DNA from: Gammaproteobacteria bacterium
GTDB taxonomy: Bacteria > Pseudomonadota > Gammaproteobacteria > Ga0077536
DNA: 38,630 nucleotides
Reading direction: 5' to 3'
Assembly (NCBI GenBank): GCA_030833185.1
Contig: JAURHQ010000013.1
Span: 1-38,630 of the forward strand
The translations under genes and the position numbers were made by a program. A model generated the notes under the pieces. The model was not told where the DNA came from. It was given only the letters and a program-made list of their open reading frames with translations, and searched no databases. Every line of letters begins with the position of its first letter. The first letter of the stretch is position 1. Of this stretch, positions 1 to 38,630 are shown piece by piece.

Positions 1-310
1 TGAGCACCATGCCGGTATGGCCCTGCTGAACGAATGCGTTCACCCGAAATCTGCCGATGCCAGCAGGCGCGATGGCGAAGTTGCACTCCCTGGTCGCTTC
101 GTATTCCTTCAACTGACGGTCATTCATGATGGCATAGGTCAGCGCCTTGGTGTTCTCCGGGCTCAGCTTGGTTTTTGAGACCGGTGTGACCTTGCCATCC
201 ATTTTGATGGCGGGCGGAAAATCGACCGTGATGAACAGGTCCGATCCGCGTCGTTCTACCATCAGGCGGAGCAGGTCCCGCATGTATTTGATGGCCTGTT
301 CTCTTTCCAT
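1..310 (-). CDS. pilU: PilU, type IV pilus retraction ATPase paralogue (partial, N-terminal part)
   Basis: The gene runs off the left edge, so only the first 103 residues are visible. It starts at an ATG at 310 (MEREQAIKYMRDLL). The visible part is the PilT/PilU N-terminal PAS-like domain, with the family segments RRGSDLFITVDFPPAIKMDG and IGRFRVNAFVQQGHTGMVL. The latter is close to the matching stretch of PilT (ARFRVNAFNQNRGAG). The Walker motifs lie outside the window. PilU is a cytoplasmic hexameric ATPase that assists PilT in pulling in type IV pili during twitching. It lies 42 bases downstream of pilT on the same strand, the usual pilT-pilU order, so co-transcription is likely. PilU rather than a second PilT is inferred from position and from the divergent N-terminus. 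Confidence 0.9.
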   Translation of the reverse strand, partial: MEREQAIKYMRDLLRLMVERRGSDLFITVDFPPAIKMDGKVTPVSKTKLSPENTKALTYAIMNDRQLKEYEATRECNFAIAPAGIGRFRVNAFVQQGHTGMVL

Positions 311-352
311 AGCTCGTCTCCTGGCTCGGGGTTTCGCTGCCTGCGGATGACG

Positions 353-1387
353 CTAGAACAGGTCCTTGTTCTGCGCCTTGGTCTTGGCATCGGCGCGCGA
401 GACGACGCCACGCTGCACCAGACTTTGCAGGCACTGGTCCAGCGTCTGCATGCCAAACTGATGGCCGGTCTGAATGGCCGAGTACATCTGCGCAATCTTG
501 TTTTCCCGGATCAGGTTTCGGATGGCCGGGGTACCAATCATGATTTCATGCGCGGCGACGCGGCCGCCGCCGTTCTTTTTCAACAGGCTCTGTGAAATCA
601 CCGCGCGGAGCGATTCCGAAAGCATCGCCCGCACCATTTCCTTTTCGTCGGCCGGAAAGACGTCGACGATGCGGTCGATCGTTTTGGCCGCCGAACTGGT
701 GTGCAGGGTGCCGAACACCAGGTGACCCGTTTCGGCCGCGCTGAGCGCGAGGCGGATGGTTTCCAGGTCGCGCATTTCGCCCACCAGAATGGTGTCGGGG
801 TCCTCGCGAAGCGCTGAGCGCAGCGCCTGATTGAAGCCCAGCGTGTCCCGGTGCACTTCGCGCTGGTTGATCAGGCACTTCTTGCTCTGGTGAACGAACT
901 CGATGGGGTCCTCGATGGTCAGGATGTGGCCGTACTCGGTTTCGTTCTTATGGTTGACCATGGCCGCCAGCGTGGTCGACTTGCCCGAACCGGTCGGCCC
1001 CGTCACCAGCACCACGCCGCGCGGATAGTCGGCAATGTCCTTAAAAATAGCCGGCGCCTTCAGGTCTTCCAGCGACAGAATCTTGGACGGAATGGTCCGG
1101 AACACCGCGCCGGCGCCACGGTTCTGGTTAAACGCATTAACGCGAAAACGGGCGAGGCCGGGAATTTCGAAGGAGAAATCGCACTCCAGAAATTCCTCAT
1201 AGTCCTTGCGCTGCTTGTCGTTCATGATGTCGTAGACGAGATCATGAACATCCTTGTGTTCCATGGCCGGCAGGTTAATGCGACGCACGTCACCGTCTAC
1301 CCGAATCATGGGCGGCAGGCCGGCCGAAAGATGCAGGTCGGAGGCGCCGTTCTTGACGCTGAATGCCAGCAGCTCACCTATGTCCAT
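353..1387 (-). CDS. pilT: PilT, type IV pilus retraction motor ATPase
   Basis: PilT is the hexameric cytoplasmic ATPase that depolymerises type IV pili and so drives twitching. The protein shows Walker A GPTGSGKST (130-138), the Asp box TIEDPIEF, Walker B ILVGEMRD, the His box TGHLVFGTLHT and the C-terminal AIRNLIRE motif typical of PilT, so it looks fully functional. I chose the ATG at 1387: an AAGGAG ribosome-binding site at 1394-1399 sits 6 bases ahead of it, giving 344 residues, a normal PilT length. In-frame TTG and GTG codons just upstream overlap the ribosome-binding site or are too close to it. It is divergent from the yggS-proC gene and followed by pilU. Confidence 0.96.
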   Translation of the reverse strand: MDIGELLAFSVKNGASDLHLSAGLPPMIRVDGDVRRINLPAMEHKDVHDLVYDIMNDKQRKDYEEFLECDFSFEIPGLARFRVNAFNQNRGAGAVFRTIPSKILSLEDLKAPAIFKDIADYPRGVVLVTGPTGSGKSTTLAAMVNHKNETEYGHILTIEDPIEFVHQSKKCLINQREVHRDTLGFNQALRSALREDPDTILVGEMRDLETIRLALSAAETGHLVFGTLHTSSAAKTIDRIVDVFPADEKEMVRAMLSESLRAVISQSLLKKNGGGRVAAHEIMIGTPAIRNLIRENKIAQMYSAIQTGHQFGMQTLDQCLQSLVQRGVVSRADAKTKAQNKDLF

Positions 1388-1443
1388 CACCAACTCCTTT
1401 GTGCAATCTTTAGCTGCGGCAGATAGACCTCGCTATCCCCACT

Positions 1444-1458
1444 GCCCGCCTTGCGGGC
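1444..1458. other. Short GC-rich hairpin between pilT and yggS-proC
   Basis: GCCCGC (1444-1449), a 3-base loop and GCGGGC (1453-1458) form a perfect 6-bp stem in the 143-base divergent gap. It has no T-tract on either side, so it does not look like a terminator. It may lie in the pilT leader or between the two promoters. No convincing -35/-10 pair could be assigned in this gap. Confidence 0.35.
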
Positions 1459-1530
1459 GGCAAATCTGGCAAGCCACGCGCAAAACCGTCATGAGCACCC
1501 ACTATCCGACGCAGTATAGCCCTCACGCCG

Positions 1531-3105
1531 GTGACCCCAGTGCCTGAGGCTGGCGCCGCGCTTGCGCAGGTCAGGGCCGCGATCGCGGCCGCCGCCGACG
1601 CGGGCCACCGGGCGCCAGCGCAGATCGCCCTGCTCGCCGTTAGCAAGCGCCAGTCCCCCGCCGCGATTCGCGCGCTAGCCGCGTGCGGGCAGCAGGCCTT
1701 TGGCGAAAACTACCTGCAGGAAGCCTTGAGCAAGCAGGCGGCGCTTGCCGACTTGCCACTCACCTGGCACTTCATCGGCCGAATTCAGCGAAACAAGACC
1801 CGCGATCTCGCAAAATCGTTTGACTGGGTGCACACCATCGACCGCCCGGAAATCGCGCAGCGCCTGAGCGCGCAGCGGCCACCCGAGCTGGGACCCTTGC
1901 AGTGCCTGATTGAAGTTAATGTTAGCGCCGAAGCCAGCAAGGGCGGCGTGTCACCCGCAGATCTGCCGGCGCTGGCCCAGCTGGTTGCGACGCTGGACGG
2001 CCTTCAGCTTCGGGGCCTGATGTGTTTACCCGCCCCGGCGGAGGACTTTGCCGCGCAGCGGCTGGCCTTCCGTCAGCTACGGCAACTGCGCGATGGGCTA
2101 AATCTGCCCGGGCTTGATGTGCTGTCGATGGGCACCTCGGCGGACTTCGCGGCGGCCATCGCCGAAGGCGCCACCCTGGTTCGAATCGGGACCGCGCTGT
2201 TCGGTGCGCGCGAGCCCGAAGCGGCTAAAGTTCAGGGTGTTACACTCCAAAACGTATTCGAACGGCAGGAAAATGCGGAGATGAGCGACACGCTAGCCTT
2301 CATTGGCGCAGGCAACATGGGGCGCGCCATCATCGGCGGTCTGGTGCAGGGTGGATTGCCGGCTACGCAAATTCGCGTAGCCGACGCCGACCCGGCTGCC
2401 GTCAGCGGCCTCGCTGAAACGCAGGGTACGGTGAGTTGCGCCAACAATCTGGAGGCGGTCTCCGGTGCCTCCGTCGTGGTGCTCGCCGTCAAACCCCAGC
2501 AGATGCGCAGCGTCGTGACTGAACTCGCGCCCGCGCTGGCGGCCAGCCGCCCGCTGGTGCTGTCGATTGCGGCCGGGATCACCACCCAGGCGCTGGCCCA
2601 GTGGCTGGGCGGTGAGGCAGCAATCGTGCGCAGCATGCCCAATACGCCCGCCCTGATCCGGCAGGGGACCTCAGCGCTCTTTGCCAATCCGGCGGTGTCC
2701 TCTGCCCAACGGCGCCTGGCGGGCACCGTCATGGGCGCGGTCGGCAGGGTGCATTGGCTCGAAGATGAATCCCTGATGGACGCCGTAACCGCGCTTTCGG
2801 GCAGCGGGCCGGCCTATATTTTTCGCGTCATCGAGGCGCTGGAGGAGGCCGGGACTGCGCTCGGTCTGCCGCCGGCGTTGGCCCGGGCGCTGGCGCTTGA
2901 AACCACCGCCGGCGCCGGCGCGCTGGCGGCGGGCTCGACGTTTGCGCCTGGCGAACTGCGCGCGCAGGTAACTTCACGCGGTGGCACCACCGAACGCGCC
3001 CTCGCCGTGTTGAACGAAGGCGGGCTGGCGGGACTCTTTGCGCAAGCGCTGGTGGCCGCGCGCGACCGCTCCCGCAGTCTGGCTGAAGAGTTCGGACAGC
3101 CATGA
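1531..3105 (+). CDS. proC: YggS (PLP homeostasis) - ProC (pyrroline-5-carboxylate reductase) in-frame fusion
   Basis: One uninterrupted 524-codon frame holds two normally separate neighbours. Residues 1-about 232 are YggS/PLPBP, a fold-III PLP-binding homeostasis protein: LLAVSKRQ carries the likely PLP lysine (K39), followed by FGENYLQE, WHFIGRIQ, LMCLPAP and SMGTSADF. From Met251 (ATG at 2281) comes a complete 274-residue ProC with the Rossmann start AFIGAGNMG and the signature ALSGSGPAYIF plus ALEEAG. ProC reduces pyrroline-5-carboxylate to proline with NAD(P)H. The joining stretch, about residues 233-250, looks like translated intergenic DNA: a GCGGAG motif directly precedes ATG 2281, and an extended -10-like TGTTACACT lies at 2238-2246. 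ProC may therefore also be made alone. The start is a GTG at 1531 with no clear ribosome-binding site. The alternatives are a lost yggS stop codon or a sequence error. The gene overlaps yggT by ATGA. Confidence 0.9.
   Translation: MTPVPEAGAALAQVRAAIAAAADAGHRAPAQIALLAVSKRQSPAAIRALAACGQQAFGENYLQEALSKQAALADLPLTWHFIGRIQRNKTRDLAKSFDWVHTIDRPEIAQRLSAQRPPELGPLQCLIEVNVSAEASKGGVSPADLPALAQLVATLDGLQLRGLMCLPAPAEDFAAQRLAFRQLRQLRDGLNLPGLDVLSMGTSADFAAAIAEGATLVRIGTALFGAREPEAAKVQGVTLQNVFERQENAEMSDTLAFIGAGNMGRAIIGGLVQGGLPATQIRVADADPAAVSGLAETQGTVSCANNLEAVSGASVVVLAVKPQQMRSVVTELAPALAASRPLVLSIAAGITTQALAQWLGGEAAIVRSMPNTPALIRQGTSALFANPAVSSAQRRLAGTVMGAVGRVHWLEDESLMDAVTALSGSGPAYIFRVIEALEEAGTALGLPPALARALALETTAGAGALAAGSTFAPGELRAQVTSRGGTTERALAVLNEGGLAGLFAQALVAARDRSRSLAEEFGQP
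2238..2246 (+). promoter_or_regulatory. Possible internal extended -10 promoter for proC
   Basis: TG (2238-2239), one base, then TACACT (2241-2246) resembles an extended -10 element (TGnTATAAT; 4 of 6 in the hexamer). It lies in the linker between the YggS and ProC parts, and a start near 2253 would give a leader of about 28 bases ahead of ATG 2281. No good -35 is visible. This is inference from a short match. Confidence 0.25.
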
Positions 3106-3677
3106 ACGGGGGCTACTTTGCGCCAGCCGCCGTGTTCGTGCTGGACACGGCCTTCGGGCTGTTCATCGGGGCGGTGATGCTGCGGCTGCTCCTGCAGTGG
3201 GTGCGCGCCGACTTCTACAACCCGCTCTCGCAGGCCATCGTCAAACTGACCAACCCGCTGTTGCGGCCGCTTCGCCGCTATATCCCGGCCCTCGGCCGAG
3301 TCGACACGGCCAGTGTGGTGTTAATAGTGGTGCTGCAGGTGGTCAATCTCTGGTTGGCGATTGCAATCAGCGGCGGCGGCGGGGCCATCGGCGGCCTGCT
3401 GGTCATGTCGTTCGCTGCCTTGCTGAGCAAACTGCTTTATCTGTACACCTTCGCCATTTTTGTGCAGGTCATCGCAAGCTGGGTATCGCCGGGCGGCCGT
3501 TCCGCGGCGCTTGATCTGGTGGACTCCCTGACCGAGCCGCTACTCCGCCCCCTGCAACGACGCCTACCGCCGCTGGGCGGCCTTGATCTGTCGCCCATGC
3601 TGGCCCTAATGCTGCTGCAAGTGGCGCTGATGCTGGTGGTCGCGCCCTTACGCGACCTCGGCGTTTCGCTGCTCTAG
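3102..3677 (+). CDS. yggT: YggT family integral membrane protein
   Basis: A 191-residue membrane protein with two YggT repeats. Each contains the family pattern of a hydrophobic helix followed by a PL-RP-RR turn: TNPLLRPLRRYIPALG near residue 50 and TEPLLRPLQRRLPPLGG near residue 150. About four to five hydrophobic segments are visible. The family is linked to osmotic shock tolerance and to cell-division or membrane-organising roles in other bacteria and plastids, but its molecular activity is not settled. The ATG overlaps the stop of the preceding gene (ATGA), so translation is coupled. The order yggS-proC-yggT-yggU is widely conserved. Confidence 0.93.
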   Translation: MNGGYFAPAAVFVLDTAFGLFIGAVMLRLLLQWVRADFYNPLSQAIVKLTNPLLRPLRRYIPALGRVDTASVVLIVVLQVVNLWLAIAISGGGGAIGGLLVMSFAALLSKLLYLYTFAIFVQVIASWVSPGGRSAALDLVDSLTEPLLRPLQRRLPPLGGLDLSPMLALMLLQVALMLVVAPLRDLGVSLL

Positions 3678-3694
3678 CTGCCGTCCGCGCGACG

Positions 3695-4021
3695 GTGGGC
3701 CCGGGCAACTGGTACGAGTGGCGCGAGCAGGCTCTGATCCTGCATCTACGGGTGCAACCCAGAGCGCAACGGGACCTGATCGACGGCCTGCACGGGCAAC
3801 GGCTGCGGGTGCGCTTGCAGGCCCCGCCCGTCGACGACCAGGCCAACGAGGCGCTGGTCCTTTTGCTGAGCAAATCTTTCGGCGTGCCACGCCACGCGGT
3901 CAGCCTGCTTCAGGGCGACAAGCGCCGGGAGAAAACCGTGCGCATCCAGCCGGGTCAGCCATTACCTGACTGGTTTGTGTTGCTCGCCGGCGCGGTTGCA
4001 GCCCCGGCAAGCAGTCTTTAG
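3695..4021 (+). CDS. yggU: YggU / DUF167 family protein
   Basis: A 108-residue DUF167 protein with the family segments LRVQPRAQRDLI, LRVRLQAPPVDDQANEAL and the Lys-rich LLQGDKRREKTVRI. It is a small alpha/beta cytoplasmic protein of unknown function. The start is a GTG at 3695, 17 bases after the yggT stop. No strong ribosome-binding site is visible and there is no in-frame ATG nearby, so the exact start is uncertain. It is probably the last of the yggS-proC-yggT-yggU group, 50 bases ahead of metX. Confidence 0.88.
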   Translation: MGPGNWYEWREQALILHLRVQPRAQRDLIDGLHGQRLRVRLQAPPVDDQANEALVLLLSKSFGVPRHAVSLLQGDKRREKTVRIQPGQPLPDWFVLLAGAVAAPASSL

Positions 4022-4071
4022 ACTCGCCGGCCCGCCTCGTTTTCCGGCAAAAACCCGCAAATATCCCCTGA

Positions 4072-5226
4072 ATGCCCAGCCCCTTCCCCCCTGACAGCGT
4101 TGGCCTGGTCGTTCCGCAACGCATGCGCTTCGAGGAGCCACTGGAACTTGCCTCCGGCGCCTGCCTGCCGCATTACGAGCTGGTCTACGAAACCTACGGC
4201 GAGCTCAACGCAGCACGGGACAACGCGGTGCTGATTTGTCACGCGCTCAGCGGGGACCACCACGCCGCCGGCTACCACAGCGACGACGACCGACGGCCGG
4301 GCTGGTGGGATAACCTGATCGGGCCGGGGCGACCGCTCGACACGCGGCGGTTCTTTGTGGTCTGCCCCAACAATCTGGGCGGCTGCGCCGGGTCGACGGG
4401 CCCCCTGTCGGTCGATCCCGCGAGCGGCCAGCGCTACGGCCCGGACTTCCCCATTGTGACCGTTGGCGACTGGGTGCTTAGTCAGGCGCGGCTTGCGGAT
4501 CGGCTGGACATCGAACGTTGGGCGGCGGTGATAGGTGGCAGTCTGGGCGGCATGCAGGCCCTGCAATGGGCGGTCGATTTTCCCGAACGTGTGCGGCATG
4601 CGCTGGTCATTGCCGCAGCGCCCAGCCTGACCACGCAGAACATCGCGTTCAACGAGGTCGCCCGGCACGCTATTCGCTCCGACCCGGACTTTCACGGCGG
4701 GCGCTATTACGAGCACGATGCGGTGCCGGCCACCGGCCTGCGGCTGGCGCGCATGCTGGGACATATCACCTATCTGTCAGACGATGTGCTGATGGCGCGT
4801 TTCGGGCGCGAATTGCGCGACGGCAAGCTGAACTTCGGCTACGACGTGGAGTTTGAAATCGAAAGCTACCTGCGGCATCAGGGCGAGTCCTTCGTCAAAC
4901 GCTTTGATGCGAACACCTACCTGCTGATGACCAAATCGCTGGACTACTTCGATCCTGCCGCCCATGCCCCGGAGCACTCGCTGAGCAAGGCGCTGGCGCA
5001 AACCTCGGCCGAATTTCTGGTCGTCTCGTTCAGCAGCGACTGGCGCTTCTCGCCGGCCCGCTCGCGCGAAATCGTGCGGGCGCTGCTCGATGCCGACCGC
5101 GACGTCAGCTATGTCGAGGTTGAGTCCGAGCAGGGTCACGACTCCTTCCTGCTGGAAGTCCCGCTCTACCATCAGGTGCTACGCACCTATTTCGCCAACA
5201 TCCCGCTGGCGGGCAGCCCGCCGTGA
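4072..5226 (+). CDS. metX: MetX homoserine O-acyltransferase
   Basis: An alpha/beta-hydrolase-fold enzyme of 384 residues that activates homoserine by O-acylation, the entry to methionine synthesis. The nucleophile elbow GGSLGGM puts the catalytic serine at about 157. The other triad members are probably the Asp in SSDWRFSP (about 323) and the His in SEQGHDSF (about 356). The conserved CHALSGDHH oxyanion-region segment and [12 protein letters not shown] are present. Whether acetyl-CoA or succinyl-CoA is used cannot be read reliably here, since many proteobacterial MetX proteins prefer succinyl-CoA. It overlaps metW by four bases, the usual metXW pairing. The ATG at 4072 matches the family N-terminus. 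Confidence 0.95.
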
Positions 5227-5837
5227 GTTTGCGCGAAGAACAGGCGCTGATTGCCGGCTGGATTCGTGACGGTAGCCGGGTGCTCGACCTTGGCTGCGGC
5301 GACGGCACTTTGCTGGCGCATCTGCAGACCGGCGGCGGGGTGACAGGCTATGGCATCGAAATCGACCCCGAAAACATCCTGCGTTGCCTCGAACGCGGCG
5401 TGAATGTCATTCAGTCCGACCTCAATCGCGGCCTGTCCGATTTCGACGACGACTCCTTCGACTACGTCGTCATGACGCAAACGCTGCAGGCGATGCGCTT
5501 TCCAAACCTCGTGCTGCGGGAGATGCTTCGGGTGGGGCGCGAGGCCATCGTCACCTTTCCCAATTTCGGGCATTGGCGGTGTCGCTTACAGGTGCTCGGG
5601 GGGCGCATGCCCGTCACCCGTCACCTGCCCAGTACCTGGTATGACACCGCCAATATCCATATGTGCACCCTGCGGGACTTTGAAGCCCTGTGCGCCGCCG
5701 AGGGCTTCGACATCCTCGAGCGGGCGGCGCTGGATACCGAGCACCGCACGACGCCCTTGATGACGCTGCTGCCCAACTGGCTGGCCGAAATCGCGCTTTA
5801 CCGCTTCCGGAAAAGCCCCGGGGCTCAGTCGCGGTAG
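5223..5837 (+). CDS. metW: MetW, methyltransferase-fold partner of MetX
   Basis: A 204-residue class I methyltransferase-fold protein with the SAM-binding loop [12 protein letters not shown] (20-31), the acidic end of strand 2 in GIEIDPE, and the MetW-specific FPNFGHWR and [12 protein letters not shown]. MetW pairs with MetX and is needed for its full activity in several proteobacteria; a methylated substrate is not known. It starts at GTG 5223 inside the metX stop (GTGA overlap), so the two are translationally coupled. Its last 13 bases overlap the convergent exonuclease III gene. Confidence 0.95.
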
Positions 5838-6613
5838 TCCACCAAGGCCCCGGTGTAGTCGATAGTCAGCGGGGCATGGTCCGAGAACTGCTCCTCGGTG
5901 TACACCGCGGCCGCGGCAATCCGCTCGCGCAGGCCGGGACTCACCACGTGATAGTCAATTCGCCAGCCGACGTTCTTGGCCCGAGCAGCGCCGCGGTTTG
6001 ACCACCAGGTGTACTGGTCGGGCGCCTGATTGACGACGCGAAACGCATCCACGAAGCCGACTTCCTCGAACAGGGTGTCCAGCCAAGCCCGCTCTTCGGG
6101 CAGAAAACCCGAATTTTTCTGGTTGGAGCGCCAGTTCTTGAGGTCGATGGGGCGATGCGCGATGTTCCAGTCACCGCAGAGCACATACTCGCGGGGCTGC
6201 GTGCGCCACTCGCGCAGTACGGGCATGAAGCGCGCCAGAAAATCGAACTTCGCCGCCTGACGCTCGGGGCTGGAAGAGCCTGAGGGCAGATACAGCGACG
6301 CCACGCTGAGGCGCCCGAAGTCCAGCTGCAGATAGCGCCCTTCACGGTCAAAGTCCGACCACTCGAGCCCGCGCACCACACGGTCGGGCGCGGTGCGGCT
6401 GAATACCGCCACCCCGCTGTAGCCCGGCTTTTCGGCGTCCTCAAAAAACGCATGCCAGCCCGGCGGGGCGGCCAGTTCGAGGTCGAGTTGGGCGATCTGG
6501 GCTTTTGTTTCCTGCAAGCAGACCAGGTCGGCATCTTGCGCCTCAAGCCAGCGGTAGAAGCCTTTGCGATGAGCGGCACGGATGCCGTTGCAGTTCAGGG
6601 TAATTATTCGCAT
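5825..6613 (-). CDS. xthA: Exonuclease III / AP endonuclease (XthA type) at the crc position
   Basis: A 262-residue EEP-superfamily nuclease that repairs abasic sites and trims DNA 3' ends. All catalytic positions are visible: N9 in NCNGIR, E35 in LQETKA, Y107 in SLYLPSG, D147 and N149 in CGDWNIAH, D218 in GWRIDYHV, and D243/H244 in FSDHAP. In pseudomonads the gene divergent from pyrE is crc, an ExoIII homologue that has lost these residues and acts in catabolite repression. Here the same place holds a complete active site, so nuclease is the safer call. The ATG at 6613 gives the standard MRIITLN N-terminus. The 3' end overlaps metW by 13 bases, convergently. Confidence 0.92.
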   Translation of the reverse strand: MRIITLNCNGIRAAHRKGFYRWLEAQDADLVCLQETKAQIAQLDLELAAPPGWHAFFEDAEKPGYSGVAVFSRTAPDRVVRGLEWSDFDREGRYLQLDFGRLSVASLYLPSGSSSPERQAAKFDFLARFMPVLREWRTQPREYVLCGDWNIAHRPIDLKNWRSNQKNSGFLPEERAWLDTLFEEVGFVDAFRVVNQAPDQYTWWSNRGAARAKNVGWRIDYHVVSPGLRERIAAAAVYTEEQFSDHAPLTIDYTGALVDYRD

Positions 6614-6698
6614 CTCTTTGCTCGTGAGTCTGGCTGACCGTAGGAAGCGTGGCCCGGGCTGACTATGATAGCGGGAGGATCCTTTCTCCGAGCATCAC

Positions 6699-7340
6699 AT
6701 GCTGCCGTATCAACAGTCTTTCATCGAATTTGCGCTCGCGCGCAAAGCGCTGCGCTTTGGGAGTTTCACGCTCAAATCGGGCCGCCAGAGCCCCTATTTC
6801 TTCAACACTGGCGTATTTGATTCAGGCAGCGCACTGCGCCGGCTGGGTGAGGCCTATGCGGCCGCGCTGGTCGCGTCCGGCCTTGAGTTCGACATGCTGT
6901 TTGGCCCCGCCTACAAAGGCATCCCGCTGGGCGCCGCGATTGCCATTGCGCTCGACCGGGACCATGGACGGGACGTACCTTTTTGTTTCAACCGCAAGGA
7001 AGCCAAAGACCACGGCGAAGGCGGAACCACCCTGGGCGCGCCGCTGGGGGGCCGCGTGGTGATTGTGGACGACGTCATTTCGGCAGGAACCTCGGTTAAT
7101 GAGTCAGTCGCGATTATCCTCGACGCAGGCGCCACGCCGGCCGGCGTTCTGATCTCGCTGGATCGTCAGGAACGGGGCCAGGGCGAGCGCTCGGCCGCGC
7201 AGGAAGTGCGCGAGCGGCATGGCATTCCGGTATTCAGCATCATCGCGCTGACGCAGATCGTGGAGTATCTCGACCTGCAGGGCGATCAGGCTGAACTCTT
7301 GTCCGCGGTTGCTGCCTATCGTCAGCACTATGGGGCCTAG
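6699..7340 (+). CDS. pyrE: PyrE, orotate phosphoribosyltransferase
   Basis: A 213-residue enzyme joining orotate to PRPP to give OMP, the fifth step of pyrimidine synthesis. The PRPP-binding loop [13 protein letters not shown] is intact, as are the N-terminal substrate segment [14 protein letters not shown] and the mobile catalytic loop [13 protein letters not shown]. Length is normal for the gammaproteobacterial enzyme. It starts at ATG 6699. A GGGAGG lies about 20 bases upstream, too far to be a standard ribosome-binding site, so initiation signals are weak. A TATGAT at 6664-6669 could be a -10 hexamer, but I see no matching -35. It is divergent from the exonuclease gene. Confidence 0.96.
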
Positions 7341-7373
7341 CCGACACCAGGCGTTCCGATTGGAGATCAGCAC

Positions 7374-8030
7374 ATGATGAGCGTCCATTCAGATAGCGGT
7401 ACGGGCCAGCGGCCGACAGCGATCATGCTTATGCTGGTCCTTGCGGTGCTTCCGCTGAGCGCTCTCGCCGGCATCAAATGCTGGACCAACGCCGAAGGGG
7501 TGCGCGAATGTGGCAACGTCGTGCCGCCCGAGTACGCCCAGCAGGGCCACGAGGAACGCTCCAAACGCGGGTTCACGACGGACGTCACCGGCAAGGCCAA
7601 ATCGATAGAAGAAGTCGAGACCGAGCGGCGGGCGCGGGAGGCGGCCGAAGCTTCCGCCGCCAAGCAGGCGGCGGAAGCCAAAAAACAGGCGGAACTCGAC
7701 CGCGTGCTGCTGGCGACCTTCGCCTCTGAGGACGACATCAACATGGCGCGCGACGGGCAACTCGCCAACATCGAGTCGCAGATCAAGATCACCCGCGAAC
7801 ACATCAAGAAGCTCGACCAATCGCTCGACGGCATGATCGCGACCGCGGCGGAGCACGAAAAGCGCGGCCACACAGTCAGCGCGGATTTGCGCAAAGGTAT
7901 CGAGGAAACCCGTCGTCAGATCGAAGACGAAAGCACGTTCATCAAGAACCGGCTGGCAGAAGGGGAAAAAATCAAAGCGAAGTTCGAGGCAGATCTGGCC
8001 CGCTTCCGCGAACTCCGCGCAGCCAGATAG
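7374..8030 (+). CDS. DUF4124-like envelope protein with coiled coil, function unknown
   Basis: A 218-residue protein. Residues 1-32 contain a hydrophobic stretch (AIMLMLVLAVLPLSALAG) that reads as a signal peptide or N-terminal anchor. Next comes a short DUF4124-like segment, IKCWTNAEGVRECGNVVPPE, with two cysteines that could form a disulfide. The rest is highly charged, Ala/Glu/Lys-rich and helical with a coiled-coil look, ending in FEADLARFRELRAAR. It is probably periplasmic. A GGAGA at 7362-7366 is well placed for ATG 7374; a second ATG follows at once. It lies 33 bases after pyrE, probably in the same transcript, and is convergent with slmA. I cannot name a function. Confidence 0.82.
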   Translation: MMSVHSDSGTGQRPTAIMLMLVLAVLPLSALAGIKCWTNAEGVRECGNVVPPEYAQQGHEERSKRGFTTDVTGKAKSIEEVETERRAREAAEASAAKQAAEAKKQAELDRVLLATFASEDDINMARDGQLANIESQIKITREHIKKLDQSLDGMIATAAEHEKRGHTVSADLRKGIEETRRQIEDESTFIKNRLAEGEKIKAKFEADLARFRELRAAR

Positions 8031-8038
8031 CCCGCTGT

Positions 8039-9549
<1,511 letters not shown>

Positions 9550-12036
9550 TCAGAAAGGAATCTTGAGCGAAGGGTCTATCTTGTGCAGCAGTTCCCGGAA
9601 CTCCTGCTGGATGTGGTGAAGCGCGGCCGCGGTATCGCCTTCAAACCGGAGCACGATACTGGCCGAGGTATTCGAGGGCCGCACGAGGCCCCACCGATCG
9701 GGGTAGTCAACGCGCAGCCCGTCAATCAGCGTGCGCTCGGCGCCGTCAAAACTGGCGGCTGCAAGCAGCGACTCCATGAAGCGCTGATGGTAGCTCTCGT
9801 CCATCGGCAACAGGATTTCCGGGGTGGCGATTGTATCCGGCAGGCTCGCGAACACCGCGGCCGGCGAGCGTTTCTCGTGGACGAGAATTTCCAGCAAGCG
9901 GGCACTGGCGTAAATGCCGTCGTCAAAGCCGAACCAGCCCTCGCGAAAGAAGAGATGCCCGGTCATCTCGCCGCCCAGCAGGGCGCCTGTTTCCTGCATT
10001 TTGGACTTGATCAGTGAGTGGCCGCTTTTCCAGATGATGGGTTCGCCGCCGCCGGCGCGGATTTCACGCGCCAGCTTGCTGGAGCACTTCACGTCGAAGA
10101 CCACCCGCGCACCCGGGTTGCGGCTCAGCAGGTCCCGCGCGAACAACATGAGCTGGCGGTCGGGCCAAATTACCTTGCCCGTGCTGTCGACAACCCCCAA
10201 CCGGTCACCGTCGCCATCAAACGCCAGCCCTAAATCGGCCGACTGCAGTTTTACGGCCAGCATGAGGTCTTCCAGATTCGACGGCTGGCTCGGGTCTGGC
10301 GGATGGTTGGGAAACTCGCCGTCCAACTCGCAGTTAAGCTCCACCACGTCGTGGCCCAGCGCGCGTAGCAGCTGCGGCACCACCAGACCGGGCACCGCAT
10401 TAGCGCAGTCCACCACCACCTTCATCGGGCGACTCAGCGCGACGGGGATGTCTTCGCTGACCTGACGGATGTAGTCGGAAACGATATCCATGACCTGCAC
10501 CGAGCCGTTGCCGGTGGAGAAGTCCTGCTCGTTGACCCGGCGGCGGATGGCCTGAATGGCTTCACCGGACAGGGTCGTGCCATTAATCACCACCTTCAAG
10601 CCGTTGTACTGCGCTGGATTGTGGCTGCCGGTCAGCATCACCCCGGTTGGGATATCGAGATAGTTGGTCGCGAAATAGAGGAGTGGCGTCGGCACCATGC
10701 CGATATCGAGGACGTCGCGCCCGGACTCCCGCAACCCGGACAACAGCGCCTGATGGAGCGCGGGACTGGACAGGCGGCCATCGCGCGCAATCACCACCGT
10801 CTGATGACCGTGGGCGATGGCTTCGGCACCGATCGCGCGTGCGATCTGGTAGACCGCATCGGTGGTCAGGGTCTCCTCCGCGATACCCCGGATGTCATAG
10901 GCCCGGAAGACCACGGGCGCGACCGGCGGAAGCGCTGGCTCCGCACCGGGTGATGGCGCGGTCGTTGCCGGCTCATCGGGCATGAGGTCCACGAAGTCCG
11001 CATCGGAAACGGCGTCGAACAGGCTCAAGTCCACCGTTTGCACAGTCGGTGACAGGTCGGCCTCATCGACGCGTGGCGGTGCATCGGGAATGGCCGTGGT
11101 GCCGCGAACCAGTCCTTCAAGTCCCGGGTACTCGCCGTTGTAGATCGCCAGAATGGCGCCCTGGTAATGCGGGCCTGACGCATCGCCGACCGGCACCCGC
11201 CGCCGCCATCGGAGCAGCACCGCCGTCATCAAAACCACCAGCACCAGCCCTGATAAGGCCGGGAACGAAGCCAAGTTATCCACCCCTGAACGCCCTTCCC
11301 CTCGCAGTACGAGTTGCCATGCGGTGCCGGGCACCGGTGCGCGGGCAACCTCTGCCCAACGCGGATTTGCCCCCGGGCTGCTCCCGATAAGCGTGGAGGC
11401 CTGACCCGGCAGCGGTTGGCGCAGTTCTACCGCATAGCCCTGCAGATTGAGGCTGGCCAAATGGTCCTTCACCAGCTTCGGATTTAACGCGAGATGCACA
11501 AACCCGACCGGTAAGCCGACGGGCGGCACCCGGCCGACCAGGGCGATGTGCGCGTCTACGGTTGCGGGCAAGTGGAACTCGATGGGAACAAGCGCTTCGC
11601 CAAGCCCGGCCTGTCGCAGCATATTGAGCCCGGCGTACACCAGCGGCGGCGCATTGCTTGTGTCCGGCTCGACGGTATTTGGCAGCACCAAGCGCAGGCG
11701 TAATGCGCCGGGCACCCGGGCCTGCAGGTCGTCACCCAGGCGGCGCAAAGCGGCGCGGTCTGCCTTGCCGAGAGCGGCCACGACCTGCGGATCCTGCGCA
11801 ATGGACTGCATCGCCTCGGTCTGCGGCCTGAACAGGCCACTCAACTTTATCGCGAGCTTGCTGGCCTCCTGCCGGTTCGCAATTGCGGCGTCCGCCGCGA
11901 GTTCACCGCGTTCGGTGGTCACCGAAGAAACGGCCCAGTAGAGGCCGCTGCCGAGCAGCAGAACGGACAGGGCGATGCCAACCGAACGGCGCGAAAGCGC
12001 GGGCTTGAAGCGCGACAGTTTAGGCAGATGAGCCAC
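9550..12036 (-). CDS. algC: AlgC-type phosphomannomutase/phosphoglucomutase with membrane-anchored N-terminal sensor-like domain
   Basis: An 828-residue protein. The C-terminal 450 residues form the alpha-D-phosphohexomutase: FRAYDIRG (378-385), the phosphoserine loop TGSHNP with Ser471, the metal loop DGDGDR (607-612), GGEMTGH (688-694) and the phosphate-binding RPSNTS near 786. It interconverts hexose 1- and 6-phosphates for LPS and exopolysaccharide precursors. The first 370 residues add a transmembrane helix (about 19-38), a region that looks periplasmic, a second helix (about 262-276) and a Pro/Asp-rich linker. Long AlgC versions of this layout exist in pseudomonads; the role of the extra domain is not settled. 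It starts at GTG 12036, overlapping coaBC by 17 bases. In pseudomonads dut normally lies between these two genes; it is absent here. Confidence 0.93.
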   Translation of the reverse strand: MAHLPKLSRFKPALSRRSVGIALSVLLLGSGLYWAVSSVTTERGELAADAAIANRQEASKLAIKLSGLFRPQTEAMQSIAQDPQVVAALGKADRAALRRLGDDLQARVPGALRLRLVLPNTVEPDTSNAPPLVYAGLNMLRQAGLGEALVPIEFHLPATVDAHIALVGRVPPVGLPVGFVHLALNPKLVKDHLASLNLQGYAVELRQPLPGQASTLIGSSPGANPRWAEVARAPVPGTAWQLVLRGEGRSGVDNLASFPALSGLVLVVLMTAVLLRWRRRVPVGDASGPHYQGAILAIYNGEYPGLEGLVRGTTAIPDAPPRVDEADLSPTVQTVDLSLFDAVSDADFVDLMPDEPATTAPSPGAEPALPPVAPVVFRAYDIRGIAEETLTTDAVYQIARAIGAEAIAHGHQTVVIARDGRLSSPALHQALLSGLRESGRDVLDIGMVPTPLLYFATNYLDIPTGVMLTGSHNPAQYNGLKVVINGTTLSGEAIQAIRRRVNEQDFSTGNGSVQVMDIVSDYIRQVSEDIPVALSRPMKVVVDCANAVPGLVVPQLLRALGHDVVELNCELDGEFPNHPPDPSQPSNLEDLMLAVKLQSADLGLAFDGDGDRLGVVDSTGKVIWPDRQLMLFARDLLSRNPGARVVFDVKCSSKLAREIRAGGGEPIIWKSGHSLIKSKMQETGALLGGEMTGHLFFREGWFGFDDGIYASARLLEILVHEKRSPAAVFASLPDTIATPEILLPMDESYHQRFMESLLAAASFDGAERTLIDGLRVDYPDRWGLVRPSNTSASIVLRFEGDTAAALHHIQQEFRELLHKIDPSLKIPF

Positions 12037-13249
12037 GGAAGCGTTCTGCGATAACGGCGATTAGCCTGTGCGCCAACATCTGTTTGGAAGCCTTTCCAAG
12101 CGCGGTTCCTCCTGAGTTCCAGTACACGCTGAGCTCGTTATCGTCGCTCTCAAAACCGCTACCCGGCACGCCGACCAGATTGGCGGCAATCAGGTCAAGG
12201 CGCTTGGTCTCAAGCTTCTGTCGCGCATAAGACTCCAGGTTTTCGGTTTCTGCCGCGAAGCCGACCGTGAAGGGTCGCTGCGCCAGCTTGGCAACGGCCG
12301 CGAGTATATCGACCGTAGGTACAAGCGTCAGCGAGAGCTCCTCACCGCGCTTTTTAAGCTTGTGGGCGGCGGGTGTCGCGACCGTGTAATCGGCGACGGC
12401 CGCCGCGCCGATGAAAATATCGCAGCCGGAGACCTGGCTCATGACGGCCTGATGCATCTCGGCGGCGCTGGTCACCCGGAGGACCTCGCAGCCCGCGGGT
12501 GCCGGCACAGCGGCTGGGCCCGCCACGACGATCACCCGGGCGCCGGCGTCACGCGCCGCCTCGGCAAGCGCAAAACCCATCTTGCCGGAACTGCGGTTAG
12601 TGATGAAACGCACCGGGTCGATGGGTTCCTGCGTCGGCCCGGCGGTCAGTAACACGGTGACGCCTGCCAGCAGTTCAGGCGCCGGGGCGAGCGGCGCCCC
12701 GTTGGCAAACACCGACTCGGCGGCGGCGCGCAGTGCTGCCGGTTCCAGCATGCGTCCGGGCCCCGTGTCACCGCAGGCCTGAACGCCAACCGCCGGCCCG
12801 CAAAAAAGAATGCCGCGCGACCTGAGCAATTCGACATTGGCAGCGGTGGCGACATTGCGCCACATCTGCTGGTTCATCGCTGGCGCCACCAGCACCGGTG
12901 CGGGAGTTGCCAGACATAGCGTGCTCGCCAGATCGTCGGCCAGTCCATGCGCAAGCCGGGCAAGGAAATCGGCGCTGGCCGGTGCCACCAGCACCAGATC
13001 GGCCCAACGGGCCAGCTCGATGTGGCCCATCGCGGCCTCAGCCAGCGGGTTTAGCAGTTCGGTATGCACCGGCTCGCCGGATACGGCCTGAAAGGTCAGC
13101 GGGCGCACAAACTCCTGCGCGGCGGCCGTCATGACCACCTGCACACGGGCGCCGGCGGCTTTTAGTTGCCGGACCAGTTCGGGTGTTTTGTAGGCCGCGA
13201 TTCCGCCGGTCACTACCACGCAGATTTGTTTGTGGGCCAGCGTGCTCAT
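12020..13249 (-). CDS. coaBC: CoaBC, bifunctional phosphopantothenoylcysteine decarboxylase/synthetase
   Basis: A 409-residue bifunctional CoA-synthesis enzyme. The N-terminal CoaC flavoprotein domain has the catalytic His76 in GHIELARWADL, PAMNQQMW (123-130) and the active Cys159 in GVQACGDTGPGRM. The C-terminal CoaB domain has LLTAGPTQEPIDPVRFITNRSSGKMG, split over about residues 200-225, and the KLKK segment. It joins cysteine to 4'-phosphopantothenate and decarboxylates the product. I chose ATG 13249: AGGAAG lies just upstream and 409 residues is the normal length. A longer frame from GTG 13333 adds 28 non-conserved residues. It is divergent from radC and is the first gene of the coaBC-algC-argB-slmA group. 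Confidence 0.95.
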   Translation of the reverse strand: MSTLAHKQICVVVTGGIAAYKTPELVRQLKAAGARVQVVMTAAAQEFVRPLTFQAVSGEPVHTELLNPLAEAAMGHIELARWADLVLVAPASADFLARLAHGLADDLASTLCLATPAPVLVAPAMNQQMWRNVATAANVELLRSRGILFCGPAVGVQACGDTGPGRMLEPAALRAAAESVFANGAPLAPAPELLAGVTVLLTAGPTQEPIDPVRFITNRSSGKMGFALAEAARDAGARVIVVAGPAAVPAPAGCEVLRVTSAAEMHQAVMSQVSGCDIFIGAAAVADYTVATPAAHKLKKRGEELSLTLVPTVDILAAVAKLAQRPFTVGFAAETENLESYARQKLETKRLDLIAANLVGVPGSGFESDDNELSVYWNSGGTALGKASKQMLAHRLIAVIAERFRGSSA

Positions 13250-13276
13250 ATGCTTCCTGTCAGACCTCGCGTCTGG

Positions 13277-13282
13277 ATTGTA
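13277..13282 (-). promoter_or_regulatory. Possible -10 element of the coaBC promoter
   Basis: On the minus strand this reads TACAAT, five of six matches to the -10 consensus. It would place transcription start near 13270, about 20 bases before ATG 13249. The -35 region 17-18 bases upstream is poor, so the call rests on the hexamer and its position. Confidence 0.35.
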
Positions 13283-13351
13283 GCGCATGGACTGCGCGCG
13301 ATTCTGCGGCTTGAAACAAACCCTCTCAGTCACTTGAACAAGGATGTTTAG

Positions 13352-14026
13352 ATGACGCTCAAAAACGCGCCGGCCGCCGAGCGGCCCCGGGAACGATTGA
13401 TCAATTGCGGCCCCTTGCCGCTGACGGACGCCGAACTCCTGTCGATTTTTCTGCGCACCGGGAGCGCCGGGCTTGATTCGCTCGCGCTGGCGCGCGAATT
13501 ACTGACGAGAAGCGGCGGGTTAAGGCAACTGCTGGAACTCCCGCTGCCGGCCTTTCTGGCGCTGCCCGGCCTCGGGCTGGCGCGGTATGCCGAGCTGCAG
13601 GCTGCACTGGAAATGACCAGACGGTATTTCCGGACTTCGCTGGAGCAGCGCGAGGCCATCAGTGGACCGCAGGGCGCGAAAGATTTTGTCATTGCCCAGT
13701 TCAAGAGCTTGCGGCGAGAAGTCTTCGCCTGCCTGTTTCTGGACACGCGGCACCAGTTGATCGCCTTTGAGACGCTGTTCTTCGGCACGCTGGATGCGAC
13801 CACGGTTCACCCGCGGGAAGTGGTGCGGCGGGTGCTGGAAATCAATGCCGCCGCGGTCATTCTGGCCCATAACCATCCCTCGGGCGTCGCCGAACCCAGC
13901 ACCGCCGATCAGGCCCTGACCCAACGGCTGCGTGACGCGCTGGCGTTGGTCGATGTGCGGGTACTCGACCATATCGTCGCGGCCGACGGCACGGCCGTCT
14001 CTTTCGCCGACCGGGGTTGGCTTTAA
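13352..14026 (+). CDS. radC: RadC / MPN-domain (JAMM) protein
   Basis: A 224-residue RadC-family protein. An N-terminal helix-hairpin-helix-like part (PLTDAELLSIFLRTG, ALPGLGLARYAEL) is followed by a JAMM metalloprotease-like domain with the zinc motif AHNHPSGVAEPSTAD. The name comes from an old repair phenotype later assigned to another gene, so the function is unknown; a DNA-associated role is inferred from the hairpin. AAGGA at 13340-13344 lies 7 bases ahead of ATG 13352, which supports this start. It is divergent from coaBC, as in many proteobacteria. Confidence 0.94.
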   Translation: MTLKNAPAAERPRERLINCGPLPLTDAELLSIFLRTGSAGLDSLALARELLTRSGGLRQLLELPLPAFLALPGLGLARYAELQAALEMTRRYFRTSLEQREAISGPQGAKDFVIAQFKSLRREVFACLFLDTRHQLIAFETLFFGTLDATTVHPREVVRRVLEINAAAVILAHNHPSGVAEPSTADQALTQRLRDALALVDVRVLDHIVAADGTAVSFADRGWL

Positions 14027-14054
14027 TTTATGGCCGGGCCGGCGTCAGAAAGGC

Positions 14055-14083
14055 TTGGCTGATGCCGGCAAAGCGGCTAGACT
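14055..14083 (+). promoter_or_regulatory. Sigma-70 type promoter for rpmB-rpmG
   Basis: TTGGCT (14055-14060), a 17-base spacer and TAGACT (14078-14083) match the -35 and -10 consensus at 4 of 6 positions each, with ideal spacing. It lies in the 96-base gap after radC. Transcription would start near 14090, leaving a leader of about 33 bases before rpmB. Confidence 0.6.
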
Positions 14084-14122
14084 CCGTCGCCCGCTAAGCA
14101 CATAACTATAGGCACGAGTGTC

Positions 14123-14359
14123 ATGTCCCGAGTTTGTCAGGTCACCGGTAAGGGTCCGATGTCCGGTAACAACGTCTCGCACGCGAACAACAAGACGCGT
14201 CGACGGTACTTACCGAACCTCCATTCGCGGCGCATCTGGGTCGACAGCGAACAGCGTTTTGTCACCTTGCGCGTCAGCAGTCATGGTCTGCGGATCATCG
14301 ACAAACGCGGCATTGATGCCGTCCTGAAAGACCTCCGCGCCCGCGGCGAGAAATTCTGA
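14123..14359 (+). CDS. rpmB: Ribosomal protein bL28
   Basis: A 78-residue large-subunit ribosomal protein, the same length as the E. coli protein. It has the typical start [20 protein letters not shown] and the basic stretch [15 protein letters not shown]. It begins at ATG 14123. The usual partner rpmG follows after 10 bases, and the pair sits between a good promoter and a strong terminator, so it forms a short independent operon. Confidence 0.98.
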
Positions 14360-14369
14360 GGGAACCGCC

Positions 14370-14525
14370 ATGCAGGAAAAAATCAAACTGGTCTCCAGCG
14401 CCGGCACCGGCCACTTCTACACCACGACCAAAAACAAGCGTAACAATCCTGAAAAATTGAAGCGCAAGAAGTTTGATCCGGTGGTTCGTCGCTACGTCGA
14501 CTACAACGAAGCCAAGATCAAGTAA
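14370..14525 (+). CDS. rpmG: Ribosomal protein bL33
   Basis: A 51-residue large-subunit ribosomal protein reading [17 protein letters not shown], then [19 protein letters not shown] and a C-terminal [15 protein letters not shown]. It is the zinc-free form, lacking the CxxC pairs of zinc-binding bL33. GAGGGA at 14358-14363 lies 6 bases ahead of ATG 14370 and overlaps the rpmB stop, giving coupled translation. Downstream is a factor-independent terminator. Confidence 0.97.
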
Positions 14526-14554
14526 GCCTCCGGTTTCCCGGAAGCTGGAAGAAG

Positions 14555-14578
14555 AAGCCCGCTCAAAGCGGGCTTTTT
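14555..14578 (+). terminator. Factor-independent terminator of rpmB-rpmG
   Basis: AAGCCCGCT (14555-14563), loop CAA and AGCGGGCTT (14567-14575) form a perfect 9-bp stem whose 3' end runs into five T (14574-14578). It lies 30 bases after the rpmG stop. On the other strand the T-tract is weak, but it also follows the desaturase stop by a few bases, so partial two-way action is possible. Confidence 0.9.
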
Positions 14579-14583
14579 CATGC

Positions 14584-15777
14584 TCAGGCGGCGTAACGAT
14601 AGCCCGGCAAACGGCGGGCGAAGTCTTCGAGCGCGGCAATGCCGGTCGCTTCCGCGGCCCTACACCAATCCTGCAGCGCCTGTAGCAGACGCTCCTGACT
14701 CGCCTGGCGCTCGTTGAACAAGGCCAGCAGAGCCTGCTGAAACTCATACACCGTCGCCAGCGTCCGGCTATGGGCCAGCCCCTTGTGCAGGGAATCCCGC
14801 TCCTGCTCGCCGAGCAGTTTTTCGGCTCTCGACAGCAAACGTTTCAGCGGTTTGAGGTCGCCCCGGAGCGGCGAGGGGCTACGCGCCACCTCGTCGCGAT
14901 GCACCCGATGCACGACCCGTTTGACGTAGTCCGACAGGACGTGAATGTGATTCCCCGCCACCGCTTTCAAGGTTTCGAGGTCGACGTGGGATTTCTGCTC
15001 ATCGACCAGCGGCGGCCGCACCACGCGCTTCACCTTGGCCAAGCCCAGAGACTCCAGACCGCGGATATAAGCCCAGCCCAGATCAAACTCCCAGGGCTGC
15101 ACCGAAAAGCGCGCCGAGGTGGCGAAGGCGTGATGGTTGTTGTGCAACTCCTCACCGCCGATCAGCAGGCCCCAGGGCACCAGATTGGTCGAGCCGTCCT
15201 GGGTTTCAAAGTTACGATAGCCGCGCCAGTGACCAAGGCCGTTGATGATGCCGGCGGCAAAAATGGGGATCCACATCATCTGCAGCGCCCACACCGACAG
15301 GCCCAAAACGCCGAACATCAGCACGTTGAGGGTCAGCATGCTGTAGATGCCAAAAAAGGTGTAACGCTCGTAGATCCGGTTTTCCATCCAATCGTCCGGC
15401 GTGCCGTGGCCATATTTGGCCCTGACCTCAAGGTCGGTCGCCGCAATCCGGTACAACTCGGTGCCTTCAAGCAGCACCTTGCGAATGCCGAACAGCCGCG
15501 GACTATGCGGATCGCCCGCCTCTTCGACGAAGGCGTGATGCTTACGGTGCGAGGCTGCCCAGCCTTTGGTCGACATGCCGGTTGTCATCCACAGCCAGAA
15601 GCGGAAAACGTGCGCCACCGCAGGGTGCAGGTCGAGCGCGCGGTGCGCTTGATGGCGGTGCAGATAGACGGTGACCGCGATGATAGTGAAGTGCGTCATG
15701 GCGAGAGCGGCGAGCAGCACGCCCCACCAGGGCAGGTCGAGCGCGCCGTTTTTCAGAAAATCCAGCATCAGGGACAT
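14584..15777 (-). CDS. Membrane fatty-acid (delta-9 type) desaturase
   Basis: A 397-residue di-iron membrane desaturase. Three histidine boxes are visible: HRHQAH (40-45), HRKHH (77-81) and HNNHH (212-216, in GEELHNNHHAFATS). Hydrophobic helices surround them, with WEFDLGW after the third box. It should put a cis double bond into acyl chains at the cytoplasmic membrane, adjusting fluidity. It resembles the DesA-like desaturases of pseudomonads, which are also about 395 residues long. From about residue 250 there is a charged, helical, soluble-looking extension of about 145 residues, unneeded for the di-iron core and of unknown role. It starts at ATG 15777 (a second ATG is three codons in) and is divergent from the ABC transporter genes. 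Confidence 0.9.
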   Translation of the reverse strand: MSLMLDFLKNGALDLPWWGVLLAALAMTHFTIIAVTVYLHRHQAHRALDLHPAVAHVFRFWLWMTTGMSTKGWAASHRKHHAFVEEAGDPHSPRLFGIRKVLLEGTELYRIAATDLEVRAKYGHGTPDDWMENRIYERYTFFGIYSMLTLNVLMFGVLGLSVWALQMMWIPIFAAGIINGLGHWRGYRNFETQDGSTNLVPWGLLIGGEELHNNHHAFATSARFSVQPWEFDLGWAYIRGLESLGLAKVKRVVRPPLVDEQKSHVDLETLKAVAGNHIHVLSDYVKRVVHRVHRDEVARSPSPLRGDLKPLKRLLSRAEKLLGEQERDSLHKGLAHSRTLATVYEFQQALLALFNERQASQERLLQALQDWCRAAEATGIAALEDFARRLPGYRYAA

Positions 15778-15884
15778 CCGCTTCGAAAGAGGGTTGTGGC
15801 GAATCTTCGCCCACCCGACGGCGCAGGCGCAATCGCCACAGCGCGCCTTGGCAGGCGCTAACCGGACGCGAATAATCCCCGGCT

Positions 15885-16808
15885 ATGAGCGCGGAAATTT
15901 TGCTTGAGGCTCGCGAGGTGTCCTGCAGTTACGGACGCCATCGTGCGGTCTCGGCACTCAGCTTGCGGGTGGCGCGCGGAGAGTGTCTGGGCTTGCTGGG
16001 CCTGAATGGCGCGGGTAAGTCCAGCACGCTGAGCATGCTGGCCGGCGTGAGAGCGCCCTCTGACGGACGCATCCTGATTGGCGGACTGGATCTGCAAACC
16101 GAGCCGCTGGCCGCCCGGCGCCGACTGGGCTATCTGCCAGATGTGCCCCCGCTGTTTGCCGAGATGCGGGTTGAGGAGTATCTGGGCTTCTGCGCCGACC
16201 TGCGGGCCGTACCGCAACGCACCGACGCTGTCGCACGCGCCAGCGCCCGCTGCGGGCTGCAAGACGTCGGCAACCGCCAGATCCGCAGCTTGTCGAAGGG
16301 CTACCAGCAACGCATTGGCATAGCCCAGGCCATCGTGCATGAGCCCGAGGTGGTGATCCTCGACGAGCCCTCGGTGGGCCTCGATCCTCGACAACTGCAC
16401 GATATTCGCGCACTGGTGAAAGCACTCGCCGTGGACCGGGCGGTGGTGCTGTCCAGCCATTTGCTCGCCGAGATCGAATCCACTTGCACGCGGGTTGCGA
16501 TCCTCCACCACGGGCAACTGGTACACGAGGCGCCGGTTGCCGCGGGGCAACTGCAGTTAGTGCTGGTGTTAAAAGACACCGCGCCGCGCGCGACCCGGTT
16601 GGCGGCGATCGACGGCGTGCTGGCAGTGAGCGCTGGCGGCACGGGTCGTTGGGTGTTGGACGTGCGGGATGAACAGGTGGCGGAAGCCATCGCGCGCGCC
16701 GCGCTGGACGAGCAGTGGGGACTGCGCCGCCTCGAAGCCCTCACCAGCCCGCTGGAGGCGACGTTTCTGGCGCTTACGGTAAAAGGGGACGTCGCGTGCT
16801 TAGGGTAG
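15885..16808 (+). CDS. GldA-like ABC transporter ATPase
   Basis: A 307-residue ABC ATPase with Walker A GLNGAGKSS (39-47), signature LSKGYQQ (136-142), Walker B VVILDEP (156-162) and H-loop His192. The last 100 residues form a small C-terminal domain typical of ABC-2 type exporters, including the GldA/NatA group. With the two following genes it makes a GldA-GldF-GldG-like set. That set is found in many non-gliding proteobacteria, where its substrate is unknown. It starts at ATG 15885. Its 3' end overlaps the permease start by 13 bases. Confidence 0.9.
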   Translation: MSAEILLEAREVSCSYGRHRAVSALSLRVARGECLGLLGLNGAGKSSTLSMLAGVRAPSDGRILIGGLDLQTEPLAARRRLGYLPDVPPLFAEMRVEEYLGFCADLRAVPQRTDAVARASARCGLQDVGNRQIRSLSKGYQQRIGIAQAIVHEPEVVILDEPSVGLDPRQLHDIRALVKALAVDRAVVLSSHLLAEIESTCTRVAILHHGQLVHEAPVAAGQLQLVLVLKDTAPRATRLAAIDGVLAVSAGGTGRWVLDVRDEQVAEAIARAALDEQWGLRRLEALTSPLEATFLALTVKGDVACLG

Positions 16809-17545
16809 TTTTAGGGCGGGAGTTGCGCGCCTTCCTCCGCAACCCATCGGTCTGGGGACTGCTCGCGGCAATCCAGTTCCTCATCGCATTCCAGTGGCTT
16901 GCCTTGCTCGAACAGTATCAGGCTGCGGCGCCAAAGCTGAAGCACCTTGCACAGGCGCCCGGGATTTCCGAACTCGTCACCCAACCGCTGGTGATGATGG
17001 TGGCCTTGTTGATGATCTTCGTGGTGCCCGTACTTGCCATGCAGTCCATCGCCGGGGAGCGCCGCAACGGCACGCTGGTGTTGTGGCAAAGCGCGCCAGT
17101 GCGTCTCTCGATTTTTGTGCTGGGCAAGTGGCTGGGCGTGCTCGGCGTGCTGGCGGTGCTGTGGTCTGCTGTCGCGCTCATGTGCCTGAGCCTGACGCTG
17201 GGCTCCAACGCCGACTGGGGCAATTTAGGAAGCGCACTGCTGGGTCTGGCGCTGTTTCTGATGGCAAGCAGCGCGGTTGGCATCGGGTGTTCGGCCGTTG
17301 CCACCCAACCGCTGGCCGCTGCGCTGGGCGGTTTTCTCGTGCTGACGTTCCTCTGGGCCTGCGACTGGTCCGGGCAATGGGTGGCCGAGCCCACCGTATT
17401 CACCTGGCTCTCCCTGATGAACCACCTGCGCGCGCTCACGCACGGGCTTGTCGATACCGCCGACGTGGCTTACTTCCTCTGGCTGACGGCTAGCGCGCTG
17501 GGATTTGCCATCTGGTGGCTGGATGGTGAACGCCGTGGGCTTTGA
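16796..17545 (+). CDS. GldF-like ABC-2 permease
   Basis: A 249-residue membrane protein with about six hydrophobic segments. The amphipathic start is VVLGRELRAFLRNPSVW, and the conserved cytoplasmic loop is SIAGERRNGTLVLWQSAPV, a pattern typical of ABC-2 permeases of the GldF/NosY kind. I chose GTG 16796 because AAGGGG at 16783-16788 lies 7 bases ahead, and longer frames extend into the ATPase gene without conserved sequence. It overlaps the ATPase gene by 13 bases and the next gene by 23, so the three are tightly coupled. Confidence 0.88.
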   Translation: MLRVVLGRELRAFLRNPSVWGLLAAIQFLIAFQWLALLEQYQAAAPKLKHLAQAPGISELVTQPLVMMVALLMIFVVPVLAMQSIAGERRNGTLVLWQSAPVRLSIFVLGKWLGVLGVLAVLWSAVALMCLSLTLGSNADWGNLGSALLGLALFLMASSAVGIGCSAVATQPLAAALGGFLVLTFLWACDWSGQWVAEPTVFTWLSLMNHLRALTHGLVDTADVAYFLWLTASALGFAIWWLDGERRGL

Positions 17546-18851
17546 CCGGCACCGCCGCCGGCTGGTCCACGGCCTGCGGGTGTTGGCCTTGTTGGGCGCG
17601 ACCTGCAGTCTGCTCAAGCTCGCCAACGACCATCACCGAACCTTCGATTGGACCGGCAACCACCGGCACAGCTTGAGCCCGGCCAGCGTGGCGGCGGTGG
17701 CGGCGGTGGCCGGCCCGATAGCGGTCAGCGTCTACCTGCCCGAGCAGCATGCCGGGCGGGAGCGCGCCAAGGCCTTGATTGCGCGATACCAGCGACTGGC
17801 AGCGCGGGTCGAATTGCGGTTCATCGATCCGGCCGATGTGCCGGACCTGATGCGCAAAGAAGAAATACGTGAAGGCGAGGTGGTAGTGAGCGCAAGCGGG
17901 CGACAGGAGCGGGTGCGAGGGCTGAGCGAGGCCGCCTTCACCGACGCGCTGGCCCGCCTGGCGCGCGGTGAACAAGCGTGGCTGGGCTTCGTCACCGGAC
18001 ACGGCGAGCGGAGCCCCACCCGCGCGGCCAATTTCGACCTTGCCGATTTCGCCAATGCGCTAGCACCGCGGGGCATTCGCGCGCGCGAACTCAGTCTGGT
18101 TGAACTCGGGGCGGTGCCCGACAACATCAGCGCGCTGGTCATCGCCAGCCCGCAAACCGACTTCCTGCCCGCAGAAATTAGCCTCATCGAAAACTTTATC
18201 GCCCGAGGCGGGCACCTGCTGTGGTTGCTTGAGCCAGATCTGCCGCCGTCTTTTCAGGCGCTGGGGACGGCGCTGGGCCTGCAAGCGTCGACGCAAACCC
18301 TGATCGACCCGGCTGCCGAGGCCATGGGGCTGAAGGATCCGACGCTTGCGCTGGTCTTGCGCTACGAACCCCATCTGGCGCTGGGCCAGTTCGCCACCAC
18401 CGTGCTGCTGCCCCGGGCGGCGCCCGTTATCGTGAAAGCGCCCGCTGGCTGGACCACGGCAACCCTGTTCAACAGCGGTCAGGGCAGTTGGGGCGAGTCC
18501 GGTAAAGTGGAGTCGCAAGTAGCCTTCGACGACGGCCTTGATGCACCCGGGCCGTTACCGCTCGCCGTTGCCCTGACCCGTGGCCAGCAGCGCGTGGTGC
18601 TGGTCGGCGACGGCGATTTCCTCTCCAATACCTTCCTGGGCAATGGTGGTAATCGCGAACTGGGGATCCGTCTGGTCGAATGGCTGAGCGCGAACGACGC
18701 GCTCATCAAGGTCGATGCCGTGCCCGCCCCAGACCGTGAACTCGTGCTTGCGCCCTGGCAAATCGCCGTGATTGGTGGCGGCTTTCTGGTCGGCCTCCCC
18801 GGCGCGTTTCTCCTTAAAGGTCTTTGCTTGTGGTGGCGTCGCCGTGCCTGA
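17523..18851 (+). CDS. GldG-like ABC-associated membrane protein
   Basis: A protein of about 442 residues. It has an N-terminal transmembrane helix (LRVLALLGATCSLLKLAN), a long region that looks extracytoplasmic and begins YLPEQHAGRERAKALIARY, and a C-terminal helix (WQIAVIGGGFLVGLPGAFLL) ending WWRRRA. The middle has the GldG/IFT52-like pattern: ARVELRFIDPA, VTGHGERSP, then a DFANAL segment and LVIASPQTDFLPAEISLIENFIARGGHLLWLLEP. VVLVGDGDFLSN follows near the end. GldG proteins accompany GldA/GldF; their mechanism is not known. The start is uncertain: ATG 17523 or GTG 17526, both without a good ribosome-binding site. It overlaps mutM by 8 bases. Confidence 0.82.
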   Translation: MVNAVGFDRHRRRLVHGLRVLALLGATCSLLKLANDHHRTFDWTGNHRHSLSPASVAAVAAVAGPIAVSVYLPEQHAGRERAKALIARYQRLAARVELRFIDPADVPDLMRKEEIREGEVVVSASGRQERVRGLSEAAFTDALARLARGEQAWLGFVTGHGERSPTRAANFDLADFANALAPRGIRARELSLVELGAVPDNISALVIASPQTDFLPAEISLIENFIARGGHLLWLLEPDLPPSFQALGTALGLQASTQTLIDPAAEAMGLKDPTLALVLRYEPHLALGQFATTVLLPRAAPVIVKAPAGWTTATLFNSGQGSWGESGKVESQVAFDDGLDAPGPLPLAVALTRGQQRVVLVGDGDFLSNTFLGNGGNRELGIRLVEWLSANDALIKVDAVPAPDRELVLAPWQIAVIGGGFLVGLPGAFLLKGLCLWWRRRA

Positions 18852-19662
18852 ATTACCTGAAGTCGAAACAACCCGGCGCGGCGTTGCACCGCATGTGGAG
18901 GGACGCACCGTCAGTCGCGTGCTGGTGCGCGAGCGGCGCTTCCGACAGCCGGTGCCGGCAGATTTGGCCGCGCAACTGGTCGGGCAGCGCCTGCGCAGGG
19001 TGATCCGGCGGGCAAAATATCTGCTGTTCGAGTTTCCGCACGGACATCTGCTGGTGCATCTGGGGATGTCGGGCTCGCTCCGGGTTATCTCGCCGGGCGC
19101 GCCGCTTAAGCCGCATGACCATATCGATCTGGAGTTTGACGACCAGATTTGCCTGCGTTTGCGCGACCCGCGACGCTTCGGGCTGATGCTATGGCTGTCC
19201 GGGGCGCCAGAGGCGCACCCCCTGTTAGCCAAGCTGGGCCCCGAACCCTGGGATGAGGCCTTCAACGCCAGTTATCTCGCGGGTCTTGCCAAGGCGCGCA
19301 GCGGCGCCGTCAAAAACTTCCTGATGGACGGCAGCGTGGTGGTCGGGGTGGGCAACATCTACGCCAGCGAGTCGCTGCACCGCGCGGGCATCCATCCGTC
19401 GCGCCCGGCGCGGCGCGTTTCAGCGGCGCGGTACGCTTTGCTGGTCGACTCGGTGCGGACGGTGCTTGAGGCCGCGATTGGCTTCGGCGGCACCACGCTG
19501 CGCGACTTCACCCGGGATGACGGCAAGCCGGGCTACTTTCGCAACGAACTCAGGGTGTACGACCGGGCAGGCCAGCCGTGTCTACAATGCGGCGAGGGGC
19601 CGATTGCACAGCGGGTGATTGGCCAACGCGCCAGCTATTTCTGCCCCCTCTGTCAGCGATGA
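18844..19662 (+). CDS. mutM: MutM, formamidopyrimidine-DNA glycosylase
   Basis: A 272-residue DNA glycosylase/AP lyase that removes 8-oxoguanine and ring-opened purines. It begins PELPEVETTRRG after the initiator, so the catalytic N-terminal Pro and Glu are in place. Further motifs are HLGMSGSLRV, VGVGNIYASE, TTLRDF and a C-terminal zinc ribbon with CLQCG and CPLCQR. The start must be GTG 18844, because the N-terminal proline is the nucleophile and longer frames would bury it. It overlaps the GldG-like gene by 8 bases and the next gene by ATGA, so it is expressed with a transport cassette. Confidence 0.96.
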   Translation: MPELPEVETTRRGVAPHVEGRTVSRVLVRERRFRQPVPADLAAQLVGQRLRRVIRRAKYLLFEFPHGHLLVHLGMSGSLRVISPGAPLKPHDHIDLEFDDQICLRLRDPRRFGLMLWLSGAPEAHPLLAKLGPEPWDEAFNASYLAGLAKARSGAVKNFLMDGSVVVGVGNIYASESLHRAGIHPSRPARRVSAARYALLVDSVRTVLEAAIGFGGTTLRDFTRDDGKPGYFRNELRVYDRAGQPCLQCGEGPIAQRVIGQRASYFCPLCQR

Positions 19663-20846
19663 AACCGGCCACGCCCTCGCCCCGGGCGGTGGTGGTCGCC
19701 GGCCTGCTGGTGCTGGTCTGTGTGATGGGCATTGGTCGTTTCGCCTACACGCCGCTCCTGCCCCAGATGCAGCAAGCGCTGGGCTGGCAGGTGGCGCAGG
19801 CCGGCGACGTCGCCAGCGCCAATTTTCTGGGTTACCTGCTGGGCGCGCTGGCATCCAGCAACTTGGCGCGACGCCCATCCCGCGCGTATTGGCTGCTGGC
19901 GGCGCTGCTCGGCAGCACGTTCACCACCCTGGCCGGAGCGCTCGACTGGGGCTTTGAAGGCTGGCTCTTGCTGCGCGCAAGCGCGGGCGCTGCGAGTGCG
20001 ATCGGCATGGTGCTGGGCATGGCGCTGGTCATTGACTACGTGGGGCGAGTCGGGAGATCCGAACTCAGCACCGCCGCGTTTCCTGGCGTCGGGATCGGGA
20101 TCGTCCTCTCGGTGCTGGTGATTGAGAGCGCCCGGTTCGCGGGCTGGTCGCTGGGTGCCCAATGGGCAGCGCTAGGCGTCTGCGCTGGGCTTTGTGTGGC
20201 GCTGGCCTTGCCCGTGTTGTGGCGCTTGCCGAACCTCATTCCGACGCCGGGCGTGCCCGGCGTCGCGACAAACCGCGCGGAGGACGGTCCGACCCTCCAC
20301 CGCCTGATCGCAGCCTACGGTCTGCTTGGCTTCGGGTATGTGGTGACGGCGACGTTCATCGTGCTGATGGCGCGCGAGCGGGGCAGCGCCACGCTGCTGG
20401 AACCCCTTTGCTGGCTGGTGGTCGGCGCGACGGCCGCGCCCTCGGTGCCGGTCGGGCGGGCGCTGGCTAGCCGGTTTGGAGAGCTCGCGGTGATGCGCTG
20501 GGCTTTCGGCCTGCAGGCGCTAGGCGTGCTGCTGGCCGGCATGGGGCGCGACCCGGTCAGCCTGGTGCTGGGCGGTGCCTGTCTGGGCGCCACCTTTTTA
20601 TCGATTACCGCGCTGATCCTGAACGCGGCCCGACGCGCCGCCGGCGCCGGCGCGGATGCGGCACTGGGCTGGATGACGGCCGCATTCGGCAGTGGGCAAT
20701 GGCTAGGGCCGTTCTGCGCCGGACGGCTTGCGCAGTGGCGGGGCGACTTTGCGCTGGCCTCCCTGCTCGCGGCGTCTCTGCTGTTGCTCGGCGCAGCCCT
20801 GCTGCCCCGAACATCAGCCCAGACGCTTAACGCGGCACCACGCTAA
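19659..20846 (+). CDS. YbfB/YjiJ family MFS transporter
   Basis: A 395-residue, roughly 12-helix major-facilitator protein. The N-terminal helix carries the family mark GIGRFAYTPLLPQMQ. Matching signatures near the middle (YGLLGFGYVVTATFIVLMAR) and in helix 10-11 (LGGACLGATFLSITALIL) support the YbfB/YjiJ group. The substrate is unknown. The ATG at 19659 overlaps the mutM stop (ATGA), so translation is coupled to mutM. Its last 20 bases overlap the convergent ggt gene. Confidence 0.9.
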   Translation: MKPATPSPRAVVVAGLLVLVCVMGIGRFAYTPLLPQMQQALGWQVAQAGDVASANFLGYLLGALASSNLARRPSRAYWLLAALLGSTFTTLAGALDWGFEGWLLLRASAGAASAIGMVLGMALVIDYVGRVGRSELSTAAFPGVGIGIVLSVLVIESARFAGWSLGAQWAALGVCAGLCVALALPVLWRLPNLIPTPGVPGVATNRAEDGPTLHRLIAAYGLLGFGYVVTATFIVLMARERGSATLLEPLCWLVVGATAAPSVPVGRALASRFGELAVMRWAFGLQALGVLLAGMGRDPVSLVLGGACLGATFLSITALILNAARRAAGAGADAALGWMTAAFGSGQWLGPFCAGRLAQWRGDFALASLLAASLLLLGAALLPRTSAQTLNAAPR

Positions 20847-22548
20847 ACACCTCGGCTGTCCCTTCGCCGCGCGGGTCGGCTGCCGCGCTGACCGCCTGCT
20901 GGTCGCGGTCCCAAAGAATGGCCTGCATGTTGCCGTAGTCACGGTCGGAGCGCGTGAGCTTGTGACCCAGTTTGGCCAGCGCCGCCTGTAGATCCGGACC
21001 GAAGGCTGCGGGCTCGTAGAGCACTTCGTCGGGCAGATACTGGTGATGAAATCTGGGTGTGGCGACCCAGTCAGCCGGCGGCAGACCGTTGCTGTAAGCC
21101 AGCACACCCAAGAGCACCATGGAGATGATTCGGCTGCCGCCGGGCGTGCCCAGAATGCCAACCCGCTGCGGCGTCTCGACAAAGGTGGGCGTCATCGAGG
21201 ACAAGGGTCGCTTGCCCGGCGCAATGGCGTTGGCTTCCACGCCCACCAGGCCGTAGCCGTTCGGCGCGTTGGGCTTGGCGGAGAAATCGTCCATTTCGTC
21301 ATTCAGCAGCACCCCCGTCCCGGGCGGGGTGAACGCGGCGCCGAACGGATAGTTAATGCTGAGGGTCGCCGCAACCCGGTTGCCTTCGGCGTCCAGCACC
21401 GAAAGATGCGTGGTGTGGTCACCCTGCGCCGGCGGCGCAATTGGCCGAAGGCTGGTGCTGGGCGTTGCGGCGGTCAGCGACAGGTTGGCGCTTACTTCCT
21501 TTGCATGCGCCTTGCTGATGAGCTTGGCCACCGGGATGTCGACAAAATCCGGGTCACCGAGATACTCCGCACGGTCGCGATAGGCGCGGCGCATGGCTTC
21601 AATCGTTAAGTGGGTGCGGGTGAGTTGGGGGAGCGTGATGAGGTCATGCGGCTCGAGTTGATTGAGCGCCTCCAGCAGGGCAACACCGCCAGATGACGGC
21701 GGCGGTGCCGACACCACCCGAATCCCCTGAAAAGACCCCACCAGCGGCGCGCGCTCCACCACGGTGTATGCCGCGAGATCCGCCAGCGTCCAAATCCCGC
21801 CCGCCGCCCGCACCCCGTTAACCAGGCGCGTCGCCAGCGGACCGGCGTAAAACCCGGCCTTGCCCGCTGCCGCCATCGACTCCAGCGTCTCGGCTAATGC
21901 CGGCTGGCGTAGCATGACGCCGCTTGCGGGGGGGTCGCCCGCTGCGAGGAAAATGCCAGCGGTAGTCGGATCTTTACGCAGCACTTCCAGACGAACCTTG
22001 GCCATTAACCGATAGCGTTCGCTTACTTCAAAGCCTTCTCGCGCATACGAGATGGCGGGGGCAAGCGCGCGGGCCAAGGGCAGACGACCATATTTTTCGC
22101 TCAGCAGCACGAGGCCAGCAGGCAGGCCGGGGATCGCCGCCGCGAGCGGACCGTTAAGCGAGAGCCCGGGGATGACATTGCCGGCCTCGTCCAGGTACAT
22201 GTTGCGGGTGGCTGCGCCCGGCGCTTTTTCACGAGCGTCCAGCATTACTTCGTGCGCATCGGCGGCGCGGTGGAGCAGAAAAAATCCGCCGCCGCCTATC
22301 CCGGAGGAGTAGGGCTCGACGACCGCCAGCGCGGCGGCGACCGCCACCGCGGCATCAAATGCATTCCCGCCATCGAGCAGGATCTCGCGCCCGGCCCGGG
22401 TCGCCAGCGGATGGGCTGACGCGATTGCCGCTTGAGCCGGCGTAATGGGCAGCTCGCGTCCGGTCGCCGGCAGCGCCAGCAGCACAACAAGCAGGCCGGC
22501 ACAGCACATGGCCAGCCAGCGCAGTCCAGCGTTTGATTCTTTTTGCAT
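20827..22548 (-). CDS. ggt: Gamma-glutamyltransferase (glutathione hydrolase) precursor
   Basis: A 573-residue N-terminal-nucleophile enzyme that splits gamma-glutamyl bonds, chiefly of glutathione, in the periplasm. The hydrophobic N-terminus (MCCAGLLVVLLALPATG) is a signal peptide; the cysteines there also leave a lipoprotein-like anchor open. The autocleavage site is GDHTTHLSVLD, with the new N-terminal Thr at about 379. The small subunit has NRVAATLSINYPFG, TGVLLNDEMDDFS, PLSSMTPT and GTPGGSRI. I chose ATG 22548; a GGAG lies about 9 bases upstream, and the TTG nine bases earlier is too close to it. It is the last gene of the ftsY-divergent minus-strand block, 39 bases after the ferredoxin gene. 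Confidence 0.95.
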   Translation of the reverse strand: MQKESNAGLRWLAMCCAGLLVVLLALPATGRELPITPAQAAIASAHPLATRAGREILLDGGNAFDAAVAVAAALAVVEPYSSGIGGGGFFLLHRAADAHEVMLDAREKAPGAATRNMYLDEAGNVIPGLSLNGPLAAAIPGLPAGLVLLSEKYGRLPLARALAPAISYAREGFEVSERYRLMAKVRLEVLRKDPTTAGIFLAAGDPPASGVMLRQPALAETLESMAAAGKAGFYAGPLATRLVNGVRAAGGIWTLADLAAYTVVERAPLVGSFQGIRVVSAPPPSSGGVALLEALNQLEPHDLITLPQLTRTHLTIEAMRRAYRDRAEYLGDPDFVDIPVAKLISKAHAKEVSANLSLTAATPSTSLRPIAPPAQGDHTTHLSVLDAEGNRVAATLSINYPFGAAFTPPGTGVLLNDEMDDFSAKPNAPNGYGLVGVEANAIAPGKRPLSSMTPTFVETPQRVGILGTPGGSRIISMVLLGVLAYSNGLPPADWVATPRFHHQYLPDEVLYEPAAFGPDLQAALAKLGHKLTRSDRDYGNMQAILWDRDQQAVSAAADPRGEGTAEVFSVVPR

Positions 22549-22587
22549 GAGCGACAACTCCGGGGACGCAGCCCTTGGGCAATACGG

Positions 22588-22839
22588 CTAGCCGCCCGCG
22601 GTGAGGCGGCGGTATTTGTCCATCAGTTCGGCGCGGCTTTCCACGTGCGCGAGGTCCAGTGGAATGCAGTCCACCGGACACACCTGCACGCACTGCGGGC
22701 GATCGAAATGGCCGACGCACTCGGTACATCGACCGGGATTAATCTGGTAGTGCTCCGGCCCTTCAAAAATAGCTTCGTTCGGGCACTCCGGCTCGCAAAC
22801 GTCGCAATTCACGCATTGTTCGGTGATGCGGAGGGCCAT
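22588..22839 (-). CDS. yfhL: 2[4Fe-4S] ferredoxin (YfhL / Alvin type)
   Basis: An 83-residue electron carrier. The first cluster motif is CVNCDVCEPECP. The second is CTEC, a 7-residue insert, then CVQVCPVDC. The insert between the second and third ligands, together with the C-terminal helix (RAELMDKYRRL), defines the Alvin group first known from Chromatiaceae, which has very low potentials. The physiological partner is not known. It starts at ATG 22839, 10 bases after the coaD stop; this ferredoxin-coaD pairing is common in pseudomonads and relatives. Confidence 0.94.
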   Translation of the reverse strand: MALRITEQCVNCDVCEPECPNEAIFEGPEHYQINPGRCTECVGHFDRPQCVQVCPVDCIPLDLAHVESRAELMDKYRRLTAGG

Positions 22840-22849
22840 GCCTTGGCGT

Positions 22850-23347
22850 TTATTTTTTTGCCGCGCGTTTGCCGAGGCGCTCGGCCAGCGCCTCGCGAAC
22901 GATCGGGTGAACGAAGGCGCCTACTTCACCGCCAAGCGAGGCGATTTCGCGGATCAGAGAGGAGGAGATGTAGGAGTAGTTTTCACGCGTCGGCATGAAA
23001 ATGGTGTCGGCCTCGGGCACCAGATGCTTGTTCATGCCGGCGAGCTGAAACTCGTACTCGAAATCCGACACTGCACGCAGGCCACGCAGAACGGCGCAGG
23101 CATCCCATTGGCGCACGAAGTTAGCGAGCAAGCCCTCGAAGCGGTGAACTTCCACGTTTGGATAGTCGACCAGCACGCGTTTCGCCAAATCCACCCGCTC
23201 GTCGGTCGAAAACGCCGTGCTCTTGGAGGTGCTGGCCGCCACCGCCACGATGACGTGCCCGAAAATGCGCGCGGCACGGGCAACGATGTCGATGTGACCG
23301 TTGGTGATCGGGTCAAAAGTGCCCGGATAAATTGCCCTGTTACCCAC
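22850..23347 (-). CDS. coaD: CoaD, phosphopantetheine adenylyltransferase
   Basis: A 165-residue nucleotidyltransferase that makes dephospho-CoA from ATP and 4'-phosphopantetheine. The T/HxGH nucleotide-binding motif is in YPGTFDPITNGHIDI, and the ISSS-type loop is in YSYISSSLIREIASLGG. VLRGLRAVSDFEYEFQLAGMN is the conserved substrate region. It starts at GTG 23347 directly against the rsmD stop with no gap, the usual rsmD-coaD coupling. With coaBC at 12020-13249, two CoA pathway genes lie in this window. Confidence 0.96.
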   Translation of the reverse strand: MGNRAIYPGTFDPITNGHIDIVARAARIFGHVIVAVAASTSKSTAFSTDERVDLAKRVLVDYPNVEVHRFEGLLANFVRQWDACAVLRGLRAVSDFEYEFQLAGMNKHLVPEADTIFMPTRENYSYISSSLIREIASLGGEVGAFVHPIVREALAERLGKRAAKK

Positions 23348-23950
23348 TTAGGTTGCTCCGTTTGGATTGGCTGTTGCGCTCGCTGGCGCGAGCAAGGTGT
23401 AAACCACCTGTCGGGTTTGCCCCTGCCGCAAACAGGTCCATGCGGGCCCTGGCTGCGGTGGCGTTGGCGTTTCCAGATAAACCACGCCGTTCACAGCAAC
23501 CCAGTCGCGTGCCAGCAAGCTGAGCAGTTCGTCGCTCAATCCTGCAGCGAATGGCGGGTCCACGAAGATAACGTCATAGGCAATCGGCTCGCGCTGAGCG
23601 AGCCACGCGCTGGCATCATAACCAAGGATTTCACAGTTGACAGCGGCCAGCATGGCGCGCATGGCTTCGAGATGCCGCAGCACCAGCGGATTGGTGTCGA
23701 GAAAAGTCACCGCGGAGGCCCCGCGGGAGAGGGCTTCAAAGCCCAGCGCCCCGGTGCCGGCGAACAAGTCGAGGCAGCGTGCGCCGGGCAGTCGGGGGGC
23801 GAGCCAATTGAACAGGGTTTCGCGTACCCGATCGGCCGAGGGTCTCACCGCCGCGACTGGCGGCACCGGCAAACGCCGCCCGCGCCACTGTCCGCCAATG
23901 ATCCGGACTTTGCCCTGCGTGGTTTTCGCCGCGTCCGAACCGCGACTCAT
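23348..23950 (-). CDS. rsmD: RsmD, 16S rRNA (guanine-N2) methyltransferase
   Basis: A 200-residue class I methyltransferase. In E. coli RsmD modifies G966 of 16S rRNA. It has the RsmD start VRIIGGQWRGRRL, the RPSADRVRETLFNWL segment, the SAM loop CLDLFAGTGALGFEALSRGA and the catalytic DPPF in VIFVDPPFAAG. The ATG at 23950 overlaps the stop of the upstream M16 gene by ATGA. It is coupled to coaD downstream. Confidence 0.95.
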   Translation of the reverse strand: MSRGSDAAKTTQGKVRIIGGQWRGRRLPVPPVAAVRPSADRVRETLFNWLAPRLPGARCLDLFAGTGALGFEALSRGASAVTFLDTNPLVLRHLEAMRAMLAAVNCEILGYDASAWLAQREPIAYDVIFVDPPFAAGLSDELLSLLARDWVAVNGVVYLETPTPPQPGPAWTCLRQGQTRQVVYTLLAPASATANPNGAT

Positions 23951-25272
23951 GGCGCCGGGGACTTGGCGGCCGGCGGCGCACGACCCACCGTGATAACGGA
24001 CATGGCGTCGGGTGTCAGGTGGCGGCGGACCGCGGCTTTTACCTCAGCCAGCGTGACCGCTGCCATTTTGTCGCGCCAAGTGTCCAGATAATCCAGCGGC
24101 AGCTTGTAGAAGGCGATCATGGAGAGGTTTTCGAGAATCTTGGCGTTGTTATCGATGCGGAGCGGAAAGCCGCCCAGCAGATTGCGGCGGGCGTCTTCCA
24201 GTTCAGCGGCGCTTGGGCCTTCGGCTACAAAGCGCGCGACTTCGCCTTTGAGCAAGGCGAGCGCCTCGTCGCGCTGCTCGCCCCGGGTCTGCAGGCTGGC
24301 GATGAACGGCCCGGGTTGGGCGAGCGGCTCAAAGTGGCTTTCGACGGCATAGGAAAGACCCCGCTTTTCGCGTACTTCCCCGAACAGACGCGATACCACA
24401 CCGTTGCCACCCAGCACGTGATTACCCAACACCAGCGGGAAGTGGTCGGGGTCGCCGCGCGGGATCGCGACCTGCCCAATGATGAGGTGGGTCTGCTCGG
24501 CATCGAACTCGAGATGGGTTTGGCGCGGCGGCTGCCTCGTGACGGCGGGCACGGCCGGGGCCGCGGTGCCAGCCTTCAGTTGCCGGGTGAGCTCCTCTGC
24601 GACACGCTCGGCACCGGCTCGATCAATATCGCCAACCAGCATCAGGATGGCGTTGTTTGCGACATAGAACTGCTGATAGAACGCCTCCACCATCGGCAGG
24701 CTGAGGCCGGACACGCCGGCTACTGTGCCCTCGGGCGGAACGCCGTAAGGGTGTCCGGCGTATAGCGTTTGCATGAAAAGCTGATCGGCCAGCGTGCCGG
24801 GCGATTCCAGTTCCTGTTTCAGGCCGGTGAGCAGCATGGCCTGCTGTCGGGCAAAGGCCTGTGGTTCGAACCGTGGCTTGGCGAGCAGCGCCTGAAGCAG
24901 CGCGAGTGCCGCATCGCGGGTGGGCGGGTCGCTTAGCGTGCGTAGCGAGACCGAAGCCATTTCGAGCGCCGCCCCGGCGCCGAGCGTGGCCCCCGTTGCT
25001 TCCAGAGCTGCGTGAAACTCATCCGCCGGGGTGCTGCTGGTGCCCTCGTCCAGCATCGCGGCGGTCAGCGCCGCCAAGCCGGGCCGTGTCCCGTCGTAAA
25101 CGCTGCCGGCAGCGAAGACCAGCCTGAGGTCCAGCATGGGCAGTTCCGGGGCTGGCACAAAGTAGACCCGGGTCCCGGAAGCGCTGGTCCAATGCTGGAT
25201 TGGCGCCATGGCCATGGCAGGCACCGCGAGCAGCCCGAGACAGGCCCAGCAGATCAATCGCAACAGGGTCAT
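23947..25272 (-). CDS. M16 family protein lacking the zinc motif (non-catalytic partner subunit)
   Basis: A 441-residue M16 (pitrilysin/MPP-like) protein with a signal peptide (LICWACLGLLAVPAMAMA). At the place of the HxxEH zinc site it reads GLAALTAAMLDEGTS, with no histidine, so it cannot bind zinc in the usual way. The C-terminal half has the REKRGLSYAVES segment with the Arg/Tyr pair used by M16 partners to hold substrate. This is the pattern of heterodimeric M16 peptidases, such as mitochondrial processing peptidase and the Sphingomonas M16 pair. It should therefore work with the preceding gene product in the periplasm. The ATG overlaps the upstream stop (ATGA). Its substrate is unknown. 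Confidence 0.9.
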   Translation of the reverse strand: MTLLRLICWACLGLLAVPAMAMAPIQHWTSASGTRVYFVPAPELPMLDLRLVFAAGSVYDGTRPGLAALTAAMLDEGTSSTPADEFHAALEATGATLGAGAALEMASVSLRTLSDPPTRDAALALLQALLAKPRFEPQAFARQQAMLLTGLKQELESPGTLADQLFMQTLYAGHPYGVPPEGTVAGVSGLSLPMVEAFYQQFYVANNAILMLVGDIDRAGAERVAEELTRQLKAGTAAPAVPAVTRQPPRQTHLEFDAEQTHLIIGQVAIPRGDPDHFPLVLGNHVLGGNGVVSRLFGEVREKRGLSYAVESHFEPLAQPGPFIASLQTRGEQRDEALALLKGEVARFVAEGPSAAELEDARRNLLGGFPLRIDNNAKILENLSMIAFYKLPLDYLDTWRDKMAAVTLAEVKAAVRRHLTPDAMSVITVGRAPPAAKSPAP

Positions 25273-26690
25273 GGCCTTGGGTCTCCCGCTTCAAGCGTGG
25301 CGACCGTGGACCGGTCAGCAACCAGATATTTTTGCGCCACCGCCTGCACCTGCGCCGGGGTCACCGCCATGATTCCGGCATCGTAATTGTCTTTTAGCTG
25401 CCAGGGGAGGCCGACAGCGTCCAACATGCCGATGATCATCGCCTGATAGAACATGGAATCCTGCTGGTAGATTTGCTCAGCCCTGACCCGGGTCTTCACC
25501 CTCGCGAGTTCCTCTGCCGTTGGGGGTTCCTGTTGAAGGCGGGCGATTTCAGCGCGCACGGCTTGCTCGAGCGTGGCCAGACTCACGCCCTCGCGCGGCG
25601 CGGCGTCCAATGACAGCAGGTCGCCAAAGCGTGAGATTGGCGAGTAGCCGGCGCTGACTGCATTCGCCACCTGCTGGCCGCGGAGCAGATGGCGACTGAA
25701 TCGCGCGCTGTTGCCACCATCCAGTACCCCGGTCAGGACTTCGAGCGCGTAAATCTCCCAGGCTTCGACCGTGGTGCCTGCCGGTCCGGGCTTGCCAATC
25801 TGCGTCATGCCGGGTGTCTTGAATGCGATCGAGAGGGAGGGCACACGGACGCGCGGGTCTTTAAGCAGCAGACGCTTCTCACCGTTTTGCATGACCTCCG
25901 GTCGCAGCGCCGGCGGTGCGACGGGGTCGGCCGACAGGGGACCGAAGTGTTTTTTTGCCAGCGCCTGCACGGCCGCCGGCTGCACATCACCGACCACTAC
26001 CACGGTCGCATTGGCAGGCGCATACCAGCGCTCGTACCAGGCTTTGAGGTCTGACAGCTGAAGCGACTTGATGTCGGCGGCCCAGCCGATCACCGGCTGA
26101 CGGTAGGGACTGGTCTGCCAGGTCGCGGCCGTGGTGGCTTCGGCCGCCAGCGCCTGCGGGTTGTCCTCGGTTCGCATGCGGCGCTCTTCGAGAATCACGC
26201 GCCTTTCGTTGGCAAATTCCTTTTCATCCAGCAAAAGATGCCGCATCCGTTCGGCCTCCAGCTGAAAACTCAATTCAACGTTGTCCGCCGACCACTGCTG
26301 AAAATAGGCGGTGTAATCACGGGTCGTGAAGGCATTTTCGCGGCCGCCATGGGCCGCGACGGTTCGGGAAAACTCACCGCTGGCGAGGTTGCGGGTGCGC
26401 TTGAACATCATGTGTTCGAGGGCATGCGACAGCCCCGTCGCGCCGTCCTGTTCGTAGCTTGCTCCGACGCGATACCAGATCTGGACGACCACCACCGGCG
26501 CACGGTGGTCTTCCTGGACGACCAGCTTCAGGCCGTTGTCGAGCCTGAATTCGTGGGTACGGGGCGCGGCCGCCGACGCTTGACTGAGCAGCAAGCCGAG
26601 CACTAGAAACAGGTTTTTCAGCGACAAGGCTTGGCTTCCGTCGGAACCGCCTGTGGATGGCGGGTTAATCGGGACATGCGGTGTTAGCAT
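25269..26690 (-). CDS. M16 family zinc peptidase (catalytic subunit)
   Basis: A protein of about 473 residues with the inverted zinc motif HALEH (89-93, in GLSHALEHMMF) and the downstream acidic segment ERRVILEERR that supplies the third ligand. It is therefore the active half of the M16 pair. A signal peptide is visible but preceded by an extension of about 25 residues: the hydrophobic core is NLFLVLGLLLSQASA at about 26-40. I chose ATG 26690 because a GGAGG at 26701-26705 lies 10 bases ahead. An internal TTG at the start of the signal peptide is an alternative. It is divergent from ftsY, with a 69-base gap. Confidence 0.9.
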   Translation of the reverse strand: MLTPHVPINPPSTGGSDGSQALSLKNLFLVLGLLLSQASAAAPRTHEFRLDNGLKLVVQEDHRAPVVVVQIWYRVGASYEQDGATGLSHALEHMMFKRTRNLASGEFSRTVAAHGGRENAFTTRDYTAYFQQWSADNVELSFQLEAERMRHLLLDEKEFANERRVILEERRMRTEDNPQALAAEATTAATWQTSPYRQPVIGWAADIKSLQLSDLKAWYERWYAPANATVVVVGDVQPAAVQALAKKHFGPLSADPVAPPALRPEVMQNGEKRLLLKDPRVRVPSLSIAFKTPGMTQIGKPGPAGTTVEAWEIYALEVLTGVLDGGNSARFSRHLLRGQQVANAVSAGYSPISRFGDLLSLDAAPREGVSLATLEQAVRAEIARLQQEPPTAEELARVKTRVRAEQIYQQDSMFYQAMIIGMLDAVGLPWQLKDNYDAGIMAVTPAQVQAVAQKYLVADRSTVATLEAGDPRP

Positions 26691-26759
26691 AACGGACAAA
26701 CCTCCGGGACGTCCGTCAGGGCGTCCGATTTCTTGCTGTTTTATCGCGTGGATTTCCCC

Positions 26760-27674
26760 ATGTTCAAGCGTTTACGCGAAGGCATCGCCCGAACCCGGGA
26801 TGGCCTGCTGAATAAACTGGGCCGCCTGCTGGGCCGCCGCGAGCCTGTCGATGCCTCTTCACTTGAGGCGTTGGAGACGGCTCTCCTGGTGGCCGACGTC
26901 GGAGTGCCAGCGACGTCGAAAATCATTGAAGCAGTGCGCCAGAAAGCCGGCCGTAGCGATTCGCCACTCATCGATCTGCTCCACGCGGAGATGGCGGAGG
27001 CTTTGGCGCCGGTTGAGCAGCCTTTGCGCATTCCGGCGGAATTGGGTTCCCCGTTTGTGATTCTGGTGGTGGGCGTCAACGGCGTGGGCAAGACAACCAC
27101 GATTGCCAAGCTTGGGCGGCGCCTGCAGGCCGAAGGCCACAAGGTAATGTTCGCGGCCGGCGACACATTCCGGGCGGCAGCCGTCGAACAACTCAAAACC
27201 TGGGGTGAACGGCTGGGTATTCCCGTCATCGCGCAAGGACCCGGGGCCGATCCGGCGTCGGTCATTTTTGACGCCTATTCGGCGGCGGCTGCGCGGGGCT
27301 GCGATGTATTGTTGGCAGACACCGCCGGTCGGCTCCACACACAGGGTGGCCTGATGAACGAACTGGCCAAGATTCGCCGTGTGCTGGGTAAACAGAATCC
27401 CGCCGCCCCCCATGAGACCCTGCTGGTGCTCGATGCCACCATGGGCCAGAACGCCTTACAGCAGGCGCGAACCTTTCATGAGACGGCGCCGCTGGATGCG
27501 TTGATTCTCACCAAGCTCGACGGCACCGCCAAAGGCGGCATCGTCTTCGCCATCGCCGACGCCCTCAAACTGCCGCTGCGTTATATCGGGATCGGTGAAC
27601 AGGCCGACGATCTGCAGCCTTTTTCAGCGACTGCTTTCGTCGACGCCCTGCTGGGTCTGGGCGAAGCGGAGTAG
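26760..27674 (+). CDS. ftsY: FtsY, signal recognition particle receptor (short form)
   Basis: The SRP receptor GTPase that brings translating ribosomes to the Sec machinery at the inner membrane. It has the N domain, then the G domain with GVNGVGKTT (105-113), [28 protein letters not shown] and [10 protein letters not shown]. From ATG 26760 it is only 304 residues. The acidic A domain that makes the E. coli protein about 500 residues is missing, and only a basic amphipathic N-terminus ([20 protein letters not shown]) precedes the N domain. Such short forms occur elsewhere and can be functional. In-frame GTG 26748 is an alternative start. The usual followers ftsE and ftsX are absent; rpoH comes next. 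Confidence 0.95.
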
Positions 27675-27699
27675 CCCCCAACTTTTTGACCCGCCTCAA

Positions 27700-27727
27700 G
27701 GAACCGGCAAACTGTTTAGCACTCTAA
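27700..27727 (+). promoter_or_regulatory. Possible sigma-E type promoter of rpoH
   Basis: GGAACCG (27700-27706) and TCTAA (27723-27727) resemble the sigma-E elements GGAACTT and TCTGA/TCAAA. The 16 bases between them equal the spacing of the sigma-E-dependent rpoH P3 promoter of E. coli. Transcription would start near 27733, inside the CIRCE operator, and the -10 is partly built from the operator's left arm. A TTGACC at 27686-27691 could be a sigma-70 -35, but no good -10 follows at the right distance. The call is inference from pattern and spacing. Confidence 0.45.
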
Positions 27728-27742
27728 CCGGTCGAGTGCTAA
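27716..27742. promoter_or_regulatory. CIRCE operator (HrcA binding site) upstream of rpoH
   Basis: The sequence is TTAGCACTC, nine bases, GAGTGCTAA: a perfect 9-9-9 match to the CIRCE consensus bound by the heat-shock repressor HrcA. It lies 25 bases before the rpoH start codon and 13 bases before its ribosome-binding site, in the 93-base gap after ftsY. It would block transcription into rpoH when HrcA is active, and would also form a hairpin in the rpoH leader RNA. CIRCE is usually known from groESL and hrcA-grpE-dnaK operons. No hrcA gene lies in this window. Confidence 0.93.
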
Positions 27743-27755
27743 GCTTGTTGCCATG

Positions 27756-27762
27756 AAGGAGG
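27756..27762 (+). promoter_or_regulatory. Ribosome-binding site that decides the rpoH start
   Basis: AAGGAGG lies 5 bases ahead of ATG 27768. The earlier ATG at 27753 overlaps this site and has no ribosome-binding site of its own, so 27768 is the likely start. Confidence 0.85.
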
Positions 27763-27767
27763 CACCT

Positions 27768-28637
27768 ATGACCCACGCAATTGATCTGCCTACACCCGTT
27801 GGCTCGCTTGAGGCTTACATTGACGCCATCGGGCGTGTGCCCTTGCTCAGCGAAGATGAGGAGCGGTTCCTTGCCCGGCGTTTCAGGGACGAAGAGGATC
27901 TGGGCGCTGCCCGCCAACTGGTCCTGTCGCATCTACGTTTTGTGGTGAAAGTAGCCCGTGGGTATCTGGGCTACGGTCTGCCGCATGGCGACCTGATTCA
28001 AGAGGGCAATATCGGCCTGATGAAGGCTGTGAAACGCTTTGACCCCAACGTCGGGGTGCGTCTGGTGTCCTTTGCCGTGCATTGGATCCGGGCGGAAATC
28101 CACGAATACATCCTCAAGAACTGGCGCATCGTCAAAGTTGCCACCACCAAGGCGCAGCGCAAACTCTTCTTCAACTTGCGCAGCGCCAAGCAGCGCACGG
28201 GTTGGTTGAATCACGGCGAGGCAGACGCTATCGCCAGCGAGCTGGGCGTGGACGTTAAAACCGTCCTGCTGATGGAAGAGCGCATGACTGCGCACGATCA
28301 GGCATTTGATATCGGGGTGGATGACGGCGACGACGACACCCACGCGCCGGTGAACTATCTGGCCGATTTGCGCTTTGAGCCTTCGCGGCAGCTTGAAAAG
28401 CTGGAAGGCGCGCAGGATGGTGCCGAGCGCCTGAGCCGGGCCTTAAGCCATCTGGATGAACGCAGCCGAGATATCGTCGCAAGCCGCTGGTTACAGGAAC
28501 CGAAGCAGACGCTGCAGGATCTGGCGAAAAAATACGCCGTGTCTGCCGAGCGTGTGCGCCAGATCGAGGCTCAGGCGTTCAGCAACTTACGCAAGGCGCT
28601 AGGGGGCGATTTGCAGAACCTGTTGCCGTCACCCTGA
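27768..28637 (+). CDS. rpoH: RpoH, heat-shock sigma factor sigma-32
   Basis: A 289-residue alternative sigma factor that directs RNA polymerase to heat-shock promoters. It carries the diagnostic RpoH box QRKLFFNLR (130-138), region 2 motifs [19 protein letters not shown] and [17 protein letters not shown], and a region 4 helix-turn-helix ([24 protein letters not shown]). I chose ATG 27768 because of the AAGGAGG at 27756-27762. A perfect CIRCE operator and a sigma-E-like promoter lie upstream, so control by HrcA and by envelope stress is likely. ftsE and ftsX, normally just upstream in this position, are missing. It is convergent with ctaB after 34 bases; no clear terminator is seen there. Confidence 0.97.
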
Positions 28638-28671
28638 GCGTCCCGGCCGGTTCTTGAAATAAACGCGGGCT

Positions 28672-29598
28672 CTAGCTAACGGTCAGGGTGGCAAACGCCG
28701 CTCTGGCCAGTGGCCAATAGTGGTCGATGAACAAGACCACGAATAACAGCGTGAGGTAAACAATCGAATACTTGAACGTGGTGTACGCCAGCGCGTCGCT
28801 GTCGTCGAACTGCATTTTCACCGCGTAATACAAGAACACTGCGTTCAAAGCCGTGGCGCCGACCAGATAGATCAGGCCCGACATATAGGTCGCAAACGGC
28901 AGCAAGGTCACGCCTATCAGCAGAATCGTATATAGCAGCACATGGAGTCTGGTGAATGCCGGGCCGTGCGTGTTGGGCAGCATCGGAATTTCCGCGTTTG
29001 CATAATCTTCACGCCGATAGACGGCTAATGCCCAAAAATGCGGTGGCGTCCACGCGAAAATGATCAGGAACAGCAACAGCGAGTGTGGGTCTAGCGTGCC
29101 CGTCACGGCTGTCCAGCCCAGTACCGGCGGCGCTGCACCCGCCGCGCCGCCAATCACGATGTTCTGCGGCGTCGCGTGTTTCAGGTACATCGTGTAGATG
29201 ACGGCATAGCCGATCAGCGACAAGAAGGTCAGCACCGCGGTCAGCGTATTGATGAACGCGACCAGGAGGTACATCGAAACTGCCCCCAGAATCAGCGCGA
29301 AAATCAGCGCCTGGCGGGTGTTCAGTTCACCTTGGGGCAAAGGACGGTTTCTGGTCCGGGCCATAAGCGCATCAATCCGATGCTCGGCCACATGATTGAT
29401 CGCCGCCGCAGACGCGGCGGCCAGACCGATGCCCAGCGTTGCGATAGTCAGTACGCGGAGCGGCACCAGCCCTGGGGTTGCGAGCAACATACCGATTAGC
29501 GCGGTGAAAACGATCAGCGCGACAACCCGCGGTTTGCAAAGCGCCAGGTAATCGCGCCAGGAAGCCAGACCTGCGGAGGTCGCGGAGAGGTTGGTCAT
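28672..29598 (-). CDS. ctaB: CtaB/CyoE, protohaem IX farnesyltransferase (haem O synthase)
   Basis: A 308-residue UbiA-family membrane prenyltransferase that adds a farnesyl group to haem B. Motifs: LCKPRVVALIVFTALIGM, the Asp-rich site NHVAEHRIDALMARTRNRPLP, and the second site TPPHFWALAVYRREDYANAEIPML. About eight to nine hydrophobic helices are visible. Its product feeds CtaA to make haem A for the aa3 oxidase encoded nearby. The ATG at 29598 is 7 bases after the ctaA stop. In pseudomonads a senC/SCO gene follows ctaB; here the convergent rpoH does. Confidence 0.96.
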   Translation of the reverse strand: MTNLSATSAGLASWRDYLALCKPRVVALIVFTALIGMLLATPGLVPLRVLTIATLGIGLAAASAAAINHVAEHRIDALMARTRNRPLPQGELNTRQALIFALILGAVSMYLLVAFINTLTAVLTFLSLIGYAVIYTMYLKHATPQNIVIGGAAGAAPPVLGWTAVTGTLDPHSLLLFLIIFAWTPPHFWALAVYRREDYANAEIPMLPNTHGPAFTRLHVLLYTILLIGVTLLPFATYMSGLIYLVGATALNAVFLYYAVKMQFDDSDALAYTTFKYSIVYLTLLFVVLFIDHYWPLARAAFATLTVS

Positions 29599-29605
29599 AT
29601 CGTCA

Positions 29606-30610
29606 TCAGCCTTGCGCCCGCGGCACTCGGGTCGCGAAATAAAGAAGGGTTACCAGGCTGCCCAGAAGAAGCGCCGCAACGCCGTTATGCATCACGGCAA
29701 CCGGTAGCGGCAGACCCTGCAGCACATTGGTGACGCCCAATGCGATCTGGAGCGCAAGCAGGACGAGTATACACGAGCCCACGCGGCGCCCTGAGCGCTG
29801 ACCGCTAGCCCAGGCGCGCAGCGCGGCCAAGGTCACAACGATTGCCACGACGACGGCCCATAGGCGGTGCGTGTAGTGAATGGCCGTCCTCGCCGGCGTA
29901 TCGAGCACGCCGAACTCGTAGTTCACACCCAGACCACGCCAGAGGGTAAAGGCCTCCGCAAAGCTCATCCGCGGCCAGAAACTGCCCTGACAGGTTGGGA
30001 AATCGGTGCACGCAAGCGCCGCATAGTTCGTACTGGTCCAACCGCCCAGAAAAATCTGCACGGCCACCACCGCGAGCGCGAGCAGGCTTAAGGGCTTCAA
30101 GGTCTCGTTAAGGGGCTTGGCATTGGGGGCTGATGCCGCGCAGAGATTCCAGATCAAGAGGGCGAACGTGGTCATGCCGCCCACGAGATGGGCGGTGACG
30201 ACCAGCGGCTTCAGCAGTAGCGTAACTGTCCACATGCCAAGCGCACCTTGCAGACAGACGAGGGGCACGAGCAGCGTGGGGGCAAACAGCGGCTGACCCG
30301 GCACCGAGCGGCGGCGCCATGCGAGGGCTGCCAGCGCAAGGATCAAAAGGCCGAGCACCGAGGCCAGATAGCGATGAATCATTTCGAGCCAGGCTTTGCC
30401 TTGCTCCAACGGCCGGGCGGCCAGATGGGCGGGGTTCGTCACCGCCTCGGGCGACTGCGGCACAAGCAAATGTCCGTAACAGCCGGGCCAGTCAGGGCAG
30501 CCAAGGCCCGCATCGCTCAAGCGCACATAGGCGCCCTTTGTGATGACGCCGAAGGCAAGGAGAACTACTAGCCAGGATAGCGCGCGATAGGACTTGGACA
30601 CGTTGATCAC
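29606..30610 (-). CDS. ctaA: CtaA/Cox15, haem A synthase
   Basis: A 334-residue membrane protein that oxidises haem O to haem A. The haem-ligand histidines are visible in EMIHRYLAS, VTAHLVGG, HYTHRLWA and VMHNGVAALLL, and two extracytoplasmic cysteine pairs in GCPDWPGCYG and ACTDFPTCQG. It has about eight helices. It starts at GTG 30610 inside the stop of the upstream gene (GTGA overlap) and precedes ctaB, so it belongs to the SURF1-(CxxxC protein)-ctaA-ctaB operon. Confidence 0.95.
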   Translation of the reverse strand: MINVSKSYRALSWLVVLLAFGVITKGAYVRLSDAGLGCPDWPGCYGHLLVPQSPEAVTNPAHLAARPLEQGKAWLEMIHRYLASVLGLLILALAALAWRRRSVPGQPLFAPTLLVPLVCLQGALGMWTVTLLLKPLVVTAHLVGGMTTFALLIWNLCAASAPNAKPLNETLKPLSLLALAVVAVQIFLGGWTSTNYAALACTDFPTCQGSFWPRMSFAEAFTLWRGLGVNYEFGVLDTPARTAIHYTHRLWAVVVAIVVTLAALRAWASGQRSGRRVGSCILVLLALQIALGVTNVLQGLPLPVAVMHNGVAALLLGSLVTLLYFATRVPRAQG

Positions 30611-31197
30611 CGAATGGCCGAAGCACGAAGTAGTCTTTGCAGGTCGTCCTTGATGTCAGCGGGCGGAGCGTCAGGCGGGAAGCGCATCATGATCATGCCG
30701 CGCCAATCCAGAAAGACGACCTGCGGTAGGCGCGTTGCCGGTTCGCTTTGCTGAAGGCGGCCTCCGATTCCCTCGACGCTAGCTTTGTCGACCAGTATTC
30801 GGGGAAGTTCGGAAGGCAGGTCCGGCGTCGCTTCGCCCAGCAGCCCAAACACCGATACGCGGGTCCCTTCCTTTCCGACCAAGGTGCGGATCGTGGCGAG
30901 CTCTTTTAGAAGGCTTTGGCATTGGGTGTCGCACCCCGCATTGCTGATGTACAAAATGGCCCAGTCTGCCGGGGCCATCTCCCGGAGCACTTTAGTCGCG
31001 GGTGACGCCGGCAGATCCTCGAGCCTCAACGGCGGGGTAATAAAGGTCCCGTGGTTTAACCGATGGCGCTGGGAAACATCGAAGTACCCGCCGGCAAATA
31101 ATCCTGCCACGACGATTGGGAGCACAAATACTGCGGCAATCAGGATAAGCGTCAGGCGATTACGGGTACGCCCGGCTGTGTTTTCAGAGCTAGTCAT
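30607..31197 (-). CDS. Membrane-anchored CxxxC protein of the oxidase assembly operon (SCO/thioredoxin-like)
   Basis: A 196-residue protein with one N-terminal transmembrane helix (LTLILIAAVFVLPIVVAGLF) and a thioredoxin-like periplasmic domain. The segment ILYISNAGCDTQCQSLL places a CxxxC pair where SCO copper chaperones have theirs, but I see no distal histidine of the SCO kind after it. VVFLDWRGMIMMRFPP resembles the thioredoxin-fold strands near the C-terminus. Its place between SURF1 and ctaA suggests work in cytochrome oxidase assembly, perhaps copper or thiol handling. I chose ATG 31197 (MTSSENTAG), which overlaps the SURF1 stop by ATGA; longer frames extend into SURF1. Confidence 0.82.
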   Translation of the reverse strand: MTSSENTAGRTRNRLTLILIAAVFVLPIVVAGLFAGGYFDVSQRHRLNHGTFITPPLRLEDLPASPATKVLREMAPADWAILYISNAGCDTQCQSLLKELATIRTLVGKEGTRVSVFGLLGEATPDLPSELPRILVDKASVEGIGGRLQQSEPATRLPQVVFLDWRGMIMMRFPPDAPPADIKDDLQRLLRASAIR

Positions 31198-31931
31198 GGG
31201 GTCTCGACGGGGTTGGGTGTTGGTCGGCGGAAGCCGTAGTAGGCCATGAGTATCAGCAGGGCGCCTGCCATCGCAAACCATTGAGCCGCATAGGCTTGAT
31301 GCTTGCCGGCATCCGGGCTTGGTAAAAGCCATCGGCGATCGTAACCGTCAGCCTGATCTGCATCCAGCAACAGTTGGTAGGGCTCTAGCGAAAGCTTTAA
31401 GGCGACAGAAAGCGCGGGGAAATCGAGGCGCTGGATGCGGCTGATGTCGCCAGGCCCTGCCTCCAGAGAAAATGCTGCGAGACTTATGCCGGTGCTGGGC
31501 GCAGGCGCAATACGGACCCTGACGTTGTCGAGGCGCTGCATCGGCAAGATTTCTGGCCAGCGATCGCGGCGGGCTGGCGCAGCCAGCCAACCCCGGTTAA
31601 GCAGCACGGTCCGGGCATCGTCGAGGCGGATTGGGGCAACCACCTCATAACCTGGCACGCCGTCGCGTACGCGATTGTCCAGCAGGAGTGCGGGCGCTAA
31701 CGCCGAACCACTGATTCGCGCTGGCCGCCACAATTCGTGCGCGACTTGGTCTGATGACGAATCGTTCACGGAGAGGGGGGCAGCCGTTGCGCGCGCAGCG
31801 AAGCGCTCATGGAGCTGGTTCTTCTGGTCTGCCCGGTCCAACTGCCAAAACCCGAGCCTCATCATCAGCAAGGCAAGGAGAAGGCCCCCAATAAGGGCCG
31901 AGATTCGCCGGACAGGAGCGCCAGAGAGCAT
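31194..31931 (-). CDS. SURF1 family cytochrome oxidase assembly protein
   Basis: A 245-residue SURF1 protein, which helps insert haem A into oxidase subunit I. There are two transmembrane helices, one at each end: ISALIGGLLLALLMMRLGFWQLDRA and WFAMAGALLILMAYYGF. Family motifs between them are LLDNRVRDGVPGYEVVAPI, LLNRGWLAAPARR and the C-terminal KHQAYAAQWFAM. The ATG at 31931 is divergent from the small DUF2909 gene. It is the first gene of the operon leading to ctaB. Confidence 0.94.
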   Translation of the reverse strand: MLSGAPVRRISALIGGLLLALLMMRLGFWQLDRADQKNQLHERFAARATAAPLSVNDSSSDQVAHELWRPARISGSALAPALLLDNRVRDGVPGYEVVAPIRLDDARTVLLNRGWLAAPARRDRWPEILPMQRLDNVRVRIAPAPSTGISLAAFSLEAGPGDISRIQRLDFPALSVALKLSLEPYQLLLDADQADGYDRRWLLPSPDAGKHQAYAAQWFAMAGALLILMAYYGFRRPTPNPVETP

Positions 31932-32007
31932 TCAAAGGCCCTTCCGGATAAGCGGTTGGAGGCTTACAGTGCTCGCGCGTATTTTCGCGGGAATAGCCAG
32001 CAGCCCA

Positions 32008-32217
32008 ATGGAAGACCATCCGCTTATTCGTCTCTTTGTCATCGCCATGCTCATCACGATCGTTGTGTCCTTGGGCTCTGCATTCGTCAGTTTGTTCCGA
32101 AACAAGGGCCAAGGAACTGGAACCGTCCGGGCGCTTACGATCCGTGTGGGCCTTTCGATCACACTTTTTATCGTGCTGATGGTTTTAGCGGCGTTGGGCA
32201 TCATCAAGCCCCACTAG
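32008..32217 (+). CDS. DUF2909 twin transmembrane protein
   Basis: A 69-residue protein with two transmembrane helices (LIRLFVIAMLITIVVSLGSAF and LSITLFIVLMVLAALGII) joined by a basic, Gly-rich loop (FRNKGQGTGTVRALTIRVG). This family regularly sits between cox3 and SURF1 in proteobacteria, facing the other way, as here. Its function is unknown; oxidase assembly or stability is a guess from context. The ribosome-binding site is weak, and an upstream in-frame GTG cannot be ruled out as the start. A strong terminator follows. Confidence 0.85.
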   Translation: MEDHPLIRLFVIAMLITIVVSLGSAFVSLFRNKGQGTGTVRALTIRVGLSITLFIVLMVLAALGIIKPH

Positions 32218-32253
32218 CGTCGCGGGAAGCCTAAGCCCGCGAGGGCCGGAAAG

Positions 32254-32280
32254 AAAAAGGGCGCCTAAAGCGCCCTTTTT
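32254..32280. terminator. Bidirectional terminator between DUF2909 gene and ctaE
   Basis: AAAAAGGGCGC (32254-32264), loop CTAAA and GCGCCCTTTTT (32270-32280) form an 11-bp perfect stem with an A-tract on the left and a T-tract on the right, so it works on both strands. It ends the plus-strand DUF2909 gene and the minus-strand ctaC-ctaE operon. Confidence 0.92.
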
Positions 32281-32300
32281 TATGTAGGCCGATGTGTCGG

Positions 32301-33176
32301 CTAGATCCAGTAGACGAAGATAAACAGCCCAATCCAGACCACGTCAACGAAGTGCCAGTACCACGCGACGGCCTCGAAGGCGAAGTGGTGCTCGGGCTTG
32401 AAATGGCCCTTCATTGAGCGGAACAAGATGACCGCGAGCATGATGGTGCCCATCGTGACGTGGAACCCGTGGAAACCGGTAAGCAGGAAGAAGGTCGCAC
32501 CGTAGATGCCGGAGTTCAGTGTGAGCCCCAGGTCGGTGTAGGCGTGATGGTATTCCTCGGCCTGCAGGTATACGAAGAAGGCACCGAGCGCGACGGTAAG
32601 CGCCAATCCTAGAATCAGGTGCCCACGTTTGTTGGCTTTCAAGCCCCAGTGGGCCCAAGTCACGGTGGCGCCGGACGTCAGCAGGATCGCGGTGTTCACC
32701 GCCGGCACACCCCACGCCGGGACAACGTCTTTTGCTATTTGGAATCCATAGTCCTGTGGAAGCTTCAACAACGGCCAGTCAGCCAGGAACTGTGGCCAAA
32801 GAAACTGATGCGTGGCCGCCTTGGCACCAGCGCCAGAAAGCCATTCGACCGAGAGTACTCGGGAGTAGAACAGCGCACCGAAGAACGCCGCAAAAAACAT
32901 CACCTCGGAGAAGATGAACCACATCATGCCCATGCGGAAGCTAACGTCTTCCCAGTTGCCGTAGCGGCCGCCTTCGCTCTCGCGAATGACATCGCCGAAC
33001 CAGCCAAAAAGCACGATTACCAGCCCCAAAAAACCGGCACCGAGCGTCATGGGGCCTGAAGCATGGTGGTTCAGCAACAGCGCTCCGCCATAGAACATGA
33101 CGAAGATGGAGATGGTTGCCAGAATCGGCCACCGACTGGATTCGGGGACGTAGTAGTGCGCGTGCGCGTTAGCCAT
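32301..33176 (-). CDS. ctaE: Cytochrome c oxidase subunit III
   Basis: A 291-residue membrane protein with the seven-helix pattern of subunit III. Conserved parts are YYVPESSRWPI, RMGMMWFIFSEVMFFAAFFGALFYSR (split across helix III), LQAEEYHHAYTDLGLTLNSGIYGATFFLLTGFHGFHV and HFAFEAVAWYWHFVDVVWIGLF. It stabilises the oxidase core. It is the last gene of the ctaC-ctaD-small ORF-ctaG-ctaE operon, 53 bases after ctaG and just before a strong terminator. Confidence 0.97.
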   Translation of the reverse strand: MANAHAHYYVPESSRWPILATISIFVMFYGGALLLNHHASGPMTLGAGFLGLVIVLFGWFGDVIRESEGGRYGNWEDVSFRMGMMWFIFSEVMFFAAFFGALFYSRVLSVEWLSGAGAKAATHQFLWPQFLADWPLLKLPQDYGFQIAKDVVPAWGVPAVNTAILLTSGATVTWAHWGLKANKRGHLILGLALTVALGAFFVYLQAEEYHHAYTDLGLTLNSGIYGATFFLLTGFHGFHVTMGTIMLAVILFRSMKGHFKPEHHFAFEAVAWYWHFVDVVWIGLFIFVYWI

Positions 33177-33229
33177 TTCAGTTCTCTCAGTTCAACTTAT
33201 TTTCTTGGTTTTCCTACAGCGCCCGACAC

Positions 33230-33811
33230 TTAGGTGTTCGGTGCGCCCCCTGCTATGTTCGATTCCTGCTGGGCGGTCTGCGGCGCCTCGAAAAAGGTGT
33301 ACGACAGCGTCACACGATCGACGTCCTTAGGAAGCTTGGGGTCGATGATGAATCGCACCGGCACGGTCTTGGTTTCACCGGCAGCCAGCGGCTGCTGGGT
33401 GAAACAAAAGCACTCAGTCTTGCTGAAGTAGCGGGCGGCCGTTTGCGGCGCGACGCTGGGAATCGCCTGACCGATCATGTTGATGGTGGCGCGATTGGTC
33501 ATTTCAAAGGACACCAGCGTCACGACGCCCGGGTTGACCACCACTTTGGTCTGAAGCGGCCGAAAGTCCCACGGCAGGCCGGCGTTTACACCGGTCACAA
33601 ATTCCACCGTGATTTCGCGGGTCTTGTCGGGCAGCAGTTTGTCGGCCTGAGCTTGGGTCAACTGGCCTGTTTTACCGTTCAGTCCGGTGACTTCGCAGAA
33701 CACGTTATAGAGCGGAACCAGCGCATAGCCGAATGAGAACATCAGCGCTGTAACGCCCAGTAGCTGCACTACGAGGCGCCGGTTGGCCGATTGGGTCACA
33801 TTGCGTTGCAT
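33230..33811 (-). CDS. ctaG: CtaG/Cox11, CuB copper-insertion protein
   Basis: A 193-residue periplasm-facing copper chaperone that delivers copper to the CuB site of subunit I. There is one N-terminal transmembrane helix (LVVQLLGVTALMFSFGYALVPLY) followed by the conserved cysteine in YNVFCEVTGL. The copper-binding CFCF motif is in FSKTECFCFTQQPL. PWDFRPLQ and the C-terminal VTLSYTFFE also match. It starts at ATG 33811, 6 bases after the stop of the small ORF. Confidence 0.96.
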   Translation of the reverse strand: MQRNVTQSANRRLVVQLLGVTALMFSFGYALVPLYNVFCEVTGLNGKTGQLTQAQADKLLPDKTREITVEFVTGVNAGLPWDFRPLQTKVVVNPGVVTLVSFEMTNRATINMIGQAIPSVAPQTAARYFSKTECFCFTQQPLAAGETKTVPVRFIIDPKLPKDVDRVTLSYTFFEAPQTAQQESNIAGGAPNT

Positions 33812-33817
33812 AGTGCG

Positions 33818-33925
33818 CTACAGCTTGGTCATGAAAAAAGTGACGTAGGACGCGAGTGCCACCGCGGCGAGCAAGAGCGCCGTTTTCACGGCGCGCTTGC
33901 GTTGTAGGTCGGGGGACGGACTCAC
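33818..33925 (-). CDS. Small single-helix membrane protein (cytochrome oxidase small assembly protein-like)
   Basis: A 35-codon frame fills the gap between ctaD and ctaG: a basic N-terminus (SPSPDLQRKRAVKTA) followed by one hydrophobic helix (LLLAAVALASYVTFF) and MTKL. The start is GTG 33925, the first possible codon after an in-frame stop, 21 bases after ctaD; no clear ribosome-binding site is visible. Short one-helix proteins with a basic head are known at this place in pseudomonad and betaproteobacterial oxidase operons. The call rests on position, the positive-inside helix pattern and tight packing between neighbours. Confidence 0.65.
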   Translation of the reverse strand: MSPSPDLQRKRAVKTALLLAAVALASYVTFFMTKL

Positions 33926-33946
33926 GTCGTTTTGCGTTGCTTACGA

Positions 33947-35548
33947 CTAACGCATGCCGCCTTCGATGGTCGAGGCATCGGGCGGTTCCGAGAAGGTGTG
34001 GTAAGGGGCAGGCGATGGCACAGTCCATTCCAGACCGTGCGCGCCCTCCCAGACCTGCGCGGTTGCCTTCTCACCACCGCGGGCACACTTCACGATGCCC
34101 CACACGAACAGCAACTGGGAGGCGCCGAAAACGAAGCCGCCGATACTAGAGACCATGTTCCAGTCGGCAAACTGGACCGCATAGTCAGGAATGCGGCGCG
34201 GCATACCGGCGAGACCCAGGAAGTGCTGCGGGAAGAAAAGCACGTTGACAGAAATGGTGGACAGCCAGAAGTGCAACTTGCCCAATTTTTCGTCGTACAT
34301 ATGCCCCGTCCACTTCGGCAACCAGAAGTAGGTGCCGGCGATGAGCGCGTACACCGCGCCGGTGACGAGCACGTAGTGGAAGTGGGCGACCACGAAATAG
34401 GTGTCGTGGTACTGGAAGTCTACCGGCGTGACGCCAAGCATCAGCCCCGAGAAGCCACCAATGGTGAACAGGACCACAAACGCGATCGCGAACAGCATTG
34501 GGGTTTCGAAGGTCATCGAGCCCTGCCACATGGTGGCCACCCAGTTGAACACCTTGACCCCGGTGGGTACTGCGATGAGCACCGTCGCATACATGAAGAA
34601 CAATTCGCCGGCCAGCGGCATGCCGACCGTGAACATGTGGTGCGCCCACACGATGAACGACAGGAACGCGATGGACGCGGCGGCATACACCATCGAGCTG
34701 TAACCAAAGAGCGGCTTACGGGCGAAGGTGGGGATAATCGCAGAGGCGATGCCGAATGCGGGGAGGATCAGGATGTAAACCTCGGGGTGACCGAAGAACC
34801 AGAAAATGTGCTGAAACATGACCGGATCGCCGCCGCCGGCGGCGTTGAAGAACGACGTACCGAAGAATTTGTCGGTCAAAAGCATCGTCACCGCACCGGC
34901 AAGCACCGGAATGGAGGCAATCAGCAGAAACGCCGTGATGATCCAGGTCCACACGAACAGCGGGAGCTTCATCAGGGTCATGCCGGGGGCGCGCATGTTG
35001 AACACGGTGGCGATGATGTTGATCGCACCGGCGATTGAGGAAGCGCCCATGAAGTGCACGGCGAAAATCAGAAAGGGAAAGGCTTCGCCGGTTTGCAGCA
35101 CCAGCGGCGGATACATCGTCCAACCGCCGGCCGGCGCGCCACCTGGCATAAACAGCGTGCCGAGCAACAGGGTGAAGGCGAACGGGAGAATCCAGAAGCT
35201 CCAGTTGTTCAGCCGAGGCAGCGCCATGTCCGGGGCGCCGATCATCAGGGGCACCAACCAGTTAGCGAAGCCGGTCCAGGCTGGCATTACCGCGCCGAAA
35301 ATCATGACCAGCGCGTGCATGGTGGTCATGGAATTAAAGAACTGCGGGTTCACAAACTGAAGCCCGGGCTGGAACAGTTCCAGACGGATAATCATGGCCA
35401 TCGACCCGCCGATGAAGAACATGATTAAGGAGAACACGAGGTACATCGTGCCGATGTCCTTGTGGTTCGTCGTAGTCAGCCACCGGGTGATGCCGGTCGC
35501 GTGATGCGCCTCGTGGTGCGTATCGTGGTGGGTTGCAGCCTGGCTCAT
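33947..35548 (-). CDS. ctaD: Cytochrome c oxidase subunit I (aa3 type)
   Basis: The 533-residue catalytic subunit of a haem-copper oxidase that reduces oxygen to water and pumps protons. Haem and CuB ligands are visible: TMHALVMIF, GHPEVYILILP with the cross-linked His-Tyr pair, WAHHMFTVG and VVAHFHYVLVTG. The glutamate in GHPEVY and the VPTGVKVFNW segment mark the A1 class with D and K proton channels. About twelve helices are present. The N-terminus is rich in histidine (HHDTHHEAHHATG), which is unusual. It starts at ATG 35548, 51 bases after ctaC. Confidence 0.98.
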   Translation of the reverse strand: MSQAATHHDTHHEAHHATGITRWLTTTNHKDIGTMYLVFSLIMFFIGGSMAMIIRLELFQPGLQFVNPQFFNSMTTMHALVMIFGAVMPAWTGFANWLVPLMIGAPDMALPRLNNWSFWILPFAFTLLLGTLFMPGGAPAGGWTMYPPLVLQTGEAFPFLIFAVHFMGASSIAGAINIIATVFNMRAPGMTLMKLPLFVWTWIITAFLLIASIPVLAGAVTMLLTDKFFGTSFFNAAGGGDPVMFQHIFWFFGHPEVYILILPAFGIASAIIPTFARKPLFGYSSMVYAAASIAFLSFIVWAHHMFTVGMPLAGELFFMYATVLIAVPTGVKVFNWVATMWQGSMTFETPMLFAIAFVVLFTIGGFSGLMLGVTPVDFQYHDTYFVVAHFHYVLVTGAVYALIAGTYFWLPKWTGHMYDEKLGKLHFWLSTISVNVLFFPQHFLGLAGMPRRIPDYAVQFADWNMVSSIGGFVFGASQLLFVWGIVKCARGGEKATAQVWEGAHGLEWTVPSPAPYHTFSEPPDASTIEGGMR

Positions 35549-35599
35549 GCGCTAATCCTCAAACTGGTTTAGTCAGTAATGTCGTCTGGTCAGAAGGGC

Positions 35600-36463
35600 C
35601 TAGTTCGCTTGCGCGACGGCGGCGGTTGCAGGTTGTGCAAGCCCTGCCGTTTTTGCAGCCTGTTCTGCCTTCGTCTTTTCCACCCACACCTTGTACTCAG
35701 CTTCTGGCAGCGCGCGAACGACAACGGGCATAAACCCGTGGTCCTTGCCGCACAACTCGGCGCACTGTCCGCGATAAACGCCTGGCTCTTTGATAAGCGC
35801 CCAGGACTCATTGATGTAGCCCGGGATCGCGTCTCGCTTCCAACCCAGCGCAGGCACCCACCATGCGTGGATGACGTCCGAGGCGGTCGTCAGAAAACGG
35901 ATTTTTCGGCCAACGGGCAATACGAGTTCGTTGTCGACCTCGAGCAGATAGTTCTCAACCGACTTCGGGTCGATGCCGGAGTTCAGTTGGCGGGCCACAT
36001 CGCTGGTACGCGCCAGACCGCTGTACATGTGAATGCCTTCGCCGATGTAGTCATAGCGCCAGCGCCACTGATAGCCGGTGACTTTGATGGTCATGTCAGA
36101 TTTGCTGACGTCTTCCATCATCACCAAGGCCTTGGTGGCGGGAATTGCCATAACGACCAGAATAACCGCCGGTACCGCCGTCCACAGGAACTCGACGAGC
36201 GTGTTTTCGTGCCAATGCGCGGCGACCGCGCCTTTAGATTTCCGGAATTTGAGAATGGAGTAGAAGATGGCGCCGAACACGCCAATGCCGGTGACCACGC
36301 AGACCCATAGGATCATCATGTGGAGGTCGTAGACGGTCTCGCTGTAGGGCGTCACACCTCGGGTGAGATTGAGTTGGTCCCAGCCCGCCTCGGCGATTAG
36401 CGGCGTGAGAGCAAGTGCCGAGGCAAAAAGGCGGGCACTGCGGCGGATTCCTGAGGTGGTCAT
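35600..36463 (-). CDS. ctaC: Cytochrome c oxidase subunit II
   Basis: A protein of about 287 residues carrying the binuclear CuA centre that takes electrons from cytochrome c. A signal peptide (ARLFASALALTPLIAEA) is followed by two transmembrane helices (about residues 46-70 and 88-112). CuA ligands are in SDVIHAWWVPALGWK and GQCAELCGKDHGFMPV; the aromatic GYQWRWRYDY is intact. There is no fused cytochrome c domain. I prefer ATG 36463 because GAGGA at 36472-36476 lies 8 bases ahead. ATG 36478 (five codons longer) is possible, with AAGAG upstream of it. First gene of the oxidase operon. Confidence 0.95.
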   Translation of the reverse strand: MTTSGIRRSARLFASALALTPLIAEAGWDQLNLTRGVTPYSETVYDLHMMILWVCVVTGIGVFGAIFYSILKFRKSKGAVAAHWHENTLVEFLWTAVPAVILVVMAIPATKALVMMEDVSKSDMTIKVTGYQWRWRYDYIGEGIHMYSGLARTSDVARQLNSGIDPKSVENYLLEVDNELVLPVGRKIRFLTTASDVIHAWWVPALGWKRDAIPGYINESWALIKEPGVYRGQCAELCGKDHGFMPVVVRALPEAEYKVWVEKTKAEQAAKTAGLAQPATAAVAQAN

Positions 36464-36543
36464 TCTGTAATTCCTCATCGTCTCTTAAATGAATGCTGTC
36501 GGGGGCCGTCTGGCCGCTATCCGTCATTCGAGGTTTGGCGTTA

Positions 36544-36562
36544 GTTCGGATTTATCCCGAAC
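36544..36562. repeat. Inverted repeat upstream of ctaC
   Basis: GTTCGG (36544-36549), loop of 7 and CCGAAC (36557-36562) form a perfect 6-bp inverted repeat in the 112-base gap between the DUF2244 gene and ctaC. There is no T-tract, so it is unlikely to be an intrinsic terminator. It could be an operator for the oxidase operon, or chance. Confidence 0.35.
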
Positions 36563-36575
36563 CTGCCGCCGCATT

Positions 36576-37055
36576 CTAACGACTTTTCTTAAGTGCGTTA
36601 ATCAGGGCGTTCGCCAGAAATTGACGCTCGCCGTCCGTCAGGAAACTGCCAAGCTCCATGAACCGGCCGTGCGACCCGACGCGCAGGCTCGAGGGCTGCC
36701 AGCCGCGGCCGTCGGACAACTCGACGCGGGCCCAGGCGGGGTCTAGCTCGAGCCGTTCGGTGGCTGCCTTGCGGCCTCGCTCCAGAATCAGGGACTGGGG
36801 AGAAAGCGCTATGATTTCAACTCGTTGGCCCGTCAGCTGCACGTAGTAGAAGGCGGCCCAAAGCAAACCGACCTCAATACCCGCGAATGGCAATACCAGC
36901 GGGACGCCGAAGAAAAGAAACAGCGTGCCGCCGGCCAGTGGCACGGTCGAGATGATGTAGAGCCAGCGCTTGGCCTCCGCCCAGGTCAGCGACCGCGTCG
37001 GGCGCACAACCCAGATGTGGCGGTCGTTTTCTGGATCCGGGCGGGTTTCGATCAT
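36576..37055 (-). CDS. DUF2244 family membrane protein
   Basis: A 159-residue protein with the family start (RHIWVVRPTRSLTWAEAKRW), two adjoining helices (LYIISTVPLAGGTLFLFFGVPLVLPFAGIEVGLLWAAFYYV) and a soluble C-terminal domain containing SLILERGRKAATERLELDPAWARVEL. DUF2244 genes lie next to aa3 oxidase operons in many proteobacteria, but the function is unknown. It starts at ATG 37055, 12 bases after bioD. It may be transcribed from the bio genes into the oxidase operon. Confidence 0.9.
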   Translation of the reverse strand: MIETRPDPENDRHIWVVRPTRSLTWAEAKRWLYIISTVPLAGGTLFLFFGVPLVLPFAGIEVGLLWAAFYYVQLTGQRVEIIALSPQSLILERGRKAATERLELDPAWARVELSDGRGWQPSSLRVGSHGRFMELGSFLTDGERQFLANALINALKKSR

Positions 37056-37067
37056 TCAGATCACCTG

Positions 37068-37760
37068 TCAGGCCGGAAGGCGCGGGCGGGCCAATATGTT
37101 TGCGACGCGCGCGATAGGCTCGGGTATCGCTCGTTGTTCGTCGACCTGCCAGGGAACAATGCCGAAGCATGGTGCTTCGATGCGTTCAGCTAGCGCCTCG
37201 ACGGTTCCCTCCGCGTAGGGATATGCCGGATCTACGATGTTGGCGACCCATCCGATCAACCTCATGCCGTCGGCTTTTAGGGCGCGGGCGGTCAGCAGCG
37301 TGTGGTTCAGGGCCCCCAGCCGGATGCCCGCCACCAGCAGCACGGGTAACTGGAGGTGCGCCACCAGATCGCTTTGCATGCCGTCCGGACCAAATGGCAG
37401 ATCCCAGCCGCCAACGCCCTCGACCAGAAGGGTGTCGGTTTGAGATCTGGCCTCCTCGAACGCGGCCGCAATACGCGCAAACGAGATTGTTCGGCGCTCA
37501 ATGCTGGCAGCGAGATGGGGCGCTGTGGGCGCCCTGAACAGATAGGGGTTCAGCAGCGCTGGACGGAGCGCCACGTTGGCGCTGGCCGCCAGCCGGACGA
37601 CGTCTTCGTTAAGCTCATCATCACCGTGGCGCTCAACGCCGGCGGCGATCGGCTTCTGCGCGGCAGCGCGAAGCCCCTGCTCGCCAAGGGCACGAAGAAT
37701 CGCGCAGGTCGTCCAGGTCTTTCCTGCCCCGGTATCGGTGCCCGTGATGTAACAGTCCAT
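37068..37760 (-). CDS. bioD: BioD, dethiobiotin synthetase
   Basis: A 230-residue ATP-dependent enzyme that closes the ureido ring of dethiobiotin from diaminopelargonate and CO2. The P-loop is GTDTGAGKTW (7-16). AQKPIAAGVE carries the catalytic lysine region, and LLVEGVGGWDLPF is the conserved carboxylation-site segment (usually EGAGG). RLGALNHTLLTARAL also fits. The ATG at 37760 is 2 bases after the bioC stop, the usual bioC-bioD coupling. Confidence 0.95.
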   Translation of the reverse strand: MDCYITGTDTGAGKTWTTCAILRALGEQGLRAAAQKPIAAGVERHGDDELNEDVVRLAASANVALRPALLNPYLFRAPTAPHLAASIERRTISFARIAAAFEEARSQTDTLLVEGVGGWDLPFGPDGMQSDLVAHLQLPVLLVAGIRLGALNHTLLTARALKADGMRLIGWVANIVDPAYPYAEGTVEALAERIEAPCFGIVPWQVDEQRAIPEPIARVANILARPRLPA

Positions 37761-37762
37761 AG

Positions 37763-38614
37763 CTAGCGTCTGGTGAGTCGGTGCAGCGGGAAAACGCTTG
37801 AGCCATCTTGTGCCCGCGCATTTGGCGCCACCCAGCCGTGGCCAAACACCAGTTCGTAGTGCGCTGGCAGGAGGCCGTCACGGCGGAATGCCTCATAGGC
37901 GTCAATCACCGCGGCGAGGCGTGCTCGGCCGGAAAGATGGCGCGGTCGTTCGTCGTGAAGGTTAACCGCGCCGATGCCCTTTAGGTCCCGCATGAGGTCG
38001 ATTACGTTGGCATACGTGGCGGTAAGGTCTTCGCGCTCCAGGACCGGACTCGAAAAACCCGCTCGAATAAGCGCGTCACCTACTTCGTGCATATCGACAA
38101 AGCGATTCACGTGCGGCATCTGGTCAACCACCGCGTAGGCGGCTCGCAGCTCTTTCAGGGTATCCGGGCCAAGGGTGGAGAACAGCAGTAGTCCGCCCGG
38201 CTTGAGGACACGCCGGCATTCGCGAAAGGCGGGTTCAAGGTCGTCACACCACTGAAAAGCCAGGCTTGAAAGCACTAAATCGACCGAGGTGTCTGACAGC
38301 GGTAGGGCGCGAGCATCTGCGGCCGCGTAACGTTGGCGCGACCGCCAGCGGCGATGACGGCTCGCCTCGCGGAGCATGCCGGGGGCAGCGTCGAGCAATA
38401 GCACCGTAGCCTTGCGGTAACGGCGCTCGAGATCTCTAGCGCAGTAGCCGGTACCCGCGCCAAGGTCGAGGACAAGGCGGGGTTCCAGCTTCATCATCGC
38501 CAACCGGTCGAGCAGGCGGTCCGCTACTTCGCGTTGAATAACAGCGTGGTCGTCATAGGTTGGTGCGGCGGCGTCGAAGGAACGACGGATGAGGGCGGGG
38601 TCAATGCCGGTCAT
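37763..38614 (-). CDS. bioC: BioC, malonyl-ACP O-methyltransferase
   Basis: A 283-residue class I methyltransferase that methylates malonyl-ACP so the fatty-acid pathway can build pimelate for biotin. It begins with RRSFDAAAPTYDDHAVIQREVADRLL, the typical BioC start, followed by the SAM loop VLDLGAGTGYCARDL and SLAFQWCDDLEPAFRECRRVLKPGGLLLFSTLGPDTLKEL, the most diagnostic BioC stretch. It starts at ATG 38614. A TAA in another frame on the same strand (38618-38620) may be the end of the next upstream gene, perhaps bioH, but too little is visible to call it. Confidence 0.95.
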   Translation of the reverse strand: MTGIDPALIRRSFDAAAPTYDDHAVIQREVADRLLDRLAMMKLEPRLVLDLGAGTGYCARDLERRYRKATVLLLDAAPGMLREASRHRRWRSRQRYAAADARALPLSDTSVDLVLSSLAFQWCDDLEPAFRECRRVLKPGGLLLFSTLGPDTLKELRAAYAVVDQMPHVNRFVDMHEVGDALIRAGFSSPVLEREDLTATYANVIDLMRDLKGIGAVNLHDERPRHLSGRARLAAVIDAYEAFRRDGLLPAHYELVFGHGWVAPNARAQDGSSVFPLHRLTRR

Positions 38615-38630
38615 TGCTTAAGCCCCGCTG

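Follow-up and report, generated by a model that had tools for sequence, protein, structure and literature searches.

A predicted HrcA operator is merged with sigma-E-type and sigma-70-like promoters of rpoH in Gammaproteobacteria

Introduction

Textbook accounts keep HrcA, with its operator CIRCE, and sigma-32 apart, as heat-shock circuits that are alternatives or run in parallel, and they treat the path from sigma-E to rpoH as particular to E. coli. The DNA analysed here, a stretch of 38,630 nucleotides from a gammaproteobacterial genome (GCA_030833185.1, contig JAURHQ010000013.1; the whole stretch is called the window), raises the question of what an HrcA operator is doing in front of rpoH, the gene of the heat-shock sigma factor itself. 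A sequence-only reading of the window had proposed that HrcA controls rpoH through this site, so that the two heat-shock circuits would be joined in series, and that the hairpin formed by the repeat could also act in the rpoH leader.

Results

A perfect CIRCE lies between ftsY and rpoH

The ftsY-rpoH intergenic region is 93 bases long and holds TTAGCACTCTAACCGGTCGAGTGCTAA at 27716-27742, which corresponds to CIRCE, TTAGCACTC-N9-GAGTGCTAA, with 0 mismatches; the exact HrcA operator claimed for this gap is thus there. A motif scan of the window at up to 3 mismatches returned this site as its sole match, and none of 100 dinucleotide shuffles yielded a CIRCE match. The features of the region are as follows.

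26760-27674, + strand: ftsY, upstream neighbour (TIGR00064, 334 bits, cut-off 261)
27700-27706, + strand: sigma-E-type -35 GGAACCG (5 of 7 to GGAACTT), starting 16 bases ahead of CIRCE; locked in register, absent at groES, tracking rpoE
27716-27721, + strand: putative sigma-70 -35 TTAGCA in the left CIRCE arm, with 18-base spacing to the TANNNT at 27740
27716-27742, no strand assigned: CIRCE, predicted HrcA operator, 0 mismatches, kept in relatives
27723-27727, + strand: sigma-E-type -10 TCTAA, spanning left arm and spacer of CIRCE, 16 bases from the -35
27740-27745, + strand: sigma-70-like -10 TAAGCT, the last three CIRCE bases and three more; its T at +29 is independent of rpoE
27756-27762, + strand: Shine-Dalgarno sequence of rpoH, AAGGAGG (from the sequence)
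27768-28637, + strand: rpoH, encoding sigma-32 (TIGR02392, 397 bits, cut-off 323), start ATG at 27768

An upstream in-frame ATG at 27753 offers an alternative start for rpoH. Elsewhere in the window, at 1531-3105 on the + strand, YggS and ProC are read in one open frame of 524 aa (TIGR00044 followed by TIGR00112), apparently through fusion of the genes or loss of a stop codon.

The same genome carries hrcA, rpoE and a groES operator

HrcA, on which the proposed control depends, is encoded in the same genome at the nadK / hrcA-grpE locus, the usual place of hrcA (PF01628, 1.8e-63; TIGR00331, 318 bits), and RpoE is encoded there too (291 bits, above the curated cut-off). The whole genome contains two good CIRCEs only, the one at rpoH (0 mismatches) and one upstream of groES (1 mismatch), groEL being the usual second gene of the groES operon. 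The expectation of further operators at groESL and dnaK was therefore borne out for the former and failed for the latter, as no third good CIRCE was found genome-wide that could serve dnaK or hrcA itself. A third match (C708, 3 mismatches) has no heat-shock gene downstream and was taken as chance. Because the genome holds no further good CIRCE, its HrcA regulon is predicted to consist of groES and rpoH.

The rpoH CIRCE recurs across the class and follows hrcA

In the family to which the window belongs, all 24 retrieved rpoH copies (the own genome, 7 of the same genus and 16 of other genera) carry CIRCE with 0 mismatches, with spacers and flanks that differ, indicating that the repeat is conserved in relatives, as the proposal implied. 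CIRCE is also found at the majority of 80 named or MAG rpoH loci, including those of Methylococcus, Woeseiaceae, Rheinheimera, Dyella and Pseudoalteromonas. In a draw of one genome per family across Gammaproteobacteria (123 rpoH copies from 122 genomes, with a site defined by at most 3 mismatches) CIRCE was present at rpoH in 84 of 92 copies from hrcA-positive genomes versus 5 of 31 from genomes scored hrcA-negative (naive Fisher 6e-15), the site being gone in 26 copies of the latter. About 18 independent pairs on the RpoH tree gave on average 10.2 concordant versus 0.6 discordant pairs (median p 0.006), in agreement in direction with hrcA dependence; this test is only supportive because the tree is poorly supported and its starred branches alone leave 2 pairs. 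Two of the five site-bearing exceptions also keep the groES CIRCE, and hrcA was therefore probably missed in them, while in three genomes that keep the rpoH site neither hrcA nor a groES CIRCE was detected. Conversely, eight rpoH copies of hrcA-positive genomes in the draw are without the site, and in Nitrococcus hrcA is present and the rpoH site absent. The shuffles, the perfect family copies and the class-wide counts together rule out chance or a local oddity as the source of the rpoH CIRCE. As judged from these genomes, the predicted operator is not particular to the genome of the window, and its layout recurs across most hrcA-bearing gammaproteobacterial families.

Two lineages show variants of the pairing between operator and repressor. 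In Xanthomonadaceae (loci L272, L273, L279 and L280) the rpoH and groES operators share a symmetric half-site change, CAGTC/GACTG, seen at both operators in Luteimonas gilva and in a Pseudoxanthomonas MAG, which suggests a shift in HrcA specificity. In Pseudoalteromonas sp. FUC4 (L049 / L283:1355-2320) hrcA occupies its usual nadK-grpE place and is very divergent (117 bits against a cut-off of 197), and a perfect rpoH CIRCE is the sole CIRCE of the genome at up to 2 mismatches; the HrcA of this strain looks dedicated to rpoH.

Two sets of promoter elements are built around CIRCE

Aligning the 89 rpoH CIRCE sites on the repeat and comparing them with 43 groES CIRCEs of the same class revealed elements in fixed register with the operator, which the sequence-only reading had overlooked. 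One set has a sigma-E-type layout, with GGAACTT at -16 to -10 and TCNNA at +7 to +11 separated by a spacer of 16. In the other, a T at +29 completes with the last repeat bases the hexamer TANNNT, a sigma-70-like -10, for which the left CIRCE arm (TTAGCA or TTGGCA), at 18-base spacing, is a possible -35. GGAACTT was matched at -16 in at least 5 of its 7 positions in 50 of the 89 sites, against an average of 1 such site, and never more than 4, at other offsets. The -35 box at -16 was found at 61/89 rpoH sites versus 2/43 groES sites, the A at +11 at 69/89 versus 6/43, and the T at +29 at 79/89 versus 5/43; groES CIRCEs are instead preceded by a CTTGA...TATNA promoter (37/43). That T+29 and A+11 form part of a longer HrcA site was ruled out, as both are absent at groES CIRCEs and neither shows mirror symmetry. 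Judged from sequence, the operator of the window lies inside a sigma-E-type promoter, GGAACCG-N16-TCTAA, which fits the pattern of a -35, a spacer of 15-17 and a TCNNA -10 with 5 of 7 matches in its -35, as well as in a sigma-70-like promoter whose -10, TAAGCT, is weak. G015, the only other member of the family in the class draw, is without a good sigma-E -35.

Of 274 genomes of the class, 42 contain the composite GRAAC-N11-CIRCE with A at +11, each of them once. Reading of composite loci gave RpoH as the first long reading frame in 28 of 30; at L371 and L385 the start was called in the wrong frame, and coordinates place the L371 composite directly before the rpoH of that genome. A looser composite had no match in the 212 genomes taken from the phylum's other classes. 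One of its matches within the class (L394, G149:C8:47854-47895, GAAC-N11-CIRCE) precedes not rpoH but a gene with a clpB-like start, and rpoH of that genome is without CIRCE.

The sigma-E-type elements depend on rpoE

Among genomes with CIRCE at rpoH, 62 of the 78 that have rpoE carry the sigma-E -35 box, versus none of the 11 that are rpoE-negative; the A at +11 accompanies the box (58/62 with it, 11/27 without), and the T at +29 is independent of it (55/62 with, 24/27 without), all three counts ignoring shared ancestry. Since the A follows the box and the T does not, the sigma-E and sigma-70 elements vary independently of each other, as expected of two promoters. In one rpoE-negative genome (G045, L173) two tandem CIRCE-like repeats lie upstream of rpoH.

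These counts also bear on whether HrcA might repress the sigma-70 promoter only, the GGAAC box belonging to some other factor or being unused by sigma-E here. Such a reading would account for the departure of the box in this genome (GGAACCG, not GGAACTT) and for the 16 of 78 rpoE-positive genomes that have the site without the box. However, the box agrees with the sigma-E consensus and stands at the correct distance from a fitting -10, none of the 11 rpoE-negative genomes has it, and the same layout is used by E. coli as P3 (PMC2909356), which leaves repression of the sigma-70 promoter only an unlikely explanation.

A leader hairpin and a relic site are poor explanations

The proposal that the repeat, once transcribed into the rpoH leader, forms a hairpin that could control translation or mRNA life was not supported. 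Readthrough from ftsY would let a 9-bp hairpin form 13-14 bases before the Shine-Dalgarno sequence, but transcription is predicted to start at about 27733 from the sigma-E promoter and about 27752 from the sigma-70 promoter, so that the left half or all of the repeat, and with it the full hairpin, would be absent from these transcripts. Moreover, the local fold is not unusual for its composition (z -1.3 and -1.7), the arms keep their sequence and not pairing alone, and the presence of the repeat follows hrcA; leader control is thus very improbable. Equally hard to credit is a relic or decoy that HrcA binds with no consequence for rpoH expression, for although hrcA appears to be missing from a few genomes that retain the site, the site is conserved near-perfectly across families, decays clearly on hrcA loss (26/31) and is, at up to 2 mismatches, the sole CIRCE retained beside the divergent hrcA of a Pseudoalteromonas genome.

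HrcA is predicted to gate both rpoH promoters

Read from the sequence, the operator and its partner genes, together with its conservation across the class and with promoter elements that keep a fixed register and depend on rpoE, point to control of rpoH by HrcA. Very probably the rpoH CIRCE is a true operator, through which HrcA represses rpoH by covering the sigma-E and the sigma-70-like core promoters. The core of the sequence-only reading, HrcA control of rpoH with the heat-shock circuits in series, is strongly supported at the level of sequence by the conservation across the class, the co-occurrence with hrcA and the half-site change in Xanthomonadaceae that runs parallel to groES.

In the proposed mechanism HrcA bound at 27716-27742 would cover the sigma-E -10 and the overlapping sigma-70-like core, and with the promoters occluded RNA polymerase could not start rpoH transcription. 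GroE stimulates HrcA binding in C. jejuni (PMC8533110). By such a signal, GroEL occupied by misfolded protein would cause HrcA to lose activity, freeing both promoters and raising sigma-32, which in turn would raise its chaperone regulon. Envelope stress acting through sigma-E would drive rpoH only as far as HrcA permits.

Discussion

Three circuits, those of HrcA, sigma-32 and sigma-E, appear to meet at this recurrent element of ~45 bp. We consider it likely, with less assurance than the assignment of the operator itself, that the standard rpoH promoter of Gammaproteobacteria, including lineages close to that of E. coli, is a three-input switch, in which sigma-E and sigma-70 promoters are gated by an HrcA operator placed in their core elements and GroEL capacity limits the rise of sigma-32 under cytoplasmic or envelope stress; E. 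coli P3 would be what remained after hrcA loss, and rpoH regulation in E. coli would be derived. This proposal offers a testable wiring, in which GroEL acts through HrcA on sigma-32 and HrcA gates the input from sigma-E, and it suggests how E. coli P3 could have evolved from an HrcA-gated rpoH promoter. Upstream of rpoH in one hrcA-negative genome (G154, L203) the sigma-E promoter TGAACTT-N16-TCTTA is intact and the right CIRCE arm has decayed, which suggests an intermediate towards the E. coli state.

In Geobacter sulfurreducens, whose genome also has hrcA and CIRCEs at groESL, a perfect CIRCE has been predicted 51 bases before rpoH (Rodionov et al. 2004, PMC545781, Table 8); unlike the present case, that prediction concerns one Deltaproteobacterium only and describes neither promoter context nor a link to sigma-E. 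A search of the open-access literature, with most subscription journals outside its scope, found no paper treating HrcA, sigma-E, rpoH and heat shock together. The survey of Permina and Gelfand from 2003 reportedly covers beta-, gamma- and epsilon-proteobacteria and may list gamma or beta rpoH cases. Within the open-access literature searched, the merged sigma-E/HrcA promoter and its spread across the class appear unreported, and what is new appears to be the widely conserved promoter layout into which a known operator is set.

Among known systems, the closest are the CIRCE/HrcA pairs at groESL and hrcA-grpE-dnaK operons, which share the operator sequence and presumably also the repressor, and of which the groES site of the same genome is a member. 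They differ in target, a chaperone there and a sigma factor here, and in placement: the groES CIRCE follows its promoter and covers the start region, whereas the rpoH CIRCE spans the sigma-E -10 and contains the sigma-70-like core. On the promoter side the counterpart is found in E. coli, which to our knowledge lacks hrcA and was not among the control genomes matching PF01628 in the HrcA profile search. Its rpoH P3, TGAACTT-N16-TCTGA, shares with the rpoH CIRCE promoters the -35, the 16-base spacer and the TCNNA -10. The fusion rpoHP3::lacZ is a standard sigma-E reporter (PMC2909356). There is no CIRCE at P3, which looks like the same promoter minus the operator.
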